A stretch of DNA of 64,000 bases from Fibrobacter sp. UWB11 (GTDB lineage Bacteria > Fibrobacterota > Fibrobacteria > Fibrobacterales > Fibrobacteraceae), in NCBI RefSeq assembly GCF_900143015.1, contig NZ_FSRT01000001.1:1240001-1304000 (forward strand), written 5' to 3'. Position 1 is the stretch's first letter; each line of letters opens with the position of its first letter. Below the pieces are notes generated by a model. The model was not told the DNA's origin. It searched no databases and was given only the letters and a program-made list of their open reading frames with translations. Positions 1 through 64,000 of this stretch are shown here, piece by piece. The position numbers and the translations under genes were made by a program.

Positions 1-702
1 TTGACCAACCTCTTCAAGAAGCAGTTCCCGAGCGAAGACGCTTTCCAGAAAGAACTCAAGAAGTCTAACACGACGATGAAGCAGTTCAAGGAAAAGATTG
101 AAGACCAGCTCAAGAGCGAAGAAATCCTCGTTAAGAAGGTTCCGTACCCGAAGGATCCGACCGAAAAGGATCTCGAAGCATTCTGGCAACTCAACAAGTC
201 CAAGGTTGCTATCAACGATACGATTAGCGGAGCTCGCATCTTTATCTCTACCAAGGGTAAGAGCGCTCAGGAAATCAACGACGCTAAGGACATGTTGAAG
301 GGTCTTGCAGCACAGGTTCGCTCCAAGAAGGCAACATTTGCTCAGCTCGCTGCTATCTATAGCGATGACAAGGAAGCCAAGAAGACCGGTGGTATCATGA
401 ACAAGTTTATCGCCAAGTCCAAGGGCGCAAACTTCGCCAAGGCAGTCGGCAAGATCAAGGTTGGTGAAATTTCTGAAGTCATCACCGACAATGACGGCGT
501 TTCTATCTTCATGCTTACCGAAAAGAACGACGGTAAGTTCGAAAGCTACAGACACCAGATTGACTACATCCTCCGCGTGCAGGCTGAACAGGAACGCCAG
601 GCTAAGCTCAAGGCTTACCTCGACGAACTTGGCAAGACCTACAAGGTGCAGTACCTCGACAAGAAGTACGAACCGCCTCAGGCAATCGGCGCTGCTAAGT
701 AA
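1..702 (+). CDS. Parvulin-type peptidyl-prolyl isomerase / SurA-like periplasmic foldase, C-terminal part
   Basis: The 5' end lies outside the window, so the first codon seen (TTG) need not be the true start. The visible 233 residues are rich in Lys, Glu and Ala. Residues about 75-175 fit a parvulin (PpiC/rotamase) domain: an Ala-Arg-Ile-Phe-Ile strand, a helix with QEINDAKDMLKGL, then an FAQLAAIYSDDKEAKKTGG segment typical of the family, and GEISEVI with a following Phe-Met strand. Such proteins assist folding of outer-membrane and secreted proteins in the periplasm; a signal peptide would be upstream of the window. It could equally be a lipoprotein PrsA-like isomerase. Family call good, exact subclass open. 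Confidence 0.7.
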   Translation: MTNLFKKQFPSEDAFQKELKKSNTTMKQFKEKIEDQLKSEEILVKKVPYPKDPTEKDLEAFWQLNKSKVAINDTISGARIFISTKGKSAQEINDAKDMLKGLAAQVRSKKATFAQLAAIYSDDKEAKKTGGIMNKFIAKSKGANFAKAVGKIKVGEISEVITDNDGVSIFMLTEKNDGKFESYRHQIDYILRVQAEQERQAKLKAYLDELGKTYKVQYLDKKYEPPQAIGAAK

Positions 703-723
703 TAGCACGAATTGTTTGTACGT

Positions 724-816
724 GTCATTCTGAGCGAAGCGTAGCGAAGTCGAAGAATCCAGAGGCTTTTTGGATCCTTCGATTTCGAACCTACGGTTCA
801 GCACTCAGGATGACAT
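724..816. repeat. Dispersed palindromic repeat, two opposed copies
   Basis: A left arm beginning GTCATTCTGAGCGAAG and ending CGAAGAATCC is followed by an opposed copy, GGATCCTTCGATTTCG up to CTCAGGATGACAT. Together they can fold into a long hairpin behind the foldase gene. The same end sequences recur at many other sites in this window. Confidence 0.75.
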
Positions 817-849
817 TTCTTTTTTAATTAGCTGATATTAGAGGTTTAT

Positions 850-1960
850 ATGGCATTCAATACAACTCACACCGGGCTTATCGAATTGCGTGCACGCATT
901 GATAAACTCTGGGGGTATCTTTGACTTAGAAGCAAAGACCGAAGAACTCTACGTCCTTGAAAAGGATTCCAGCGACCCGAACCTGTGGAACGACCAGGAT
1001 AAGGCGCAAGCAATGATGAAAAAGATTGGGAACCTCAAGGGGCTTATTGACTCCTGGAAAGAAGTTTCCCAGACATGCGACGACCTCGCTGAACTTTACG
1101 AAATGAGCAAGGACGAGGAATCAGCCGACCTCACCGCGACACTTGAATCCGACATTGCAGACCTCAAGTCTAGAGTCGAAGCGATGGAATTCAAGAAGAT
1201 GTTGAATGGTCCGGACGATGCCTGCGCATGCCTCATGTCTATCCATCCGGGTGCTGGCGGCACGGAATCCCAGGACTGGGCCTTGATGCTTTTCCGCATG
1301 TACACGCATTTCTTTGAACGCGAAAACATGGACTTCAAGGTGGTGGATTTCCAGGAAGCAGAAGATGCAGGCCTCAAGAGTGCAACGATTGAAGTCACTT
1401 GCGAAAACGCATACGGATTACTTCGTTCTGAAATTGGTGTCCATCGCTTGGTGCGCATCAGCCCGTTCGATGCCAATGCTCGCCGCCATACAAGCTTTAC
1501 GGCCGTTTATCTGTACCCCGAACACGAAGACGTGGAATTCGACCTCGACATGTCCGAAGTGCGCGTGGACACGTACCGCAGTAGTGGTGCCGGTGGTCAG
1601 TACATCAACAAGACGGATTCCGCAGTGCGTATGACCCACTTGCCGACAGGCATCATGGCGAGCTGCCAGACGGAACGTAGCCAGATTCAGAACCGTGAAA
1701 CCTGCTATAAAATGCTCAAGACCATGGTCGCTGAACACTATCGCTTGGAAGAAGAAGCAAAGCGCGATGCACGCATGGCCGAGAAGAAGAAGGTTGAATG
1801 GGGTAGCCAGATCCGTAGCTACGTGTTGCAGCCGTACCAGATGGTAAAGGACTTGCGCACTGGCGTAGAAACATCGGATACCGCAGGCGTGCTCGATGGA
1901 AAAATCAAACCGTTCATCGACGCTTATCTGCTAAGCACAAGCGAGGCGAATAAGGGGTAA
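850..1960 (+). CDS. prfB: Peptide chain release factor 2, programmed +1 frameshift
   Basis: RF2 recognises UGA and UAA stop codons and triggers peptide release on the ribosome. Translation starts at the ATG at 850, reads 24 codons to CTT at 919-921 and meets an in-frame TGA at 922-924; slipping forward one base (CTT T GAC) joins the long downstream frame, giving 369 residues. The site is the classic RF2 autoregulatory one: a run of G (CTCTGGGGGTAT) acts as internal Shine-Dalgarno just before CTT TGA C. The product has the SPF tripeptide for stop recognition (RISPFDANARRH) and the GGQ peptidyl-hydrolysis motif at about residues 248-250 (SGAGGQYINKTDSAVR). High UGA-reading RF2 ends synthesis, low RF2 permits the shift, as known for the family. 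Confidence 0.96.
919..925 (+). promoter_or_regulatory. prfB: prfB +1 programmed frameshift site (CTT TGA C)
   Basis: CTT is followed by the in-frame stop TGA and then C, the most shift-prone stop context. The G-rich stretch at 911-915 lies a few bases upstream as in other bacterial prfB genes. The downstream frame from GAC (923) is open to the normal RF2 C-terminus. Confidence 0.95.
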
Positions 1961-1971
1961 CTCCTCGCATT

Positions 1972-2002
1972 CGTCATCCTGACCCTATAAGGGGAAATAT
2001 CC
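1972..2002. repeat. Dispersed repeat, short degenerate copy
   Basis: Begins CGTCATCCTGACCC and ends AAATATCC with a small internal hairpin (CCCTATAAGGGG). It resembles half of the dispersed family and sits just behind prfB. Confidence 0.5.
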
Positions 2003-2018
2003 AGTTAAATTGATTAAA

Positions 2019-2043
2019 GTGGCGGGCTTTGCCCGCCATTTTT
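2019..2043 (+). terminator. Rho-independent terminator of prfB
   Basis: GGCGGGC and GCCCGCC arms with a short TTT-type loop are followed by ATTTTT. It lies about 60 bases after the prfB stop. Confidence 0.75.
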
Positions 2044-2052
2044 GCAAGATTG

Positions 2053-2085
2053 TCATGCCCGCCACTGAGCGCGGTCATCATCCTT
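2053..2085. repeat. Dispersed palindromic repeat, degenerate copy
   Basis: GTCATGCCCGCCACTGAGCG followed by CGGTCATCATCC resembles the GTCATTCCCGC...GCGGGAATC subtype of the dispersed family, partly decayed. Confidence 0.5.
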
Positions 2086-2090
2086 GAAAT

Positions 2091-2125
2091 AAAAAAGAGA
2101 AGCTCTGTAGAGCTTCTCTTTTTTT
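2091..2125. terminator. Bidirectional terminator between prfB and pfp
   Basis: AGAGAAGCTC, loop TGTA, GAGCTTCTCT forms a perfect 10-bp stem with T7 after it on the plus strand and a run of A before it (T on the minus strand). It can end pfp transcripts on the minus strand and read-through from prfB. Confidence 0.88.
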
Positions 2126-2195
2126 GCGTTATGCAAATTGGCGCTCCCGGTGGTTCGGCTGGCTCACCAACCTTAGTCCGGGATGACAGCCTAAA

Positions 2196-3857
2196 TTACA
2201 TTGCACCGCGTTCGAGCTTGATCGTGAAGTTCGTGATGTCGCAAACTTCGCTCGGACCCCAGTACTGGATCGGACCCGGGTAGGTGTAGGATTCAGTCTT
2301 AGCCCATTCGTCGCGGCGAGCGGCGAAGTACTTGAACGGAGCGCTCATCGGGCCTTCGAGTTCAACGAGAGCCTTACGGATAACCGGCTTGTCGGCACCG
2401 TGACGGCGTTCGATGTTCATCATCATGGTGATCGGAAGGCCGCCAGCGACCCAGTTTTCGATACCCTTAGTGACGTTGCGGACAGAGCTCATGTAGCCGT
2501 TCATGCCATTGAGGGCGAGAACAGAGGCTGCAAAGCCGAGGCTGTAGCAGTAGTCAGCGTCGAAGTTGGACGGAGCTGCGCAACGGCCTTCGTAACCGAA
2601 GAAGTGGTTGAGAGCAGAGAACTTGCCCTTGAAGTCACCACGGTTCTTGAGTTCCTTCTTGACCATTTCGATGATGAGCTTTTCAGTTTCGATGAGGGAA
2701 ACCTGAACGTTGCCATGGCTGTCGCGTTCGAGCATGAGCTGGGCCTGGATGCCAGCCGGGAGGCTCTTGAGGACTTCAGCGGATTCAGCGCTGACCCATG
2801 CGCAGAGCTTTTCGACCTTAGCAGCCGTGTCGAGACCTTCGACTTCAGCTTCGTGGTGGGCGAGGGCTTCAGAAAGTTCAGAGATAAGGACGCCAACGTC
2901 CGGGATGAATTCGAGGAGGCCTTCCGGAATGAGGGCGACACCGAAGTTCTTGCCCTGAGCTGCACGAGCGTAAACAACGTCAGCAACCTGGTTGATCACG
3001 TCCTTGAGCTTCATCTGCTTTGCCTTGACTTCTTCAGAGATAAGGCAGATGTTCGGGTGGGTCTGGAGAGCGGCTTCGAGAGCGATATGGGAAGCAGAGC
3101 GGCCCATGAGCTTGATGAAGTGCCAGTACTTCTGAGCGGAGTTAGCATCGCGCATGATGTTGCCGATGAGTTCAGAGTAGGTCTTCACAGCGGTGTCGAA
3201 ACCGAAGGAGGTTTCGATGAATTCGTTCTTCAAGTCACCGTCGATGGTCTTCGGGCAACCGCAAACGCAAGTCTTGACGCCTTTGGACTGGAAGTATTCA
3301 CCGAGAACAGCAGCGTTCGTGTTGGAGTCGTCACCACCGATGATAACGATAGCGTCGAGGTCGAGCTTGTTAGCAACAGCGATGCACTTGTTGAACTGTT
3401 CTTCAGTTTCGAGCTTAGTACGGCCAGACTGGATCATGTCGAAGCCACCGGCGTTGCGGTAGGCGTCCATCTTGGCGTCGTCAATTTCAATGTACTTGCC
3501 GTTTTCGAGACCGCTCGGACCGCCGAGGAAACCGAAAAGGACGGAATCCTTGGAAACGGACTTGATGCCGTCGTAGATACCAGCGATAACGTTATGTCCA
3601 CCCGGAGCCTGGCCACCAGAGAGAACCACGCCCATACGGAGAGCCTTGCCAGCCTTGGCTTCGGCTGCTTCGAACTGAACAACCGGAAGACCGTAGGTGT
3701 TCGGGAAGAGTTCCTTGATCTTGGCCTGGTCGCTAACGGATTCGGTAGCTGCACCCTTGTTAATCTTCACGCTCAGGGCACCATTCTTGAGGGAGACCGG
3801 GAGCTTCGGCTGATAGGCCTGACGGGCCTTGGTCAGTACAGAGAGATTTTCGGACAT
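2196..3857 (-). CDS. pfp: Pyrophosphate-dependent 6-phosphofructokinase
   Basis: Converts fructose 6-phosphate and PPi to fructose 1,6-bisphosphate reversibly, so glycolysis can save ATP. The 553-residue length fits the long PFP class related to the plant beta subunit. Visible motifs: MGVVLSGGQAPGGHN at residues 76-89 (phosphate binding), GGDDS at 174-178 (Asp in the position that disfavours ATP), PKTIDGD at 202-208 (catalytic loop), MGRSASH for substrate binding. The start ATG at 3857 is preceded on its strand by AAGGAATA. The long open frame on the opposite strand is codon-bias shadow. Single gene with a terminator behind it and no close partner. Confidence 0.95.
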   Translation of the reverse strand: MSENLSVLTKARQAYQPKLPVSLKNGALSVKINKGAATESVSDQAKIKELFPNTYGLPVVQFEAAEAKAGKALRMGVVLSGGQAPGGHNVIAGIYDGIKSVSKDSVLFGFLGGPSGLENGKYIEIDDAKMDAYRNAGGFDMIQSGRTKLETEEQFNKCIAVANKLDLDAIVIIGGDDSNTNAAVLGEYFQSKGVKTCVCGCPKTIDGDLKNEFIETSFGFDTAVKTYSELIGNIMRDANSAQKYWHFIKLMGRSASHIALEAALQTHPNICLISEEVKAKQMKLKDVINQVADVVYARAAQGKNFGVALIPEGLLEFIPDVGVLISELSEALAHHEAEVEGLDTAAKVEKLCAWVSAESAEVLKSLPAGIQAQLMLERDSHGNVQVSLIETEKLIIEMVKKELKNRGDFKGKFSALNHFFGYEGRCAAPSNFDADYCYSLGFAASVLALNGMNGYMSSVRNVTKGIENWVAGGLPITMMMNIERRHGADKPVIRKALVELEGPMSAPFKYFAARRDEWAKTESYTYPGPIQYWGPSEVCDITNFTIKLERGAM

Positions 3858-3877
3858 TGTTTATTCCTTTTGTTAAT

Positions 3878-3898
3878 CCCGCAAAAAAGCGGGTTTTT
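3878..3898 (+). terminator. Small hairpin with T-run in the pfp leader region
   Basis: CCCGC, loop A6, GCGGG, then TTTTT on the plus strand. No plus-strand gene ends here; on the minus strand it is a 5' leader hairpin just upstream of the pfp start and could affect pfp expression. Confidence 0.4.
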
Positions 3899-3964
3899 GG
3901 TTAAAATCCGGCGTAAATATAGAAAATTAGACGAGAGGCTTGTGGCAAAAAACTAAAGAAAACA

Positions 3965-4007
3965 CGTCATTCTGAGCGGAGCCCACATGGGCGGAGTCGA
4001 AGAATCC
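3965..4007. repeat. Dispersed palindromic repeat
   Basis: CGTCATTCTGAGCGGAG at one end and GGAGTCGAAGAATCC at the other, with an inner GCCCACATGGGC palindrome. Same family as the copies at 724 and 19001. The rest of the 3858-4173 gap is AT-rich with no recognised gene. Confidence 0.75.
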
Positions 4008-4173
4008 AAAGAAATTCCTTTACAAAATGTGATAAAAGTCAAATTTCTGTATATTTTTTTTAACTCTTTATTCCAAATTAGAGTAAATTTTACTATATAT
4101 GCGTCGCGTAACAAAAAAGTAATAACCAATTACTATTCTTGTTACAAAATAAATAAAATAAGAAGGTGAGTGT

Positions 4174-4587
4174 ATGAATGTTTTAATTTGGGGATCAGAT
4201 ACCATTTTGGGTCATGGGCTGTTGTCCACGCTAAAGGATATCAAAGATGGAGTTTTCAACGCCATCGGAAATATCGAAATTGGGGAAATTTTTGCATGCG
4301 ACGCCGAATCTGACAAGGAAGTCATCGACGAGGCTTGCGCCAACGCGGACTTCGTATTCAATTTATCCTATGGATTTAAATCTGACAAGCTCATTGAAGG
4401 TTTGAACGTTCATAACAATACTTGCCCGGTGCTCTTGAGCCATTCCGTAGGAGACAAAAGTCTTTTCCGCGAATACGCGCAAAACAACAACGTACCTATT
4501 CTTGAGTGGGCACCGAATTACGACATGGAACTTTTGAGTATCGAAGCTCAGGTCTATGACATGCTCGGCGCACTGCAATGCGCATAA
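4174..4587 (+). CDS. Hypothetical protein with Rossmann-like N-terminus
   Basis: A 137-residue protein starting MNVLIWGSDTILGHG, which resembles the first strand and glycine loop of NAD-dependent epimerase or dehydrogenase folds (G7, G13, G15). A second strand (DFVFNLSYGF) and an Asn/Ser-rich mid part follow, but the protein is less than half the length of a sugar epimerase and lacks a clear YxxxK catalytic pair. It may be a stand-alone reduced Rossmann protein. The RBS AAGAAGGTGAG lies before the ATG. Single gene between pfp and ogt; upstream DNA is very AT-rich. No function assigned. Confidence 0.65.
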   Translation: MNVLIWGSDTILGHGLLSTLKDIKDGVFNAIGNIEIGEIFACDAESDKEVIDEACANADFVFNLSYGFKSDKLIEGLNVHNNTCPVLLSHSVGDKSLFREYAQNNNVPILEWAPNYDMELLSIEAQVYDMLGALQCA

Positions 4588-4612
4588 ATTAGACGAAAGA
4601 ATTTATAAAGAT

Positions 4613-4638
4613 GGCGGCCTTTGAGCCGCCTATTTTGT
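4613..4638. terminator. Terminator between the Rossmann-like gene and ogt
   Basis: GGCGGC, loop CTTTGA, GCCGCC, then TATTTTGTT. It lies between convergent genes and could serve both. Confidence 0.7.
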
Positions 4639-5198
4639 TATTCCAGCATTAGCTCATTTGGTAAGGCACCCTCCATGCAGAGGAGCCTTCTTTTTAGGCC
4701 GACGCCAAGCGCATAACCGCTCAGACGACCGCGACTATCAATCACGCGGTGGCAGGGGATGACGACTTGAATCAGATTATTGTGCAGAACATTTCCGACA
4801 GCGCGAACTGCTCGTGGATGATTTACGGCTTGTGCAACTTGTTTGTAAGTCCAAGTTTTGCCGTAAGGAATTTGTCGTGTGACCTCAAGAACTTTTTTCT
4901 GGAAGTCGGTGCCGTAGATTTTTATGGGTATAGAAAACTCGCAGATCTTGCCTGCGAGGTACAAATTAAGTTCGTTCACGGCTTTGCGGTAGGCGCTACG
5001 AACGCGGTTGCTTATTTGCAACTCCGAATCAGGGCCTGCATACGCACATGCCTGCACGTTGCTCGGAGTTGCTTTTACTTCGTCTGAATTTTCCCGAAAT
5101 TTTAGGCCACAAAGATTTGATCCTTCAAAGACAAAGGTCCATTCGCCCCAGACGTTCCGGTGGCTTATCTTTGTGAATTTCGGGTCATCAAACTTCAT
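4638..5198 (-). CDS. ogt: Methylated-DNA--[protein]-cysteine S-methyltransferase
   Basis: Suicide repair enzyme that takes alkyl groups from O6-alkylguanine onto its own cysteine. With the start chosen here it has 186 residues; PCHRV at 148-152 carries the acceptor Cys149, preceded by the helix-turn-helix RAVRAVGNVLHNN that reads the DNA minor groove. The open frame extends upstream to 5276 inside alr, but the ATG at 5198 starts 17 bases after the alr stop and has AGGAGA overlapping that stop, so the shorter form is preferred. It probably shares a transcript with alr. Confidence 0.9.
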   Translation of the reverse strand: MKFDDPKFTKISHRNVWGEWTFVFEGSNLCGLKFRENSDEVKATPSNVQACAYAGPDSELQISNRVRSAYRKAVNELNLYLAGKICEFSIPIKIYGTDFQKKVLEVTRQIPYGKTWTYKQVAQAVNHPRAVRAVGNVLHNNLIQVVIPCHRVIDSRGRLSGYALGVGLKRRLLCMEGALPNELMLE

Positions 5199-5215
5199 AC
5201 CATGCGGTATTTCTC

Positions 5216-6439
5216 CTAGCGCAAGGGGTATTCCTTGTATTCTTGTACACCGAATTCTTCCTTGAGGTAATCCCAACGTACAAGGCGGTTCTTCCAGTAG
5301 TACTTGCGGTACAAGCGACGAGCCACACGGCTTGTTAGTTCGTACGGAATCGTGTGATGCTCATCGGCAACGCATTCCATCGAGATGCGGAAGTCAAGTT
5401 CACCATTGACAACATCAACAGTTTCACCAACTTGCACATCAGGAATGTGGCTTACGTCGACCATCGTCGCATCCATGCAAACGCGTCCGAGAATCGGGCA
5501 GAGCTGTCCGCGGATAAAGACGAATCCCTTGTTGTATTCGCCACGGAGGTAACCGTCGCCGTAACCGATTGCGATGGTCGCAATGCGTGTAAGCTGTTGG
5601 GCAGCCCAGTAACCACCGTAGCTCACCGTTTCGCCAGGCTTCACGTCGTGCACGTGGCGGATGGTAGATTTAATCTTCATGACAGGCTTGATGGGCCATG
5701 GGGAAGGAGCTGCACCCATGCAGTTGTAGCCATAAAGCGCTAGGCCCGGACGAACCATGTCGAAGTGGCTTTCGGGGTGCGTGAGCGTGCCTGCAGAACT
5801 GGAGCAATGGCAAATTTCCGGGCGAAGTCCTTCTGCTTCAAGAACGTCAACAAGGCGAGAGAATCGCTGGATTTGCACTTCGGTCTTGGGATTCCCCGGC
5901 ATGTCAGCCGTAGCAAGATGCGTGAACATTCCCTCGAACTTGAGGTGCTTGAGAGAAAGCGCCGCGCGGATGTTATTAAAGTCTTCGGCATCAAAACCGT
6001 AACGGTTCATGCCCGTGTCAATGGCGAGATGAGCCTTGCAGGTCGTTCCCGTTTCGCCAAGGAACTGGTCGAAAGCCATTGCAGTGCGGATGTCGGTAAT
6101 AGCAGCCGTGAGCTGGAATTCGACAAAGTAAGCAAAGTCTGCAGGAGTGCATGGGCCAAGTACGAGAATCGGCAAGTCCATGCCGTACTGGCGGAGTAGC
6201 ATGCCTTCGCTGATGTGGGCTACACCAAGGTAGTCGGCACCGCCGAATTTAGCGGCAAAAGAGCAGGCGAGGCTTCCGTGGCCATAAGAGTCGGCCTTGA
6301 CAGGTAGTAAAATCTTAGTCGAAGCCGGAATTTGGCTTCTGATAAACTTGATATTTTCACAAAGGGCGTCTAAATTGATCTCAATCCAGTTCGGGCGCGC
6401 GATTTTATTTAAGTCAGGAGGATTAGATAAAAGTTTCAT
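5216..6439 (-). CDS. alr: Alanine racemase (PLP-dependent)
   Basis: Interconverts L- and D-alanine for peptidoglycan synthesis in the cytoplasm. The 407-residue protein has the PLP-lysine motif VKADSYGHG (Lys48) close to the usual KANAYGHG, a VSYGGYW segment that carries the second catalytic tyrosine, and ATIAIGYGDGYLR, all typical of the fold III TIM-barrel and C-terminal beta domain. The first about 13 residues precede the conserved RPNWIEINLDAL start and may be an extension. No strong RBS is visible before the ATG. ogt follows 17 bases downstream on the same strand. Confidence 0.94.
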   Translation of the reverse strand: MKLLSNPPDLNKIARPNWIEINLDALCENIKFIRSQIPASTKILLPVKADSYGHGSLACSFAAKFGGADYLGVAHISEGMLLRQYGMDLPILVLGPCTPADFAYFVEFQLTAAITDIRTAMAFDQFLGETGTTCKAHLAIDTGMNRYGFDAEDFNNIRAALSLKHLKFEGMFTHLATADMPGNPKTEVQIQRFSRLVDVLEAEGLRPEICHCSSSAGTLTHPESHFDMVRPGLALYGYNCMGAAPSPWPIKPVMKIKSTIRHVHDVKPGETVSYGGYWAAQQLTRIATIAIGYGDGYLRGEYNKGFVFIRGQLCPILGRVCMDATMVDVSHIPDVQVGETVDVVNGELDFRISMECVADEHHTIPYELTSRVARRLYRKYYWKNRLVRWDYLKEEFGVQEYKEYPLR

Positions 6440-7015
6440 GGTAACAATAATATAGTCAAGTTTTAAGAAAATGGCTGAAGCACCCCTTAAAAAAGGCCAT
6501 ACTCAATCCAAATTGGAATAAATTATACTGGGCTAAGTTTTGTAAAAAACAAAGCGTGTGAAAAAAATCAAAATCGCGTGCAAGCCCAATAACCACGCGC
6601 AAAGCCTTATTTTATCTGAGTTTACAATTCATCGTATGAAATTTTCTTTACTATTTTACGCTGTTTTCTTGAATTTTTTATTGGTACTTTATGGGTGTGA
6701 TAAGGGTTTGGGTTGTTTCTTACTTTTAATCAATTAAAATAAAGTAAGTGGTTTTATACAAAGTAATTTCCCTTATTTTGTGACACCGACTATTCTGACA
6801 TTGATGTACAACAACGTGATAAATGCGCAATAAAGTTGCGTATTGAAAACACGTAAGCGTTTCGCGTAACAGTTCGATTAAAGGGCTTGCCTTAAAAGTC
6901 CTGTTACGAAATGTTGCCATTCGGCAAATTAAATGCTCCGCTCACGGGGTAGTTGCTTTGCTGATACCAAAAAAACATAAACATCCAATTTCCTTGAGAA
7001 AGGGAGGATAAAATC
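6440..7015. other. AT-rich intergenic region, 576 bases
   Basis: Divergent promoter space between alr and the TonB-like gene. I see one possible short lipoprotein frame (6636-6737), an interrupted inverted repeat CGTAACAG (6864-6871) / CTGTTACG (6901-6908), and the strong RBS GGGAGGATAAAATC before 7016. No RNA gene was recognised. Confidence 0.5.
6636..6737 (+). CDS. Possible 33-residue lipoprotein-like peptide or gene relic
   Basis: ATG at 6636 opens a frame reading MKFSLLFYAVFLNFLLVLYG then C, D, K: a basic start, hydrophobic core and a lipobox-like LYGC. After the Cys only 12 residues follow (ending LLLIN). It could be a very small lipoprotein, the left-over start of a lost lipoprotein gene, or chance in AT-rich DNA. 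No clear RBS is seen. Confidence 0.22.
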   Translation: MKFSLLFYAVFLNFLLVLYGCDKGLGCFLLLIN

Positions 7016-7984
7016 ATGAAAACGACAAATAAAAAACAAGACGCGTTCATCGCATCCTTGATGCCAGATTCCGACAAGAAGATGGTGCGCATTGCAAGTG
7101 CATCGCTGATTGTCGCGTTAGCTCTTGGCTTTTGGGCAACTACGTATGAACGTATAATCGATGACGTTATCTTTGATACGACACCGAGAGTAGATATGGA
7201 CGTATCCGTGAAACTCAATCCAATTAAGGAGGAAAAAAAGCAGGAACCAAAACCAAAGACACAAACAAATCGCAGATCTAAAGATGATTCCAATAAAAAA
7301 ATGGGAAAGAAAGAAGATGCTGGAGGCGGGAAGCCCAAAGGTCCGGGAGATCCCAAGGCCGCATTGAATCGAGGAGTCCTTAAGGAACTTGCTATACGAA
7401 CGAATAAAGCAGGCCTCCAGGCCTATGATTTGATGAATCAAAAGTTCGCTAGCGATGTCAACAAGGTACTTACTCATGTAAACGTCTTGATGAAATCTGG
7501 AACAACAAGGATAGGCAATCGACGTGGCACAGTGAACACCGAATTTAACCCCGGCATTGCCGCAGGTGGATCTGGTGGAATCAAAGATGGTCTCGGAGGT
7601 CTTTTCAGCGGATCTGGAACCCGTTTTGCACCATCCGGTTTAAAAGGCAATATTACTACGCCTAAACCAAACCAAATCGACATGGGTGCTGGTGGCGGAT
7701 CTCGCTCGGCATCCGATATCATGAAAGTCGTGCGTCAGCGTACTCCTGGACTTCGCCATATTTACAATAAGCACTTGAAGAAGAAACCAGGATTCCAAGG
7801 CAAGGTCACATTGAAGTTCACGATTGCACCGGGTGGCGAAATCATCAGCATGGCTGTGGTGGGGTCAACGACGGGATATCCTGAATTCGATAATGAAGTC
7901 AAAAAAGCCGTGAGTGGTTGGACGTTCGGCAAGGTTAAATCGGGAAATACAACAGTGACGATTCCATTTACCTTTACGGAGTAA
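7016..7984 (+). CDS. TonB-family energy transducer, AgmX/PglI C-terminal type
   Basis: A 322-residue inner-membrane-anchored protein. One membrane segment at about residues 22-42 (MVRIASASLIVALALGFWA) follows a short cytoplasmic start; then comes a Lys/Glu/Pro-rich periplasmic spacer (EEKKQEPKPKTQ), a Gly-rich stretch, and a C-terminal domain from about residue 230 with RQRTPGLRHIYNKHLKKKPG and GKVTLKFTIAPGGEI, typical of the AgmX/PglI and TonB C-terminal families. Such proteins couple inner-membrane motors to outer-membrane or gliding machinery; no ExbB/ExbD partner lies next to it. A strong RBS (GGGAGGATAAAATC) and a terminator hairpin bracket it as a single gene. Confidence 0.8.
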   Translation: MKTTNKKQDAFIASLMPDSDKKMVRIASASLIVALALGFWATTYERIIDDVIFDTTPRVDMDVSVKLNPIKEEKKQEPKPKTQTNRRSKDDSNKKMGKKEDAGGGKPKGPGDPKAALNRGVLKELAIRTNKAGLQAYDLMNQKFASDVNKVLTHVNVLMKSGTTRIGNRRGTVNTEFNPGIAAGGSGGIKDGLGGLFSGSGTRFAPSGLKGNITTPKPNQIDMGAGGGSRSASDIMKVVRQRTPGLRHIYNKHLKKKPGFQGKVTLKFTIAPGGEIISMAVVGSTTGYPEFDNEVKKAVSGWTFGKVKSGNTTVTIPFTFTE

Positions 7985-8031
7985 TGAAATGGTTATTGGA
8001 GTAGAATAAAGACGAATAGATTTTTAAATTT

Positions 8032-8065
8032 AAGTCGGTGATTCCTGTCACCGACTTTCGGTGAT
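8032..8065 (+). terminator. Hairpin behind the TonB-like gene
   Basis: AAGTCGGTGA, loop TTCCTG, TCACCGACTT is a perfect 10-bp stem; the following bases are only partly T-rich (TCGGTGATTTT), so it is a weak intrinsic terminator or mRNA-end hairpin. Confidence 0.6.
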
Positions 8066-8086
8066 TTTAATTTATGGGAAAAAATT

Positions 8087-9202
8087 ATGAAAGATCCTCG
8101 CATTACGCAACTTGCAGAAAACTTAATCAACAACGCCATTGCACTTAAGGCTGGCGAAAACATTCTAATCGAAACGACCGACACACCGGACGAACTTTCG
8201 ACCGAACTTATCAAGGCTGTCGCTAAGGTTGGCGGCAATGCTTTTGTCCACAACTATAACAGCCGCGTACGTCGTGAAGTCATCCGCTCGGCTTCCGAAG
8301 AACAGATGAAACTTTCTGCCGAGCTTGCAATGAACGAAATGAAGCAGATGCAGGCTTATCTTTCTATCCGCGCAATGAACAACGCAATGGAAAATTGCGA
8401 TATCGATGACAAGAAAATGTTCGCTTACAGAACCATCACGCAAGATGTTTTGAACTACCGCGTGAACAATACGCGTTGGTGCGTACTCCGCTGGCCGAAC
8501 CCATCAATGGCGCAGGGCGCAAAGATGAGCACGGAAGCTTTCGAAGACTTTTACTTCAAAGCTTGCCTTGCGGATTATCCGAAGATGCAGCGCGCCGCAC
8601 AAGCTTTAGTAGACCTCATGAACAAAACGGACAAGGTACGTCTTGTGGCTCAAGATACCGACATCACATTCAGCATCAAGGATATCCCGGCAGTACCATG
8701 CTGCGGCAACATGAATATCCCGGATGGCGAAGTCTACACGGCACCGGTGCAGGGGAGTATCGAAGGCGTTATCCACTACAACACGCCGACACTTTACGAA
8801 GGCAAGCACTTCAGCAACATCCGCCTCGTCTTCAAGCAAGGCAAGATTGTCGAAGCCACCTGCGAAACGGGCGACAACAAGAGCCTGAACGCCATCTTCG
8901 ATACAGACGAGGGAGCTCGTTACGTGGGCGAGTTTGCTATTGGTTTTAATCCGTTTGTGCGCGCTCCGATGTGCGACATTTTGTTCGACGAAAAGATTGC
9001 AGGCTCCATCCACTTTACTCCGGGAATGAGCTACGAAGATGCCCCGAACGGAAACAAGTCTGCCATCCATTGGGATTTGGTACTTATCATGCGTCCGGAA
9101 TACGGCGGTGGCGAAATTTGGTTCGACGACAAGCTCATCCGCAAGGACGGACTTTTTGTGGTCGATGAACTTAAGTGCTTGAATCCGGAGAATTTAGGTT
9201 AA
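8087..9202 (+). CDS. M29 family metallo-aminopeptidase (AmpS/PepS-like)
   Basis: Cytoplasmic two-metal aminopeptidase removing N-terminal residues from peptides. The 371-residue length is usual. Family marks: N-terminal helical domain with LKAGENILIET, NIPDGEVYTAPV (metal-ligand region), VGEFAIGFNP, and NKSAIHWDLVLIMRPEYGG near the C-terminus with the His and Asp ligands. The start ATG has a GGGAAAAAATT leader with weak RBS. It stands alone between the TonB-like gene and an outer-membrane protein gene. Confidence 0.87.
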   Translation: MKDPRITQLAENLINNAIALKAGENILIETTDTPDELSTELIKAVAKVGGNAFVHNYNSRVRREVIRSASEEQMKLSAELAMNEMKQMQAYLSIRAMNNAMENCDIDDKKMFAYRTITQDVLNYRVNNTRWCVLRWPNPSMAQGAKMSTEAFEDFYFKACLADYPKMQRAAQALVDLMNKTDKVRLVAQDTDITFSIKDIPAVPCCGNMNIPDGEVYTAPVQGSIEGVIHYNTPTLYEGKHFSNIRLVFKQGKIVEATCETGDNKSLNAIFDTDEGARYVGEFAIGFNPFVRAPMCDILFDEKIAGSIHFTPGMSYEDAPNGNKSAIHWDLVLIMRPEYGGGEIWFDDKLIRKDGLFVVDELKCLNPENLG

Positions 9203-9210
9203 GTCGTATA

Positions 9211-9248
9211 TGTGTGATTAAAAAGATTAATTATATTTTTGTCACACA
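9211..9248. promoter_or_regulatory. Inverted repeat before the outer-membrane protein gene
   Basis: TGTGTGA and TCACACA arms are 24 bases apart and enclose an AT-rich stretch (TTATATTTTTG) that could hold a -10 element. It may be an operator; no regulator is known. Confidence 0.3.
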
Positions 9249-9278
9249 ATTCAAAAAATCTTATTACAAGGAAAGACT

Positions 9279-10517
9279 ATGAATTTTAAAACGATGTTTG
9301 GCATTGGTCTAGTCGGCTTCGGTCTCGCCTTTGCTCAAGACGGATCTTTCGATTCTACACCTGCAGCTCAGTCCATGAGCGAACAGCAGCTCCAGCAACA
9401 GGAAGAACAGGCAGCCGCTTCTGAAAGCCTGACAGCTCCAGTACCGTTTGTCGCTCCGGAAATTCCGAAGGAATCCAAGCGTTCTTCTTTTAACGCTATT
9501 CTGCACGGCAAGTCCTACAACAGAAACAGCAACATGGCTGCCGCAAACAACACGGACTTGTTGCTCAAGTACCCGAACTTGTTTGCCAACCGCAAGTTCT
9601 TCTACATTGAACCGACCAACAAGCTCGGCATTGTTTCTCTCGGTTCTTTCTTCACAGCTTTCGATATTTCTAAAGCTCCGTATGATGACACCCAGTTGGG
9701 CCGCCTCACACTCGGTTATGCCGTTCCGGGCTTTGGTTTCTATATCAGAGCCGGCCTTGGCCGTGAAAGAGTCAGCAATGATGCCGGTGTTGTCAGCAAG
9801 ACCTATGGTGGTGATGACTGGGCTGCAGCAATTGCCAAGAGCTTCTTGGGCATGAACGTTGCCGCTGATGTCGACTGGCTCACAACAAAGACTCAGACCC
9901 ATGCTGACCCGGATCTCGGTGCAGAAACAGAAGACCGTTTTGACAGTCTCACGATTAACTTGAGTTTGACAAACGCTCCGACAGCAAAGAACTTCACCTG
10001 GACACTTGGTGCAAGATTTGTCAGCTTCAACAACGAAACAGAAGTTGATGGCGAAGTCCAGAAACCGGGTGATCCGGCATCTTACTGGGACATCGCTCCG
10101 TACATCCGCGGTGGTCTTTCTGTTCTTGAAAACGAAAATGCCCGCGTCCTCATTGGCGCAGCTGCAATCGTTTCTTACAGAAACTACGATGATCCGCTGG
10201 AACTCTACACCCTTACCGCTGTTCTCCAGCCGAGCATGCTTGGTGAAGTGTTCGTAGGCGAAGAAAAGAACTTAATGTTCTACGGTGAAGTCGGTTATGA
10301 CTGGGTTGCATTCCAGTACATGAAGAACACCGATACGGACACGAACCGCATGATGGACGTGATGGATGCAGTTAACGCTTCTATCGGTTTCCGTTATCAG
10401 TACAAGGATTTCCTTGCTGTTGAAATGGGCCTTGGTCAAAAGCTCTTCACGGGCATTGGCAACTTCTTCCAGGCCGATGGCACGTTCATCGACTTCAGCG
10501 CAATGGTCCGCTTCTAA
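9279..10517 (+). CDS. Putative outer-membrane beta-barrel protein
   Basis: A 412-residue exported protein with signal peptide MNFKTMFGIGLVGFGLAFA cleaved before QDGSF. A Gln/Glu-rich segment (residues about 30-50) precedes repeated amphipathic strands such as FYIRAGLGRERVSN, LTINLSLTNAP, FTWTLGARFVSFNNE and AVEMGLGQKLFTG; the protein ends in aromatic-terminated MVRF, the usual signature of an outer-membrane barrel (C-terminal Phe). No specific family was recognised. Good RBS (AAGGAAAG). A terminator follows, so it is monocistronic. Confidence 0.72.
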   Translation: MNFKTMFGIGLVGFGLAFAQDGSFDSTPAAQSMSEQQLQQQEEQAAASESLTAPVPFVAPEIPKESKRSSFNAILHGKSYNRNSNMAAANNTDLLLKYPNLFANRKFFYIEPTNKLGIVSLGSFFTAFDISKAPYDDTQLGRLTLGYAVPGFGFYIRAGLGRERVSNDAGVVSKTYGGDDWAAAIAKSFLGMNVAADVDWLTTKTQTHADPDLGAETEDRFDSLTINLSLTNAPTAKNFTWTLGARFVSFNNETEVDGEVQKPGDPASYWDIAPYIRGGLSVLENENARVLIGAAAIVSYRNYDDPLELYTLTAVLQPSMLGEVFVGEEKNLMFYGEVGYDWVAFQYMKNTDTDTNRMMDVMDAVNASIGFRYQYKDFLAVEMGLGQKLFTGIGNFFQADGTFIDFSAMVRF

Positions 10518-10528
10518 TTGCTAGGATT

Positions 10529-10553
10529 GTCATTCCCGCCTTGAGCGGGAATC
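10529..10553. repeat. Dispersed palindromic repeat, GTCATTCCCGC subtype
   Basis: GTCATTCCCGCC, TTGA, GCGGGAATC forms a compact hairpin. Almost the same sequence is translated inside the second FISUMP gene at 24596-24622. Confidence 0.8.
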
Positions 10554-10573
10554 TCCACATAATTAAAACAAAG

Positions 10574-10606
10574 ACGCCTCCCGAATGGGTGGCGTTATTT
10601 TTTTTG
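10574..10606 (+). terminator. Terminator of the outer-membrane protein gene
   Basis: ACGCC-TCCC, GAA, TGGG-TGGCGT (one mismatch) followed by TATTTTTTTT. Confidence 0.78.
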
Positions 10607-10723
10607 TTTAGAAATAACTGGATGGGGCAAGCCCCAACCTCTTTGGCTCGGTTATATCCATGCAAGCATGGCTGCAACTCTCGCCTTCTGAGGTTGTCTT
10701 CACATTGCTTTTGATGATAATGC

Positions 10724-10758
10724 AAAAAAAGAGTCTAGCGGAAGCTAGACTCTTTTTT
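10724..10758. terminator. Bidirectional terminator behind asd
   Basis: AGAGTCTAGC, GGAA, GCTAGACTCT is a perfect 10-bp stem with a T-run on both strands. It ends the minus-strand asd transcript. Confidence 0.88.
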
Positions 10759-10796
10759 AAAGCGAGCCCCAGCCTTTGGCTGGTGTGCAATCGCAA

Positions 10797-11786
10797 TTAG
10801 AGGCGTTCTGCAATCTGGACAGCGTTGAGAGCAGCACCCTTGCGGATCTGGTCGCCAACAATCCAGATGTTCATGCCATTATCGCAAGCGAGGTCCTTGC
10901 GGATACGGCCAACGTAAACGTCGTCCGTGCCCATGAGGTTGAGCGGCATCGGGTAGACATTGTTTGCAACGTCATCGCAGAGCTGGAGGCCTTCGCCGTT
11001 CTTGATGGCGTTGCGGACTTCTTCGACAGAGAGTGCGCGTTCCGTTTCGAAGCTGATGGCTTCGGAATGGCAGCGGAGTGCGGAAACGCGGACGCAGGTT
11101 GCAGCGCAGCGGACGTCGCTGTGCATGATCTTGCGCGTTTCGTTGAACATCTTCATTTCTTCCTTCGTGTAGCCGTTGTCGGTGAACACGTCGATGTGCG
11201 GAATGAGGTTGTATGCGAGCTGGTGGGCGAACTTCTTCACGGTGACCGGCTTGCCTTCGACGATTTCCTGGTACTGCTGCTTGAGTTCGGCCATACCCGT
11301 TGCACCGGCACCGCTTGCGCTCTGGTAGGTAGCGACGTGGATGCGGGTAATCTTGCTCAAGTCATTGATTGGCTTCAAAGCGACAACCATCATGATGGTC
11401 GTGCAGTTCGGGTTAGCGATGATGCCCTTGTGGAGCTTGATGTCTTCCGGGTTCACTTCCGGGACAACGAGCGGGACGTTCGGGTCCATGCGGAAGAAGC
11501 TTGTGTTGTCGACGACGACAGCGCCTGCGTCAACAGCAATCGGAGCGAATTCCTTGGAAACGCTTGCGCCTGCAGAAGAGAGCACGAGGTCAACGTTCTT
11601 GAATGCGTCCTTGCAAGTCAATTCGACTTTGAGCTTTTCGCCCTTGAATTCATATTCACGGCCGACGCTGCGTTCGGAGGCGAGAAGCTTCAAGTTCTGA
11701 AGCGGAAAGTTACGTTGTTCAAGAATCTTGAGGAGTTCCTGACCTACTGCGCCAGTGGCGCCCATGATCGCTACGTTACGAATCAT
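10797..11786 (-). CDS. asd: Aspartate-semialdehyde dehydrogenase
   Basis: Reduces L-aspartyl-4-phosphate to the semialdehyde with NADPH, the branch point to lysine, diaminopimelate, threonine and methionine. The 329-residue protein has the nucleotide loop GATGAVG at 9-15, catalytic Cys128 in IANPNCTTI, and SASGAGATGMAEL shortly after, as in the bacterial enzyme. The overlapping plus-strand frame is a shadow. Its start lies 20 bases beyond the stop of the membrane protein gene upstream on the same strand, so the two (with ssb) may be cotranscribed. Confidence 0.95.
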   Translation of the reverse strand: MIRNVAIMGATGAVGQELLKILEQRNFPLQNLKLLASERSVGREYEFKGEKLKVELTCKDAFKNVDLVLSSAGASVSKEFAPIAVDAGAVVVDNTSFFRMDPNVPLVVPEVNPEDIKLHKGIIANPNCTTIMMVVALKPINDLSKITRIHVATYQSASGAGATGMAELKQQYQEIVEGKPVTVKKFAHQLAYNLIPHIDVFTDNGYTKEEMKMFNETRKIMHSDVRCAATCVRVSALRCHSEAISFETERALSVEEVRNAIKNGEGLQLCDDVANNVYPMPLNLMGTDDVYVGRIRKDLACDNGMNIWIVGDQIRKGAALNAVQIAERL

Positions 11787-11806
11787 AGATTTAACCTTTG
11801 TTTTTC

Positions 11807-12763
11807 TTATTGTTGAGGTTGATTGTTCGTTTTTAAAATTTGAATGGTCTTGTTAAACTTGTCGATATGTCTTTTCGCTATCACCGTCAAGTCGCGGGCC
11901 TGCGTGTATTTTTTCGAAGCTTCCTCCGGATCTTCGAGGAGGCAATAGGAATACATAGCATGTGCGGCACTACGAATTGTTTCTGCAGCCTGAACCAGTT
12001 CAGTATGAGCTTCACGAGCTTCAAGCGGATGGAAAATTCCAATAGCCTTGCGGTTCAATGATGTAGCCTTATTATTGATTGCAAGCGCTTGCTGGCTACG
12101 CTTTTCGCGTTCCATTTCGGATGCATTAGGTTCCATCGGTTCGAACGAATTCACAGAATGAATGATATCGAACATCTTGTCGATAATGGATTCCGCCTTG
12201 TCTGCATAAGTATCAAGACGATCCATCACTTCAGGATTGATTTCAATATCATCATCGTCGGCATCCGAATGCCTGTTGACCTTTTGTGTGACAGCAGTAT
12301 CATTCCTTTGATTCTTGTGTTCGTTGTACGCATTATCAAAAGACGAAATGTAATCCTCGTACTTTTTGTTATGCGTAACAAGTTCAGTCGGAGAATAAGA
12401 TGATGTGAGAACCAAGGTCGGACGTTCAAAGCACGCCGTTCCGATACAGCCTGTCAGCATGCACATCGAGAAGAACAAGAACTGAGCACGGGTAGACCAT
12501 TCTTCGGTTTGCACCATGCAAAGAATACTGAACAGAAAAAGCAAAAAGAACGACAGCAAAATACCACCTTCGACATTTTGGACGATGATGGTATTTTTCA
12601 CGAAATAGAACAAGCAGTCTATTACAATCGTCAGAGTCGAAAGAATAGCTCCGACGACTTTCGTATTACGCCCAAAAGTCGTTGTCGTTGCGAATAGCGT
12701 TACAAACGATATTCCTAGCGGCAACACATAGATAAGCGTTAATTCTGCAATTCCCTGATTCAT
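11807..12763 (-). CDS. Hypothetical membrane protein with C-terminal coiled coil
   Basis: A 318-residue protein of unknown function. Three to four hydrophobic segments fill residues about 8-120 (LIYVLPLGISFVTLFA, VVGAILSTLTIVIDCLFYFV, GILLSFFLLFLFSILCMV, FLFFSMCMLTGCIGTA); the rest is hydrophilic, acidic and helical (HSDADDDDIEINPEVMDRL, then long Ala/Glu/Lys helices to the end), likely cytoplasmic. It lies between ssb (14-base gap) and asd (20-base gap) on the same strand. No family was recognised. Confidence 0.7.
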   Translation of the reverse strand: MNQGIAELTLIYVLPLGISFVTLFATTTTFGRNTKVVGAILSTLTIVIDCLFYFVKNTIIVQNVEGGILLSFFLLFLFSILCMVQTEEWSTRAQFLFFSMCMLTGCIGTACFERPTLVLTSSYSPTELVTHNKKYEDYISSFDNAYNEHKNQRNDTAVTQKVNRHSDADDDDIEINPEVMDRLDTYADKAESIIDKMFDIIHSVNSFEPMEPNASEMEREKRSQQALAINNKATSLNRKAIGIFHPLEAREAHTELVQAAETIRSAAHAMYSYCLLEDPEEASKKYTQARDLTVIAKRHIDKFNKTIQILKTNNQPQQ

Positions 12764-12777
12764 TCAGAAGTCTTGAT

Positions 12778-13257
12778 TTAGAACGGAAGATCGACGTCTT
12801 CTTCGGCCATGCCAGCATCATAAGCAGGAGCGCTATTCTGCTGCATTCCGTTAAAGCTGTTCTGCTGGAAGCTGTTAGCCTGGCTAAAACCACCTGCACC
12901 GGGTGCGCCACCCTGGCCACGCGGTGTGAGGAGCTGGAAAGTGTCCATATTGATTTCAGTTACATAACGCTTCTGGCCACTAGTCTGGTCGGTCCAGCTA
13001 CGGTTGGTGAGGGAACCTTCCACATAAAGGCTCATGCCCTTGCGAATGCCAAGCTGTTCAACGATATCTGCTATTTTGCCCCAGCCAATAATGTTGTGCC
13101 AATCAGTCTGTTCTTTCTGTTCGCCATTGTTATCGCGATAGCGGCGAGAAGTTGCAAGAGAAAAAGAAACACGCTTACGACCACCATTAGGATTGACACG
13201 AACTTCCGGATCCTTGCCAATATTACCGATGAGCATAACCTTATTCAAATAAGCCAT
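12778..13257 (-). CDS. ssb: Single-stranded DNA-binding protein
   Basis: Binds ssDNA in replication, recombination and repair. The 159-residue protein opens with MAYLNKVMLIGNIGKDPEVR, the standard SSB OB-fold start, followed by SFSLATSRRYRDNNGEQKEQTDWHN and YVEGSLTNRSW strands. A Gly/Gln/Asn-rich flexible tail leads to the acidic tip EEDVDLPF, the protein-interaction end of bacterial SSBs. A TTGACA/TGTCAA palindrome at 13314-13331 lies upstream in its probable promoter region. Confidence 0.96.
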   Translation of the reverse strand: MAYLNKVMLIGNIGKDPEVRVNPNGGRKRVSFSLATSRRYRDNNGEQKEQTDWHNIIGWGKIADIVEQLGIRKGMSLYVEGSLTNRSWTDQTSGQKRYVTEINMDTFQLLTPRGQGGAPGAGGFSQANSFQQNSFNGMQQNSAPAYDAGMAEEDVDLPF

Positions 13258-13313
13258 ATTATTATCCTATTTTAATTTTTTGAATTTTCGCAATCAAAAA
13301 TACAAAAAGAATC

Positions 13314-13331
13314 TTGACAGTTTTATGTCAA
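13314..13331. promoter_or_regulatory. TTGACA-N6-TGTCAA palindrome upstream of ssb
   Basis: A perfect 6-bp inverted repeat with a GTTTTA spacer, about 57 bases before the ssb start. Each arm also reads as a -35 box, so it may be a promoter element, an operator, or both. It does not match the LexA site I recall for Fibrobacter. Confidence 0.35.
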
Positions 13332-13377
13332 AAAACAAAAAAAATGGCGAAATTCCATTCATTTTTGTGGATTTAAC

Positions 13378-13405
13378 AAAAAACCATGTGGTATAAACCA
13401 CATGG
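13378..13405 (-). terminator. Terminator of the lichenase gene
   Basis: CCATGTGGT and ACCACATGG arms form a perfect 9-bp stem with a short AT loop; on the minus strand it is followed by a T-run. It lies about 40 bases after the lichenase stop. Confidence 0.85.
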
Positions 13406-13445
13406 CCTTTGCGATAAAGAGAATTATAAAGAGAAACAGCCACAA

Positions 13446-14492
13446 TTAGTATTCAAAGTTCACGCGATAACGCTTGTGTCCGTTCGGGGATACCTTAGCA
13501 CCCTTAGCGTTCACGAGGCTGCGACGATCCTTGGAGACCGTAGGAGTGGTGCGGATTCCGTGAATGGCGTTCGTTGCGCTAGAAGAACTCGGCGGAACAA
13601 CTTGGCTGCTAGAGGAAGCAACGCTGCTCGAAGAAACCGGTGCGCTAGAGGAACTTGCCGGAGTGCTGCTGGAAGATTTCGGAGCGGGTTCATCGTCTTT
13701 CGGAACTTGACCGTTGAAGCTTTCCTGACCTTTGCGGGTGAGGGCGAGAATCAACATGCCGTCTCTGGAATAAATATTCTTGTCGGTGAGGTCCACACGG
13801 TTGCCATCGAAAGTCCAGTCACCCTTGCCCCAGCGGGAGCCATCGAACGTGTCGAAATTGTCGGTCCAGTCGAGCGTAAAGTCGCTGCCGCCTTCGCCCT
13901 GGCCCGGAGTGTACTTGTAAACCTTCACCCAGTTGATGAACTGGAAAAGCGGAAGCTTGGATTCGTCGAATTGGCCTACCCAAGCCGCACTTTCAGACGA
14001 CCAAAGGTTAAAACGGAGTCCCTGTGTTCCCGTGAGGTTGGAAACCTGGCCGCCTTCCGTCTTGCGGACTTCCTTGCCGTCGACAGTCCAACGGACGTAA
14101 TTCGGAGTCCATTCGAGAGCGTAGGTGTGGAATGCCTGATCGGCGGCGGGGCTAACAGCATGGTGCTTTTCGCTTGTTATCTGAGAGCCAGCCTTACCGG
14201 TAATGATATTGGATTGGAAACTGCCCGGATTCTTGCCAAGAACTTCAATATCGACTTCAACCCACGGCCTTCCATCAGCGATTTCGGAACCGTTCTGGTA
14301 AAGGAACATAGAGCTCACGGTTCCAGAAGCAGCGGCCATTTTCATACGGGCTTCAAACTTACCGTATTGAACTTCCTCTAACGTGTAGAGTTCGGCTCCG
14401 CTAAAATCCTTTGCGCTAACATGGGTCGTAAGAGCAGCCGCGGCTGCTGCTACGGCGAGAGCGCTCTTGACTGCAGTTTTCTTAATATTCAT
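13446..14492 (-). CDS. Endo-1,3-1,4-beta-D-glucanase (lichenase), GH16, circularly permuted
   Basis: Secreted enzyme that cuts beta-1,4 bonds next to beta-1,3 bonds in barley glucan and lichenan. The 348-residue protein has signal peptide MNIKKTAVKSALAVAAAAAA with cleavage near VSA-KDF, then the GH16 core whose active-site strand WVEVDIEVLG (Glu79, Asp81, Glu83 of the precursor) comes near the N-terminus, before the FTLDWTDNFDTFDGSRW segment that begins the Bacillus enzymes: the natural circular permutation known for the F. succinogenes enzyme. After residue about 270 come Pro-x-Ser-Ser-Ser-Ser linker repeats and a basic tail (KRYRVNFEY). Compared with the sequence I recall for that enzyme it differs at scattered positions and in linker repeats. 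Monocistronic. Confidence 0.96.
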   Translation of the reverse strand: MNIKKTAVKSALAVAAAAAALTTHVSAKDFSGAELYTLEEVQYGKFEARMKMAAASGTVSSMFLYQNGSEIADGRPWVEVDIEVLGKNPGSFQSNIITGKAGSQITSEKHHAVSPAADQAFHTYALEWTPNYVRWTVDGKEVRKTEGGQVSNLTGTQGLRFNLWSSESAAWVGQFDESKLPLFQFINWVKVYKYTPGQGEGGSDFTLDWTDNFDTFDGSRWGKGDWTFDGNRVDLTDKNIYSRDGMLILALTRKGQESFNGQVPKDDEPAPKSSSSTPASSSSAPVSSSSVASSSSQVVPPSSSSATNAIHGIRTTPTVSKDRRSLVNAKGAKVSPNGHKRYRVNFEY

Positions 14493-14727
14493 TATTCCTC
14501 CAAAGAGAATTCAGTAAAAACATCCCATGCACTGACCAAATCATCCTATCTCACTGGTCAAAAAATAAGTTAGTTTAGATGTTCAACCAACGTTTCTAAA
14601 TGATTTAATAAAGAAATTCGTATCAACCGTATCAGTTTTTATGTAAATACTTTTTTAGATAATACGTTATATTGTATTGAACATACAGCAATGATTATAT
14701 TTTTTAGTGTCATAAACGGAGGTGCAA

Positions 14728-15309
14728 ATGAAAGTTATCTTGTTTAACGGCAGCCGTCGCGAAAATGGCTGCACTTATACCGCACTCAACATTGTCGCCA
14801 ATGAACTGAAGACCGCAGGGATTGAAACGAAAATCGTTTTTGTCGGTGGGCGAGTGCTCAATGGCGAAGTCAATGAAGTTGTTCATGAAGCCAAGGAACT
14901 TTTGGAATCGGCGGACGGCGTCGTTTACGGCTCTCCGGTTTATTATGCTTCTCCGAGTGGCGAAATGTTGATGTTCCTCGACCGCCTTTACGGTGTTGCC
15001 GAGGCAAATCTTTTGTTCAAGCCGGCTGCAAATGTGGTTTCGGCTCGCCGCGCAGGCACAACGGCTTCTCTTGATGTGCTCAACAAGTATCCGACTTACG
15101 CTCAGCAGCCTTTGGTAACTTCGCGCTACTGGAACATGGTTCACGGTTCAAAGCCAGAAGATGTGCTGAAAGATGAAGAAGGCGTGCAAATCATGAAGGA
15201 ACTTGGCCGCAATATGGCGTGGCTCCTCAAGAGCATCGATGCAGGCAAGCAGGCTGGCGTGACACAGCCAAGCGCCAAGCAGAAAGTCTACACCAATTTC
15301 ATTCGATAA
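14728..15309 (+). CDS. NAD(P)H-dependent FMN reductase / flavodoxin-fold protein
   Basis: A 193-residue flavodoxin-like fold protein. MKVILFNGSRRENGCTYTAL gives the first strand and the phosphate loop (GSRRxxGxT), YGSPVYYASPSGEML the second FMN-contact loop, and SARRAGTTASLDVLN the third, as in NADPH-dependent FMN reductases and iron-sulfur flavoproteins; the extra Cys cluster of the latter is not evident. The frame is open from a GTG at 14722, but that GTG lies in the GGAGGTG RBS, so ATG 14728 is the start. Substrate unknown. Confidence 0.83.
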   Translation: MKVILFNGSRRENGCTYTALNIVANELKTAGIETKIVFVGGRVLNGEVNEVVHEAKELLESADGVVYGSPVYYASPSGEMLMFLDRLYGVAEANLLFKPAANVVSARRAGTTASLDVLNKYPTYAQQPLVTSRYWNMVHGSKPEDVLKDEEGVQIMKELGRNMAWLLKSIDAGKQAGVTQPSAKQKVYTNFIR

Positions 15310-15327
15310 TTTTATCGGATTGATTTT

Positions 15328-15466
15328 TTCGAGATGCAGCCGAGATTTACAGTTCTTTTCCGAGATGTCGCGCTGATTCGAGATGCCGCTGGTGAATGCC
15401 GCGCGGCACGTTTAATTACGAGACGCCCCGCAGTTTCAAGATACCACGCAGTTTCGAGAAGTCGCG
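15328..15466 (+). repeat. Six-copy degenerate repeat before bioA
   Basis: Six copies of a 13-14 base motif close to TTCGAGATGCCGCG begin at 15328, 15359, 15377, 15417, 15434 and 15453. Spacing alternates between about 17-19 and 31-40 bases. Two longer similar blocks follow copies (GGTGAATGCCGCGCGGCACG and GGTAAATGCGCGTGACACGG). The array lies in the bioA leader; function unknown. Confidence 0.6.
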
Positions 15467-15524
15467 TGGGAGTGCCATTGGTAAATGCGCGTGACACGGC
15501 ACAATTTTCTATATTGCGCTTCAA

Positions 15525-16835
15525 ATGAATACGCTATTGAATTTCGACAGCGAGCATTTGTGGCACCCGTATGCTGCGCTGAAAAACACTCCCGCAAGAT
15601 TCCTTGCAAAGTCGGCTCATGGAACGACGATTGAAACAGCCGACGGATTGAAACTGATTGATGCCGTATCGAGCTGGTGGTGCATGGCTCACGGGCATAA
15701 CGCTCCTGAAATTGTTGAAGCGATTCGCAAGCAAAGCGAAAAGATGTGCCACGTGATGTTCGGCGGTTTTACGCACGAGCCTGCAATTGAACTGGGCGAA
15801 AAGTTGGTGAACTTCTTGCCCGAAGGCTTGAACAAGATTTTCTTTGCTGATTCAGGAAGCATCGCCGTGGAATGCGCCGCCAAGATGGCGGTGCAGTACC
15901 AGCATTCGCTCTCCCGCCCGGAGCGCTGTAAGTTGGTCGCCTTGAAGGGCGGCTACCACGGCGATACGGCAGGCGCAATGGCTTTGAGCGATCCAGACGG
16001 CATGCATGTGCTTTTCCGCGGAATCATGCCGCACCATTACTTTGCAGAACGCCCGAATTGCCGTTTTGATAGCGCTTGGGACGATAGCGATTTTGCATCG
16101 ATGGAACGCGTTGTCGAAGAACATAAAGATGAAATTGCGGCGGTCATTTGCGAGCCAGTTTTCCAGGGCGGAAATGGCATGTGGCTTTACAATGCGGGTT
16201 ACCTCAAGCGCCTCCGTGAACTTTGCGACCGCTATGGCATCTTGCTTATCTTGGATGAAATCGCTTCGGGATTTTACCGCACGGGCCCGCGATTTGCGAT
16301 GATTCATGCTGGTATAAAGCCGGACATTATGTGCATCGGCAAGGCGCTTACGGGCGGTAGCATTACGATGGCGGCCTGCGTTGCTTCGGAGAAGGTCGCC
16401 GATACAATTACAAATAGCAAAATCCCTGCATTTATGCATGGCCCGACATACATGGCAAACCCGCTTGCGTGTGCGGCTGGGATTGCTTCGCTTTCGCTGT
16501 TTGAAAGTCGCGATTATGCATCAAGCGTGGCGCGTATTGAAAAGCGCTTGAAAGCGAATTTGGAACCGCTCCGTTCGCTCGAAAATGCAGCGGATGTACG
16601 TGTGCTTGGTGCAATTGGCGTTTTGGAACTCAAAGCAAAGCCGTCATCAGACGATATTTTGCGCGTAATTCGCGAAACTGGCGTGTGGTTACGTCCATTC
16701 TGCAATTACGTCTATACGATGCCACCGTTTATCACGAGCGATGCAGAAGTAGACCGCATTTGCGAAGCGATTAAGATGATTGGCGAATGCGAACCTGCGC
16801 CAATTGTGGATGGCGAAGACGAATTTCACGAATAA
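15525..16835 (+). CDS. bioA: Adenosylmethionine--8-amino-7-oxononanoate transaminase
   Basis: PLP enzyme that converts KAPA to DAPA using S-adenosylmethionine as amino donor. The 436-residue protein shows the BioA-type start LWHPYAALKNTP, SSWWCMAHGH, the LDEIASGF segment with the PLP-nitrogen Asp (243-250), and CIGKALTGGS with PLP-Lys273. An ATG at 15525 opens the frame directly after the AT-rich stretch TTTTCTATATTGCGC; no strong RBS. It is the first of the biotin genes here; bioW, bioF and bioD follow after a convergent diguanylate cyclase gene. Confidence 0.95.
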   Translation: MNTLLNFDSEHLWHPYAALKNTPARFLAKSAHGTTIETADGLKLIDAVSSWWCMAHGHNAPEIVEAIRKQSEKMCHVMFGGFTHEPAIELGEKLVNFLPEGLNKIFFADSGSIAVECAAKMAVQYQHSLSRPERCKLVALKGGYHGDTAGAMALSDPDGMHVLFRGIMPHHYFAERPNCRFDSAWDDSDFASMERVVEEHKDEIAAVICEPVFQGGNGMWLYNAGYLKRLRELCDRYGILLILDEIASGFYRTGPRFAMIHAGIKPDIMCIGKALTGGSITMAACVASEKVADTITNSKIPAFMHGPTYMANPLACAAGIASLSLFESRDYASSVARIEKRLKANLEPLRSLENAADVRVLGAIGVLELKAKPSSDDILRVIRETGVWLRPFCNYVYTMPPFITSDAEVDRICEAIKMIGECEPAPIVDGEDEFHE

Positions 16836-16842
16836 ATACAAC

Positions 16843-18156
16843 TTAATTTTTTTCTTCAAACGGAACTAAGGTAACGCAGTTCCGTTTTTTCTTTGACACG
16901 TAAAGCGCCTCGTCTGCAAAAGAGAGCATGTCTGAAACAGTTCCGTCTCCGTATGTTCCACCAAAGCTCATCGTTAGCTGTACATTCGGGTAATCTTGCA
17001 GTTTAATTTTTTCGGCCTTAGCACGCATCTGCTCAAGCCTATTTTTCAACACTTCAGGGGCGATACCCTTGAACGAGATTAAAAATTCGTCGCCACCATA
17101 ACGTACTACGCAATCCGAACTACGAACAGATGAACTCAATATCGACGCAACAGCGGCAAGGGCGGCATCACCACACTGGTGGCCGTAATTGTCATTGACT
17201 TCTTTGAAAAAATCGATATCAGCCATAACAACGGCTTGAAAATTACATGGTGCTAGTTTATCATCAAAATACTTACGGTTCATCACTTGCGTCAACGAAT
17301 CCTTGTAGATTTTATCGTTTATTTCCGTGATTTCGTTATGTTTATCGGTAAAACCGAATACAGTTGTTTCTTCACCTGTTCGCACAACCTTCATTTCAAC
17401 ATACTGACCGAGTTCGTTGTGAAATATTTGTGACAAACTATTACCAACTTGCATGTGTTCTTTAATATAGGACTCTTCAGCCACTTTCCAGAGATTATCC
17501 CGATCTTCTTCGAGAACAGCCGTATTGATAAGTTTTTCAACAAGAATCTTGAACGGAGGCGGTTCTTTCATAAAACCAATTGCACTTTTGATTCGATCGC
17601 TTGTGCGGAAAAATTCCACTTTTTCAGTTGCAAAATCGACACAAACAACGGAGGCGTATCCGTCCATAAGCGCATTGATCATATTTTGCTGCTTGCGGTT
17701 CTGCTCCAAGAGCTCTTTCTCTTGTTCCAGCTTTGTCATTTGCGCATTCACGTTTTCGACAACGTACAGGACTCGACGTAGTGGCTTTTCATCGCCAACA
17801 CGTACAAACATAGCCTTACTCCAACCGTGAATTTTTCCGTGAAAAATTTCTGAAATAACATTTGCATTCTTCATGCGTTCCGACAATGTTGAAAGAATCG
17901 TAAAATTTTTGATGGTTTCAACGCTTTCTGGACATGCAAGGTTCACCATGATATTGGTAATACTTTCTTGTAGGGTGCTGCCGCATTTCATGAACTTATC
18001 GATGAATTCGTTGGTCTTGATGGGGAACGCGGTGTTGTCCTCAAGATCAAGAACATGCATCGAAATATACAGTTCAGTTGTGGCGTAAGTTATAGCTTTA
18101 AAAAACTCCGCAGAGTCCACAGGAAAGTCCGCTATAAAATTTTTGCTATTGTCCAT
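16843..18156 (-). CDS. Diguanylate cyclase with GGDEF domain
   Basis: Makes cyclic di-GMP from two GTP. The C-terminal about 165 residues form a GGDEF domain: DSLTQVMNRKYFDD, MADIDFFKEVNDNYGHQCGD, and YGGDEFLISF with GGDEF at 354-358. An inhibitory I-site RxxD (RSSD, 345-348) lies five residues before it, so product inhibition is likely. The N-terminal about 250 residues hold no clear transmembrane segment; a coiled coil (LEQEKELLEQNRKQQN) and a PAS-like part (VCVDFATEKVEFFRTS) suggest cytosolic sensing. The frame is open to 18174, but GGGAG fits ATG 18156. It is convergent with bioA (7-base gap) and divergent from bioW. Confidence 0.93.
   Translation of the reverse strand: MDNSKNFIADFPVDSAEFFKAITYATTELYISMHVLDLEDNTAFPIKTNEFIDKFMKCGSTLQESITNIMVNLACPESVETIKNFTILSTLSERMKNANVISEIFHGKIHGWSKAMFVRVGDEKPLRRVLYVVENVNAQMTKLEQEKELLEQNRKQQNMINALMDGYASVVCVDFATEKVEFFRTSDRIKSAIGFMKEPPPFKILVEKLINTAVLEEDRDNLWKVAEESYIKEHMQVGNSLSQIFHNELGQYVEMKVVRTGEETTVFGFTDKHNEITEINDKIYKDSLTQVMNRKYFDDKLAPCNFQAVVMADIDFFKEVNDNYGHQCGDAALAAVASILSSSVRSSDCVVRYGGDEFLISFKGIAPEVLKNRLEQMRAKAEKIKLQDYPNVQLTMSFGGTYGDGTVSDMLSFADEALYVSKKKRNCVTLVPFEEKN
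16858..16890 (+). terminator. bioA terminator inside the diguanylate cyclase 3' coding end
   Basis: AAACGGAACT, loop AAGGTAACGC, AGTTCCGTTT is a perfect 10-bp stem followed by TTT. It starts 23 bases after the bioA stop and is read in reverse as the last codons of the convergent cyclase gene. Confidence 0.8.
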
Positions 18157-18252
18157 AAAAATCATTGCTCCCAATACTTGTAAAAATATATTCTTTTCAA
18201 TGAAAACGATAAGACCTTTTTTCTAAATTGTGGCGCGTAAAAGAAGGCTCTT

Positions 18253-19023
18253 ATGGATTACTACAGTTTAAAAATGCGTGCTTCGCAGCATGTTGGCGAA
18301 GGCGAAAACTCCCATGAACAGCATATTTCCGGTGCTGAACGCATTGTTGGGCGCGATTCCGTGGAAGCTGTGTGTACGGCAATGGTGCGCCGTGCGATGA
18401 ATCATTCCAAGGGCGACCCGGATTTTATCAATGTGAAAATTGAAAAGGTTCACGAAAGCGATATTCAGGTCTTGAAATCGCTCCCTGTAACGCGCGTGGA
18501 TGTGGAAACGTGGCAAGAAGGGTTGGAAAAGGCGTTTGAGTTGATTACGCCGCTGATGGGCTCCGGTTGTGGACTGCGCGAAAAATTGCAGGAACTTTTG
18601 CGTGCGACTTTCCCGATGCGCGGGGCGATGCTTTACGACATTGCGACGGGAAACCGCCTGGAACCAGACCACGAACGCGGTGTACGTGCGACTTACATGG
18701 ATGCGCTCCATTCGAGCGAAGTCGATGGATGCAAGAACCATTTTAACGAAGCGATTGTCCTTGCGACCAAGGTGGCGAATGCTCCGGGAATGGTGGCGGA
18801 ATTCTGCGTAAGCGATGACCCGAATTACGTGACGGGCTATGTCGCAAGCAAGGAACTCGGTTACGTTCGCATTATGAAGATGAAGGAAATGGGCGACGAA
18901 AACGGAGGCCGCATTTTCTTGTTTGATTCTCGAAAAGCCTCCGCCGAAGAATGCATCGAGTACTTGCAGAAAAAGAAAGTGCTAGTGGATGTCGCCGCGT
19001 GTCATCCTGAGCGAAGGGCGTAG
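18253..19023 (+). CDS. bioW: 6-carboxyhexanoate--CoA ligase (pimeloyl-CoA synthetase)
   Basis: Activates pimelate with ATP and CoA to pimeloyl-CoA, the substrate of BioF. The 256-residue protein follows the BioW pattern from the start: YSLKMRAS, HISGAERIV, HSKGDPDF, MRGAMLYDIATGNRLEPD, ERGVRATYMD, and VAEFCVSDDPNYVTGYVASK near the end. The last eight residues, ACHPERRA, and the stop codon are encoded by a dispersed repeat (19001-19041), so the C-terminus seems to have been replaced or extended by repeat insertion. bioF starts 30 bases later. BioW shows that pimelate arises as free acid, not through the BioC/BioH route. Confidence 0.94.
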   Translation: MDYYSLKMRASQHVGEGENSHEQHISGAERIVGRDSVEAVCTAMVRRAMNHSKGDPDFINVKIEKVHESDIQVLKSLPVTRVDVETWQEGLEKAFELITPLMGSGCGLREKLQELLRATFPMRGAMLYDIATGNRLEPDHERGVRATYMDALHSSEVDGCKNHFNEAIVLATKVANAPGMVAEFCVSDDPNYVTGYVASKELGYVRIMKMKEMGDENGGRIFLFDSRKASAEECIEYLQKKKVLVDVAACHPERRA

Positions 19024-19041
19024 CCCGAAGTCGAAGGATCC
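19001..19041. repeat. Dispersed palindromic repeat overlapping the bioW end
   Basis: GTCATCCTGAGCGAAGGGCG and CGAAGTCGAAGGATCC ends with inner GGGCGTAGCCC. It supplies the last codons and TAG stop of bioW and fills the bioW-bioF gap. Confidence 0.85.
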
Positions 19042-19053
19042 AAGGCTTTTTGT

Positions 19054-20259
19054 ATGAACGAACGAATTTTAGACTTTTTCACAAAAGATGCGCTTGAAGC
19101 GGCGCGTGCAAACAATACGTACCGCACGTTGCGTCACATCTCGTCACCAGAAGCATCGCATGTGACGATTGCGGGCAAGGATACGGTTTTGCTCGCTTCG
19201 AATTCTTACTTGGATTTGGCGAACGTTCCTGAACTCAAGCAGGCGATGGCGGATGCGGTCCTTGAATGGGGAACGGGGAGCGGTGGCGCTCGCCTCACGA
19301 CCGGCAACAAGACTCCGCACGATGAACTCGAAGAGTTTATTGCAAAGTTCAAAGGCGAAGAAGCGGCTATCGCGTTCAACACGGGCTACATGGCGAACGT
19401 GGGAACGATTTCTGCGTTGTGCGGCAAGAATGATTTTATTTTCAGCGATGAACTGAATCACGCAAGCATCATTGATGGTATTCGTCTTTCGCGTGCAAAA
19501 TGCTTTGTGTACAAGCACAATGACATGGCGGATTTGGAACGCGCGATTGAAGCGGCCAAAGCTGATTTTTGCGTACGTGAAAAGCTTGCGGAAAATGCAG
19601 TCTCGAATTTCCGTGGTCTCATCGTGACGGATGCTGTTTTCAGTATGGATGGCGATTTGGCGAACTTGCCGGAACTCTTGCGCATTGCTCGCGCTCGCGA
19701 TTGCCTTTTGATGATTGACGAGGCGCATGCCACGGGCGTCCTTGGGCGCACGGGGCGCGGACTTGCGGAACATTACAATTGTGAACATGCCGATGTGACC
19801 ATCGGGACTTTGAGCAAGGCCGTGGCCGCCGAAGGCGGCTTTGTCGCCGGTTCCAAGCAGTTGATTGAATTCTTGAAAAACAAGTCTCGCAGTTTCATTT
19901 TCACGACAGCGATGGCTCCTGCAGTAGCGGCGGCTGCACTCCGCAATTTGCAGTTCATCGATGCGCACCCGGAGCGTGTTCAGCAATTGCGTGACAACGT
20001 GAAATTCTTTTGCGATGCTTTGCGCTTGCATGGGTTGCAAGTTCCGCAGACGGAATCGGCAATTATCCCGATTATCATTGGGGATGAGGCGAAGGCTTTG
20101 CGGATTTCGGAAACACTCCAGAATGAGGGAGTCTTGATTCCTGCAATCCGTTATCCGACGGTTGCAAAAGGGCAGGCCCGCTTACGCGCGAGCCTCATGG
20201 CTACGCATACAAAAGAAGAACTTGAATTTGCTGCAACTAAAATTGCGGAGGCGATATGA
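19054..20259 (+). CDS. bioF: 8-amino-7-oxononanoate synthase
   Basis: PLP enzyme joining pimeloyl-CoA and L-alanine to KAPA with loss of CO2 and CoA. The 401-residue protein has LLASNSYLDLA, GTGSGGARLTTGN (77-85 region), HASIIDGIRLS, DEAHATG at 222-228 and TLSKAVAAEGG with PLP-Lys255, all typical of the alpha-oxoamine synthase family. Its TGA stop overlaps the bioD ATG by four bases (ATGA), implying coupled translation. No strong RBS is seen in the repeat-derived leader. Confidence 0.96.
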   Translation: MNERILDFFTKDALEAARANNTYRTLRHISSPEASHVTIAGKDTVLLASNSYLDLANVPELKQAMADAVLEWGTGSGGARLTTGNKTPHDELEEFIAKFKGEEAAIAFNTGYMANVGTISALCGKNDFIFSDELNHASIIDGIRLSRAKCFVYKHNDMADLERAIEAAKADFCVREKLAENAVSNFRGLIVTDAVFSMDGDLANLPELLRIARARDCLLMIDEAHATGVLGRTGRGLAEHYNCEHADVTIGTLSKAVAAEGGFVAGSKQLIEFLKNKSRSFIFTTAMAPAVAAAALRNLQFIDAHPERVQQLRDNVKFFCDALRLHGLQVPQTESAIIPIIIGDEAKALRISETLQNEGVLIPAIRYPTVAKGQARLRASLMATHTKEELEFAATKIAEAI

Positions 20260-20921
20260 GCAAAGGTTATTTCGTTACGGCGACGGGTACGGATGTCGGT
20301 AAAACTTTTATCACGGGTCTTTTGGTGAAAAAATGGCGCGATTCCGGCGTTGACGCGGGCTATTACAAGGCGGCGCTCAGCGGTGCAGAACTCCGTGATG
20401 GCAAGTGGATTGCAGGCGATGCTGATTACGTCAAGCGCATTGCAAATCTCCCAGACACGCAAGAACAGCTTGTCAGTTACGTTTACAAAGAGGCAGTCTC
20501 GCCACATCTTGCAGCGCAAAAAGAAGGCAATCCCGTTGAGCTTTCTAAAGTTCAGGCGGACTTTAACGCAGCCTGCTCCCGCCACGAATTCATCTTTGCC
20601 GAAGGTAGCGGGGGAATCATTTGCCCCATCCGCTATGATGACCAGAAAATTTTCCTCGAAGATATCATCAAGACGCTTAAGCTTCCGCTGCTTATTGTAA
20701 CGACGGCTGCGCTCGGTTCCATCAACGCTTGCGTGCTCACTGTAGAATACGCTCGTAGTCGCGGCCTAGATATCCGTGGAATTATCGTAAACCGTTACGG
20801 CTGTAGTGGCAATTTTGAAATGGAAGATGACAATATCCGCATGATGCAGGACTTGACGGGGCTTGAAATTCTTGCAAAAGTCAAGGAAGGTGACACCGAT
20901 TTAGGCGTTGATACGTTTTAA
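20256..20921 (+). CDS. bioD: ATP-dependent dethiobiotin synthetase
   Basis: Closes the ureido ring of dethiobiotin from DAPA, CO2 and ATP. The 221-residue protein has the P-loop GTDVGKT at 11-17, a substrate-binding YYKAALSG segment, AEGSGGIICPI in the middle and TTAALGSINACVLT, as in BioD. Overlaps bioF by four bases with GGAGG before its ATG inside bioF. The last codons encode GDTDLGVDTF; a decayed copy of this end lies at 23704-23742. bioB is not in this window. Confidence 0.95.
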   Translation: MSKGYFVTATGTDVGKTFITGLLVKKWRDSGVDAGYYKAALSGAELRDGKWIAGDADYVKRIANLPDTQEQLVSYVYKEAVSPHLAAQKEGNPVELSKVQADFNAACSRHEFIFAEGSGGIICPIRYDDQKIFLEDIIKTLKLPLLIVTTAALGSINACVLTVEYARSRGLDIRGIIVNRYGCSGNFEMEDDNIRMMQDLTGLEILAKVKEGDTDLGVDTF

Positions 20922-20961
20922 TGTTAGGAATTCCGGCAAATAAAGCCGAGAAAACGCAAGG

Positions 20962-20990
20962 AAGGCGGATGCATAATCCGCCTTAATATT
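20962..20990 (+). terminator. Terminator behind the bioWFD operon
   Basis: AAGGCGGAT, loop GCATA, ATCCGCCTT with a T-rich tail (AATATTTT). Confidence 0.72.
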
Positions 20991-21002
20991 TTATAAGGGA
21001 AA

Positions 21003-22079
21003 TTATTCGAGTTTTACACAACGAACGGACAGGCCGTATGTTTTTTCATCGCCATTATCAGCGCCTACTCCGTAAGCACCCGACATAGCAATATATGCAA
21101 AATGAGCATATATCGAACGATCATAGTCATCTTCTAACGGATAAAACCAATAAGCAACTTCTTCCAGTCTACTAAACTTGCCATTTTTTTCTCTTTTTCC
21201 AGCACCAACAAGGGAAAAACCTGTCGTATTGTAACCACTAAAGCGGTATCCTGAACGTAATCCATCTACACCATGTTCTTCATTGCCTTCAGAGAACCTT
21301 ACAATTCTATAATCATTATATGTAAACAAACGCCAACCTTCCGGGCAAATTCCTCGATGATTCTCTTGTATTAATTCAGCGCAACTTTCAGTATTACAAC
21401 GGCTCGGCAGTTGCATCATTTCCGCCCACTGGTAAAGTCCGCCAAATTCATCACATTTTGTAGTATCGTTATTATAGCAGTAGCGTTCTATTTCAGAATC
21501 GTCATTCTGCTCGTTTTCACCAAGAACCATCTTACCAATATTTAAATTTTCAGCCATGACGGTAACAGTATCCTCAGTCCAAATGGCTTTACCATTAGCA
21601 CCCATTTCTTTAAAGACACGCCCTGGAATTGTGATATAATAATAGCTACGTCCATTACGAGGATCCACAAATGTCTTGTATCGATTTTCTCCTATTTCCC
21701 AATCTGCAGCATGCGTTTTTGAATGGTCAAATGGTACATACTCACTACTGCTAGACTCTTTTTTACTTGAACTCGAAGCAGGAGCGACAGAAGACGACGA
21801 GGCAATCTTTGCAGATGACGAAGAGGACACTTTCGAAGAACTGCTACTAGATTGCTTACTGTTACTGGATCCTTCGCGGCTATCGCCGCTCTGGATGACG
21901 GAACTGCTGCTCCGGGTGACACTAGACGATGACGACTTCTTAACGCTGGAACTAGATGGCGATCCCGGAACGGAGTCCGGGATGACATCAGAAGGGGAAG
22001 TACCGCTGTCGCCGCCACAGGCGGCAAGGGCTACGGAAAGGATTATGGACGCAATAATGCTGTTCTTGAAATTTTTCAT
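21003..22079 (-). CDS. FISUMP-domain lipoprotein, copy 1
   Basis: A 358-residue surface lipoprotein. Signal peptide MKNFKNSIIASIILSVALAA with lipobox Cys21, then a Ser-rich linker of about 100 residues, then the C-terminal Fibrobacter succinogenes major paralogous domain: DPRNGRSYYYITI, VTVMAENLNIG, YCYNNDTTKCDEFGGLYQWAEMM, CPEGWRLFT and YGLSVRCVKLE. The role of FISUMP proteins is not established. The frame extends upstream to 22148, but ATG 22079 gives the signal peptide. Two linker stretches (SVIQSGDSREGSS and DVIPDSVPGS) are translations of dispersed repeats. Close paralogue of the gene at 23803-24948, with linker DNA nearly identical. Confidence 0.9.
   Translation of the reverse strand: MKNFKNSIIASIILSVALAACGGDSGTSPSDVIPDSVPGSPSSSSVKKSSSSSVTRSSSSVIQSGDSREGSSNSKQSSSSSSKVSSSSSAKIASSSSVAPASSSSKKESSSSEYVPFDHSKTHAADWEIGENRYKTFVDPRNGRSYYYITIPGRVFKEMGANGKAIWTEDTVTVMAENLNIGKMVLGENEQNDDSEIERYCYNNDTTKCDEFGGLYQWAEMMQLPSRCNTESCAELIQENHRGICPEGWRLFTYNDYRIVRFSEGNEEHGVDGLRSGYRFSGYNTTGFSLVGAGKREKNGKFSRLEEVAYWFYPLEDDYDRSIYAHFAYIAMSGAYGVGADNGDEKTYGLSVRCVKLE
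21867..21899. repeat. Dispersed repeat translated in the FISUMP 1 linker
   Basis: GGATCCTTCGCGG at one end and CTCTGGATGAC at the other with inner CGGCTATCGCCG. On the coding strand it reads Ser-Val-Ile-Gln-Ser-Gly-Asp-Ser-Arg-Glu-Gly-Ser. Confidence 0.8.
21961..21986. repeat. Dispersed repeat translated in the FISUMP 1 linker, second
   Basis: GATCCCGGAACGGAGTCCGG then GATGAC; coding strand reads Asp-Val-Ile-Pro-Asp-Ser-Val-Pro-Gly-Ser. Confidence 0.8.
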
Positions 22080-22202
22080 TCTAAACCTCGTCCATATACC
22101 CAATTGCGCTGCAATATAGATAAATACAGATGCTTTATCACCTGTCATGCGTAAAATAGGAATCTTCCCTTGCTTTTTTGCTAAAAATAATGTATAATAA
22201 CT

Positions 22203-22235
22203 ACCAAATCGTGATTTACTAAATCGTGATTTGGT
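22203..22235. promoter_or_regulatory. Operator-like double repeat before the ATPase gene
   Basis: ACCAAATC...GATTTGGT are inverted ends around two direct copies of AAATCGTGATTT (22206-22217 and 22221-22232), each itself nearly palindromic. It lies 25 bases before the ATPase ATG, in the divergent gap shared with FISUMP 1, a good place for a dimeric repressor. Confidence 0.55.
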
Positions 22236-22259
22236 AAATTACAAAACGAAGGGTACAAT

Positions 22260-23705
22260 ATGTTCATTGGCAGAAAACAGGAATTGCAATTTCTTGAAGA
22301 CCGATACGCAAGCAAAGGCGGACAATTGGTCGTGCTTTACGGCCGCAGGCGCGTAGGTAAAACGGAAACACTTCATGAATTTTGCAAAGATAAGCCGCAC
22401 GTGTTCTACTCATGCCGAGAAGTGTCCGACAAATTGCAGTTACGCAGCTTTTCTTCGAAGATGTTGCAAGAAAAAATTCCTGCGGCGAAATATATCTCCG
22501 AATTTGACGACTGGGAAGCGGCTATTGGCGCGGTCTCGGAGTTGCCCTACGGCAAACGTAAAAAACTGCTGATTATCGATGAATTCCCTTACATGTGCAA
22601 GTTCAACAGCAGTGTTCCATCTGTTTTACAAAACCTTTGGGATGAACGCCTGAAAGACGAGAACATCATGATAGTCCTGTGCGGCAGCGCAATGAGTTTT
22701 ATCGAAAAGGAATTGCTAGCCGAGAAAAATCCGCTTTATGGAAGGGCTACGGGAATATTCAAGATGGAACCTATGGGATTTTACGATGCAACGCAGTTTT
22801 TCCCAAAATATTCCGCCCGTGACAAGATTATCGCCTACTCTATTCTTGGCGGAATTCCGCATTATTTGCGACAATTCGATTCGGACTTGCCTCTTGAAGA
22901 AAACATCAAGCGAAATATTCTTACTAAGGGATGCGCACTTTATAGCGAGGTAGAATTTTTGCTTCGACAGGAATTACGAGAAACAATTCTCTACAATTCC
23001 ATCATTGAATCCATTGCGCTTGGGGCAACCAAGTTGAATGACATCAGCAAGAAATCGCTTATAGATGACACCTCGAAAACAAGCGTTTATCTAAAAAACT
23101 TGATAGAACTTTCTATCGTAAAACGTGAATTTTCTGTCGATGACGGCATAAAGGAAGTCGGAAATCGGAATCGCGGACTTTACCGCTTGACGGACAATTT
23201 TTTCCGTTTCTGGTACGCATTTGTATTTACCAACTATTCCGATTTGGAAAGCGGCGATGTCGACGGCGTTTTTGAACATGTCGTTAAGCCATCTCTGCAC
23301 GAGTTTGCATCTTTATCTTTTGAAGATGTTTGTCGTGAATTCATCCAAGAAAAGCAGAAATCAGGACTGTTGCCGTTCCGTTATAAGCGGATGGGACGCT
23401 GGTGGGGCAAAACTACTGTACGCCGTGGCGATGATACAGAAGTTCAAGAAACGGAAATTGACCTGCTTGCGATATCTGCAGATAAGGATAAGTATCTTGT
23501 AGGTGAATGCAAGTTCAAGGGCAAGCCGTTTACCTACGGTGATTTTCTCGATGCGATGGTAAAGCTTTCTTCGCAAAAGGAAAAAGCAGAATTTTACTAT
23601 TACCTTTTTTCAGAATCAGGCTTTGTGGAAAAACTTAGCGACGAGGCTCGCAAGAATCACAATATCCATCTTGTAAATCTTGATGATATCGTAAAGCTAA
23701 AGTAA
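22260..23705 (+). CDS. AAA-type ATPase with C-terminal DUF234 domain
   Basis: A 481-residue protein of the archaeal-type ATP-binding family. MFIGRKQELQFLEDRY is the usual start; Walker A is GRRRVGKT at about 28-35, Walker B LLIIDEF at about 104-110, followed by CGSAMSFIEKELLAEKNPLYGR as in this family. The middle carries winged-helix-like repeats (LNDISKKSLIDDTSKTSVYL, LIELSIVKRE) and the end a nuclease-like EIDLLAI...YLVGECKFKGK pattern (D-x(n)-E-x-K), possible PD-(D/E)XK remnant. Cellular role unknown; such genes are common, mobile-looking and often single. Here it lies between two FISUMP paralogues, with a bioD relic right after its stop, suggesting insertion. Confidence 0.88.
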   Translation: MFIGRKQELQFLEDRYASKGGQLVVLYGRRRVGKTETLHEFCKDKPHVFYSCREVSDKLQLRSFSSKMLQEKIPAAKYISEFDDWEAAIGAVSELPYGKRKKLLIIDEFPYMCKFNSSVPSVLQNLWDERLKDENIMIVLCGSAMSFIEKELLAEKNPLYGRATGIFKMEPMGFYDATQFFPKYSARDKIIAYSILGGIPHYLRQFDSDLPLEENIKRNILTKGCALYSEVEFLLRQELRETILYNSIIESIALGATKLNDISKKSLIDDTSKTSVYLKNLIELSIVKREFSVDDGIKEVGNRNRGLYRLTDNFFRFWYAFVFTNYSDLESGDVDGVFEHVVKPSLHEFASLSFEDVCREFIQEKQKSGLLPFRYKRMGRWWGKTTVRRGDDTEVQETEIDLLAISADKDKYLVGECKFKGKPFTYGDFLDAMVKLSSQKEKAEFYYYLFSESGFVEKLSDEARKNHNIHLVNLDDIVKLK

Positions 23706-23742
23706 GGGAGGCGACACCGATTTAGGCGTAGCGGTATTTTAG
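23704..23742 (+). pseudogene. Relic of a bioD 3' end
   Basis: The codons here read K-G-G-D-T-D-L-G-V-A-V-F-stop, against K-E-G-D-T-D-L-G-V-D-T-F-stop at the end of bioD (20883-20921). Thirty of 39 bases agree, including 17 in a row (GACACCGATTTAGGCGT), and the stop falls at the same place. It directly abuts the ATPase stop and precedes a terminator and the second FISUMP gene, mirroring the bioD-terminator-FISUMP order at 20.9-22.1 kb. Confidence 0.75.
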
Positions 23743-23750
23743 AGTAACGA

Positions 23751-23783
23751 AAAAGAACTCCCACCCATGGGAGTTCTTTATTT
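23751..23783. terminator. Bidirectional terminator between the ATPase and FISUMP 2
   Basis: AGAACTCCCA, loop CCCA, TGGGAGTTCT perfect 10-bp stem, T-rich on both strands. Confidence 0.88.
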
Positions 23784-23802
23784 TTATACTCACTAATGAG
23801 TT

Positions 23803-24948
23803 TTATTCAATTTTTGTACAACGAACAGAAAGTCCGTATGTTTTTTCATCTCCATCATTTTTTGTTGGAGAATCATTAACCAGATTCATTACATACGCAA
23901 AATGAGCATACAATTTAAGGTCATAATCATCCTCTTCAGGATAATACCAGTATGCGACATTGTCTAACTTTTCAAACTTTCCCTTTTTTGTTCTTTTTCC
24001 GCCACCAATCAAAGAGAAACCACTAGCATTGCTTCCAAGAAAGCATTGCGAACGCAAGCCTTTTATTCCATCACCATATTTATCGTTATAATCTCGAATT
24101 ATCTCATAATCATCCCAAGTAAACAAGCGCCAGCCCTCAGGACAAATTCCTCGATGATCTCTTTCAATCCAATCAGAACAACTTTCTGTATTGCAACGGC
24201 TCGGTAACTGCATCATTTCAGCCCACTGGTACAACCCACCATACTTGTCGCAATTCGTGGTATCATTGTTGTAGCAATAGCGTTCAATCTTCGTATCGTC
24301 ATTTTGATCATTTTCGCCGAGAACCATATCACCGATATTCAGGTTTTCGGCCATGACGGTTACCTTTTTCCCCGTCTTATGCGAAGTCGCTGTGTAGTAA
24401 TAATAGCTACGACCATTACGCGGGTCAGTAAACTGTTTATAAACGTCCTTATGAATATTCCAGTTTCCAGCAAGGCATGTATCATGAGCATATGGTTTAT
24501 ACTCAATACCACTGGATACATCATTGTTTAGACTCGAAGATGAAGCTATCTTTTGACTAGAGCTAGACTCTACTTTTTTACTTGAGGACGAAGGGGGATT
24601 CCCGCTCGAGGCGGGAATGACAGAGGAAGAAGAGGAAGAAGTAGCCTTCGCCGATGAAGAGGACACTTTCGAAGAACTGCTACTAGATTGCTTACTGTTA
24701 CTGGATCCTTCGCGGCTATCGCCGCTCTGGATGACGGAACTGCTGCTCCGGATGACACTAGACGATGACGACTTCTTAACGCTGGAACTAGATGGTGATC
24801 CCGGAAAGGAATCCGAGATGACATCAGAAGGGGAAGTACCGCTGTCGTCGCCACAAGCGGCAAGAGCAATGGTAAGCAAAAGGACCATAATGGATCCTAT
24901 CGCGCTTTGCGCTCCAGGATGACACATAGCTCTTACGAATTTTCTCAT
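23803..24948 (-). CDS. FISUMP-domain lipoprotein, copy 2
   Basis: A 381-residue paralogue of the protein at 21003-22079: same C-terminal FISUMP domain (DPRNGRSYYYYTA, VTVMAENLNIGDMVLGENDQ, CPEGWRLFTWDDY, YGLSVRCTKIE) and a longer Ser-rich linker. AAGGAGT before ATG 24948 fixes the start. The signal peptide is odd: MRKFVRAM, then CHPGAQSAIGSI encoded by a dispersed repeat, then MVLLLTIALAAC with lipobox Cys32, so the n-region has been lengthened by about 12 codons compared with copy 1. Three more repeat copies are translated in the linker. Whether this signal peptide still works cannot be judged from sequence. Confidence 0.9.
   Translation of the reverse strand: MRKFVRAMCHPGAQSAIGSIMVLLLTIALAACGDDSGTSPSDVISDSFPGSPSSSSVKKSSSSSVIRSSSSVIQSGDSREGSSNSKQSSSSSSKVSSSSAKATSSSSSSVIPASSGNPPSSSSKKVESSSSQKIASSSSLNNDVSSGIEYKPYAHDTCLAGNWNIHKDVYKQFTDPRNGRSYYYYTATSHKTGKKVTVMAENLNIGDMVLGENDQNDDTKIERYCYNNDTTNCDKYGGLYQWAEMMQLPSRCNTESCSDWIERDHRGICPEGWRLFTWDDYEIIRDYNDKYGDGIKGLRSQCFLGSNASGFSLIGGGKRTKKGKFEKLDNVAYWYYPEEDDYDLKLYAHFAYVMNLVNDSPTKNDGDEKTYGLSVRCTKIE
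24596..24622. repeat. Dispersed repeat translated in the FISUMP 2 linker
   Basis: GGATTCCCGCTCGAGGCGGG then AATGACA, the same palindrome found between genes at 10529; coding strand reads Val-Ile-Pro-Ala-Ser-Ser-Gly-Asn-Pro. It is absent from the copy 1 linker. Confidence 0.82.
24703..24735. repeat. Dispersed repeat translated in the FISUMP 2 linker, second
   Basis: Same sequence as 21867-21899, reading SVIQSGDSREGS on the coding strand. Confidence 0.8.
24797..24822. repeat. Dispersed repeat translated in the FISUMP 2 linker, third
   Basis: GATCCCGGAAAGGAATCCGA then GATGAC, a slightly diverged form of 21961-21986. Confidence 0.75.
24892..24923. repeat. Dispersed repeat inside the FISUMP 2 signal-peptide region
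   Basis: GGATCCTATCGCGC and TGCGCTCCAGGATGACA arms; coding strand reads C-H-P-G-A-Q-S-A-I-G-S-I between the basic start and the hydrophobic core. Confidence 0.85.
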
Positions 24949-25068
24949 TCTATACTCCTTTCCTTCCATATACCCAACTTTTTTATTGAAACAATTTAGC
25001 AAAATTTCTATCTTTGACGTTAGTCAGTTCGAGACCCATCCTGACTCTAAACAAAACTAGGAGATTTT

Positions 25069-25722
25069 ATGAAAGACGCTTTGCTGGTCTTGTCCGGTGG
25101 AATGGACAGTGTGACCTTGCTTTACGACCGCGCCGCGGATATTGCGCTTGCCGTTTCGTTTGATTACGGCAGCAACCACAACGACAAAGAAATTCCTTTT
25201 GCTCGCATGCATTGCGAAAAGCTCGGAATCCCGCACATTACGATTCCGCTCAAGTTTATGCACGATTACTTTACCTCGTCGCTCCTTTCGGGTGCTGAAG
25301 CTATCCCAGAAGGGACTTACGCTGACGAGAACATGAAATCGACGGTGGTGCCGTTCCGCAATGGCATTATGCTTTCTGTGGCGGCAGGGCTTGCCGAAAG
25401 CCGTGACCTCAAGCGCGTGATGATGGCAAACCACTTTGGCGACCATGCGATTTATCCGGACTGCCGCGAAGAATTTGTGAAGAACATGTCGGCAGCGATT
25501 TCAGCGGGTACATACGCAAACATCACGATTGACGCTCCGTACACGAACATTTCCAAGGCGGATATCGCTCGCAAGGGTAAGGCGCTTGGTTTGGACTACA
25601 GCGAAACTTGGTCTTGCTACAAGGGCGGCCGTGTCCATTGTGACAAGTGCGCAACCTGCCTGGAACGCAAGGCGGCTCTCGCCGAAGCAGGCATCAACGA
25701 CACAACGGAATACGAGGCGTAA
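25069..25722 (+). CDS. queC: 7-cyano-7-deazaguanine (preQ0) synthase
   Basis: Converts 7-carboxy-7-deazaguanine to preQ0 with ATP and ammonia. The 217-residue protein has the PP-loop SGGMDS at 9-14, the FDYGSNHNDKE segment, and a zinc site made by Cys183, Cys191, Cys194 and Cys197 (SCYKGGRVHCDKCATC). The start ATG is preceded by AGGAG. First gene of queC-queD-queE; queD follows with a one-base gap. Confidence 0.95.
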   Translation: MKDALLVLSGGMDSVTLLYDRAADIALAVSFDYGSNHNDKEIPFARMHCEKLGIPHITIPLKFMHDYFTSSLLSGAEAIPEGTYADENMKSTVVPFRNGIMLSVAAGLAESRDLKRVMMANHFGDHAIYPDCREEFVKNMSAAISAGTYANITIDAPYTNISKADIARKGKALGLDYSETWSCYKGGRVHCDKCATCLERKAALAEAGINDTTEYEA

Positions 25723-25723
25723 T

Positions 25724-26053
25724 ATGTACAGAGTTATCAAGCGTATTGAAATTTCTGGGGCTCACAAGCTCTCGCTCCCGTACGAAAGCAAGTGCTGCGG
25801 TCTGCATGGCCACAACTGGATTATCACGGTGTTCTGCCAGTCCGAAACTCTCGACGAGAATGGCATGGTGGTCGATTTCTCGCGCATCAAGGAAATTGTG
25901 AAGGGCAAGCTCGATCACCAGTTCTTGAACGATGTGGTGGATTTTAATCCGACGGCGGAAAACATGGCTCGCTGGATTTGCGAACAGGTGCCGCATTGCT
26001 ACAAGGTGCAGGTTCAGGAAAGCGAAGGCAATACCGTCGAGTACGAAGTTTAG
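25724..26053 (+). CDS. queD: 6-carboxy-5,6,7,8-tetrahydropterin synthase
   Basis: Converts dihydroneopterin triphosphate to 6-carboxytetrahydropterin, the first committed step to queuosine. The 109-residue protein carries His14, His28 and His30 as zinc ligands (SGAHKL, LHGHNW) and catalytic Cys24 in CCGLHGH, plus the acidic partner in LDHQFLND and the C-terminal VQESEGNTVEYE. The ATG at 25724 follows the queC TAA almost directly; a longer open frame starting inside queC is ignored. queE lies after a repeat-filled gap. Confidence 0.93.
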   Translation: MYRVIKRIEISGAHKLSLPYESKCCGLHGHNWIITVFCQSETLDENGMVVDFSRIKEIVKGKLDHQFLNDVVDFNPTAENMARWICEQVPHCYKVQVQESEGNTVEYEV

Positions 26054-26067
26054 TAATTTATCGTAAT

Positions 26068-26148
26068 AGATTGCTTCGCTACGCTCGCAATGACGATGTA
26101 AGCAATGTCAACGTCATTGCGAGGCCCCGAAAGGGGCCGTGGCAATCT
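26068..26148. repeat. Long palindromic repeat between queD and queE
   Basis: Outer arms AGATTGC/GCAATCT, middle arms TCGCAATGACG (26085-26095) and CGTCATTGCGA (26112-26122), plus an inner hairpin GCCCCGAAAGGGGC. A different subtype from the GGATCC-ended family (ends contain CATTGCGAG). It sits within the que operon, 17 bases before the queE start. Confidence 0.8.
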
Positions 26149-26164
26149 AAATTGCATTGTGAAT

Positions 26165-26839
26165 ATGAAAGTCTCCGAAATTTTTAAGAGTATCGAGGGC
26201 GAAGGAATTCGCATGGGGCTGGCGGCGGTGTTTGTGCGTCTGCACGGCTGCAACTTGCGCTGTAGCTACTGCGATTCGATGTATGCGGTCGAAGGTCCTG
26301 ACTTTAAGCAGATGAGCGTGGGAGATGTCCTTGCAGCGGTTGAAGCGTATCGCAACGAATCCGGTGTCAAGTGCGTCACGCTCACGGGTGGCGAACCGCT
26401 GATTCACGAAGGCGTGGGCGAGCTGCTTACCGCATTCTGTGAAGCAGGCTTTGAAGTCAATATCGAGACGAACGGCACGGTCCCTTGCAAATGGCTGTTG
26501 CCTGGACTCTTCTACACGATGGACTGGAAGTGCAAAAGCAGCGGCATGTCAGCCCGAATGAAGATGGAAAATATCATTTCACTCGGTAAAAATGACGTGC
26601 TCAAGTTCGTTGTCGGGAGTGTCGAAGACTTGCTGGAAGCGGAAGGCGTTGTCGCGCGACTCTCGCTAACATCTCCAGATAATATGCCGCACATTTTTAT
26701 TTCGCCGGTATGGGGCGAACTCACCAACGAGCAAATTGTCAATTGGATGGTGGGTAGCAAGGTGATGACGCAAAACAACGCTCGGTTCCAAGTGCAACTG
26801 CACAAAATCGTGTGGGACCCCGACATGCGCGGGGTATAG
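26165..26839 (+). CDS. queE: 7-carboxy-7-deazaguanine synthase (radical SAM)
   Basis: Radical-SAM ring contraction of 6-carboxytetrahydropterin to CDG. The 224-residue protein has the 4Fe-4S motif Cys29-x3-Cys33-x2-Cys36 (CNLRCSYC), EGEG at 11-14 as in QueE, and TLTGGEPLIHEG for SAM contact. The open frame can be extended to 26105, but the first 20 residues would then be translated repeat DNA; ATG 26165 matches the family start MKVSEIFKSIEGEG. A RBS is weak, so expression may depend on read-through from queD across the repeat. Confidence 0.94.
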   Translation: MKVSEIFKSIEGEGIRMGLAAVFVRLHGCNLRCSYCDSMYAVEGPDFKQMSVGDVLAAVEAYRNESGVKCVTLTGGEPLIHEGVGELLTAFCEAGFEVNIETNGTVPCKWLLPGLFYTMDWKCKSSGMSARMKMENIISLGKNDVLKFVVGSVEDLLEAEGVVARLSLTSPDNMPHIFISPVWGELTNEQIVNWMVGSKVMTQNNARFQVQLHKIVWDPDMRGV

Positions 26840-26865
26840 CGCGGGCGCTTCTTGCAAAGCGATTG

Positions 26866-27924
26866 CTAATCGAGATAAATAACTTCGCCGATTAGCGGCA
26901 TGAGCAAAGGCTTGCCAGATTCCTTGGCGGCCTTTTTCGCATTTTCGAGCGGTTCGTAATACGGATGCTTGCTCAGACAGAACTTGGAATGGTGAACCGT
27001 AATGTAGCGGGCAGCCCCCAAATCTTTCATCTCCTGACCCAAATATTGCGGCATCGTATGGACTTGCGCCCAGTCCGGATTATATTGCCCGTTTTCAAGT
27101 ATCCCTAAATCAATGTTCGGGAACTTTTGCCCAATTTTCGAGTAATGCGAACCGTAGCCGCCGTCACCGCCAATCCAAATAGTGCGCTTGGGCGATTCAT
27201 AGACGAACGAAGCCCAAAACGTCTTGTTTTTGTTCAGATCGCGACCCGAAAAATGCCTTGCTGGCGTAGCCGTAACGCGGGTGCTGTCGCCAAGCTGCGC
27301 TTTTTCCCACCAGTCAAGTTCAATAAGCTTGCTCACGGGATAGTGCCAGTATTCCAAATGCGAGCCTACACCAAGTGCGGTTACCACCTTTTTCACACGC
27401 GGTTCCAATTCCGTGACGGTCTCGTAATCCAAATGGTCCCAATGGTCGTGGGTGATGACAAGAACATCGATGTCCGGCATGTCGGCTGGCTTGTAAATAT
27501 CCGTGCCCTTGAACATCTTATTAGCGAACTTGACGGGGGAGCCCTTGTAAAACACCGGGTCCACCAAAATTTTCTTACCCGAAAGGTTCACAAGGTACGA
27601 TGAATGCCCGAACCAAACAATCCAATCTTTGTCGTTGGGGAGTTTTCTCAAATCCGTCTTGATGGCATGCAAAGCCGTGTCGGGAACGGTATTTTTCTTG
27701 TTGTTGAACATGAATTCTCGCCAGACAGTAAGCGTACTCTTGTTGCCCGTCATGAATTCCGTTTCTTCTTCGTTCACGAACTGCTTGCCATCGTAATGCG
27801 GGGACTTTTTGACGCGTTCGAGGCGCTTACCCTGCGGGAGCTTGCCAAAGCTGTCCTGGCTCAAGAACAAGACGCCGGCATCGCCCAAAATAAAAAGGAC
27901 TGTTAAAATAATTGAAGTAATCAT
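26866..27924 (-). CDS. MBL-fold metal-dependent hydrolase, NAPE-PLD/UlaG-like
   Basis: A 352-residue membrane-anchored metallo-beta-lactamase-fold protein. The N-terminus (ITSIILTVLFILGDAGVLFL) is a signal anchor or uncleaved signal peptide. The domain begins WIVWFGHSSYLVNLSGKKIL and LVDPVF, and the metal motif is THDHWDHLD; later ligands are PARHFSGRD, WIGGDGGYG and TVHHSKF. This layout is that of the beta-lactamase domain 2 family containing NAPE-hydrolysing phospholipase D and UlaG-like hydrolases. The substrate is unknown. Convergent with queE, no operon partner. Confidence 0.87.
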   Translation of the reverse strand: MITSIILTVLFILGDAGVLFLSQDSFGKLPQGKRLERVKKSPHYDGKQFVNEEETEFMTGNKSTLTVWREFMFNNKKNTVPDTALHAIKTDLRKLPNDKDWIVWFGHSSYLVNLSGKKILVDPVFYKGSPVKFANKMFKGTDIYKPADMPDIDVLVITHDHWDHLDYETVTELEPRVKKVVTALGVGSHLEYWHYPVSKLIELDWWEKAQLGDSTRVTATPARHFSGRDLNKNKTFWASFVYESPKRTIWIGGDGGYGSHYSKIGQKFPNIDLGILENGQYNPDWAQVHTMPQYLGQEMKDLGAARYITVHHSKFCLSKHPYYEPLENAKKAAKESGKPLLMPLIGEVIYLD

Positions 27925-28020
27925 AACTAGGCAATAATATATAATTGTTTTTTTGTAAAAATTCTATCCAGATGTGCAGGTTTACATTGTGTTAAAAGGT
28001 GAAGCCGTTCTTGAAAGGGT

Positions 28021-28048
28021 GGTGCCCGCTCGAAGGCGGGCATGACAG
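28021..28048. repeat. Dispersed palindromic repeat, GCCCGC subtype
   Basis: GGTGCCCGCTCGAAGGCGGG then CATGACA, in the gap between the MBL-fold gene and pckG. The remainder of the gap 27925-28209 is promoter space with no gene seen. Confidence 0.78.
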
Positions 28049-28209
28049 GTTTAATGTTTAGGTTGAATCTTTCCATTTTCTTCCTACTGCCTACTTCCTA
28101 CCGCTTACTAATCACTAAAATTCATTGACCAATACCCATATTTTTTGCTATCTTGTAGCGCGTTCGAAATATCTCGAAATCTAACACGTTAAACCAATAG
28201 GAGCTCATA

Positions 28210-30072
28210 ATGAGTCTTACTCTTAACGATATCAAGCACCCGAAAATCAGTACTTGGGTGAATGAAATGATTGCCATGTGCGAACCGGACAACGTCGTCG
28301 TCGTTGACGGTACCCAGGAAGAATATGATGCCCTCATGCAGAAGTGCGTCAAGGCTGGCCTCGCAACGAAGCTCGCCAAGAAGGAAAACTGCTACTTGTT
28401 CCGTTCTCTCCCGTCTGACGTGGCTCGCGTCGAATCCCGTACCTTCATTTCTTCCGTGAAGGAAGAAGATGCAGGTCCGACCAACCACTGGATCGACCCG
28501 TCTGAACTCAAGCAGACGATGCGTAAGCTCTACAAGGGTTGTATGCACGGCCGTACCATGTACGTGATCCCGTTCTGCATGGGCCCGCTCGGCTCCCCGA
28601 TTTCCAAGAACGGTATCGAAGTCACTGACTCCGAATACGTCGTTCTCAACATGGACATCATGACTCGCGCTGGCAAGAAGGTTCTCGATATCTTCAATGC
28701 TGACCCGAACGCTGACTTCGTTCCGTGCCTCCACTCCGTTGGTAAGCCGCTCCGCGAATGCGAAAGCGACAACGGCATCTGGCCGTGCGCTGACGTTGAA
28801 TACAAGTACATCACGCAGTTCCCGGAAGAACGCCTCATTTGGTCCTATGGTTCCGGTTACGGTGGAAACGCCCTCCTCGGCAAGAAGTGCTTTGCTCTCC
28901 GCATTGCTACCGTTCTCGCTCGCGACGAAGGCTGGCTCGCTGAACACATGCTCATCCTCAAGCTCACGAACCCGAAGGGCGAAGTCAAGTACGTGACTGG
29001 CGCATTCCCGTCTGCTTGCGGTAAGACGAACCTCGCCATGCTCATCCCGACTATCCCGGGCTGGAAGGTCGAAACCATCGGTGACGACATTGCATGGATG
29101 AAGTTTGGCAAGGATGGCCGTCTTTATGCTATCAACCCGGAAGCTGGCTTCTTCGGCGTTGCCCCGGGTACTTCTGCAGAATCCAACAAGAACGCTCTTG
29201 TTTCTGCTGAAAAGAACACGATCTACACGAACTGCGCTCTCACTGAAGACGGCGACGTGTGGTGGGAAGGCATCGGCTACCCGGCTAAGGGCAAGCTCGT
29301 TGACTGGAAGGGCAAGACCCGTGACGCTCTCCCGAAGGACAAGGCTCCGAAGGGCGAAGAAATGGCTCACCCGAATGCTCGCTTCACCGCTCCGGCTAAG
29401 CAGTGCCCGTGCATTGCTAAGGAATGGGAAGATCCGGCAGGCGTTCCTATCTCCGCAATCCTCTTCGGCGGTCGTCGTCCGTCCACCATTCCTCTGGTTC
29501 ACCAGTCCTTGAACTGGAACCACGGCGTGTTCCTCGGCTCCATCGTCGGTTCCGAAATCACCGCTGCTTCCACCATCGATGCATCTCAGGTCGGTAAGAT
29601 CCGTCGCGACCCGTTCGCAATCCTCCCGTTCTGCGGCTACAACATGGGTGACTACTTCAAGCACTGGATCGAAATCGGTCAGAAGTCCACTGAAGACAAG
29701 CTTCCGAAGATCTTCTACGTGAACTGGTTCCGCAAGGATGCCAACAACGAAAAGCTTCCGGGTGGCTTCATGTGGCCGGGTTACGGCGACAACAGCCGCG
29801 TGCTCGCTTGGATCTTCGACCGCTGCAACGGTGTTGACAACGCTGTCGAAACTCCGATCGGTTACATGCCGAAGGAAGGCGCCATCAATACTGATGGTCT
29901 CGCTGACTACTATAAGGAAACTCTCCCGCAGATCACGAAGGTTGACGTGGAAGGCTGGAAGAAGGAACTCGCTGACGTTAAGGAAAACCACTATCCGAAG
30001 TTCGGCAAGCACCTCCCGAAGGAACTCTCTGAAATCATCGACATGATCCAGGATCGTTTGAACAAGGCATAA
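28210..30072 (+). CDS. pckG: Phosphoenolpyruvate carboxykinase (GTP)
   Basis: Interconverts oxaloacetate plus GTP and PEP plus CO2 plus GDP. In Fibrobacter it probably runs towards oxaloacetate on the way to succinate. The 620-residue length is normal for the GTP type; visible motifs are [23 protein letters not shown], the P-loop FPSACGKTN at 266-274 with the hyper-reactive Cys270, and [12 protein letters not shown]. Codon use is strongly biased and the opposite strand is open for about 600 codons as a result, suggesting high expression. AGGAG precedes the ATG. Confidence 0.97.
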
Positions 30073-30128
30073 TGTTTGCCGCGGCTTGATGTCGCGACAC
30101 TCTGTGTCTAGTTCCTAGCGAACTTAAA

Positions 30129-30162
30129 CGCCCTTGCGATGAAAGTCGCAAGGGTGTTTTTG
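30129..30162 (+). terminator. Terminator of pckG
   Basis: CCCTTGCGA, loop TGAAAG, TCGCAAGGG followed by TGTTTTTG. Confidence 0.85.
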
Positions 30163-30188
30163 TATAAAATCGTTAATTGAGATTTAAT

Positions 30189-31079
30189 TTAGTTGGCGTT
30201 GTACTTGCGGCTCGCAAGAACGCCCATAATACTAGTACGTAGAGAATCTGTTGTCGATGTATCTGCGATAAACTTTGTCGTTATATCCAGCGTGTCGCCA
30301 CGCCCATATTGGTCCTTATAGACGAGTTTCCAAGAAATGGTTGTGTCGCGATATGATTTCATGGATCCATTGAAAAATTGATAGGTTACCCGATCAACTT
30401 TTTCAGGAAGTCTGCGTACTACGCTTTTAGGATTATCATTATTAGGAGTGTATTGTACATTGGCTGCACCAACACTGCATTTTCCTGAGCGACTTGTTGC
30501 TTCAAAACCAAAGGGGAATAAATCTCTTTTTTCAAATGTAAAACCTTCAGGTAGACCGATGTGTTCAAGGTAATAATTGGAAGTGAATTCAAAAAATTGA
30601 GCACATGCGTGGCCGTTTAGAGTAGACAAAACTTTTTGTACTGTATCCCGATTGAATTTTGGAATTTTTGCAATGGGGATGTAATTGACAAGCGCGTTTT
30701 CGCCGAAGTTTATGTTCTTGTAAGTGGTATCGTAAATGGTGTCTTTATAGCTAGGACATTTTATACGATTGTTGTTGGCGTCACGGCATATCTTTACCGT
30801 ATAACAGCCTACGCATGTTTCGTGGTAACAGCTAAAACTGGTATCTTTTATGTTGCAATCCGATTCGTCCCATTGCGTTGTATCGCCCTTAAAATTGAGC
30901 GCTCGGTACATCTTCACGTTTTTGTGTAGCGTGCTATCAGCAATCGAAGTGTAATCTTCGAGGGAAATCTCTTTTACGGGCTTCGCTCTGTTGCCACCGA
31001 TTTCGTCATTTGTACACGCAAAAAAACTAAATGTTAAGCCAATTAAGAATACAGACGTGAATTTACAAGACAACTTCAT
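30189..31079 (-). CDS. Hypothetical lipoprotein, tandem paralogue B
   Basis: A 296-residue lipoprotein: signal peptide MKLSCKFTSVFLIGLTFSFF with lipobox Cys22. The mature part is shared with the gene just upstream: YRALNFKGDTTQWDESDC, RDTIYDTTYKNINFG, SNYYLEHIGLPEGF, RSGKCSVGAANVQYT, QFFNGSMKSYRDTTISWKLV and DQYGRGDTLDITTKF. Several paired Cys suggest disulfides. The frame is open to 31139, but ATG 31079 gives the signal peptide and lies five bases after the paralogue's stop, so the two form an operon. Function unknown. Confidence 0.8.
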   Translation of the reverse strand: MKLSCKFTSVFLIGLTFSFFACTNDEIGGNRAKPVKEISLEDYTSIADSTLHKNVKMYRALNFKGDTTQWDESDCNIKDTSFSCYHETCVGCYTVKICRDANNNRIKCPSYKDTIYDTTYKNINFGENALVNYIPIAKIPKFNRDTVQKVLSTLNGHACAQFFEFTSNYYLEHIGLPEGFTFEKRDLFPFGFEATSRSGKCSVGAANVQYTPNNDNPKSVVRRLPEKVDRVTYQFFNGSMKSYRDTTISWKLVYKDQYGRGDTLDITTKFIADTSTTDSLRTSIMGVLASRKYNAN

Positions 31080-31083
31080 TTCA

Positions 31084-32019
31084 TTATTTACAATTAGATG
31101 GCTTGATGGCATCATAACATGCTCCATCATAAAAACCATAAATCTTTATTCTTAAAGAATCGGAGTCATCGTATTCAAATTTAGTGGTTATGTCCAAAGT
31201 ATCCGCACGACGGTATTGGTCTGTGTACACCAACTTCCAAGAAATTGTCGTATCTTGGAATGTTGTAAGAGTACCATTGAAAAATTGAAGAGTATTGTCG
31301 TCAAGTTCTTCGGGAAGAGATCTTCTATAGACAACAGAATAATGAGAACTCATGGTGTACTGAATACGGGCGCTTTGAACGGAGCATTTCTCTTGACCAG
31401 AATCATCCCTATCAACGTACGCATCATACCCAAACATCACATCATCTTCATTCTTCCATGAAAATCCCGGAAGCCCTATAGCCTTAAGACTGTAATTGGA
31501 TCTAAGTTCAAAGATTTGTGAGCAACGCTCGCCGGAGAGCTTGGAAAGAGCTTTTGCAACAGCCTCTCTATCGAATTCAGGAATTTCTGCAACCGGAGTG
31601 TAGTGGACTAGCGCGTTTTTTCCAAAGTTTATATCCGTATAGGTCGTATCGTAAATGGTATCTCTGTAACCGGAACGTTTTTTGGTTTTATCGCCAAAAA
31701 AATCATCATAAAAATCGTCCCGAATTCCATAAGAGAACTCGTGTCGTTCGACATGATTGCAAGAAAAAGTCGAATCTTCAATCTCGCAGTCAGAAGCGCT
31801 CCAGAAGGTTGTATCTTTGTTGAAATTAAGTGCTCGATACCGCTGCACATCTACGTGAAGAGTGCTATCTATAAAGAAATACTCATCTTCTTCGCTGCTG
31901 GAGCTGGGGAGGCTACTTTCGCCTGTAGCATCATTTACGTGATGACCATCAGAACAAGACATTAAAGAATATGTCAAACAAAACACACCAAGAGCAACCA
32001 ATTTACGAGCATTTTTCAT
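31084..32019 (-). CDS. Hypothetical lipoprotein, tandem paralogue A
   Basis: A 311-residue lipoprotein: MKNARKLVALGVFCLTYSLM with Cys22 after Ser21, then a short Ser-rich linker (SLPSSSSEEDE). The mature domain repeats the blocks of the downstream paralogue: YRALNFNKDTTFWSASDC, RDTIYDTTYTDINFG, SNYSLKAIGLPGF, FNGTLTTFQDTTISWKLVYT and DTLDITTKF. Sequence identity is moderate, so the duplication is not recent. It heads a two-gene operon; the leader has a GGAGG RBS (AAGGAGGATT). No function recognised. Confidence 0.8.
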   Translation of the reverse strand: MKNARKLVALGVFCLTYSLMSCSDGHHVNDATGESSLPSSSSEEDEYFFIDSTLHVDVQRYRALNFNKDTTFWSASDCEIEDSTFSCNHVERHEFSYGIRDDFYDDFFGDKTKKRSGYRDTIYDTTYTDINFGKNALVHYTPVAEIPEFDREAVAKALSKLSGERCSQIFELRSNYSLKAIGLPGFSWKNEDDVMFGYDAYVDRDDSGQEKCSVQSARIQYTMSSHYSVVYRRSLPEELDDNTLQFFNGTLTTFQDTTISWKLVYTDQYRRADTLDITTKFEYDDSDSLRIKIYGFYDGACYDAIKPSNCK

Positions 32020-32139
32020 TATAAATCCTCCTTCTCTTATAAAGAAAAAGCGTCATTTGGATAAAATATACAAAATGATACATCATCTCAACAGGAATTC
32101 TTTTATATTTTATCGCAAGTGTTTTGACAGGAGGGTTAT

Positions 32140-32619
32140 ATGAAACTGTTACGCGAAATTATTGGCTATGTTCTTGGCGGAGTGCTTTTTGTGGGGTTGA
32201 TTCCAACGCTAATGTGGCTTGCTTCCGGGATGCCGGATTTGTTACCAGTTGATGCCGCTCGGGGAATAATCGCTGTTGTGGTTATGCTTGCCGGACTTGC
32301 ATTGAGCATTTGGACAATCATTTACATGAAACGTCGCGGGAAAGGCAATCCGATGGACGCATTTGGTCATGAAGTCGCACCACGCACTTGCCACTTGATG
32401 ATAGATGGTCCGTATCGTCTAAACAGAAATCCGATGCTTACAGGCACGTTCGTTTACCTCATTGGCGCATTAGTATGGCTATGGCATTGGCAGGCCTTGC
32501 TTGTATTTGCCATATTCGTCGCTATTATGATGGTACAAGTCTTTAGCGAAGAACGACGCCTCCGCCGTGATTTTGGCAAGGAATACGAGGATTTCTGCAA
32601 AATCCGCAGAAGATTTTAA
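32140..32619 (+). CDS. Isoprenylcysteine/phospholipid methyltransferase-family membrane protein
   Basis: A 159-residue integral membrane protein with about four hydrophobic segments (YVLGGVLFVGLIPTLMWLA, GIIAVVVMLAGLALSIWTII, LTGTFVYLIGALVWLW, LLVFAIFVAIMMVQVF). The C-terminal half carries the ICMT/PEMT SAM-binding pattern: GPYRLNRNPMLTG and EERRLRRDFGKEYEDF with conserved EE and final Tyr. Such enzymes methylate small lipids or unknown substrates. An RBS (ACAGGAGGG) precedes the ATG. Single gene with its own terminator. Confidence 0.82.
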   Translation: MKLLREIIGYVLGGVLFVGLIPTLMWLASGMPDLLPVDAARGIIAVVVMLAGLALSIWTIIYMKRRGKGNPMDAFGHEVAPRTCHLMIDGPYRLNRNPMLTGTFVYLIGALVWLWHWQALLVFAIFVAIMMVQVFSEERRLRRDFGKEYEDFCKIRRRF

Positions 32620-32644
32620 TTTCAAAAAAATTTCATTTAATAGA

Positions 32645-32680
32645 AGAAACGAGATAGAACAAAGTCTCGTTTCTTTTTTT
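32645..32680 (+). terminator. Terminator of the methyltransferase gene
   Basis: AGAAACGAGA and TCTCGTTTCT arms with a TAGAACAAAG loop, followed by TTTTTT. The remaining gap to 32890 is AT-rich promoter space. Confidence 0.85.
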
Positions 32681-32890
32681 ATAATAAATCATATTGGCTA
32701 TATTTAAAATATTATAATCTTTCTTTTCGTGAAGATAACTTCTTTTATATTTTTTTACAAACTATCAAAAACAAAAGAAAATATTCAAAACAATGTATAT
32801 TGACGATTTTATTTTATTGTTGTAACTTTATTGTATGTTTGTGGTAGTAATTAATAACAAAAGTTCAATTTCATTTATAAAAGGAAAAAC

Positions 32891-35839
32891 ATGACAGACA
32901 ACACACCTAGCGTTGATCCGCAAGCATCTGTTAATAAAAAATTTGAATCAAGTGCATTTACACGTATCAAAAATCACTATGAAGCACTGCGTAGCGGTCT
33001 CGGAGATGGAAACAAACGTTCTTCCGAATACAACACGGCAAAATGCAAATGCTGCTCGGAAAAATTTCCCGATATCACAGGCGTTTGGTCTCAAAAGAAT
33101 TACACATTTTTAGGAAACGCATATACTCCCGAAGATAGCATGGATACCAATAAACATTTGTGCGTTCACCCGAATCTTTGGGAAAACGGTGCAAGCAACC
33201 ATTTGTCTGGCGTATTTGAAGTTTTGCCGGGTAAAATTTACCAAGTCCGTGGCTATGACATGTCCAACCTTACATTTGTAAGGAGTAACCCAAGTGGGGG
33301 AAACCCGCGCTGGATTGTCTTTGACACTTTGATGAGCAACGAGTGCACAAAAGTTGCGATGGATCTTTTCGAAGCATATTTCAAAAAAACGTACTCTGAT
33401 TATTCGCTTAGCGGTTCCATCGTCGGGATGATTATCAGCCATTCCCACATAGACCATTATGGCGGTATGGAAACCGTTATGGATTACTTTATCGATCCCA
33501 AGAATCCTGACAATAATGGGAAAATCATCGAAAATAGCGATGATGAAGATGATGGGAAAAACACCGAAAATGCCAAAGAATCCAAGGATGACGTAAAAAA
33601 AGTCGCCAACTGTTTTATCCTTGCGCCCGCAGGTTTTTACGACCACGCCGTCAGCGAAAACGTTTACTTGGGCAATGCCATGGGCAGGCGAGCTTCTTAT
33701 CAATACGGAAGTTTTATCAAGCCGATGGATGAAAACGATCTTTGCGGCGAAATCAGTATCGGCATTGGGCAAGGGCAGTCTACCGGAAAACCTTCCGCAG
33801 TAGGTAGGCCGACAATTGAAATTTTGGAAAACGTTACATTGCAACTTGACGAAATTAAAGTCGAGTTCCAGTTAACTCCGGGAACAGAAGCACCGGCCGA
33901 AATGAACAATTACATTCAAGATTATCAAGCTTTATGGCTCGCCGAAAACTGCTCTGGTACACTACACAACCTTTATACCCTTCGTGGTGCAGAAATCCGT
34001 GATGCCAAGGCTTGGTCGCATTTCTTGATGGAAGCAGCCGTTAAATATGGCAATATAACTAATGTTATTTTCCAGAGTCATAATTGGCCTCACTGGAAAA
34101 ACGGCACAACTGAAAAAGATGTTCCTACAGTTAATATACGCGACTTCATTATCGAAACAGCGTCCATTTACAAGTACATTCATGACCAAACACTCCTTTA
34201 TATGAACATGGGCTACAAGATGAATGAAGTAGCGGACATGCTCGTATTACCGAGGGGCATGCAAAAAAATTGGACGCTCAAGCCATTCTACGGAACGCCT
34301 GTACATAATGCAAAAGCCGTGTATCAAAAATATCTTGGCTGGTACGACGCCAACCCAATACACCTTCAGGAACTTCCGCCAGAACAATTAGCCAAGGAAA
34401 CTCTTCGTTATGTGATGGCCGGTAGCCGTGAAAAGATGTTGTCCATGATTGACGAAGATATCGCCAAAGGCAATTATTGGACCGCCGCTTACATGTCGAA
34501 CCAGATGATTCTTTCTGGCGACTGCGATGATATCTCTGACAAAGTCAGGAATCTTTGCGCTACAGCGTTGCGACAACTTGGAGCCCAGTGCGAATCGGGA
34601 ACTTGGCGCAACGCATACCTGAGCGCGGCTTATGAACTCGTCAACAAAAAACTTCAGCCAGATCAAGAGAAGTCTGATCAGTTGGCACAAATGCCTCCAG
34701 AAACGCTGCTAGATTATATATCGATTTTCTTTGACGGTGAATTGGCGGCCAAGTTCAATTGCGATAGTACCCTTGCAGTCTTGAAAAACGGCATTTATAC
34801 TTATTTTGCTTTTGTCGTTAAGAACGGCGCAATTCTCTATTACGAAATCACTGAAGAAGAATACAATAAGTCTGATAATAAAATTAATGTCTCCTTTGAT
34901 GAACTCAAGAGTGTCGCAATCGGTAAGTACAGTGTTGAAAACAACATCCTTCGCGATATATCAAACGCATTGATCAATGTCGCAAGTTACAAGCGCTTCA
35001 AATATTTCGATATAATTGGTAGGCATGATAGCGAAGTGAAGGCTAGCGGCGATAATCCAATTGATTTGAAAAAGGAAGTAAGCGATTGCATTTTGTTGCT
35101 TGAAAAATATGTCGGAAAGTTCAATAAAAAAACACCAGTTCTTGTTCTTTCTGAAGAAGATAAGCAAAGCTGGAACGATTACTACAAACTGTTAAAAGAG
35201 GACACTCATGTTATTCTTGACGGCGATTTCTTTATTCCAGGTGACAAAAGCATGGGAATTGGAAATGACGGCAAGTTTATGCAATACGAGCTGTACTATA
35301 CCTTGTACGCACTTTATAGATACTTGTACCGTAGCTATTTAAAGAATGATTACGGCTATAAAGGGAACAACTTTGATGAAGATTCTTTTGCAAAGTTGAA
35401 ACAAAGTATCGTCTTGCTCGAAACGTATGTTGCCGATTATTATCTTTGCAATTCTAAAACCAATATTTCTCTTGAAGATGACGATTTTGAAGCATGGCGC
35501 TATCTGAACAATGATACCAAAGAATCTTCAAAGCAATCTCTCAATGTTGCAGATTTCTTCAAGGAACTCTACAAGCGCTATAAAGAGCTTTCGTGCGAAA
35601 TTAAATCTACCGGGAAAAATTTCTTCTTGGAGTCCGTCGCGGACGATAAAAGATCTATCACGGTTCATAATACATCACACAACAGGCTCCAATGCAACAA
35701 CGTTGAATTGAATGATGTAATCCAAAACGATTCTGCCGTTATCGATGTTTCAAAAATCGATAAGAACGCAATTGTAGAGACTTTCTACCAATCTGGTGAA
35801 GAAATGTTCGTCACCGGTAGACTCGTCTATCGAAAATAG
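32891..35839 (+). CDS. Alkylsulfatase-like MBL-fold protein with extended C-terminus
   Basis: A 982-residue protein, longer than the usual about 600-700 residues of BDS1/SdsA1-type alkylsulfatases, and with no signal peptide. The MBL domain includes WIVFDTLMSNECTKVAMDL and the zinc motif HSHIDHYGG (His184, His186, Asp188, His189). An acidic low-complexity insert (about residues 205-238, ENSDDEDDGKNTENAKE) interrupts it. SHNWPHW at about 396-403, LPPEQLAKETLRYVMAGS and QCESGTWRNAYLSAAYEL mark the helical dimerisation region; residues about 615-680 fit the SCP2-like hydrophobic-substrate domain. From about 690 on is a part I cannot assign, with two similar Tyr-rich helical stretches (LLLEKYVGKF, VLLETYVADYY). 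It would hydrolyse alkyl sulfates or related esters if active. Confidence 0.82.
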   Translation: MTDNTPSVDPQASVNKKFESSAFTRIKNHYEALRSGLGDGNKRSSEYNTAKCKCCSEKFPDITGVWSQKNYTFLGNAYTPEDSMDTNKHLCVHPNLWENGASNHLSGVFEVLPGKIYQVRGYDMSNLTFVRSNPSGGNPRWIVFDTLMSNECTKVAMDLFEAYFKKTYSDYSLSGSIVGMIISHSHIDHYGGMETVMDYFIDPKNPDNNGKIIENSDDEDDGKNTENAKESKDDVKKVANCFILAPAGFYDHAVSENVYLGNAMGRRASYQYGSFIKPMDENDLCGEISIGIGQGQSTGKPSAVGRPTIEILENVTLQLDEIKVEFQLTPGTEAPAEMNNYIQDYQALWLAENCSGTLHNLYTLRGAEIRDAKAWSHFLMEAAVKYGNITNVIFQSHNWPHWKNGTTEKDVPTVNIRDFIIETASIYKYIHDQTLLYMNMGYKMNEVADMLVLPRGMQKNWTLKPFYGTPVHNAKAVYQKYLGWYDANPIHLQELPPEQLAKETLRYVMAGSREKMLSMIDEDIAKGNYWTAAYMSNQMILSGDCDDISDKVRNLCATALRQLGAQCESGTWRNAYLSAAYELVNKKLQPDQEKSDQLAQMPPETLLDYISIFFDGELAAKFNCDSTLAVLKNGIYTYFAFVVKNGAILYYEITEEEYNKSDNKINVSFDELKSVAIGKYSVENNILRDISNALINVASYKRFKYFDIIGRHDSEVKASGDNPIDLKKEVSDCILLLEKYVGKFNKKTPVLVLSEEDKQSWNDYYKLLKEDTHVILDGDFFIPGDKSMGIGNDGKFMQYELYYTLYALYRYLYRSYLKNDYGYKGNNFDEDSFAKLKQSIVLLETYVADYYLCNSKTNISLEDDDFEAWRYLNNDTKESSKQSLNVADFFKELYKRYKELSCEIKSTGKNFFLESVADDKRSITVHNTSHNRLQCNNVELNDVIQNDSAVIDVSKIDKNAIVETFYQSGEEMFVTGRLVYRK

Positions 35840-35866
35840 TTGATATAATTTCTAGCAATTATTCTT

Positions 35867-35896
35867 AGACCGTAGTTTTATGAGCTACGGTCTTTT
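35867..35896 (+). terminator. Terminator of the alkylsulfatase-like gene
   Basis: AGACCGTAG, TTTTATGAG, CTACGGTCT then TTTT. Its end touches the stop codon of the convergent EamA gene. Confidence 0.8.
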
Positions 35897-36779
35897 AACG
35901 TTTATTCAAAATCACGACTGCCGAAAGAATAAGGAAAATACCAAGTCCGGACAACAGCGTCAAAGATTCGGAAAAATATGCAATACCGACAATTGTTGCG
36001 ACCATAGGCTCGACAGTCGCAAGAATGCCAGCCTTGCTCGCTTCAACACAGCGGAGTCCAAGCGTGTATAAAAGGAACGGAATAACGGCGGTAACAAGAG
36101 CCGTCAGAAAGCACAACAAAACAAGTCCGCTAAAATTAGTTGCTTTGGAGAAAATGGAGAGAGCCTCTGCTGGACGGCAAATAAACCAAGAACCGATTGC
36201 AGCAATCAAAAACGTATATGTGGTGACGGTGTAGGGGGAATATTTACGCAACGCAATCGTACCCAAGATGCTATAAAGCCCATATCCGACACCTGAGCCG
36301 ATACCGAGCAACAAACCGACAGCTGTAATTCCATCACCGGAAATACCCGAAACCAGAACGCAGCCGACAAATGCCAAGGCGAGTGCAATGATTTTTTGAC
36401 GGTTTATCTTTTCGTGAAAAAGCACCGCCGACATCAACATAATCCAAATGGGCGAGGTGTACAAAAGTATTGCCGCCGTAGAAAGAGGCATAATCGTTAT
36501 GGCAGAAAAGTAACAGACCGTAAAGAACAAAATGCTCCCGACGCCAAGTCCCAAGAATAGCGGAATATCCCGCAAGGAAATTTTGAAGCCCGCGCGGTTC
36601 TTGATAAACAAAATCAAAGAAAAGAACAATGCAGCAAGCGTAATTCTTATGGAGACAATCTGGATGGCGCTAAAGCCAAAGTCGCTAAGCGTTCGGACAA
36701 AAATGCCCATGCATCCCCAAAAGCTAGCGGCAATAATTATTAAAGGTGGTCCTATTTTTCGATCAAGCAGTTTATCCAT
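35895..36779 (-). CDS. EamA/DMT-superfamily transporter
   Basis: A 294-residue inner-membrane exporter with ten predicted helices in two five-helix EamA halves. Half one begins LIIIAASFWGCMGIFVRTL and includes ALFFSLILFI and STAAILLYTSPIWIMLMSAVLFHEK; half two starts near ALAFVGCVLVSG and repeats TFLIAAIGSWFICRP, ALVTAVIPFLLYTLGLRCVEASKAGILATVEPMVA. Members export amino acids or other metabolites; the substrate here cannot be told. Single gene, convergent with the alkylsulfatase-like gene. Confidence 0.9.
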   Translation of the reverse strand: MDKLLDRKIGPPLIIIAASFWGCMGIFVRTLSDFGFSAIQIVSIRITLAALFFSLILFIKNRAGFKISLRDIPLFLGLGVGSILFFTVCYFSAITIMPLSTAAILLYTSPIWIMLMSAVLFHEKINRQKIIALALAFVGCVLVSGISGDGITAVGLLLGIGSGVGYGLYSILGTIALRKYSPYTVTTYTFLIAAIGSWFICRPAEALSIFSKATNFSGLVLLCFLTALVTAVIPFLLYTLGLRCVEASKAGILATVEPMVATIVGIAYFSESLTLLSGLGIFLILSAVVILNKR

Positions 36780-36871
36780 AGCACATCAAATCTAGTATAA
36801 ACTTTTCATATCAGTCTTTATTCCCCAAAAAAATGTATATTGAATATAGTACTACAAAGTAAGGAGGAAAT

Positions 36872-37669
36872 ATGAAGACCAAGATATTGGTTGCTTCGGG
36901 ATTTTTGGCAGGCTTTACAATTATGATATCGGCTTGTTCCGAAGAAACCCCGAACGCGGTATCTTCTACACGTGATGATTATGCGACTTTATCGTCTAGC
37001 GCAGGAGCACCTCCATCACCAAACACAACAACCTCCTCTAGTGAAAGTGCAAACCCAACATCAAGTGAAAGCACAATTCCGCAGTCAAGCGATTCTCAAA
37101 AATCATCATCCAGTGAAAAAGGCATATCGTCTTCATCCGTTTTTTTCCCGAGAATGAGCAGTTCTTGGCCAGATGGTGGTAACTATAATCCTGCGGCCTG
37201 CTGCGTTGATACTATTTACATCGAAAATGGTCAAGAAACATACCATCGCTTACAGGAAGGCATTTGTCCTCCGCCAATATATATGACAGTCTCTTGCTAT
37301 CCCCCTGTTCGAGTCAACATGGATTCAATTAAAGCGATCGAGAGCAAGCCGAAAGAGCCTTCCATTTTGATAGAAGAATGTTTGCAAGCTATTGATCTTG
37401 CAAAACAGGGACTTGGGAATGAAATAAAAAAAGCCAAGTTGATTGACGATCATGGTTCCTTCAAAGTCGAATTCTGGAAACAAGATTATTGTTCCATCGA
37501 CGCAGGCTTTTCATTCGAACGTTCTGGCGATACGTTGTCCTTAAAACTTACAGACATCCGATCGGCAGAAACATGCAAATGCTATAGCAAACATCGTATC
37601 GACATTCCCGCTTCTGAAAAAGACTTCTCTTATTTCAAATTTGAAGATAAGGTTTTTGAAGTTCAGTAG
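36872..37669 (+). CDS. Hypothetical lipoprotein with Ser-rich linker
   Basis: A 265-residue lipoprotein. MKTKILVASGFLAGFTIMIS precedes Ala21 and lipobox Cys22; residues about 40-95 are a Ser/Thr/Pro linker (NTTTSSSESANPTSSE); the C-terminal about 165 residues have several Cys (ACCVDTIYI, CPPPIYMTVSCYPP, CKCYSK) and hydrophobic strands. No family was recognised. Strong RBS (AAGGAGGAAAT). The GH30 gene follows on the same strand 150 bases on, with its own RBS; cotranscription is possible. Confidence 0.78.
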   Translation: MKTKILVASGFLAGFTIMISACSEETPNAVSSTRDDYATLSSSAGAPPSPNTTTSSSESANPTSSESTIPQSSDSQKSSSSEKGISSSSVFFPRMSSSWPDGGNYNPAACCVDTIYIENGQETYHRLQEGICPPPIYMTVSCYPPVRVNMDSIKAIESKPKEPSILIEECLQAIDLAKQGLGNEIKKAKLIDDHGSFKVEFWKQDYCSIDAGFSFERSGDTLSLKLTDIRSAETCKCYSKHRIDIPASEKDFSYFKFEDKVFEVQ

Positions 37670-37823
37670 GCGAGAGCCTTCAAACATTGAGTCCCAAATT
37701 AGCGAATTGACGCAATAAAGCCATTATCGTTGTCATTTTATCAAAACGAATTCATTTTTAGCCTTATCAAAAGTGAATTTTCCAGTTTACTTTACATTAT
37801 GTACAGTTGAATTGGGAGGCTAT

Positions 37824-39320
37824 ATGACGATTTCAATGAAGAGATTCTCTCTTTTTGCGAGTTCCATCGCATTTTTGGGCACCATTGCCGGGGCTGCAAC
37901 GATAAATGTTGACATGGGCAAGGAATACCAACGCATCAGCGGCTTTGGCGCCGCATCGGCATGGGCGGGCTCCATCACCGACAAAAACGCCGCCTTCCTT
38001 TGGGATTCCACCAGCGGCGCGGGGCTTACGCTGCACCGCATCCGTATTGCTCCGGATGGCTCCACCTCCGAAACAAGTATTGCAAAAAAGGCGAGTGAAT
38101 ACGGTGTCAAAGTTTGGGCAGCCCCATGGACATCCAAATACACCGTAAATTACGATGGCGACAAAAAACACCTGGATTTCAATCATGCGCAGGACTGGGC
38201 CAACACCATCTTAAAGTTTACGCAAGACATGCGAAAGGCAGGCGTAAACTTATACGCGATTTCGTCACAAAATGAGCCCGACGGCACCGGCGACAACCAC
38301 TACGAACCCGATGAATTGGCACGTTGGGTCGGCGACTATCTTGGCCCCACCCTTGATACCACGGGCATCAAAATTATTGGCACCGAAGCCATCAACTGGT
38401 ACGGATTCCCCAATTATAAAAAGGCCTTCTTCAACAATCCAGCAGCCTTGAAATACACGGACATTTTTGGAACGCACGAATATGGCGGAGACCCGGCCGC
38501 TTACCCTGAAATTCACGAAGCCGGCAAGGAATTTTGGGAAACCGAAGTCTACGATCTCGGAAGCAATAAGGAAGACGTTGGCATGGGAAGCGCGCTCCGC
38601 GTTGCAAACATGATTCACGACGCCCTTACCATTTCGAACATGAACGCTTGGCATTTTTGGTGGATTTATTCCTGTAGCGAACCCAGCTGCGGCAACGGAG
38701 CGCTTTGGCCGCAAGGACAGGGAAGCCCCGACAATTTGGAACCCACCAAGCGACTCTGGATCATGGGGAACTACAGCCGCTTTGCACGCCCCGGCGCGAG
38801 GAGAATTGACGCCACCAAGAATCCCGAAAGAGATGTAAAGGTCACTGCCTACCGCGACTCCCTCAAGACGAAAATCGCAGTTGTCATTCTCAATTCCAAG
38901 AATGAGGAATTCAAGGCGGACTTTGACTTCGGTAACACAAAAATTGGAAGCTTCAAGCCCTACGTCACCGACGACAAGAACAACCTCAAGGAAGGAAGCG
39001 AAGTCAAGGTTGACGATACAAAGTGCAGTTACAGCATCCCAGCACGCAGTGCAACGACCGTCGAATTCGTTCTGTGGCAAGAGCCAAAGGTGGAACCACC
39101 CAAAGATTCAACAGAATCAATTGCCTTCGGGAGGATTTCTGTACCCCAAAGCCGTCAAAGCTCATATAAAGTATTTAGCCCGATTGGCACGTTTATCGGC
39201 GAATTCCAAGCAGAACACATCGGCGAACTCCGCCATGCCATGACAAACGCAGGCTTAAGCCGCGGCGTGTACATGGTCAAATGCGGCAATGCCAAAACGC
39301 AACGAGTGGTGTTGAGATAA
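37824..39320 (+). CDS. GH30 family glycoside hydrolase (glucuronoxylanase-like), secreted
   Basis: A 498-residue secreted enzyme. Signal peptide MTISMKRFSLFASSIAFLGT with cleavage after AGA; GH30 core with GKEYQRISGFGAASAWAGS (the family's opening G-FGA), AISSQNEPDG with general acid/base Glu151, and FWETEVYD with nucleophile Glu241, followed by NAWHFWWIY. A beta-side domain ends near residue 430. This matches bacterial XynC-like glucuronoxylan xylanases, though other GH30 activities are possible. The last about 60 residues (YKVFSPIGTFIGEF...GLSRGVYMVKCGNAKTQRV) resemble the end of the GH43 protein at 61376, a Fibrobacter-type C-terminal module. GGGAGG fixes ATG 37824. Confidence 0.93.
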   Translation: MTISMKRFSLFASSIAFLGTIAGAATINVDMGKEYQRISGFGAASAWAGSITDKNAAFLWDSTSGAGLTLHRIRIAPDGSTSETSIAKKASEYGVKVWAAPWTSKYTVNYDGDKKHLDFNHAQDWANTILKFTQDMRKAGVNLYAISSQNEPDGTGDNHYEPDELARWVGDYLGPTLDTTGIKIIGTEAINWYGFPNYKKAFFNNPAALKYTDIFGTHEYGGDPAAYPEIHEAGKEFWETEVYDLGSNKEDVGMGSALRVANMIHDALTISNMNAWHFWWIYSCSEPSCGNGALWPQGQGSPDNLEPTKRLWIMGNYSRFARPGARRIDATKNPERDVKVTAYRDSLKTKIAVVILNSKNEEFKADFDFGNTKIGSFKPYVTDDKNNLKEGSEVKVDDTKCSYSIPARSATTVEFVLWQEPKVEPPKDSTESIAFGRISVPQSRQSSYKVFSPIGTFIGEFQAEHIGELRHAMTNAGLSRGVYMVKCGNAKTQRVVLR

Positions 39321-39327
39321 GCGAAAG

Positions 39328-39353
39328 GTCGCCCCGCAAGGGACGACTTTTTT
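39328..39353 (+). terminator. Terminator of the GH30 gene
   Basis: GTCGCCCC, GCAA, GGGACGAC (one mismatch) followed by TTTTTT. Confidence 0.75.
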
Positions 39354-39432
39354 ATTGTCAAAAATTCGTTAAAATTTTAAAATTTTCGCTGAATTTTGTG
39401 AAAATTCGTTAAAAATTCATTATATTTCGAAA

Positions 39433-39492
39433 TTTTTCGTTAAAATTGCCGATTTTTCGTCAAAATCGCCGATTTTTCGTCAAAATCGCCAC
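39433..39492. repeat. Three tandem 20-bp repeats
   Basis: Three head-to-tail copies of TTTTTCGTCAAAATCGCCGA with period exactly 20; the first and last are slightly changed (GTTAAAATTGCC; CGCCAC). More degenerate AAAATTCGTT units lie before it from 39360. Located upstream of the GNAT toxin-antitoxin promoter. Confidence 0.85.
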
Positions 39493-39562
39493 TTTTTTAT
39501 ATGAACCTTGTCTTTTTCTCGATAGAAAAACGAGAAAAATGCCTGTTTGACGAAATTTAGCT

Positions 39563-39660
39563 CTATTGACATCCTTTTTTGAGGAAAATATTTTTATGAT
39601 AAACCTGCGTTCTCCTCACAAGGAGTCGCTATTGACATCGTTTTTTTTATTACCTATATT
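39563..39660 (+). promoter_or_regulatory. Duplicated promoter with hairpin before the toxin-antitoxin pair
   Basis: CTATTGACATC followed by a T-run occurs twice, at 39563 and 39629. The second has TTGACA (39632-39637), 17-base spacer and TATATT (39655-39660), an excellent housekeeping promoter 24 bases before the antitoxin ATG. Between the two boxes, CTCCT-CACA-AGGAG (39612-39625) could be an operator. Confidence 0.7.
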
Positions 39661-39683
39661 ATGGGAGATAAAAGGTTTGAATT

Positions 39684-39842
39684 ATGGCAAGACCAATTAA
39701 AGAAACTCCGACGCTTCGAGGTGAAGATGCTCGCATTTTCGAGAAGAAAATTGCGAATCCCAAGCCTGTTTCGAGAGAAGACGTTCTGGCTGCTCAGAAC
39801 GCCTATAATAGTGTCATGTCCATTGCAAAATTCTCCTTTTAA
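39684..39842 (+). CDS. Putative antitoxin of a GNAT toxin-antitoxin pair
   Basis: A 52-residue basic/acidic protein, MARPIKETPTLRGEDARIFE at the start and NAYNSVMSIAKFSF at the end. It lies directly before, and with a two-base gap to, a GNAT-type toxin gene, the usual order for such pairs. Short antitoxins beginning MARPIKETP are known to me next to acetyltransferase genes. No DNA-binding motif can be asserted; the N-terminus could bind DNA and the C-terminus wrap the toxin. Confidence 0.7.
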   Translation: MARPIKETPTLRGEDARIFEKKIANPKPVSREDVLAAQNAYNSVMSIAKFSF

Positions 39843-39844
39843 CA

Positions 39845-40405
39845 ATGAATTTGTCTTCATTTGATTTTTTACCCCTTGGCGAAGATACCGAAATCTTGCC
39901 ATTTGACTGCAATGATACTGACTTGAACAATTTCTTGTTTGATGATGCCAAGAACTATCTTGGAGACCTTATGGCAGTTACATATCTGTTTGTAGATCGG
40001 CAAGCACAAAAGACTGTTGCTTATTTCAGTCTTTTGAATGATAAGGTCTCTTATGACCCCGAAGAACGTTCTCTTTGGAATCGAATTAATCGCAGAATTT
40101 CGAATAACAAACGCCGCAAGACCTACCCCTCGGTGAAAATAGGTCGTCTTGCTGTTTCGAAAGATTACGACAACAAGGGTATCGGTAGGGCAATTTTGGA
40201 TTTTATAAAGCATGCTTTCACGAACGGCAATCGAACTGGTTGCCGGTTCATTACGGTTGATGCGTACGCTAAGGCAACGGGGTTCTATATCAAGAACAAC
40301 TTTGATTTTTTTACGGAGAAAGACCGCAAAGATGCAACTCGCCTGATGTTCTTTGATCTCAAGCCGTTCAAGGATGCCCAAATTAGGGCGAAGCAAGCTT
40401 GCTAA
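39845..40405 (+). CDS. GNAT-family N-acetyltransferase, probable TacT-like toxin
   Basis: A 186-residue acetyltransferase. FDCNDTDLNNFLFDDAKNYL at residues 20-39 is the hallmark start of GNAT toxins that acetylate aminoacyl-tRNA, followed by the motif A strand VKIGRLAVSKDYDNKGIGR with the acetyl-CoA loop NKGIGR (110-115), and GFYIKNNFDF with Tyr148 at the catalytic tyrosine place. The small partner upstream supports a toxin-antitoxin reading; the target tRNA cannot be predicted. Very short gap to the antitoxin suggests coupling. Confidence 0.85.
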   Translation: MNLSSFDFLPLGEDTEILPFDCNDTDLNNFLFDDAKNYLGDLMAVTYLFVDRQAQKTVAYFSLLNDKVSYDPEERSLWNRINRRISNNKRRKTYPSVKIGRLAVSKDYDNKGIGRAILDFIKHAFTNGNRTGCRFITVDAYAKATGFYIKNNFDFFTEKDRKDATRLMFFDLKPFKDAQIRAKQAC

Positions 40406-40441
40406 AAAGGCGTTCCCGCACATGTATGAGCGGTTGTGCAT

Positions 40442-40663
40442 ATGATGTACCCCTTCATGACATTAGACGATGATGCTGAAATAGTCCATTTCGAAATGGG
40501 TAAGGATGGTCGTGCCGCTTCTCAAAAAGGTGGGGTTAGCGATGCTGTTCAGAAGGTCGAAATAGGTATGGATGCTCTATGGGATTCTGGCAAATGGAGC
40601 GATAAAAAGAATGAAGAAATGCTAAAAGAGCATCTAAGAACGACTTACAAGAAAAATACCTAG
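40442..40663 (+). CDS. Small hypothetical protein, possibly chimeric
   Basis: A 73-residue protein. The start MMYPFMTLDDDAEIVHFEM resembles a family of small proteins I recall as MMYPFMTLDDxTEIVHSE, which continue with a longer conserved part. Here the sequence after residue about 20 (GKDGRAASQKGGVSDAVQKV) does not fit that family and is Lys/Glu-rich to the end. It may be a truncated or fused remnant. No clear RBS; lies behind the GNAT gene. Confidence 0.45.
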   Translation: MMYPFMTLDDDAEIVHFEMGKDGRAASQKGGVSDAVQKVEIGMDALWDSGKWSDKKNEEMLKEHLRTTYKKNT

Positions 40664-40697
40664 CTCGTTAGATTTTGGGCTTTTTTATCTTTTGAAT

Positions 40698-41384
40698 ATG
40701 ACTACGGATGAAATTTTGAAAAAATTGGAAAGTTTGTTGGAGGTGCAACGCAAAGCCGAAATGGACGGGTCTGGTTGCAAGTATGATACGCTTTTTGGCT
40801 TTCAAAGAGATAATGGTTGGCCGATTGTTACTGAGTTACAGACTCCATTAGGCGAGCTGACTGTGTTGGACAAGGATAATAACAAGATTCCTTTTTTAGT
40901 TTCTTACAATTCCTGGTATTGTGAGCGCCTTCGTCCTGAGGATGTTTTTAATGAAGATTATGAAAAGGTGCTTGATAATGTTTCGGCAATGTTGACGATA
41001 AAAGTGGATGTCTGTAATCTTAAGGAATGTGAAGTTTATAGATTAAATTTTTCTGGAGAGAAACTTGAATTTGCTGATAGCGATCAGTATGCAGTATGCT
41101 ATACAAAGGAATCCGATAGTGAAGTCCTGGCAATAAATCGTCCTGTTGAAAATGATTTTGATGATCTTATAATATTAGAATCCCTGATAGAATCTAATTT
41201 TGACAATAAATTCTGGAATCAAGATCGTTGTTTTGTAACTTTTGATGCTGATGATATGCATGGATTCTTGTTTGTCATAAAGAATAAAAAATGGCCAAGT
41301 ATTGATTTTGATATAGCTTGGATGAATACGGGAAAACTCGGAAAAGATCTTTGCTGGGATGCATTAACGTTTTATTTAACATAG
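40698..41384 (+). CDS. Hypothetical cytoplasmic protein
   Basis: A 228-residue acidic protein without signal peptide or membrane segment. It opens MTTDEILKKLESLLEVQRKA (amphipathic helix), then YDTLFGFQRDNGWPIVTELQTP and a C-terminal part with CFVTFDADDMHGFLFVIKNK. No family was recognised. The upstream TTG of the frame is ignored in favour of ATG 40698. AT-rich, with codon use unlike the neighbouring CAZyme genes, which hints at foreign origin. Confidence 0.6.
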   Translation: MTTDEILKKLESLLEVQRKAEMDGSGCKYDTLFGFQRDNGWPIVTELQTPLGELTVLDKDNNKIPFLVSYNSWYCERLRPEDVFNEDYEKVLDNVSAMLTIKVDVCNLKECEVYRLNFSGEKLEFADSDQYAVCYTKESDSEVLAINRPVENDFDDLIILESLIESNFDNKFWNQDRCFVTFDADDMHGFLFVIKNKKWPSIDFDIAWMNTGKLGKDLCWDALTFYLT

Positions 41385-41410
41385 TATAAAATTTTCAAAT
41401 ATGAATGCAA

Positions 41411-41440
41411 AAAGGACGCTTTATAAAGCGTCCTTTTTCT
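41411..41440 (+). terminator. Terminator behind the hypothetical gene
   Basis: AAGGACGCTTT, AT, AAAGCGTCCTT then TTTCT. Confidence 0.85.
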
Positions 41441-41447
41441 AATAGGA

Positions 41448-41473
41448 GATTCCGGCTCGGAGGCCGGAATGAC
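41448..41473. repeat. Dispersed palindromic repeat, GATTCCGG subtype
   Basis: GATTCCGGCTCGGAGGCCGG then AATGAC, same end pattern as other copies. Confidence 0.78.
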
Positions 41474-41562
41474 AATTGCGAGCGAAGTAAAGCCAGGCGT
41501 TGCGGGCTGGCGTCTGAAGCCCGCTAGAAGGGGTAGCGGAAGACCCGGCTTGGGGGGGGTAT

Positions 41563-41592
41563 AAAAAAAGAGAAGCCCGCTTGCGCGGGCTT
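41563..41592 (-). terminator. Terminator of carAB
   Basis: On the minus strand AAGCCCGC, GCAA, GCGGGCTT is followed by CTCTTTTTTT. It lies about 60 bases behind the carB stop. Confidence 0.88.
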
Positions 41593-41650
41593 GACAATGG
41601 GTGGGGACGGGGCTGAAGCGAGGGGAAGACTTTCCCCTCTTCCAACCACT

Positions 41651-44600
41651 TTACTTCTTCACATGTCTGTGGTATTCTTGCAAACTGCAGACTTCGAAGC
41701 GGCCGAAGTCGTGCTTGTCCATGAGGCCTTCCACGGTGGAGGTGAGGGCGGCGATGGTCGTGGTGATAGGAATGCCCGAGACAACGGCCTTGGAGCGCAT
41801 CTGGATTTCGTCAACCATGGCTTCTGCGCCAGTTTCGGTGGTGTTCACGATCCACTGCACTTCCTTGTCGTGGATAAGGTCGAGCAGGTTCGGGCGGCCA
41901 CGGGAGATGCGGAACACGGCGCGGGTCTTGATGCCTTCGTTGTAAAGCATCGTCGAGGTGCCGCGGGTGGCGTAAATCTGGTAGCCCATGTCCACGAGGC
42001 GCTTGATGAGCGGAACTGCCTTCTGCTTGTCTTCGTCCTTGAGCGACACAAAGATGTTGCCCTGGCTCGGGACCTTGTTGCCGGAGGCCAGCTGGCTCTT
42101 GAGGTAGGCAAGGCCGCGGTCGCGATCGAGGCTCATGACTTCGCCGGTGGACTTCATTTCCGGAGAAAGCGTGATGTCGACGCCCGGGAACTTGACGAAC
42201 GGGAACACGGCTTCCTTGACGCTCACGTAAGGCACGCGGACTTCTTCGGTGAAACCGATCTGTTCGAGAGATTCGCCGGTCATGCAGCGTGTTGCGTAGC
42301 TTGCAAGCGGCACGCCGATGGACTTGGACACGAACGGCACCGTACGAGATGCACGCGGGTTCACTTCAATCATGTAGAGTTCGCCATCCTTGACAGCGAG
42401 CTGCATGTTCATGAGACCAACGACATGGAGTTCCTTAGCAAATTCCTTGGCGAATTCACGGACCTTGTCCTGAATTTCCTTGGAGAGGGTCATCGGCGGG
42501 ATAACGCTAGCGGAGTCGCCGGAGTGGATGCCTGCGGGTTCCACGTGTTCCATGATAGCACCGATAACGGTGTGCTTGCCGTCGCTGATGCAGTCCACAT
42601 CGAGTTCGGTTGCGTCTTCGAGGAAGCGGTCAATGAGGATCGGCTTGCCTTCGCCAATGGCGGCAGCTTCTTCCACGAACTTGCGGAGGTACTTTTCCTT
42701 GTAAACAATCACCATGCCGCGGCCACCGAGAACGAAACTCGGGCGCACAAGAACAGGGTAACCGATCTTATCGACAATGGCGAGGGCTTCTTCCACGTTG
42801 TGTGCAATGCCGCTTTCAGCCTGCTTGATGCCAATCTTGGTGACGAGCTGCTTGAAGAAGTCGCGGTCTTCGGCGAGGTCGATGTCTTCGGGGCTTGTTC
42901 CGATGACATTTGCGCCAGCCTTCTTGAGACGCATGGCGAGGTTTAGCGGAGTTTGACCACCGAACTGAACAATCACGCCCGCGCACTTTTCGCGTTCGTA
43001 AATGCCCATCACGTCTTCGAGCGTAAGCGGTTCAAAGTAGAGCTTGTCCGAAGTGTCGTAGTCGGTAGAAACCGTTTCGGGGTTGGAGTTCACCATGATG
43101 ACTTCGAAGCCGTGCTTGCGGAGCGTGAATGCAGCGTGGCAGCAGCAGTAGTCAAATTCAATGCCCTGGCCGATTCTGTTCGGACCGCCGCCGAGCACCA
43201 TGATGCGCTTCTTGCTCTGGTGACCCGGAATTTCGCGGACCGGTTCGGTATTGTCGGCGTAGCAGCTATAGTAGTAAGGAGTGATAGCTTCGAATTCGCC
43301 GGCGCAAGTATCGACGGAGTAGTAGCTCGGAACGAGGCCAATCTGCTTACGCACAGCCATGACTTCTTCCGGAGTCTTGTGGAAGAGGTAACCGATCTGG
43401 ATATCGCTGAAGCCGAATTCCTTGGCCTGGCGGAAGAGAGCCTTATCCTTGGCGAGGTTTTCGAGAGAACCTGCAGCCGTGATTTCGTCTTCGAAGCAGG
43501 CGAGTTCTTCGAGGTGACGGAGGAAGTAGCGGTCAATCTTGGTGACTTCGTAAAGTTTTTCGATGTCCCAACCGCGGCGGAATGCTTCGTAGACCACGAA
43601 GATGCGTTCTGCACTCGGGCGGGCGACTTCCTTGGCGAGCGTTTCGTCGTCGTATTCCTTGAACTTTTCGCACTTGGCGCAGGCACCGAAACCGCCGAAT
43701 CCCGTTTCGAGAGAGCGGAGAGCCTTTTGCATGGCCTGTTTGAAGTTCGTACCGATGGCCATGGCTTCGCCCACAGACTTCATCTGGGTGCCGAGCGTGG
43801 AATCTGCCTTCGGGAACTTTTCGAATGTGAAGCGCGGAACCTTCACGACAACGTAGTCGAGAGCCGGTTCAAAGCAGCTCGGAGTAGATTGCGTGATGTC
43901 GTTGCGGAGTTCGTCAAGCGTGTAACCCACAGCGAGAAGTGCTGCAATCTTTGCGATGGGGAAGCCCGTTGCCTTGGATGCAAGAGCAGAAGAACGGGAC
44001 ACACGCGGGTTCATTTCGATGATGATGCGGCGGCCGGTCTTCGGTTCGATAGCCCACTGCACGTTAGATCCACCGGTTTCCACGCCGATGGCTTCCATGA
44101 CCTTCAGGGAGTCGTCGCGCATGGCCTGGTAGGCGCGGTCATCAAGGCTCTGGATCGGAGCGACCGTGATGGAGTCACCCGTGTGAACACCCATCGGGTC
44201 GAGGTTTTCAATGGAGCAAACGATAACGGCATTGCCCTTCTTATCGCGCATGACTTCCATTTCGAATTCTTTCCAGCCGAGGAGCGATTCTTCGATAAGC
44301 ACTTCGTTGTTGAGCGAGGCGTCAAGACCGCGGTTCACGATGGTTTCGAATTCTTCTTCGTTGTGAGCGATACCGCCGCCAGTACCACCAAGCGTAAAGC
44401 CCGGACGGATGATCAACGGCCAGCTTCCGATGGTGTGGGCGATAGCGGTCGCTTCGCTCATGGAGTGTGCGGAACCGGAGCGGGGAAGGTCAAGCCCGAT
44501 CTTGAGCATGGCTTCCTTGAACAGGTGACGGTCTTCGGCGCGCTGGATGGATTCGGCTTTTGCACCGATGAGTTCCACCTGGTAGCGGTCGAGAATGCCG

Positions 44601-44914
44601 CGCTCGTTGAGTTCCATGGCGAGGTTCAAGGCGGTCTGGCCACCGAGAGTCGGGAGCAATGCATCGGGGCGTTCGCGACGGATGATTTCGTGGAGAATAT
44701 CGACGCTCAGCGGTTCGATGTAAGTGCGGTCAGCCATTTCCGGGTCGGTCATGATGGTTGCCGGGTTGGAGTTCACGAGCACCACTTCGTAACCTTCACG
44801 ACGAAGCACCTTGCAAGCCTGCACGCCGGAGTAGTCGAATTCGCAGCCCTGGCCAATCACAATCGGGCCAGAACCGATGAGCATAATCTTCTTGATGTCG
44901 GTACGCTTAGGCAT
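41651..44914 (-). CDS. carB: Carbamoyl-phosphate synthase large subunit
   Basis: ATP-grasp enzyme making carbamoyl phosphate from bicarbonate, ammonia (channelled from CarA) and two ATP, for pyrimidines and arginine. The 1087-residue protein has both homologous halves: first synthetase starting [23 protein letters not shown] and [14 protein letters not shown], second starting [23 protein letters not shown] and [14 protein letters not shown], then a C-terminal allosteric domain ([18 protein letters not shown]). The start ATG 44914 overlaps the carA stop by eight bases; the upstream part of the open frame lies in carA. GGGAGG before it. Confidence 0.97.
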
Positions 44915-46037
44915 TCTTGCCTCCCTTGAAAGCTTCAATCATCTTCTTAAATTCTTCGAACAAGTACATGGAATCGTTCGGACCCGGGGCAGATTCCGGA
45001 TGGTACTGCACGCTGAATGCCGGGAACTTTTTGTGGCGGATGCCTTCGACCGTGTTGTCGTTCAGGTTGATGTGCGTGACTTCGACATCGGCGGGGAGAG
45101 ACGTTTCGTCAATGGCGTAGTTGTGGTTCTGTGACGTGATTTCGACAGCGCCCGTCAAGAGGTTCTTGACCGGATGGTTGCAGCCATGGTGACCGAACTT
45201 GAGCTTGGAAACTTTAGCACCGAGAGCAAGGCCGAGGAGCTGGTTACCAAGGCAGATACCCATGAGAGGGATCTTGCCGAGGAGCTGCTTGACCATGTTG
45301 TAAACCTGCGGGAGGCTGTTCGGGTCGGCAGGGCCGTTGGAGAGGAACACGCCATCCGGCTTCTGTTCCATAATCTTTTCGTAGCTCGTGCCAATCGGCA
45401 TAACCGTGATGCGCATGTCCTGTGCGGCGAGGTTTCTCAAGATGTTCGTCTTGATACCGAAATCGAGAGCGACGATGTGGTACTTGCCTTCGTTGTTGAA
45501 TTCGTAGCCGTTCGGGTCGCTCACCTTGCTGGCGTAGTCCTGACCGTCGAGGCCTTCCCAAGCCTTTGCCTTTGCGATAGCTTCGGCTTCGGTCATTTCC
45601 GTGTCTTCAACGTGGAGGTAAGCCTTCTGGGCGCCGTGAGTGCGGAGGTGGAGCGTGAGGGCGCGAGTATCAACGCCTGCAATGCCTGCCTTCTTCTGGG
45701 CGAGCATGTAATCATGAAGCGATTCTTCGTTCAGTTCCTTGGAAACCCAGTCGAGGGAGTTCACGACAATGCCGTTCAAGAAAACCTGGCGGGATTCGGA
45801 CTTTTCGAAGTTCGTAGCGTAAGCGCCAACTTCGGCCGTGGTGAACACCACGAACTGACCGGCGTAAGACGGGTCGGTCAAAATCTGCTTGTAGCCCGCC
45901 ATACCGGTGTTGAACACGGCTTCGCCTACAGTGTCTTTCTTTTCGCCAAAGGCGTAACCGTGGAACACGGCTCCGTCAGCCAAGGCGATGAACGCCTTGC
46001 GCTCGCGCTTTGCTTTCCATTGGAATTTTTCGTTCAT
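44907..46037 (-). CDS. carA: Carbamoyl-phosphate synthase small subunit (glutaminase)
   Basis: Releases ammonia from glutamine for CarB. The 376-residue protein has the N-terminal CarA domain ([28 protein letters not shown]) and a class I glutamine amidotransferase with Cys262 in GICLGNQLL, His346 and Glu348 in [11 protein letters not shown]. It overlaps carB by eight bases. The leader contains a promoter, a short open frame and a terminator-like hairpin, suggesting regulation at the RNA level. Confidence 0.96.
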
Positions 46038-46040
46038 GAT

Positions 46041-46223
46041 TTACCTTACGTCACAATTGTTGGGGTAAAAAGAAAGGCAAAAGCTAAATGCCTTTGCCTT
46101 AAAATTAAAACTCTTAAAAAAATGAATAGTCTTGTCAAAAACTGAAACCCAACCGACCTTTTTGTGGGTCGAGGCTGCTTGCTTGAAGGCGAGCTCGAAG
46201 TCAACAAGTTCCATTCTTTTCAT
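46041..46223 (-). CDS. Possible leader reading frame before carA
   Basis: A 60-codon frame starting MKRMELVDFELAFKQAASTH and ending SFYPNNCDVR. Its TAA lies three bases before the carA ATG and an attenuator-like hairpin lies within its 3' part. It starts only about three bases from the predicted transcript start, so it would be leaderless unless the second ATG at 46214 is used. It may be a regulatory leader peptide, or simply an open frame in the leader RNA. Confidence 0.35.
   Translation of the reverse strand: MKRMELVDFELAFKQAASTHKKVGWVSVFDKTIHFFKSFNFKAKAFSFCLSFYPNNCDVR
46064..46100 (-). promoter_or_regulatory. Attenuator-like hairpin in the carA leader
   Basis: On the transcript, AAGGCAAA, loop GGCATTTAGCT, TTTGCCTT is followed by TCTTTTT, about 30 bases before the carA start: an intrinsic terminator within the leader. 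An alternative pairing partner further up (GACCCACAAAAAGGTCGG) may compete. Confidence 0.55.
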
Positions 46224-46232
46224 CGGGGTGAA

Positions 46233-46261
46233 ATTATAGTAAAATGACAGGCCCGCGACAA
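46233..46261 (-). promoter_or_regulatory. Promoter of carAB
   Basis: On the minus strand TTGTCG, 17-base spacer, TATAAT. It would start transcripts near 46226, giving a leader of about 190 bases before carA. Confidence 0.65.
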
Positions 46262-46547
46262 TCCATTAATTTTGAAAAATTTAACGGTATTATACATTTT
46301 TTGTAAAACACTTTTGCGTTTTGGAAAGGAAATGTAAAACACATATATATGGGATTAATTCACAGACTGTTTTCGGAGCGTTTTTCGCCAATTTTTTAAC
46401 AAAATTATACAAATTTCATAACAATTTTATATCTTTTTCATAAGTACAACAGGGACGGGGAGACGTCTACAATTTTGTTTTTGCGACTCGATTGATTCCA
46501 GACGTTTTTCTATAGACGAATTTTCAAATTTAAAGGAAGAAGGGAAA
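46262..46547. other. AT-rich promoter region between carA and the secreted-protein gene
   Basis: Very AT-rich, with T- and A-runs. Just before 46548 are an AGACGTCT palindrome and repeated GTCTA/TAGAC and CAGACG words (46461-46515) that could fold in the mRNA leader. No RNA family was recognised. Confidence 0.4.
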
Positions 46548-48206
46548 ATGAAATTGCAAAGACAAATTGCAAAAAATCGTGTAGTACTAGCTTTGCCAGT
46601 TGCACTGCTAATGGCAGCAAATGCGTGGAGTGCAAAGCAGGATACCGACTATATTGATGAAAATGGTTCGTCAAAAATAGCATCAAACTGTTTACTGCTA
46701 GATCAAAAGTACCTCAACGATCACCAAAATCAAATTAACACTCAATCTGAGTGCATTGCGGTTAATGAAGAATTGACCTATACAGGGAACTTTCATCTTA
46801 CCGCAAGTAATGTGATATTCATTATTGAAGATGAGGCTAAATTCACTATTAATTTCAACAGCCAAAGTGACGATAATCATCCTATTGGAGTGGGGAGTAA
46901 AACGAGAAGTGGCAATATTAAATTCTTCGGGCAGAAAAACCAAACAGGTTCATTGATTCTAAACAACACAGGTACTCAATATGGTAGAGGTTTGAGTGCA
47001 TATGGTGACATTCAAATCTACGGTGGCCATATTACTGTAACATCCAGCGGTAAAGATGCAATCTGGGCCCAAAACAATATTGAAATTTATGGTGGCTACG
47101 TTTCTACAACTTGTACAAGCACAAGCACGAAACCCGTATACGTTGGTATAAAATCCGAAACCAGAAACATCAATATCAAATGGGCCAACAGCTTCTATGC
47201 AAATTCCGACTCTACCACTCATGGGGCCCTGAATATCGCCGAAGGACTTATACTTAAGGACGAGAGTAACGGGACCTATTCTAACAGCACCGCAGATATC
47301 AATAATGCCATTAAAGGCAAAACACTCACTCCCGATTACTTTGTGCAAATCGTAACAAATGGTGACAACACCAAACGAGCAATCATCAACGGCAATTACT
47401 CAGGTACAACAACCAATATACCTCAGGGAACCGAAGTCGTGTCTATCGACTACAATCGTACATTTACAGCAGGAGTCCCATCAACTGTCGTATTGCCATT
47501 CAGCCTACCATCAGGTTCATCCGTCAACGCGAAGTTCTATTACTTACAAGAAGTTGTTCAAAAGAGTGATGCTTGTGCATGGAAGGCAACGCTTAAAAAC
47601 ATCGGCGCAGGCAATCTTCCACAAGCAAACACACCCTATGCAGTCTTGACTGAAGAAGGCAAGCTGCAATTCAATTTGAATGGTGGAAAAGCAACTTTCC
47701 AAGCACCTAATGATCTAACAACATCAGTTTCAGAAGGTAAATGGAGCTTTATCGGAGTTTATTCCTACAAGGTATGGGAACCTGGTGATACAGAACTTGG
47801 CTTGGCTTACGCTTTTGCGGGTAGTAACGAAGCTCAAATTGCAAAAGGTAAATTCGGAAAAATTGCGATTGCCGCCGATGCAGCAACAACAGGTTATCCT
47901 TCCGCAAATCCCTTCCGCGCTTACCTCAGAAAAAAGGATAACACCGTAAAGCTCCAATGCCCACAACCACAGGCTGTATTAGGCCAAAATTCAGCCCAAT
48001 ATAGCATAAGCAACATCCCCGAAACAATTGACGCTGAGTTTGTCGATGAAACCGAAAATGGCGAAAAAACAACGTTCATGGCACGCATGAACACCCGCAC
48101 GGGAGAATTCACTATGTTGCCGAACTACGACATCAAGGGTCGTAAGGTAAACGCATCTTCAAAGGTTCGTGGCGCCTATTACGGCAAAAAGGTCATTAAG
48201 CAATAG
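46548..48206 (+). CDS. Secreted protein with beta-helix-like repeats and C-terminal module
   Basis: A 552-residue exported protein. Signal peptide MKLQRQIAKNRVVLALPVAL with cleavage after WSA; residues about 75-230 carry short repeated strands (GNIKFFGQKNQTG, GDIQIYGGHITVTSSGKDAI, NNIEIYGGYVSTT) like a right-handed beta-helix carbohydrate-binding domain. A second part holds ITV- and PFSLPSG-type strands. The C-terminus, FTMLPNYDIKGRKVN then RGAYYGKKVIKQ, has the short YDxxGRxV...GxYxxKVIK pattern of C-terminal sorting or anchoring domains. Good RBS (AAAGGAAGAAGGG). Two 50-residue peptide genes follow directly. Confidence 0.72.
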   Translation: MKLQRQIAKNRVVLALPVALLMAANAWSAKQDTDYIDENGSSKIASNCLLLDQKYLNDHQNQINTQSECIAVNEELTYTGNFHLTASNVIFIIEDEAKFTINFNSQSDDNHPIGVGSKTRSGNIKFFGQKNQTGSLILNNTGTQYGRGLSAYGDIQIYGGHITVTSSGKDAIWAQNNIEIYGGYVSTTCTSTSTKPVYVGIKSETRNINIKWANSFYANSDSTTHGALNIAEGLILKDESNGTYSNSTADINNAIKGKTLTPDYFVQIVTNGDNTKRAIINGNYSGTTTNIPQGTEVVSIDYNRTFTAGVPSTVVLPFSLPSGSSVNAKFYYLQEVVQKSDACAWKATLKNIGAGNLPQANTPYAVLTEEGKLQFNLNGGKATFQAPNDLTTSVSEGKWSFIGVYSYKVWEPGDTELGLAYAFAGSNEAQIAKGKFGKIAIAADAATTGYPSANPFRAYLRKKDNTVKLQCPQPQAVLGQNSAQYSISNIPETIDAEFVDETENGEKTTFMARMNTRTGEFTMLPNYDIKGRKVNASSKVRGAYYGKKVIKQ

Positions 48207-48217
48207 GGGAGTGTGCA

Positions 48218-48370
48218 ATGAATAACACTATCGAACAAAAAACAAGCTATATTAAACCTCAGATGACCGTGCTAGAATTTAAGCAAGAAGCACCCCTGCT
48301 GGATGGTTCCTGTATTATAGACTGCAATTCCTGTAACGATGATGATATTGAAGCCGTACTTGAAGATTAA
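48218..48370 (+). CDS. 50-residue Cys-containing peptide, tandem gene 1
   Basis: ATG 48218 with GGGGAG RBS opens a frame reading MNNTIEQKTSYIKPQMTVLE on to EAPLLDGSC, then an acidic Cys-rich tail (Cys at 32, 36, 39; DDDIEAVLED). The core Y-I-K-P-x-M-x-V-L-E...LL-x-x-S is shared with the next frame (Y-A-P-P-x-L-x-I-V-E...LL-x-x-S). It starts 11 bases after the secreted-protein gene, implying one transcript. It could be a small secreted or modified peptide, or a precursor peptide; no maturation enzyme lies nearby. Confidence 0.6.
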   Translation: MNNTIEQKTSYIKPQMTVLEFKQEAPLLDGSCIIDCNSCNDDDIEAVLED

Positions 48371-48512
48371 AAAAAATTATGCACCTCCAAGTTTGAAGAT
48401 TGTCGAATTAGAGCGACAGTCAAACTTACTGCAAGATAGCAACTATGACTCAACTCCTGAAATTCATCATGGAATAGGAATGGTTCCATTCGAAAAAGCT
48501 CATCACGGATAA
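48360..48512 (+). CDS. 50-residue peptide, tandem gene 2
   Basis: A +1 frame overlapping the previous stop, starting at TTG 48360 (TTGAAGATTAA), reads (M)KIKKNYAPPSLKIVELERQS on to NLLQDS and ends HHGIGMVPFEKAHHG. The same length and core pattern as gene 1 support a real duplicated pair. The TTG start inside the gene 1 end suggests translational coupling; an ATT start at 48366 is an alternative. His-rich tail instead of Cys. Function unknown. Confidence 0.5.
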   Translation: MKIKKNYAPPSLKIVELERQSNLLQDSNYDSTPEIHHGIGMVPFEKAHHG

Positions 48513-48531
48513 TTCCCGCTAGCAATTAACA

Positions 48532-48567
48532 AAAAACAGGACGAACAAAATGTTCGCCCTGTTTTTT
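48532..48567. terminator. Bidirectional terminator between the peptide genes and GH8
   Basis: AAACAGGACGAACA, AAA, TGTTCGCCCTGTTT (one mismatch), T-run on both sides. Confidence 0.85.
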
Positions 48568-48585
48568 AATACGCTATAGTAATTA

Positions 48586-50211
48586 CTATTTCACAACTTT
48601 ATAGGTCTTGTCGCCAACCATGACGAGGAAGTTACCTCTGCCACCAAGGCGGATTTCCTGCATTGCAGAAGTCGTCTTAGAAGCCTTGAGCACGCGACCA
48701 TTGACATCGGTAACAGCAAACTTGCTGCCTGCCGGAGCATTTTCGATAACAATCGCATTGTTAGTCGACCAAACTCTGACACCGTTATTCATCTTAACGG
48801 ACTTAGCAATACCAACGTTGCCTTCCGGCTTTGCATTCACCTTGTAGAGCTTGCAAGATTCGAAAGAATAGAACGTCGTGTCCTTTTCAATCTTGACGCC
48901 ATTGTGTTCGTTAGCAGTGACATCCTTTTCCGTAACTTCCGGCTTCGGCTTCCAAATCTTGAACGTGCCGCTCAAGTGGAGCATGGCAAGGTAGTGCACC
49001 AAGCCATCGTAGTAGCGATACTGACCGGTCATGAGGCTTGCATCCCAAGCCATCTTGAGATTCTTCTTGACGGCGTCATTATACTTTGAATCGTTCATCA
49101 AAGCCATTGCAGCCACGGCATTTGCGCCGGTTTCGCCAAGCGTGTACTGTTCCTGCGGGTTGGAGCCGTCCCAGTTGAAACGTGCGTGCTTGTAGTTGTC
49201 TCTTTCGAAGAAATCGATGATGCGGCGGGCCATTTCTTCTTGGCGAGCAGAATCAGCACCGAAGAGGTAATAGTCCATACCGAAGTTCATTGCGCAGCGC
49301 ATTGCATCGTACATGTACTTTTCAGCATTGCCGTTATAGCTTACGCCGTGCGGAGTACCGTCGAAGTTGTTGTAATCCGAGAACAAGCCGGACTTCGTGT
49401 TGGAGGATTTGTACAAGTGATCGCGCGTTGCCTTTGCAGCCTTGCTCCACTTATCCTGGTTGGAGGTGGACCAGCGAGCGAAAAGATCAACGTAAGCCGG
49501 CAAGTCGTAAGACGGGTCGGAGAAGTTGTTTTCGTTGCCCTGCGGCTGGAACGTAATGACGTAATGCTGCGGGTTGAAAAGGCTATGCTGGCCGTTGTCC
49601 CACATTTTCTTCAAGATGTACTGGGCATCGTCCATGTACTTGCTGTCATTCCAGCGGTTCGCTGCAAAAAGTAGCGACATCATAAAGTACATTTCGCCGT
49701 CCGGAGCGCAGTTATCGTCACCACCGGAACCGCTTTCGTTGCGCTGCCAAGCGAAGTAGCCATCCCAGCCACCGCCCTTGTGCCACATGTGGTTCTTGGC
49801 CCAGTTCCAAAGTTTGTCGAATTCTTCCTTGTGGCCGGTCTGCACGGCAATCATCATACCGTAAGACATACCTTCGGAACGGACGTCTCTGTTGTTCACG
49901 TCGAGAATATAAGCTTCATTACCCTTGTCGTAATAGACCTTGGAATTGTTGTCACCCTTAAAATAGTGGTTCCACAACTGATCCATTTTTTCCTGGATTT
50001 CTTCGTCGGTCTTGCCCAAGACAGTCTTGAACGGGCTTTCGTAGTTACCGGTGTAGTAAGCGCCGGAGTAGTTTTTTTCTTTATCGCAGTCCGGGCCGTA
50101 GTAAGCGCCATCAGCGTCAAAGAAATTGCCTGTGACATCAGCAGCAGAGACCACAGACGGGCCGAGCAGCAAAGCTAAAGAAAGAGAGAAGATAGTTTTT
50201 TTCATATTCAT
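48586..50211 (-). CDS. GH8 family glycoside hydrolase, secreted (xylanase/Rex-like)
   Basis: A 541-residue enzyme. Signal peptide MNMKKTIFSLSLALLLGPSV with cleavage after VSA; the GH8 (alpha/alpha)6 barrel shows NNRDVRSEGMSYGMMIAVQ with general acid Glu113, GDDNCAPDGEMYFMMSLLFA with Asp171, NYNNFDGTPHG-type and TLGETGANAVAAMALMN segments. The pattern is nearer to reducing-end oligoxylanases and xylanases of GH8 than to bacterial cellulose-synthesis endoglucanases. A C-terminal tail (KFAVTDVNGRVLKASKTT, GNFLVMVGDKTYKVVK) looks like a short sorting or anchoring module. Single gene on the minus strand. Confidence 0.9.
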   Translation of the reverse strand: MNMKKTIFSLSLALLLGPSVVSAADVTGNFFDADGAYYGPDCDKEKNYSGAYYTGNYESPFKTVLGKTDEEIQEKMDQLWNHYFKGDNNSKVYYDKGNEAYILDVNNRDVRSEGMSYGMMIAVQTGHKEEFDKLWNWAKNHMWHKGGGWDGYFAWQRNESGSGGDDNCAPDGEMYFMMSLLFAANRWNDSKYMDDAQYILKKMWDNGQHSLFNPQHYVITFQPQGNENNFSDPSYDLPAYVDLFARWSTSNQDKWSKAAKATRDHLYKSSNTKSGLFSDYNNFDGTPHGVSYNGNAEKYMYDAMRCAMNFGMDYYLFGADSARQEEMARRIIDFFERDNYKHARFNWDGSNPQEQYTLGETGANAVAAMALMNDSKYNDAVKKNLKMAWDASLMTGQYRYYDGLVHYLAMLHLSGTFKIWKPKPEVTEKDVTANEHNGVKIEKDTTFYSFESCKLYKVNAKPEGNVGIAKSVKMNNGVRVWSTNNAIVIENAPAGSKFAVTDVNGRVLKASKTTSAMQEIRLGGRGNFLVMVGDKTYKVVK

Positions 50212-50385
50212 GTCCCAAAATTACCTTTTTTCGAAAATTTTTAACACTTTGAGGAAAAATACTAGTGTAAGCCATTACAACAAGGAGAAAAAATAATTGC
50301 AATTTATGTTTTTTTGGGAAAAACATTTTTTGTACTTTGCCGGAGAAAACAAATTGCAAATCATTTACAACAAAGGAAATTTAAC

Positions 50386-51171
50386 ATGTTCAAAAAAATC
50401 ATCCTTGCAAGCGCCCTCGCCGCTAGCGCCGCCTTTGCCGATTGGGATTCATTCCAAGTTCTCGAAAACCATAAAGGACAAGCCGGAATCGGAACAACCT
50501 TCACAAAAAAAGTAGATGACAATTTGGATTATAGCCGTTTAACAATGGGAGCTTCCGTTCGCTACACTGTAATTCCAGACTTGGAACTTGCACTTAGTGT
50601 TCCATATTGGATTTTTGTACACTTTGATGGCGAAGATGCAAATATTAATGGTTTTGCACAGCCCTCCTTTTCAGTACGTTACCATTTTATTCCCACAATG
50701 AACGCTTATGCAAGGGTAGAAATCCCTGTAGGGGATGAATCTTTGGTCGAAAAAAACGCATGGTTATTTAATGTTGGGGTAGAATACTATACGCCAATAA
50801 ACCAACTGCTTAACTTTGGTTCCCATATCGGCTTTTCCGCATCCACAAAAGGAGAACATAGAGTAGCTCCATTGAGTGTAGATGCATCTGCAGAATTGAA
50901 TTTCATGGTTACACCACAATTCAATCCATACATCGGTATAGGCACAGCCGTTCCCCTCGGAGCATTTACAGATAACGGCTATGAATCTTCTTACCCTGGC
51001 AAAACAATTGATGTATGTCCATACATCGGTGCAAGTTACACAATCAACGATATAGTGTCTTTTAATGCCCAAATAGGATTGTCAACCGCAATCTATACAC
51101 AAACCAATATAAGTTGGGACAGAACAGATATGCAATTGTCAACCAGTTTCAGTGCCAGATTCAATTTTTAA
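50386..51171 (+). CDS. Putative outer-membrane beta-barrel protein
   Basis: A 261-residue protein: signal peptide MFKKIILASALAASAAFA, then amphipathic strands (GIGTTFTKKVDDN, SRLTMGASVRYTVIPDLELA, AYARVEIPVGDES, FGSHIGFSASTKGE) and C-terminal FSARFNF, the usual outer-membrane barrel end. No family recognised; may be a small porin-like protein. The frame opens at 50314, but ATG 50386 with AAAGGAAAT gives the signal peptide. Confidence 0.75.
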   Translation: MFKKIILASALAASAAFADWDSFQVLENHKGQAGIGTTFTKKVDDNLDYSRLTMGASVRYTVIPDLELALSVPYWIFVHFDGEDANINGFAQPSFSVRYHFIPTMNAYARVEIPVGDESLVEKNAWLFNVGVEYYTPINQLLNFGSHIGFSASTKGEHRVAPLSVDASAELNFMVTPQFNPYIGIGTAVPLGAFTDNGYESSYPGKTIDVCPYIGASYTINDIVSFNAQIGLSTAIYTQTNISWDRTDMQLSTSFSARFNF

Positions 51172-51196
51172 ATTCAACACAAACAATTTACTCTAA

Positions 51197-51222
51197 GACC
51201 TGCCACAAAGCAGGCCTTTTTT
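51197..51222 (+). terminator. Terminator of the outer-membrane protein gene
   Basis: CCTGC, CACAAA, GCAGG with TTTTTT after GCC. Confidence 0.65.
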
Positions 51223-51386
51223 GTTAATCCAAATTCGCAATATTCAACTTTTTTTATAAAAAACAAACCAAAAATTGCTTTTTTGTGCAGTTATTATTAT
51301 ATTTAGTGAACAGAAAAGCAAGTAAACAAGTGTATCGTAAAATAATGCACGGCACCTCTGTTTTCGCAATCGTGAAAAGGCAAAAA

Positions 51387-52700
51387 ATGGACATACGCGA
51401 AAAGCTGAACATTCTGGGCGATGCCGCCAAATACGATGTTTCGTGTTCATCGAGCGGTTCCAAGCGCAACTCCCCCAAAGGCGGGATGGGTTGCGGGCAC
51501 AGTTCGGGCATTTGCCACACATGGAGCGCCGACGGGCGTTGCATTTCGCTGTTGAAAGTGCTTTTCAGCAATGCCTGCAAGTACGATTGCGCCTATTGCG
51601 TCAACCGGCGGAGCAATGACATTCCGCGAGCGACATTTACCCCCAAGGAACTCATCAACCTCACGCTAGAATTTTACCGCCGCAATTACATTGAGGGGCT
51701 TTTCTTGAGTTCGGCTGTCATCGGCACGCCCGACTACACGATGGAACTTTTGATTAAAGTCGCAAAAGAATTGCGTTTGGTGCACCATTTTGGCGGTTAC
51801 ATTCACTTGAAAGCGATTCCGGGCGCAAGTTCAAGGCTGTTATTCGAGGCAGGTCTTTATGCCGATCGCAGCAGCGTGAATATCGAAATTCCTTCCGACA
51901 AGCAATTGCAATACCTCGCGCCCGAAAAGAATTTTGCATCCATTTACCGTCCCATGAACTTTCTGGCAGAACGCAAGCTGGAATACAAAGCCGATAAATC
52001 CAAATATTCTCCAAAGTTTTTACCGGCAGGGCAGAGCACGCAAATGATCGTCGGGGCATCGGGGGAGACAGACTTCCAGATTCTCACGCTTTCGGCAGGC
52101 TTTTACAAGCAACAGCAAATGAAGCGTGTTTATTTCTCGGGTTACGTCCCCATCAATGCCGACAAGCGCTTGCCGGTCATTACAACAAAGCCACCGCTTT
52201 TGCGCGAACACAGGCTTTACCAAGCCGACTGGCTCATGCGTTTTTACAAGTTCGAATATAACGAAATCTTGGATGAAAAAAATCCATTCCTCGATCCTGA
52301 TTTGGACCCGAAAGTTATGTGGGCATTGCGACATCCAGAATGTTTTCCTGTCGATTTGCAAACCGCCGATTACGAGATGATTTTGCGAGTGCCAGGAATC
52401 GGAGTGCGGTCCGCCCAGCTCATTGTAAGCGGCAGGCGTTATTCCAAGATTCGTCTAGAACATCTTAAAAAGATGGGGGTAGTTCTCAAGCGCGCAAAGT
52501 ACTTCATCTACAACAACGAAGTGCCTCGAGAGCTCCACAAGCTTTATCCGGAAATGATTCGCCCAATGCTTATCGCAGGCAAGCCCAAATCCGATCAACT
52601 GGATTTGTTCGACACCATGCCCGCCGCGTTACCATCGCCGGCAACCTATCATCCAACCGCGACGCCACTACCGAAAGCCGCACAATCCCCCCAGACATAG
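51387..52700 (+). CDS. Putative DNA modification/repair radical SAM protein (TIGR03916 type)
   Basis: A 437-residue radical-SAM protein. MDIREKLNILGDAAKYDVSC begins with the family's extra Cys, then GICHTWSADGRCISLLKVLF and the 4Fe-4S motif Cys64-x3-Cys68-x2-Cys71 (CKYDCAYC). A helix-hairpin-helix DNA-binding part near residues 325-370 (LRVPGIGVRSAQLIVSGRR) is characteristic. The family occurs beside a DUF4130/TIGR03915 protein, the next gene here; the two are thought to act in DNA metabolism, but the reaction is not known. The frame opens at 51285; ATG 51387 fits the family start. Confidence 0.88.
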   Translation: MDIREKLNILGDAAKYDVSCSSSGSKRNSPKGGMGCGHSSGICHTWSADGRCISLLKVLFSNACKYDCAYCVNRRSNDIPRATFTPKELINLTLEFYRRNYIEGLFLSSAVIGTPDYTMELLIKVAKELRLVHHFGGYIHLKAIPGASSRLLFEAGLYADRSSVNIEIPSDKQLQYLAPEKNFASIYRPMNFLAERKLEYKADKSKYSPKFLPAGQSTQMIVGASGETDFQILTLSAGFYKQQQMKRVYFSGYVPINADKRLPVITTKPPLLREHRLYQADWLMRFYKFEYNEILDEKNPFLDPDLDPKVMWALRHPECFPVDLQTADYEMILRVPGIGVRSAQLIVSGRRYSKIRLEHLKKMGVVLKRAKYFIYNNEVPRELHKLYPEMIRPMLIAGKPKSDQLDLFDTMPAALPSPATYHPTATPLPKAAQSPQT

Positions 52701-52728
52701 CCAATCGCAAACAACTAACCCTAATATC

Positions 52729-52759
52729 GTCATCCTGAACGCGAATGCGCAAAGGATCC
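52729..52759. repeat. Dispersed palindromic repeat
   Basis: GTCATCCTGAACGCG and GCGCAAAGGATCC ends, between the radical-SAM gene and its partner. Confidence 0.78.
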
Positions 52760-52781
52760 TGTTAAGTCTCGCATCAAAATT

Positions 52782-53648
52782 ATGTCCATCGCCATTCATT
52801 ACGATTCTACATTCGACGGTTTCTTGAGCGCGGTCTTCGAGATTTACCGCCAACATCTCGATGTCACAAGCTTTGTGGCCGAACGAACTTACGAAGCCGA
52901 ACACGAAGTTTCGTCTGACCTTTTTGCACAGCCGTTTCACATCGAGACATCCGAAGAATCCGCCAAAAGGCTCAAGCGCGCCATTACAAACGCGGCTAGC
53001 AAGGACGTACTGAACTTGCTCGAAACATGTTTCCGTTCCGAAGATGCGGGAATCGAAATGAACATCCTGGCGTACTTGCGCAAGCTTTTTGCTGGCCTCG
53101 ACCCGAATTACGGTCGCAATCCTTCGAGCCTTGAAATGATTCCGCTCATTACGATTGCGCGCTCCGTCCGTCGAGAAATGGACAACATGTACGGGATGGT
53201 GCGTTTCAACAAGGCTCCCGATGGAATGTACATTGCCGAAATCGAACCCAAGTATGATATTCTCGAAATGATTATCGGGCACTTTAGATGCCGCTACCCC
53301 AACGGCACATGGGCCATTATCGATGTCAAGCGAGGCTATGGCGTGTATTACGAGAACTACAAAACACATTTTGTAACAGTTTCCGACCCAAGTTACATTT
53401 CTGCGCATGCGCCTCCAGACGAATTCACTCGCATGTGGAAATCCTATTACGATACAATGGCGATAAAGGAACGGCTCAATCCGCGCCTTCTTCGGCGTTG
53501 CTTGCCAGTCCGCTATTGGAAGCACCTTCCGGAGCGCTCTCTACCGAACCAAACCCTTGAAAATAGGGGAGAATCGAGGTTGCAACTCCCGTCCACAATC
53601 GCAAAATCCAATGCCGTCGCATCATTGATGCTTAAACAATCCAATTAG
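52782..53648 (+). CDS. TIGR03915/DUF4130-family DNA metabolism protein
   Basis: A 288-residue partner of the radical-SAM protein. It shows the family's YDSTFDGFLSAVFEIYR start, the RFNKAPDGMYIAEIEPKYDIL strand, IIDVKRGYGVYYE, and the DTMAIKERLNPRLLRRCLPVRYWKHLPE end. The conserved family usually stops near WKHLPE; about 40 extra residues (RGESRLQLPSTIAKSN) follow with no known match. Function is unknown beyond the consistent gene pairing. A dispersed repeat lies in the gap to the upstream gene. Confidence 0.87.
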   Translation: MSIAIHYDSTFDGFLSAVFEIYRQHLDVTSFVAERTYEAEHEVSSDLFAQPFHIETSEESAKRLKRAITNAASKDVLNLLETCFRSEDAGIEMNILAYLRKLFAGLDPNYGRNPSSLEMIPLITIARSVRREMDNMYGMVRFNKAPDGMYIAEIEPKYDILEMIIGHFRCRYPNGTWAIIDVKRGYGVYYENYKTHFVTVSDPSYISAHAPPDEFTRMWKSYYDTMAIKERLNPRLLRRCLPVRYWKHLPERSLPNQTLENRGESRLQLPSTIAKSNAVASLMLKQSN

Positions 53649-53790
53649 GCCTGTAATGGCATAAAAATTGCTTATACCTTACAGAATCAAGCGCTGAATT
53701 TTTTATATATGCGAAAAAAATTTGGCTCTAAAAAAACATTTAGTTGTATATTTATATTGGATTGATGAATTTATGGAGAAAATAAAAGAT

Positions 53791-55410
53791 ATGAACGGCT
53801 CTTCTGTTAAACCGGGCTTTTTCGTTCAAGATTCTTTTCTGTATAGCAAGGACAACGAAAAGGTTGTCCTCCGTGGTGTAAACCACATGTTTATTTGGAC
53901 TGATCGCGAAGGCAAGACAATCCCCGAGATTGCCAAGACCGGCGCAAACTGTGTGAGAATTGTTTGGAATACCCGTGGCCGTATCAGCGACCTTGATAAC
54001 ATAATTTCGCTTTGCATTGCAAACGGCATGATTCCTATTCCAGAAATCCATGACACGACCGGTAATTGGGACCGTTTGAGCGATGCTCTTGAATTTTGGC
54101 TCCGCGAAGAAACGCTCCAGATGATTTACAATCATCAGGAATACTTGATTTTGAACATCGGTAACGAACCGGGCGACAAGCCGCAAAGCGCCGATGAATT
54201 TTTCAATGCCTACAACATCATCGTGACCAAGCTCCGTGCATCAGGTGTGCGCGTACCTATCATGATCGATGCCGACGAATGGGGCCAGAACGAGAAAAAC
54301 CTTTTGAACGTCGGTCCTAAGCTTTTGCAGGCAGACCCAGAACACAACTTGATTTTCTCGATTCACATGTGGTGGCCGACCGAACGCCATAATCCGGTTG
54401 CTTCGGGTTACGAAACGGTCAAGGACCGCATCAAGGGAACGCTCGAAGAATCCATCAAGCGCAAAATTCCGCTCATTGTCGGCGAATTTGCACCGGTTGC
54501 AGCCGGTGGCGTGCGAGAAATTCCGTACAAGTACATCATGTCGGAATGTGAACGATTGAATATCGGTTGGCTGGCATGGAGCTGGGGACCGGGTAACTTC
54601 GACAGTCCGGAAATGGACATGACCGTGCACGGCTCCTACAATACGCTTGTAGGCTGGGGCAAGGAAATTGCAGTTGATAGCTCTCTTGGCATCCAGAACA
54701 CCAGTGTCATTCCGAATTTCATCCAGAACAAGGACTTTACGACCGGCTCTCAGGGAACCGGCACGAACATCATTGAAAATGGCGACTTTAGCGCCGAAGA
54801 ACCTCTCAGCGGTTGGACCACCGACTTCTGGGGAGGAAAGGGCGAAGTCACCGTCAAGGATGGAGTTGTCCATTTCGACATCAAGAAAGGCGGCAAGGAT
54901 TCCTGGAACCTCCAGTTCAAGCAGCATTTCGCGCTCCACAAGGGCGTCACGTACATCTTTAGCATGCGCGCCAAGGCCGACAAGCCCCGTACGCTCAACG
55001 TGAACATCAAGAAAGACTGCGAAACATACACACCGTATGCTAACGGCCGAATTCTTGACTTGAGCACTAGCTGGCAGAACTTCAGCTGGAAATTCACGAT
55101 GAAGGAAGAAACCGACGTGGATGCAGTGCTTATCTTCGACATGGGTGGCGTGCCTATTTCTTGGAATCTCGCCGACGTGTCGCTTGTTCATGCCCGCAGC
55201 GTTGCCGATCGCCTCAACAGAACGTTCCAGCGCAACGTGCAAAAGAATTCCGGCTACTTCAACGCCCCGAATGGTCCGTGGGAATTACACCTCTACTCGA
55301 CCAACGGCACTTTGCTCGACATTCTCGACAAGGGCAAGGGTGGGGAAGGCATGCGCCAGTATCCCAAGATTGAACGCAGCGGCATCATGGTCATCAAGGA
55401 CCTGGGATAA
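53791..55410 (+). CDS. GH5 family glycoside hydrolase with carbohydrate-binding domain, no signal peptide
   Basis: A 539-residue enzyme. Catalytic residues are Glu126 in LNIGNEPGDK (acid/base) and Glu232 in LIVGEFAP (nucleophile), with RGVNHMFIW near the start and WLAWSWGPG after; the pattern suits beta-mannanase or endoglucanase GH5 groups. After residue about 320 comes NIIENGDFSAEEPLSGWTTD, the start of a CBM4/9-like jelly roll, then a C-terminal piece SGYFNAPNGPWELHLYSTNG...GIMVIKDLG like other modules here. Start choice: GGAGA at 53775 fits ATG 53791; ATG 53773 is also in frame. Neither start gives a signal peptide, which is odd for such an enzyme. Confidence 0.87.
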   Translation: MNGSSVKPGFFVQDSFLYSKDNEKVVLRGVNHMFIWTDREGKTIPEIAKTGANCVRIVWNTRGRISDLDNIISLCIANGMIPIPEIHDTTGNWDRLSDALEFWLREETLQMIYNHQEYLILNIGNEPGDKPQSADEFFNAYNIIVTKLRASGVRVPIMIDADEWGQNEKNLLNVGPKLLQADPEHNLIFSIHMWWPTERHNPVASGYETVKDRIKGTLEESIKRKIPLIVGEFAPVAAGGVREIPYKYIMSECERLNIGWLAWSWGPGNFDSPEMDMTVHGSYNTLVGWGKEIAVDSSLGIQNTSVIPNFIQNKDFTTGSQGTGTNIIENGDFSAEEPLSGWTTDFWGGKGEVTVKDGVVHFDIKKGGKDSWNLQFKQHFALHKGVTYIFSMRAKADKPRTLNVNIKKDCETYTPYANGRILDLSTSWQNFSWKFTMKEETDVDAVLIFDMGGVPISWNLADVSLVHARSVADRLNRTFQRNVQKNSGYFNAPNGPWELHLYSTNGTLLDILDKGKGGEGMRQYPKIERSGIMVIKDLG

Positions 55411-55424
55411 AACGATTTCCCTGT

Positions 55425-55454
55425 TGCCATCCTGGAGCCGAAGGCGATAGGAAC
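55425..55454. repeat. Dispersed repeat fragment
   Basis: TGCCATCCTGGAGCCGAAGG then CGATAGGA resembles the copy inside the FISUMP 2 signal-peptide region (CATCCTGGAGCGC...GCGATAGGATCC). Confidence 0.65.
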
Positions 55455-55467
55455 AATTATTTCTAGT

Positions 55468-55508
55468 AAAAAAAGCCGCGCAATCCTTCTGGACTGCGCG
55501 GCTTTTTT
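55468..55508. terminator. Bidirectional terminator between GH5 and the lipoprotein gene
   Basis: AAAAGCCGCGCA and TGCGCGGCTTTT arms, 12-base loop, T/A runs on both sides. Confidence 0.88.
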
Positions 55509-55523
55509 AGCATTTATCAACCG

Positions 55524-56534
55524 TTAAAATACTTCATCATCTTCAGGAATAGCGCCTGTTTCTTGAATCTTGTCGCATACGGCAATCAACGTTGGCGCAA
55601 TCAGGTTCAAGATATTTTGCCCAACAAACATAGATTCTGTTTCCGTAATTACATTTCCATTGCAAGTTACTACGGCTTCGCCATCTTCTTCTTCTGCGGC
55701 TTCGGCCTTGGCTTCGGCACATTCTTTGTCAATTACACTCTGCGGAACATTTGGCGCAAATACAGCAACAGCATTTAAAGAGAAAAGTCCATTAGTATTC
55801 GTTGCTGTCATTGTCATCGTTACAGAATCCGGATCGACAATAACCATCTGGAAGGTCGATTCATTATCTTCTACGACCTCACACGTAGCCTTGCCGTTTT
55901 CTGTTTTCGGAGGAATGTACAGCGAGGAACTTGAACTTCCCGAGATAAGGATTTGCGCAGAACTGGAACTTTCAGGGAACATCATCTTCCAGAGATCACA
56001 CATTTCCTGAGATTCCTTAACGACTTCTTCAAACGTTTCCCCATTAGTCGGTTTCGTTTGCTTGGCCGTTACAGAGCGCTTCGCACAAACCACAGTCGCA
56101 CCTTCAGCAAGAGCTTCTTCCTTCGCTTCTTCGCAATACTGTTTTACTTTAGCATCCGAAATACTACCATCGTAAAAAACAGTCGATTCCATTTCGACCT
56201 TATTACCAGGAAGTAGAGTCATCGAAGTTCTAGTATAGCCTTCACCCGCATAGGTCATGTTAAGTACAATCGATTGATCTGCAGCATTCGATGTCACATA
56301 ACATTCATTATTTGAAAATACAACATTCTCGTCCATAAAATTCGGATCGTTCACATGGACTGTAGAGCTGCTAGAATAAAAATCAGAACTACTATACAGC
56401 CCTCCTTGATACCCCTGAATCGAAGAAGACGAATTCGTGGGATACTCCGGAGCCGGGGCAACAGGATCTTCTGTCGAGCAAGCCGCAAACACCAATGCAG
56501 CAACAGCAGATGTTGACAATAACTTTTTAACCAT
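55524..56534 (-). CDS. Hypothetical lipoprotein with two Cys-domain copies
   Basis: A 336-residue lipoprotein: MVKKLLSTSAVAALVFAA with lipobox Cys19, Ser-rich linker, then two copies of a domain seen singly in the protein at 57140. Copy 1 runs from CYVTSNAADQS to QEMCDLW, copy 2 from CEVVEDNESTFQMVIV to the end. Both have a strand, then a VTMT-like stretch, AP.VP..-type turn, a D-x-x-C, an EAEE helix and a V-x-C strand. No function recognised; related small domains lie in the genes at 57713-59581. AAGGAGAT before the ATG. Confidence 0.78.
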   Translation of the reverse strand: MVKKLLSTSAVAALVFAACSTEDPVAPAPEYPTNSSSSIQGYQGGLYSSSDFYSSSSTVHVNDPNFMDENVVFSNNECYVTSNAADQSIVLNMTYAGEGYTRTSMTLLPGNKVEMESTVFYDGSISDAKVKQYCEEAKEEALAEGATVVCAKRSVTAKQTKPTNGETFEEVVKESQEMCDLWKMMFPESSSSAQILISGSSSSSLYIPPKTENGKATCEVVEDNESTFQMVIVDPDSVTMTMTATNTNGLFSLNAVAVFAPNVPQSVIDKECAEAKAEAAEEEDGEAVVTCNGNVITETESMFVGQNILNLIAPTLIAVCDKIQETGAIPEDDEVF

Positions 56535-56555
56535 AAAATCTCCTTTTTCTATTAA

Positions 56556-57131
56556 TCAACCCTTTGCGATTTTTAGACCATCGCTGAACGCCTTGCCAAC
56601 CTTTTCGCCAACAATGCGATAGGCATGCGCCGCGGAGTCATAAGAAATCGGTTCGACCTTCCCAAGATCCACCTTGCCATCTTCGCCAAGCACTCTCTCA
56701 TCAGCGCTGGTGTTCACAACTCTACCCACGATATAAGTGCTTCCGTCAAAATCCGGGCTACATTCCTTAAGCTCACATTCAAGCGTCAGCGGAAATTCCT
56801 CAAACATCGGAGCATCGACATGCGAACTCTTAATCACATGGACGCCCGCCTTTTCGACCTTGTTAGGCATTTTCTTGCCGCTCACCACACCGAAAAAGTC
56901 CGAAATCGTAGCCGTTTCGCGCGTACCAAAACTAACCGTAAAGGCTTTACGGGCCTTGATATTTTCAGTCGTTTTGTGGTCTGTACCCAAACAAATTGAA
57001 ATTTCGTCTTCTTCGCGCTGGCCGCCCCAAGCCGCATTCATGGCATTCGGCGTGCCATCTTCGTTGTAAGTCGCGATGATAAGTACGGGTAGGGGAGTAA
57101 TGATAGCTTTTTTGCCAAAATCTTTACGCAT
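56556..57131 (-). CDS. Flavin reductase-like FMN-binding protein
   Basis: A 191-residue split-barrel FMN protein. The family core is ITPLPVLIIATYNEDGTPNAMNAAWGG, FTVSFGTRETATISDFFG, and PLTLECELKE, as in the DIM6/NTAB flavin reductases. GAGG before ATG 57131 sets the start; upstream codons lie in the neighbouring lipoprotein gene. The start is eight bases beyond the stop of the lipoprotein gene at 57140, so the two share a transcript. Natural substrate unknown. Confidence 0.88.
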   Translation of the reverse strand: MRKDFGKKAIITPLPVLIIATYNEDGTPNAMNAAWGGQREEDEISICLGTDHKTTENIKARKAFTVSFGTRETATISDFFGVVSGKKMPNKVEKAGVHVIKSSHVDAPMFEEFPLTLECELKECSPDFDGSTYIVGRVVNTSADERVLGEDGKVDLGKVEPISYDSAAHAYRIVGEKVGKAFSDGLKIAKG

Positions 57132-57139
57132 AGGACCTC

Positions 57140-57559
57140 TTAATGAATCATCTGCCTGCAAGAATTTTCTGCGCTCTTCAAAGCATCTTCAAAACTGATA
57201 TCAGCCGGTTGAACTTCTTTAATGATTATAGAATGGTCACTGCAAATAATCTGGGCATTTTTTTCTTCCGCTTCTTTCTTGTTATCGTCACAATCTTGTT
57301 GCACGTATGCCGCAGGCACTTCAGGAGCATAAGAGAGGTCGTATTCGATATTCGCTAAATTACCAGCAATTGTCGTTGTTGTAGTCATTGTAACGTTTTC
57401 AGTCACAACTTCCATAATAAACGTATCATCCGAAATTGCATTGGCAGAACAACTAAGCACTTGCGGACCCGAACCCGAAGGCGAGGCGGAATTATCAGAG
57501 CCACAAGCCGAAAAAACAAGAGCAGCCGTAGCAGAAATTAAAAAAGCTTTTTTGAGCAT
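57140..57559 (-). CDS. Hypothetical small lipoprotein, one Cys-domain
   Basis: A 139-residue lipoprotein: MLKKAFLISATAALVFSA with lipobox Cys19, then a single copy of the domain repeated twice in the gene at 55524: CSANAISDDTFIMEVV, VTMTTTTTIAGNLANIEYDL, SYAPEVPAAYVQQDCDDNKKE, IICSDHSIIIKEV and ALKSAENSC. Four conserved Cys suggest disulfides. AAGGAGTATT before the ATG. The flavin reductase gene follows. Confidence 0.75.
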   Translation of the reverse strand: MLKKAFLISATAALVFSACGSDNSASPSGSGPQVLSCSANAISDDTFIMEVVTENVTMTTTTTIAGNLANIEYDLSYAPEVPAAYVQQDCDDNKKEAEEKNAQIICSDHSIIIKEVQPADISFEDALKSAENSCRQMIH

Positions 57560-57712
57560 AATACTCCTTCTAAAGTGTAATCTTCAATAAAATATAAAAC
57601 TTGACAAGAAATAAGTTCTATCATCAAAACTAATATTGCAATAATTTACAACAGAAATAAACTATGAATACCATATAAAAGACAATTTTTGTACATTGTC
57701 TTTAACAAATTT

Positions 57713-58330
57713 ATGAAACTCCTTAAAATTTTACCTATAATCGTTATTGCACTCCTCGCGGCGTGCTGGTCGTTCTCGTATGCAGAAACCGAGCCTGACA
57801 ATGACAATCTAAATTTAGATTCAGCTTTTCAAGCTTTTGATAAAGAATATGAATCACACAATTGCAGAAATAGACCAGAAAATTTGAAACTTAAGGCCGC
57901 AAAAGATTCTTTAGAACAAGCCATATTCCCAGTGTTATTAACAGATAAAAATATATCAGGATGTGGATTCGATCATGACGTTTCATCCTGTAAGGTTCTT
58001 CTTAAAGATGATAAAATCCAGCTAAATGTGTTATCTGAAGAAAAAAACGTAAAAACAACAGTAAATATTGCTAACGGAATTGCAACGGTCCAAGAAAAAT
58101 TTACAAGCCACCACAACGATGCTGATTTGGCGGAGTTTTGCCAACTGCATCAAAATGATAAAAAAGTAAAAGATGTCAAATGCGTCAATAAAACCATCAT
58201 TTACACCTTAAAAGATAACTTTAACGATATCGATTTAAAGAATCTCGAGGATGAATTATATTGTCAATGTGTTCAGTGGCTGCTAACATTCAACCACAGT
58301 TATTGCGGACAGCGATCTGATGAAAACTAA
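57713..58330 (+). CDS. Hypothetical lipoprotein, array member 1
   Basis: A 205-residue lipoprotein: MKLLKILPIIVIALLAA with lipobox Cys18. The mature part has the Cys-domain pattern in looser form: CGFDHDVSSCKVLL, TTVNIANGIATVQEKF, LAEFCQLHQNDKKVKDVKC, KNLEDELYCQC. Its signal-peptide DNA matches the two genes after it almost base for base while the mature parts diverge. The TAA is two bases before the next ATG. Function unknown. Confidence 0.72.
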   Translation: MKLLKILPIIVIALLAACWSFSYAETEPDNDNLNLDSAFQAFDKEYESHNCRNRPENLKLKAAKDSLEQAIFPVLLTDKNISGCGFDHDVSSCKVLLKDDKIQLNVLSEEKNVKTTVNIANGIATVQEKFTSHHNDADLAEFCQLHQNDKKVKDVKCVNKTIIYTLKDNFNDIDLKNLEDELYCQCVQWLLTFNHSYCGQRSDEN

Positions 58331-58332
58331 AA

Positions 58333-58905
58333 ATGAGATTCCTTAAAATTTTACCCATAATCGCCATTGCGTTCCTTGCGGCGTGCAAATCAACGGATTT
58401 GGTTGCAAAAAATTTGATAGACATTTGCTTTGCTGATTATCAAAAAGCTATTGGTGATAGTAGTTGTTTCGACCCCGAAATTTCATCTTGCTCTATCGAA
58501 TTTCAAGAAAAAAAATTTCAACTAAGCAAAAGAATCGCTTACGAACATCATCATGGGATGCACTTAATTTTACTTACAATTACCAATGAAAAAACCGCCA
58601 TAAGCGAAGAATTCATATACTTTGGAAACGACAAATTCACAAAAATATGCTCCAATTACAAAAACGATTCAACAAAGAAAAATGTTAAATGTACAGGCAA
58701 TGTTATAACATACACAATAGGTGAACAGATCAGCGATGAAGATTTGAAAGATATTGCAAATCAATTATATGCTCATTGTCCAAAAAAAGCATTTTCCACT
58801 CAAAAACAGTGTAGCTATATTCAAAACAGACAAAGCAAAAATGAAGATGATTATTTACCTGATTTAAATTTAGAAGTTTTCAGATTTTATGAAGAATTTA
58901 ATTGA
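58333..58905 (+). CDS. Hypothetical lipoprotein, array member 2
   Basis: A 190-residue lipoprotein: MRFLKILPIIAIAFLAA, lipobox Cys18, then KSTDLVAKNL. The mature domain repeats the pattern: CFDPEISSCSIEFQEKKFQL, TITNEKTAISEEFIYF, CSNYKNDSTKKNVKC, VITYTIGEQISDEDLKDIAN and AHC. It lies in a tight array with the genes before and after, so one transcript is likely. No function recognised. Confidence 0.72.
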   Translation: MRFLKILPIIAIAFLAACKSTDLVAKNLIDICFADYQKAIGDSSCFDPEISSCSIEFQEKKFQLSKRIAYEHHHGMHLILLTITNEKTAISEEFIYFGNDKFTKICSNYKNDSTKKNVKCTGNVITYTIGEQISDEDLKDIANQLYAHCPKKAFSTQKQCSYIQNRQSKNEDDYLPDLNLEVFRFYEEFN

Positions 58906-58912
58906 AGAACAT

Positions 58913-59581
58913 ATGAAACTCCTCAAAATTTTACCCATAATTGCCATTGCGTTCCTCGCTGCCTGCAAATCGACTGTACCGCAATCCCAAAGCCTGCTTG
59001 AAGAACACGTTTCGACAGCACAAGAAAATAGATCAAGCTCTGCGGAGATGTCTGTAAAAAGCGAAAAAGATTCTACAGTTATTTTTGACCGTATAAAAAA
59101 CTATGTCATTGATTCAGTTAAAACTGACATGACTACAAACTTCACCGTTGAAGAATGTATTTGTTGTCATTGTGCGCCATCTACTTATTTATGGGGTGAA
59201 GTTCAATACGACAGTACGCAAATCCATTTAGACATGACAAGCAGTGATCTGAAATATCAATTTATCTTGAATATTGAAAATGGAATTGCAATTGCTAGAA
59301 AAAAATACACCGATTACGGCAAAGAAAAAATAAATGAATTGTGCTTCCAACACAAAAGCGATTCAACAAAGAAAAACGTCGATTGCGTTGACAATACTAT
59401 AACATTCACGTTCAAAGACAATTTTAGCGGTTATGACTTAAGTCAACTTGGTCGAAATCTTCTATATGAATGCGATTTAATAACATCAAAGCCTTCTTAC
59501 AGTTGTGCCTGGTGGGTAAAGTTTCCTTGCGAACGTATGGAGCGTGAAAAAGAAACGCCTCCTTTAGAAGACGATTTGTAA
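58913..59581 (+). CDS. Hypothetical lipoprotein, array member 3
   Basis: A 222-residue lipoprotein: MKLLKILPIIAIAFLAA, lipobox Cys18, KSTVPQSQ. A longer Ser-rich stretch follows (ENRSSSAEMSVKSEKDS), then the domain: CICCHCAPSTYLWGEV, LNIENGIAIARKKYTDYG, LCFQHKSDSTKKNVDC, ITFTFKDNFSGYDLSQLGR. The HKSDSTKKNVDC stretch is near identical to YKNDSTKKNVKC in member 2, supporting descent by duplication. The frame opens at 58889 inside member 2; ATG 58913 gives the signal peptide. Confidence 0.72.
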   Translation: MKLLKILPIIAIAFLAACKSTVPQSQSLLEEHVSTAQENRSSSAEMSVKSEKDSTVIFDRIKNYVIDSVKTDMTTNFTVEECICCHCAPSTYLWGEVQYDSTQIHLDMTSSDLKYQFILNIENGIAIARKKYTDYGKEKINELCFQHKSDSTKKNVDCVDNTITFTFKDNFSGYDLSQLGRNLLYECDLITSKPSYSCAWWVKFPCERMEREKETPPLEDDL

Positions 59582-59683
59582 TGGTTGAATAAAAATGAAA
59601 TCGATAATTAACGCAATTCTTTAGTTTACATAATCCGCATTATCGGAAATACAAATATGAAAAGGGGAGTTTTGCTTGTTTCA

Positions 59684-59708
59684 CATTAAAACACTTTTTA
59701 ATGCTTTT
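59684..59708. terminator. AT-rich hairpin upstream of the grpE promoter
   Basis: CATTAAAA, CACT, TTTTAATG is a perfect 8-bp stem followed by CTTTTTA, directly before the sigma-54 -24 box. It may end the lipoprotein array or be part of grpE regulation. Confidence 0.4.
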
Positions 59709-59711
59709 TAT

Positions 59712-59727
59712 TGGCACGCTATTTGCT
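59712..59727 (+). promoter_or_regulatory. Sigma-54 (-24/-12) promoter upstream of grpE
   Basis: TGGCACG, four bases, TTGCT matches the sigma-54 consensus exactly, with the GG and GC doublets ten bases apart. Transcription would start near 59738. A perfect palindrome TGTCCGTACGGACA (59755-59768) lies in the leader. Confidence 0.7.
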
Positions 59728-59793
59728 ATCTTTGTGTCGAAATTGTAAAACAGATGTCCGTACGGACAATTTTTAAAGGAATATTGATATATC

Positions 59794-60474
59794 ATGGCTG
59801 AAGAAAAGAATCCGGAACAGAATGTCGAACCGAATGATGCTGAACGTGCTCAATTTGAACAGGATGTGTTGAAAGCCGCCCAGGATGCAATGAATCTCGA
59901 AGCCGAAGCCAACAAGGCCGATGCTTCTCAGGATTCTGCCGAAAAACCCGCTGACGTCGAAGGTCAAAATGCCGAAGCCCCCAAGGCCGAAGAAAAAACA
60001 GCTGAACAGCCCGCAGCACCTTCCGCCGAAGAAATCTTGAAACAGCAGCTCGCCGATGCCAACGACCGCAACTTGCGTTTAATGGCCGAATTCGACAACT
60101 TCCGCCGCCGTAACGCCAAGGAACAGCTCGAACTCATCGAAACAGCCAATGGCAAGCTCCTCGAAAAGCTCTCTGAAGTCCAGGACAATTTCGAACGTGC
60201 TTTCGCCAGCGAAAACAAAGCCAAGGATCTCGAAGCCTTCGAAAAAGGCATGCAGATGATTTACAACCAGTTCGCCAAGGTTCTCACGGACGCAGGACTT
60301 GAACAGATTGACCCGACCGGCAAGGAATTCGACCCGAACCTCCACGAAGCTCTGATGCAGCAACCCTCCGAAACTATCCCGGAAGGTCATGTTGTCACCG
60401 TTTTCCAGAAGGGTTACAAGCTCAAGAACAAAATCTTGAAGACAGCAAAAGTCATCGTCTCCTCCGGGAAATAA
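59794..60474 (+). CDS. grpE: GrpE nucleotide exchange factor
   Basis: Exchanges ADP for ATP on DnaK. The 226-residue protein has a long acidic Ala/Glu-rich N-terminus (about residues 1-85), then the coiled coil and MAEFDNFRRRNAKEQ, and the beta domain EFDPNLHEALMQQPSETIPEGHVVTVFQKGYKLKNKILKTAKVIV in fragments. It is longer than E. coli GrpE by its N-terminal tail. dnaK or dnaJ do not follow; a terminator does. RBS AAAGGAAT. The sigma-54-type promoter upstream is unusual for a heat-shock gene. Confidence 0.95.
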   Translation: MAEEKNPEQNVEPNDAERAQFEQDVLKAAQDAMNLEAEANKADASQDSAEKPADVEGQNAEAPKAEEKTAEQPAAPSAEEILKQQLADANDRNLRLMAEFDNFRRRNAKEQLELIETANGKLLEKLSEVQDNFERAFASENKAKDLEAFEKGMQMIYNQFAKVLTDAGLEQIDPTGKEFDPNLHEALMQQPSETIPEGHVVTVFQKGYKLKNKILKTAKVIVSSGK

Positions 60475-60496
60475 CCCCCATATCCCCCGTCTTTAT

Positions 60497-60526
60497 GCCC
60501 GCCACTCCCCCGTGAGCGGGCTTTTC
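60497..60526 (+). terminator. Terminator of grpE
   Basis: GCCCGC and GCGGGC arms with a CACTCCCCCGTGA loop, then TTTTCT. Confidence 0.7.
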
Positions 60527-60528
60527 TA

Positions 60529-60825
60529 TTATGCAGGAACAAAAGTTTTGATTTTCTCAAGTTCCTCTGCCAATTCAATTTTTAGATTGCGAATATCAAT
60601 ATCGTCTTGTAGCGAGATGAAATAATCATCAGATACTCCAAAGAACTTGGCTAATCTTAAAGACGTATCGACAGTAATCCTTCTACGGTCATGAAGAATA
60701 TCTTGAATCCTAGAAATGGGAACATTTATAGCCTGAGCGACCTTGTAAGCGGACAACCTCATAGGAATCAAAAATTCTTCGTTCAATATTTCTCCGATAG
60801 TCGGTGTTTCAATATGCTTGTTCAT
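60529..60825 (-). CDS. higA: HigA-family antitoxin (XRE helix-turn-helix)
   Basis: A 98-residue DNA-binding antitoxin that neutralises HigB and represses the operon. Helix-turn-helix at about residues 24-60: LSAYKVAQAINVPISRIQDI, then RRITVDTSLRLAKFFGVSDD, typical of the HigA/VapI type, preceded by TPTIGEILNEEFLIPM. Nine bases after the higB stop on the same strand, so toxin-first order as in higBA systems. Confidence 0.92.
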   Translation of the reverse strand: MNKHIETPTIGEILNEEFLIPMRLSAYKVAQAINVPISRIQDILHDRRRITVDTSLRLAKFFGVSDDYFISLQDDIDIRNLKIELAEELEKIKTFVPA

Positions 60826-60834
60826 AACTAACTC

Positions 60835-61116
60835 CTAGTGGTAGTCTACAATTTCAACATTGTAAAAGTGACCATCATACATTCTAAAACATATACGCCA
60901 TTGGTCATTTATGCGAATAGAGTATTGCCCAATTCTATCTCCATGTAACTGTTCCAAACGATTGTTTGGCGGAATACGTAAATCATCAAGACATTTGGCA
61001 TTATCTATCATCATTAATTTTCTTAAAGCAACCTTTTGAATCGTGTTTGGCAATCGCCTTGAAAATTCCTGGTTATAGATGAGCTCTGAGTCTTTATCTG
61101 CAAAGCTTTTTATCAT
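60835..61116 (-). CDS. higB: HigB-family toxin (RelE/ParE fold mRNase)
   Basis: A 93-residue ribosome-dependent mRNA endonuclease. MIKSFADKDSELIYNQEF is the HigB start, followed by KVALRKLMMIDNAKCLDDLR, RLEQLHGDRIGQYSIRINDQWRI and the final FRMYDGHFYNVEIVDYH, all standard in this group. First gene of the higBA pair. Upstream the leader runs to a GH43 gene on the other strand. Confidence 0.93.
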   Translation of the reverse strand: MIKSFADKDSELIYNQEFSRRLPNTIQKVALRKLMMIDNAKCLDDLRIPPNNRLEQLHGDRIGQYSIRINDQWRICFRMYDGHFYNVEIVDYH

Positions 61117-61375
61117 AGTCTAATATACCTTTTTCATGTGTATACGTCAAGTAGGTGTATTTATTTTGGAAAAGAATGTCTAAACATAGTTTGCACCCTA
61201 CTTATATACACGCTTTTTTAAGGCTTTTGTCTCAATTTTTATTGGGTAAATGTTTTTTACAATCCTTCCCTTTTGATAAAATGACAATAGAGATTTGCGT
61301 GAGCGCTTATCCGCAAACATTTTCAGATATATCTTTGTTATTGGGTGTAGGAATTAACAAGGAATGGAGATCAAG

Positions 61376-63472
61376 ATGTTTGGTAAAATCTTAGCCGTTT
61401 CAGCGGTATTGGCTTGTGCTGCATTTGCGCAGCATCCTATAATCACTACGAAATACACGGCAGACCCCGCCCCCTATGTGCACGGCGACACTGTGTACCT
61501 TTACACGACCCACGATGACGACAACGCCGACGGGTTCATGATGTACGACTGGCTTTTGTACACCTCCACCGACATGGTCAACTGGACGGATCACGGCTCG
61601 GTCGCCTCCCTCGGCGATTTCAAGTGGTACAATTCCAACAACGGCGCATGGGCGGAACAGGTCATCGAGCGCGATGGCAAGTGGTTCATGTACTGCCCCA
61701 TTCACGGTCACGGAATTTCGGTGCTCGTATCGGATAGCCCTTACGGCCCCTTCAAGGATCCGCTCAACGGCCAGCTCGTATGGCAACGCCAACACTGGAA
61801 CGATATCGACCCTACCGTATGGATTGACGACGACGGTCAAGCTTACATGTACTGGGGCAACCCGGAACTCTACATGATCAAGCTGAAAAAGGACATGATC
61901 CACACGGAAGGTTCCATCGTGACCTACCCAAAAATCAAGGACTACCAGGAAGGTCCTTGGTTCTACAAACATGGCAAGTATTATTATATGGCGTTCGCTT
62001 CCACTTGCTGCTCCGAGGGCATCGGGTACGCCATGAGCGACTCCCCCACTGGTCCGTGGAATTACAAGGGCGATATCATGCCGCATTCCCCGAAAAGCCG
62101 CGGCAACCACCCGGGCATCATCGACTACAAGGGAAAATCTTACGTTTTCGGCCTGAATTACCTGCTGTGGGCGGAATACCAAACAAAAATCGGACAGGCC
62201 TACAAGCATGCGGAACGCCGCTCGGTCTCCGTGGCCGAAATGCACTATAATGCCGACGGCACCATCCAGAAAATCGACTTCTGGCCCGAAAATGGCGTGG
62301 CGCAAGTGGAAGATTTTGACCCGTACAAGCGTGTTGAAGCTGAAACAATGTCGTGGAGCGAGGGTGTCAAGAGCCGTAACGCCAAGGACGTGGGCAACGT
62401 CATCCTCACCAACATCGGCAACGGCGACTACACCAAGATTAGCGGTGTAGAATTCGGCGATGCAGGCGCAGAAAGTTTCTCAGCATCCGTTCTGAACGTC
62501 AAGAAAGCGTCGAGCATCACCGTCCGCTTGGACAAGGTGGACGGCGAAATCATCGGCAAGGCGGAATTCTCCGCAGACGGTCTTGTGACAGTTCCGCTTA
62601 CAGGCGCTGTCGGCAAGCACGACGTGTTCTTCGTGTTCGCGGGCGATTTCGAAGCAGACTACTGGGAATTCGAGGACAGCAAAACGGCCATTCCGCAGAG
62701 CCCCTTCTGCAAGGCTAAACTTACCGACCCCGAAGCTAAATGCGACGTTCCGGTTATAGGCGCAAGCGTCGAAGGCCCCGCCAACTTCATTGACTTCGAA
62801 AACTACGACGTGGGCGGTGCCGGCAAGGCTTATTACGACATGGACACCAAGAATCAGGGCGAAGAATACCGCGAAGATCGCGTGGACATCGTAAAAAACG
62901 GCGACGGCTTTGCCGTGGGCTACACCCAGAAAGGCGAATGGTTGGAATACACCGTCAATGTGGAAACAAGCGGAACCCTCCCCTTCGAGCTCAGTTACGC
63001 TAGCGGCATGGACAATACAAGTGTGCAGTTATTTATGGACAACGAGCCGATTACCGACACGCTCGCGCTCGCGGGCACTGGTGAATTTGACTCCTACGAG
63101 ACCTTCAAAGGCAAAACCACCAAGGAACTCACCAAGGGCGAGCACGTGTTCAAGGTGGTGATGACGAGCGACTACGTAAACCTCGACTGGATTGCCTTCG
63201 GTAAAGTTGAAGGCGATATTATGGACAAGCGCAATGGCACCACGGGCATCTTGCCGAAATTTGCTTCGGATGCAGCAAACGCTTTCACAAAAAACGCAGG
63301 TGTTTACAAAGTCTTTGACTTGATGGGAAACGAACTCGGCAAAGTCCGCTTAAATGCCGGAGCATCGCTGACAGACATCAAGGCCGGACTGAGGGACGCC
63401 GGTTACCGCAACGGAGCCTACATCATCCGAAACGCAAACGGAAAAACGTTTAGAGTCAGTTTCGGAAAGTAA
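61376..63472 (+). CDS. GH43 family glycoside hydrolase with two CBM-like domains, secreted
   Basis: A 698-residue enzyme, probably a beta-xylosidase or alpha-L-arabinofuranosidase acting on xylan. Signal peptide MFGKILAVSAVLACAAFA cleaved before QHP; five-bladed GH43 propeller with general base Asp30 (TADPAPYV), Asp145 (NDIDPTVW) and general acid Glu192 (YQEGPWFY). From about 325 a CBM6-like part (RVEAETMSWSEGV), then a second CBM6-like part from IDFENYDVGGAGKAYYD. The end, AGVYKVFDLMGNELGKVRLN...AGYRNGAYIIRNANGKTFRV, resembles the GH30 C-terminal module. ATG 61376 has GGAATGGAGA before it; terminator follows. Confidence 0.92.
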   Translation: MFGKILAVSAVLACAAFAQHPIITTKYTADPAPYVHGDTVYLYTTHDDDNADGFMMYDWLLYTSTDMVNWTDHGSVASLGDFKWYNSNNGAWAEQVIERDGKWFMYCPIHGHGISVLVSDSPYGPFKDPLNGQLVWQRQHWNDIDPTVWIDDDGQAYMYWGNPELYMIKLKKDMIHTEGSIVTYPKIKDYQEGPWFYKHGKYYYMAFASTCCSEGIGYAMSDSPTGPWNYKGDIMPHSPKSRGNHPGIIDYKGKSYVFGLNYLLWAEYQTKIGQAYKHAERRSVSVAEMHYNADGTIQKIDFWPENGVAQVEDFDPYKRVEAETMSWSEGVKSRNAKDVGNVILTNIGNGDYTKISGVEFGDAGAESFSASVLNVKKASSITVRLDKVDGEIIGKAEFSADGLVTVPLTGAVGKHDVFFVFAGDFEADYWEFEDSKTAIPQSPFCKAKLTDPEAKCDVPVIGASVEGPANFIDFENYDVGGAGKAYYDMDTKNQGEEYREDRVDIVKNGDGFAVGYTQKGEWLEYTVNVETSGTLPFELSYASGMDNTSVQLFMDNEPITDTLALAGTGEFDSYETFKGKTTKELTKGEHVFKVVMTSDYVNLDWIAFGKVEGDIMDKRNGTTGILPKFASDAANAFTKNAGVYKVFDLMGNELGKVRLNAGASLTDIKAGLRDAGYRNGAYIIRNANGKTFRVSFGK

Positions 63473-63493
63473 CCCCCTCCCCTTTTAAACAAG

Positions 63494-63520
63494 AATCCTC
63501 CCCCCGCGGAGGATTTTTTT
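63494..63520 (+). terminator. Terminator of the GH43 gene
   Basis: AATCCTCC, CCCCGC, GGAGGATT followed by TTTTTT. Confidence 0.88.
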
Positions 63521-63588
63521 ATCTATTCATAAAAACAATATTCTTAATATATTACTTGTAATTTTACTTAAAATATTGTATTTTTAGA

Positions 63589-63843
63589 ATGGAGGTTTTT
63601 CTTACGCCCTGTATTTTGCCAGTTTCCGATTTGCGTAATTACAACGAAGTTCTTCAGAACGTATCCGAAGAATCTCCCGTGTTCCTGACCAAAAACGGTC
63701 GGGGTTGCTATGTTGTCATTGACATTAAAGAATACGAACGGATGGTAGCGGCATTGAAACTCCAAAAGGCTCTTGCCGAGGGAGAACGATCTGCCGAACA
63801 GGGTGGCTGGCTTTCCGCTGCGGATGTGCGAAAGAAATTTTAG
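63589..63843 (+). CDS. Phd/YefM-type antitoxin
   Basis: An 84-residue antitoxin: ILPVSDLRNYNEVLQNVSEE then SPVFLTKNGRGCYVVIDIKE, the Phd/YefM fold that binds DNA with its N-terminal half, and a C-terminal acidic-basic tail (ALAEGERSAEQGGW) to wrap a toxin. No toxin gene lies directly after it here; the next gene is on the opposite strand, so it may be orphan. Confidence 0.85.
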   Translation: MEVFLTPCILPVSDLRNYNEVLQNVSEESPVFLTKNGRGCYVVIDIKEYERMVAALKLQKALAEGERSAEQGGWLSAADVRKKF

Positions 63844-63862
63844 TCCCTATTTTAAGTGATGA

Positions 63863-64000
63863 CTACTGAAGGCTCTTGATGAATTCTGGGGCGAAGTCAA
63901 CTCCGTTCAACCATGTGATTGTGTGCGTTTGCAGGGTAAAATCCTTAAAGGTTTTGATATCTGCAAGTTGCTGCACGATGGGGCGATGATCCGACTTGAT
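63863..64000 (-). CDS. DUF2442-like protein, C-terminal part
   Basis: The minus strand from the window edge reads to a stop at 63863-63865: the last 45 residues include VQQLADIKTFKDFTLQTHTI, then TWLNGVDFAPEFIKSLQ. The TW-x-NG-x-DFAPE end is the usual mark of DUF2442 proteins, often found beside a DUF4160 gene. The N-terminus lies outside the window. Confidence 0.7.
   Translation of the reverse strand: MKSDHRPIVQQLADIKTFKDFTLQTHTITWLNGVDFAPEFIKSLQ

Follow-up and report, generated by a model that had tools for sequence, protein, structure and literature searches.

The window, that is, the whole stretch of 64,000 nucleotides of Fibrobacter sp. UWB11 DNA that was analysed, contains an operon on the plus strand in which two very small genes follow a gene for a secreted protein. 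This partner protein (46548..48206, plus strand) comprises 552 aa, has a signal-peptide-like N-terminal stretch and ends in MLPNYDIKGRKVNASSKVRGAYYGKKVIKQ, a C-terminus of the DLKGR...GAYYGKK type as found ahead of most peptides of the family described below. An 11-nt spacer (48207..48217, plus strand) with a GGGAG stretch, a putative RBS, leads to pep1 (48218..48370, plus strand), which starts at ATG and encodes 50 aa consisting of the leader-like MNNTIEQKTSYIKPQMTVLEFKQEAPLLDGS and the variable tail CIIDCNSCNDDDIEAVLED. The second gene, pep2 (48360..48512, plus strand), starts at TTG, overlaps the 3' end of pep1 by 11 nt and likewise encodes 50 aa, with the leader-like MKIKKNYAPPSLKIVELERQSNLLQDS and the tail NYDSTPEIHHGIGMVPFEKAHHG; the coordinates of both confirm the originally predicted pair of overlapping 50-residue ORFs behind a secreted protein. 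The operon of partner, pep1 and pep2 ends at an intrinsic terminator (48537..48567, core 48542-48556, plus strand) formed by the stem CAGGACGAAC/GTTCGCCCTG and a T run. Homologues of the partner protein are present in 22 of 80 Fibrobacter genomes, and it has no Pfam or NCBIfam match (NCBIfam searched to E 1). In a test for T9SS type A cargo, the TIGR04183 C-terminal domain, which has 58 matches in the window genome, was not matched by the partner protein, and an identity as T9SS cargo via TIGR04183 was rejected on this basis.

The two peptides belong to a large family. A profile built from eight paralogues identified 11 members in the window genome and further members in 22 of 24 additional Fibrobacter genomes; among 16 genomes outside the genus there was one marginal match (E 0.09). 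With a second profile, built from 70 rows, members were found in 74 of 80 Fibrobacter genomes. The family-profile E-values are 7e-22 for pep1 and 1.4e-16 for pep2, and neither peptide matched any Pfam or NCBIfam model, so that the original prediction of an undescribed small-peptide family held. Scanning contigs with a tight alignment gave matches in Fibrobacter only, and tblastn of one peptide against plasmids and phages gave none because the query is too short and divergent. A search of one open-access library of papers returned no description of the family or of the gene set discussed below, although such a description may exist; a RiPP survey of anaerobes that covers one Fibrobacteres genome lists no RiPP there (PMC4289311).

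In the window genome, each member adjoins a large secreted protein, YDLKGRRVNGVRKARGAYYGKRK being an example of the C-termini of these proteins. We gathered 143 distinct ORFs, including 35 tandem pairs, and by a simple regular expression 82 of the 108 single or first peptides lie at most 110 nt behind a CTD-like gene; several of the remainder are CTD-preceded by eye, and some others lie at contig ends. The genome search proposed with the original prediction, for the pattern beside secreted proteins with C-terminal modules, found nearly all members right behind such a protein and the linkage constant, the partner types including Cthe_2159-type, beta-helix and List_Bact_rpt surface proteins. In one genome (L086; G009:C7 ~1-9700), secreted protein, pep1 and pep2 are duplicated as one unit in which the pep1 copies are identical and the pep2 tails differ (SSDGYHGTVGYND vs SSSDGYYHGGISYNG), as if tails diversify following duplication.

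To assess whether the ORFs are genuine, the locus was compared with a related one in genome G086, whose partner protein is 66% identical. Frames broken in other strains had been named as grounds for dismissing the genes; in this relative both frames are intact, all gaps being multiples of three, the HGIGM tail of pep2 is retained and a matching hairpin lies 3' of pep2. The dN/dS between the window genome and G086 is ~0.26 for pep1, ~0.63 for pep2 and ~0.42 for both combined. The ORF list offers an alternative ATG start for pep2 at 48339 (57 aa). In G086, TTG is the sole possible start, as the upstream codons are CAT, TCA and GAG followed by TAG, and the product has 50 aa; this supports the choice of the TTG inside the end of pep1, as first proposed. 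The equal length of the peptides, which had been taken as an argument for real genes, turned out to be a coincidence of pep1 and pep2, since family members mostly have 39-57 aa and the G086 peptides have 45 and 50 aa. Chance ORFs or decaying gene ends could be invoked for frames this short and overlapping, and nothing else points that way; the 11 paralogues, the genus-wide conservation, the purifying selection, the preserved frames and TTG start, and the strict family motif having 0 matches in 3.84 Mb of sequence simulated with matching composition leave this explanation with practically no probability. On sequence grounds it is refuted, and pep1 and pep2 are confirmed as real genes under purifying selection.

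The 143 ORFs were aligned on the Tyr, and Tyr and Pro are therefore constant by construction. Relative to this Tyr, Lys is found at -3 in 139 and at -2 in 133 of the 143 ORFs, M/V/I/L at Y+5 in 142, Leu at Y+16 in 134 and at Y+17 in 127, and Ser at Y+20 in 131. The fixed part of the family is KKxYxxPxM...LLxxS, and the shared Y-x-x-P core noticed in the window peptides is genuine and family-wide in the form KKxYxxPxM..V(V/I)...LLxxS. Beyond Y+20 the sequence is variable and acidic, with entropy high in the tail and low at the fixed positions. Because positions are fixed up to Y+20 and the tail varies, the peptides have a leader-plus-core layout, which at the sequence level agrees with one criterion for a RiPP, a ribosomally made precursor whose leader is conserved and whose core varies. 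Most likely, the shared core is a leader that PqqD recognises and the divergent tails give rise to the product. Of the proposed contrast between a Cys/Asp-rich and a His-rich tail, the His part stood, with His in the tails of 14 second vs 4 first peptides of the 35 tandem pairs (Fisher p = 0.013); the Cys part did not, the difference between first and second peptides of these pairs being not significant.

A PqqD protein of ~90 aa is encoded in 72 of 80 Fibrobacter genomes. It scores above the Pfam cut-off, and the best PDB relative of its profile is the lasso B1 protein TfuB1 (6jx3, E 3e-6); the best NCBIfam relative is lasso_PqqD_Bac (E 9e-5, below cut-off). The PqqD operon further encodes an ABC exporter, an S26-type peptidase and an HPr-kinase-like P-loop protein; many genomes add to these an NTP_transf_5 gene, one or two peptide genes and the gene of a CTD protein. 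Assignment of the kinase and of the S26 protein is based on weak family scores combined with conserved catalytic motifs, namely an invariant GxSM and a conserved His in the S26 protein and GxSGTGKST in the kinase; PDB profile searches with both proteins gave no informative match. In a comparison of the listed places, at least 22 genomes have a peptide gene no further than 4 kb from that of the kinase. At L112:7363-8721 (G021:C55, minus strand), kinase and S26 peptidase are fused in one ORF, which suggests that the two act together. The window genome has its PqqD set on another contig, unlinked to the window (L104; G000:C3 ~219350-222607), and, unlike in many relatives, neither a peptide nor an NTP_transf_5 gene lies alongside in the 19 kb read. 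Two further observations concern individual sets. In an otherwise complete genome the kinase gene is in two frames (G045:C2:368306-369161), which may reflect a genuine frameshift or a fault in the assembly. In genome G019 (L114:3041-6206; G019:C31), a radical-SAM-like gene comes after three small proteins that resemble one another (MKIEKKKV..SS..); this stretch lies ~2 kb from the PqqD set and may be another peptide-modification locus.

Across the 40 good genomes (completeness of 90% or more, contamination no higher than 5%), each of the three components, peptides, PqqD and kinase, occurs in 37, and the same three genomes (G001, G014, G064) are without all of them. The Fisher p-value of this co-absence is 1e-4 before allowing for ancestry, and the three may be kin. 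The association of peptides and PqqD is weaker but holds for all 80 genomes (p = 6e-4), and most exceptions are incomplete drafts: peptides occur without PqqD in drafts G018, G048, G063 and G081, and PqqD without peptides in drafts G061 and G065. Operon linkage, kinase-peptidase fusion and co-occurrence thus provide what is asked of a RiPP system as to dedicated enzymes linked to the precursor. The same linkage and co-occurrence with a PqqD/S26/HPr-kinase-like/ABC set favour the early suggestion that the peptides are possibly exported or modified, and both steps appear as predicted ones in the pathway below.

Outside Fibrobacter, the S26 and kinase proteins served as tblastn queries and pointed to one record from Prevotella and to plasmids of Phocaeicola massiliensis and Butyrivibrio fibrisolvens. 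The Phocaeicola run comprises a peptide, a large secreted protein, PqqD, NTP_transf_5, ABC, kinase and S26 genes. The Prevotella record has kinase, S26 and PqqD together, and peptides such as ...KKQQYLAPTIAVFDIVENNYLLAASP... elsewhere. In Butyrivibrio, a 57-aa MKKAYVKPEL... peptide lies between the kinase and PqqD-S24/S26 genes, with no adjoining CTD-type surface protein. The Butyrivibrio plasmid, pNP243, also carries asparagine-synthase-like and nucleotidyltransferase genes ~10 kb from the peptide run (L148:1-1621, 9731-11754), possibly a lasso cluster beside the kinase-peptide-PqqD-S24/S26 system on one plasmid. Similar small ORFs also occur in gut Bacteroidales and Clostridia, of which the analysis covered the Prevotella, Phocaeicola and Butyrivibrio cases.

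Our preferred reading, which we consider probable, is that pep1 and pep2 are RiPP-like precursors processed in trans by the single PqqD/kinase/S26/ABC set. A genome has about ten such precursors at scattered sites, every one encoded together with a large secreted protein; they would present the common leader KKxYxxPxMxVV, and one stand-alone PqqD would bind it as lasso B1 binds YxxPxL. The YxxPx(M/V/I/L) of the family has the same spacing as the B1 motif and matches it in sequence; in that motif Tyr(-17), Pro(-14) and Leu(-12) are reported to be required for B1 recognition (PMC10368454). When Y, P and L of BsfA were changed to Ala, phosphorylation persisted and cleavage was impaired by the triple change only (PMC10368454), and the YxxPx motif is therefore evidence for recognition and not proof of dependence. 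The peptide presented by PqqD would be acted on by the HPr-kinase-like enzyme, for which the Ser at Tyr+20 is the proposed phosphorylation target, although this conserved Ser could equally mark the cleavage site. With the aid of B1, BsfK, a relative of the kinase, phosphorylates a lasso precursor at Ser3 (PMC10368454). Where present, the NTP_transf_5 enzyme would also act on the presented peptide; the S26-type peptidase would cut off the leader near LLxxS, and the ABC protein would export the tail. Candidate roles for the product next to the surface proteins with which it is co-expressed are those of a signal, a ligand or an antagonist. In a rumen genus that degrades cellulose, a family of tiny genes covered by no Pfam or NCBIfam model would in this way gain an assignable pathway with peptide products tied to surface proteins.

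Two other functions were weighed against this pathway. The peptides might be small cytoplasmic accessory proteins, chaperones or targeting factors, for the CTD-bearing partner, with an incidental link to PqqD; the 82 peptides close behind a CTD-like gene and the nearly constant gene order agree with this. It is nevertheless unlikely, given that the Butyrivibrio peptide has no such surface protein next to it, that peptides, PqqD and kinase are lost jointly in the good genomes, and that the window genome has dozens of TIGR04183-type proteins for its 11 peptides. We find it quite improbable that the genes encode two-peptide bacteriocins or like antagonists, each pair killing competitors, an idea that is itself compatible with RiPP-like processing. 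The 35 tandem pairs, the variable tails, the exporter and the His-richer second tails would fit such a function, but the tails, acidic and rich in Asp, Glu and Pro, do not resemble cationic bacteriocins, the pairs are co-encoded with surface proteins and no immunity gene was seen. RiPP-like precursors processed in trans remain the reading we favour, and we propose more tentatively, as a possibility somewhat short of an even chance, that they constitute a distinct RiPP class: one PqqD/S26-peptidase/kinase/nucleotidyltransferase/ABC set serving in trans many dispersed precursors, each tied to a surface protein, and yielding linear phospho- or phosphoglyco-peptides, in Fibrobacterota, Bacteroidota and Bacillota.

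Several known systems share parts of this arrangement. Double-glycine/C39 systems likewise pair an ABC exporter with a short leader that ends at a small-residue site, but the Fibrobacter exporter consists of ABC_membrane and ABC_tran without a C39 domain. C39 scored above cut-off in one of 31 Fibrobacter genomes (G003:C7:23194-23523; L098), and C39 double-glycine export was rejected given this exporter and the weak matches in the genus. The HPr-rel-A system (TIGR04352, TIGR04355) has an HprK-like kinase and includes a PqqD partner; the Fibrobacter kinase reaches 20 and 17 bits against these two models, with cut-offs of 200. The SynChlorMet system is a small peptide cassette, and among NCBIfam models its HprK-like ScmC (TIGR04249) matches the Fibrobacter kinase best (21 bits, cut-off 125), but the shared Fibrobacter gene set is without a radical SAM enzyme.

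The closest parallels are with the phospho-lasso pathway (paeninodin, pseudomycoidin, Bradymonas bsfA/B1/K/N/D), where homologues of HPr kinase add phosphate to the precursors and glycosylation has been linked to a nucleotidyltransferase (PMC8498205). Both have a YxxPx(L/M) leader, a PqqD RRE, an HPr-kinase-like enzyme, a nucleotidyltransferase and an ABC exporter, and this match of leader motif, stand-alone PqqD, exporter, kinase and nucleotidyltransferase to phospho-lasso clusters (PMC8498205, PMC10368454), together with the asparagine-synthase-like gene of the Butyrivibrio plasmid, is what would favour ordinary lasso peptides with a cyclase and a leader peptidase encoded at other loci. However, the transglutaminase-like B2 leader peptidase (PF13471) is above cut-off in none of 31 Fibrobacter genomes, an S26-type peptidase occupies its place, and no asparagine-synthase-like lasso cyclase is among the neighbours read in clusters L104-L115; we consider ordinary lasso peptides very unlikely. 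Furthermore, the Fibrobacter precursors are many and dispersed, each beside a surface-protein gene. Because B2 is not above cut-off in the 31 genomes and no cyclase was seen in the clusters read, membership among the lasso peptides was rejected and the system was filed as RiPP-like and PqqD-guided. The Fibrobacter set points to a lasso-like module of leader, PqqD and kinase from which the lasso-forming enzymes were lost, or in which they were never present, and which would use a signal-peptidase-like protease instead.
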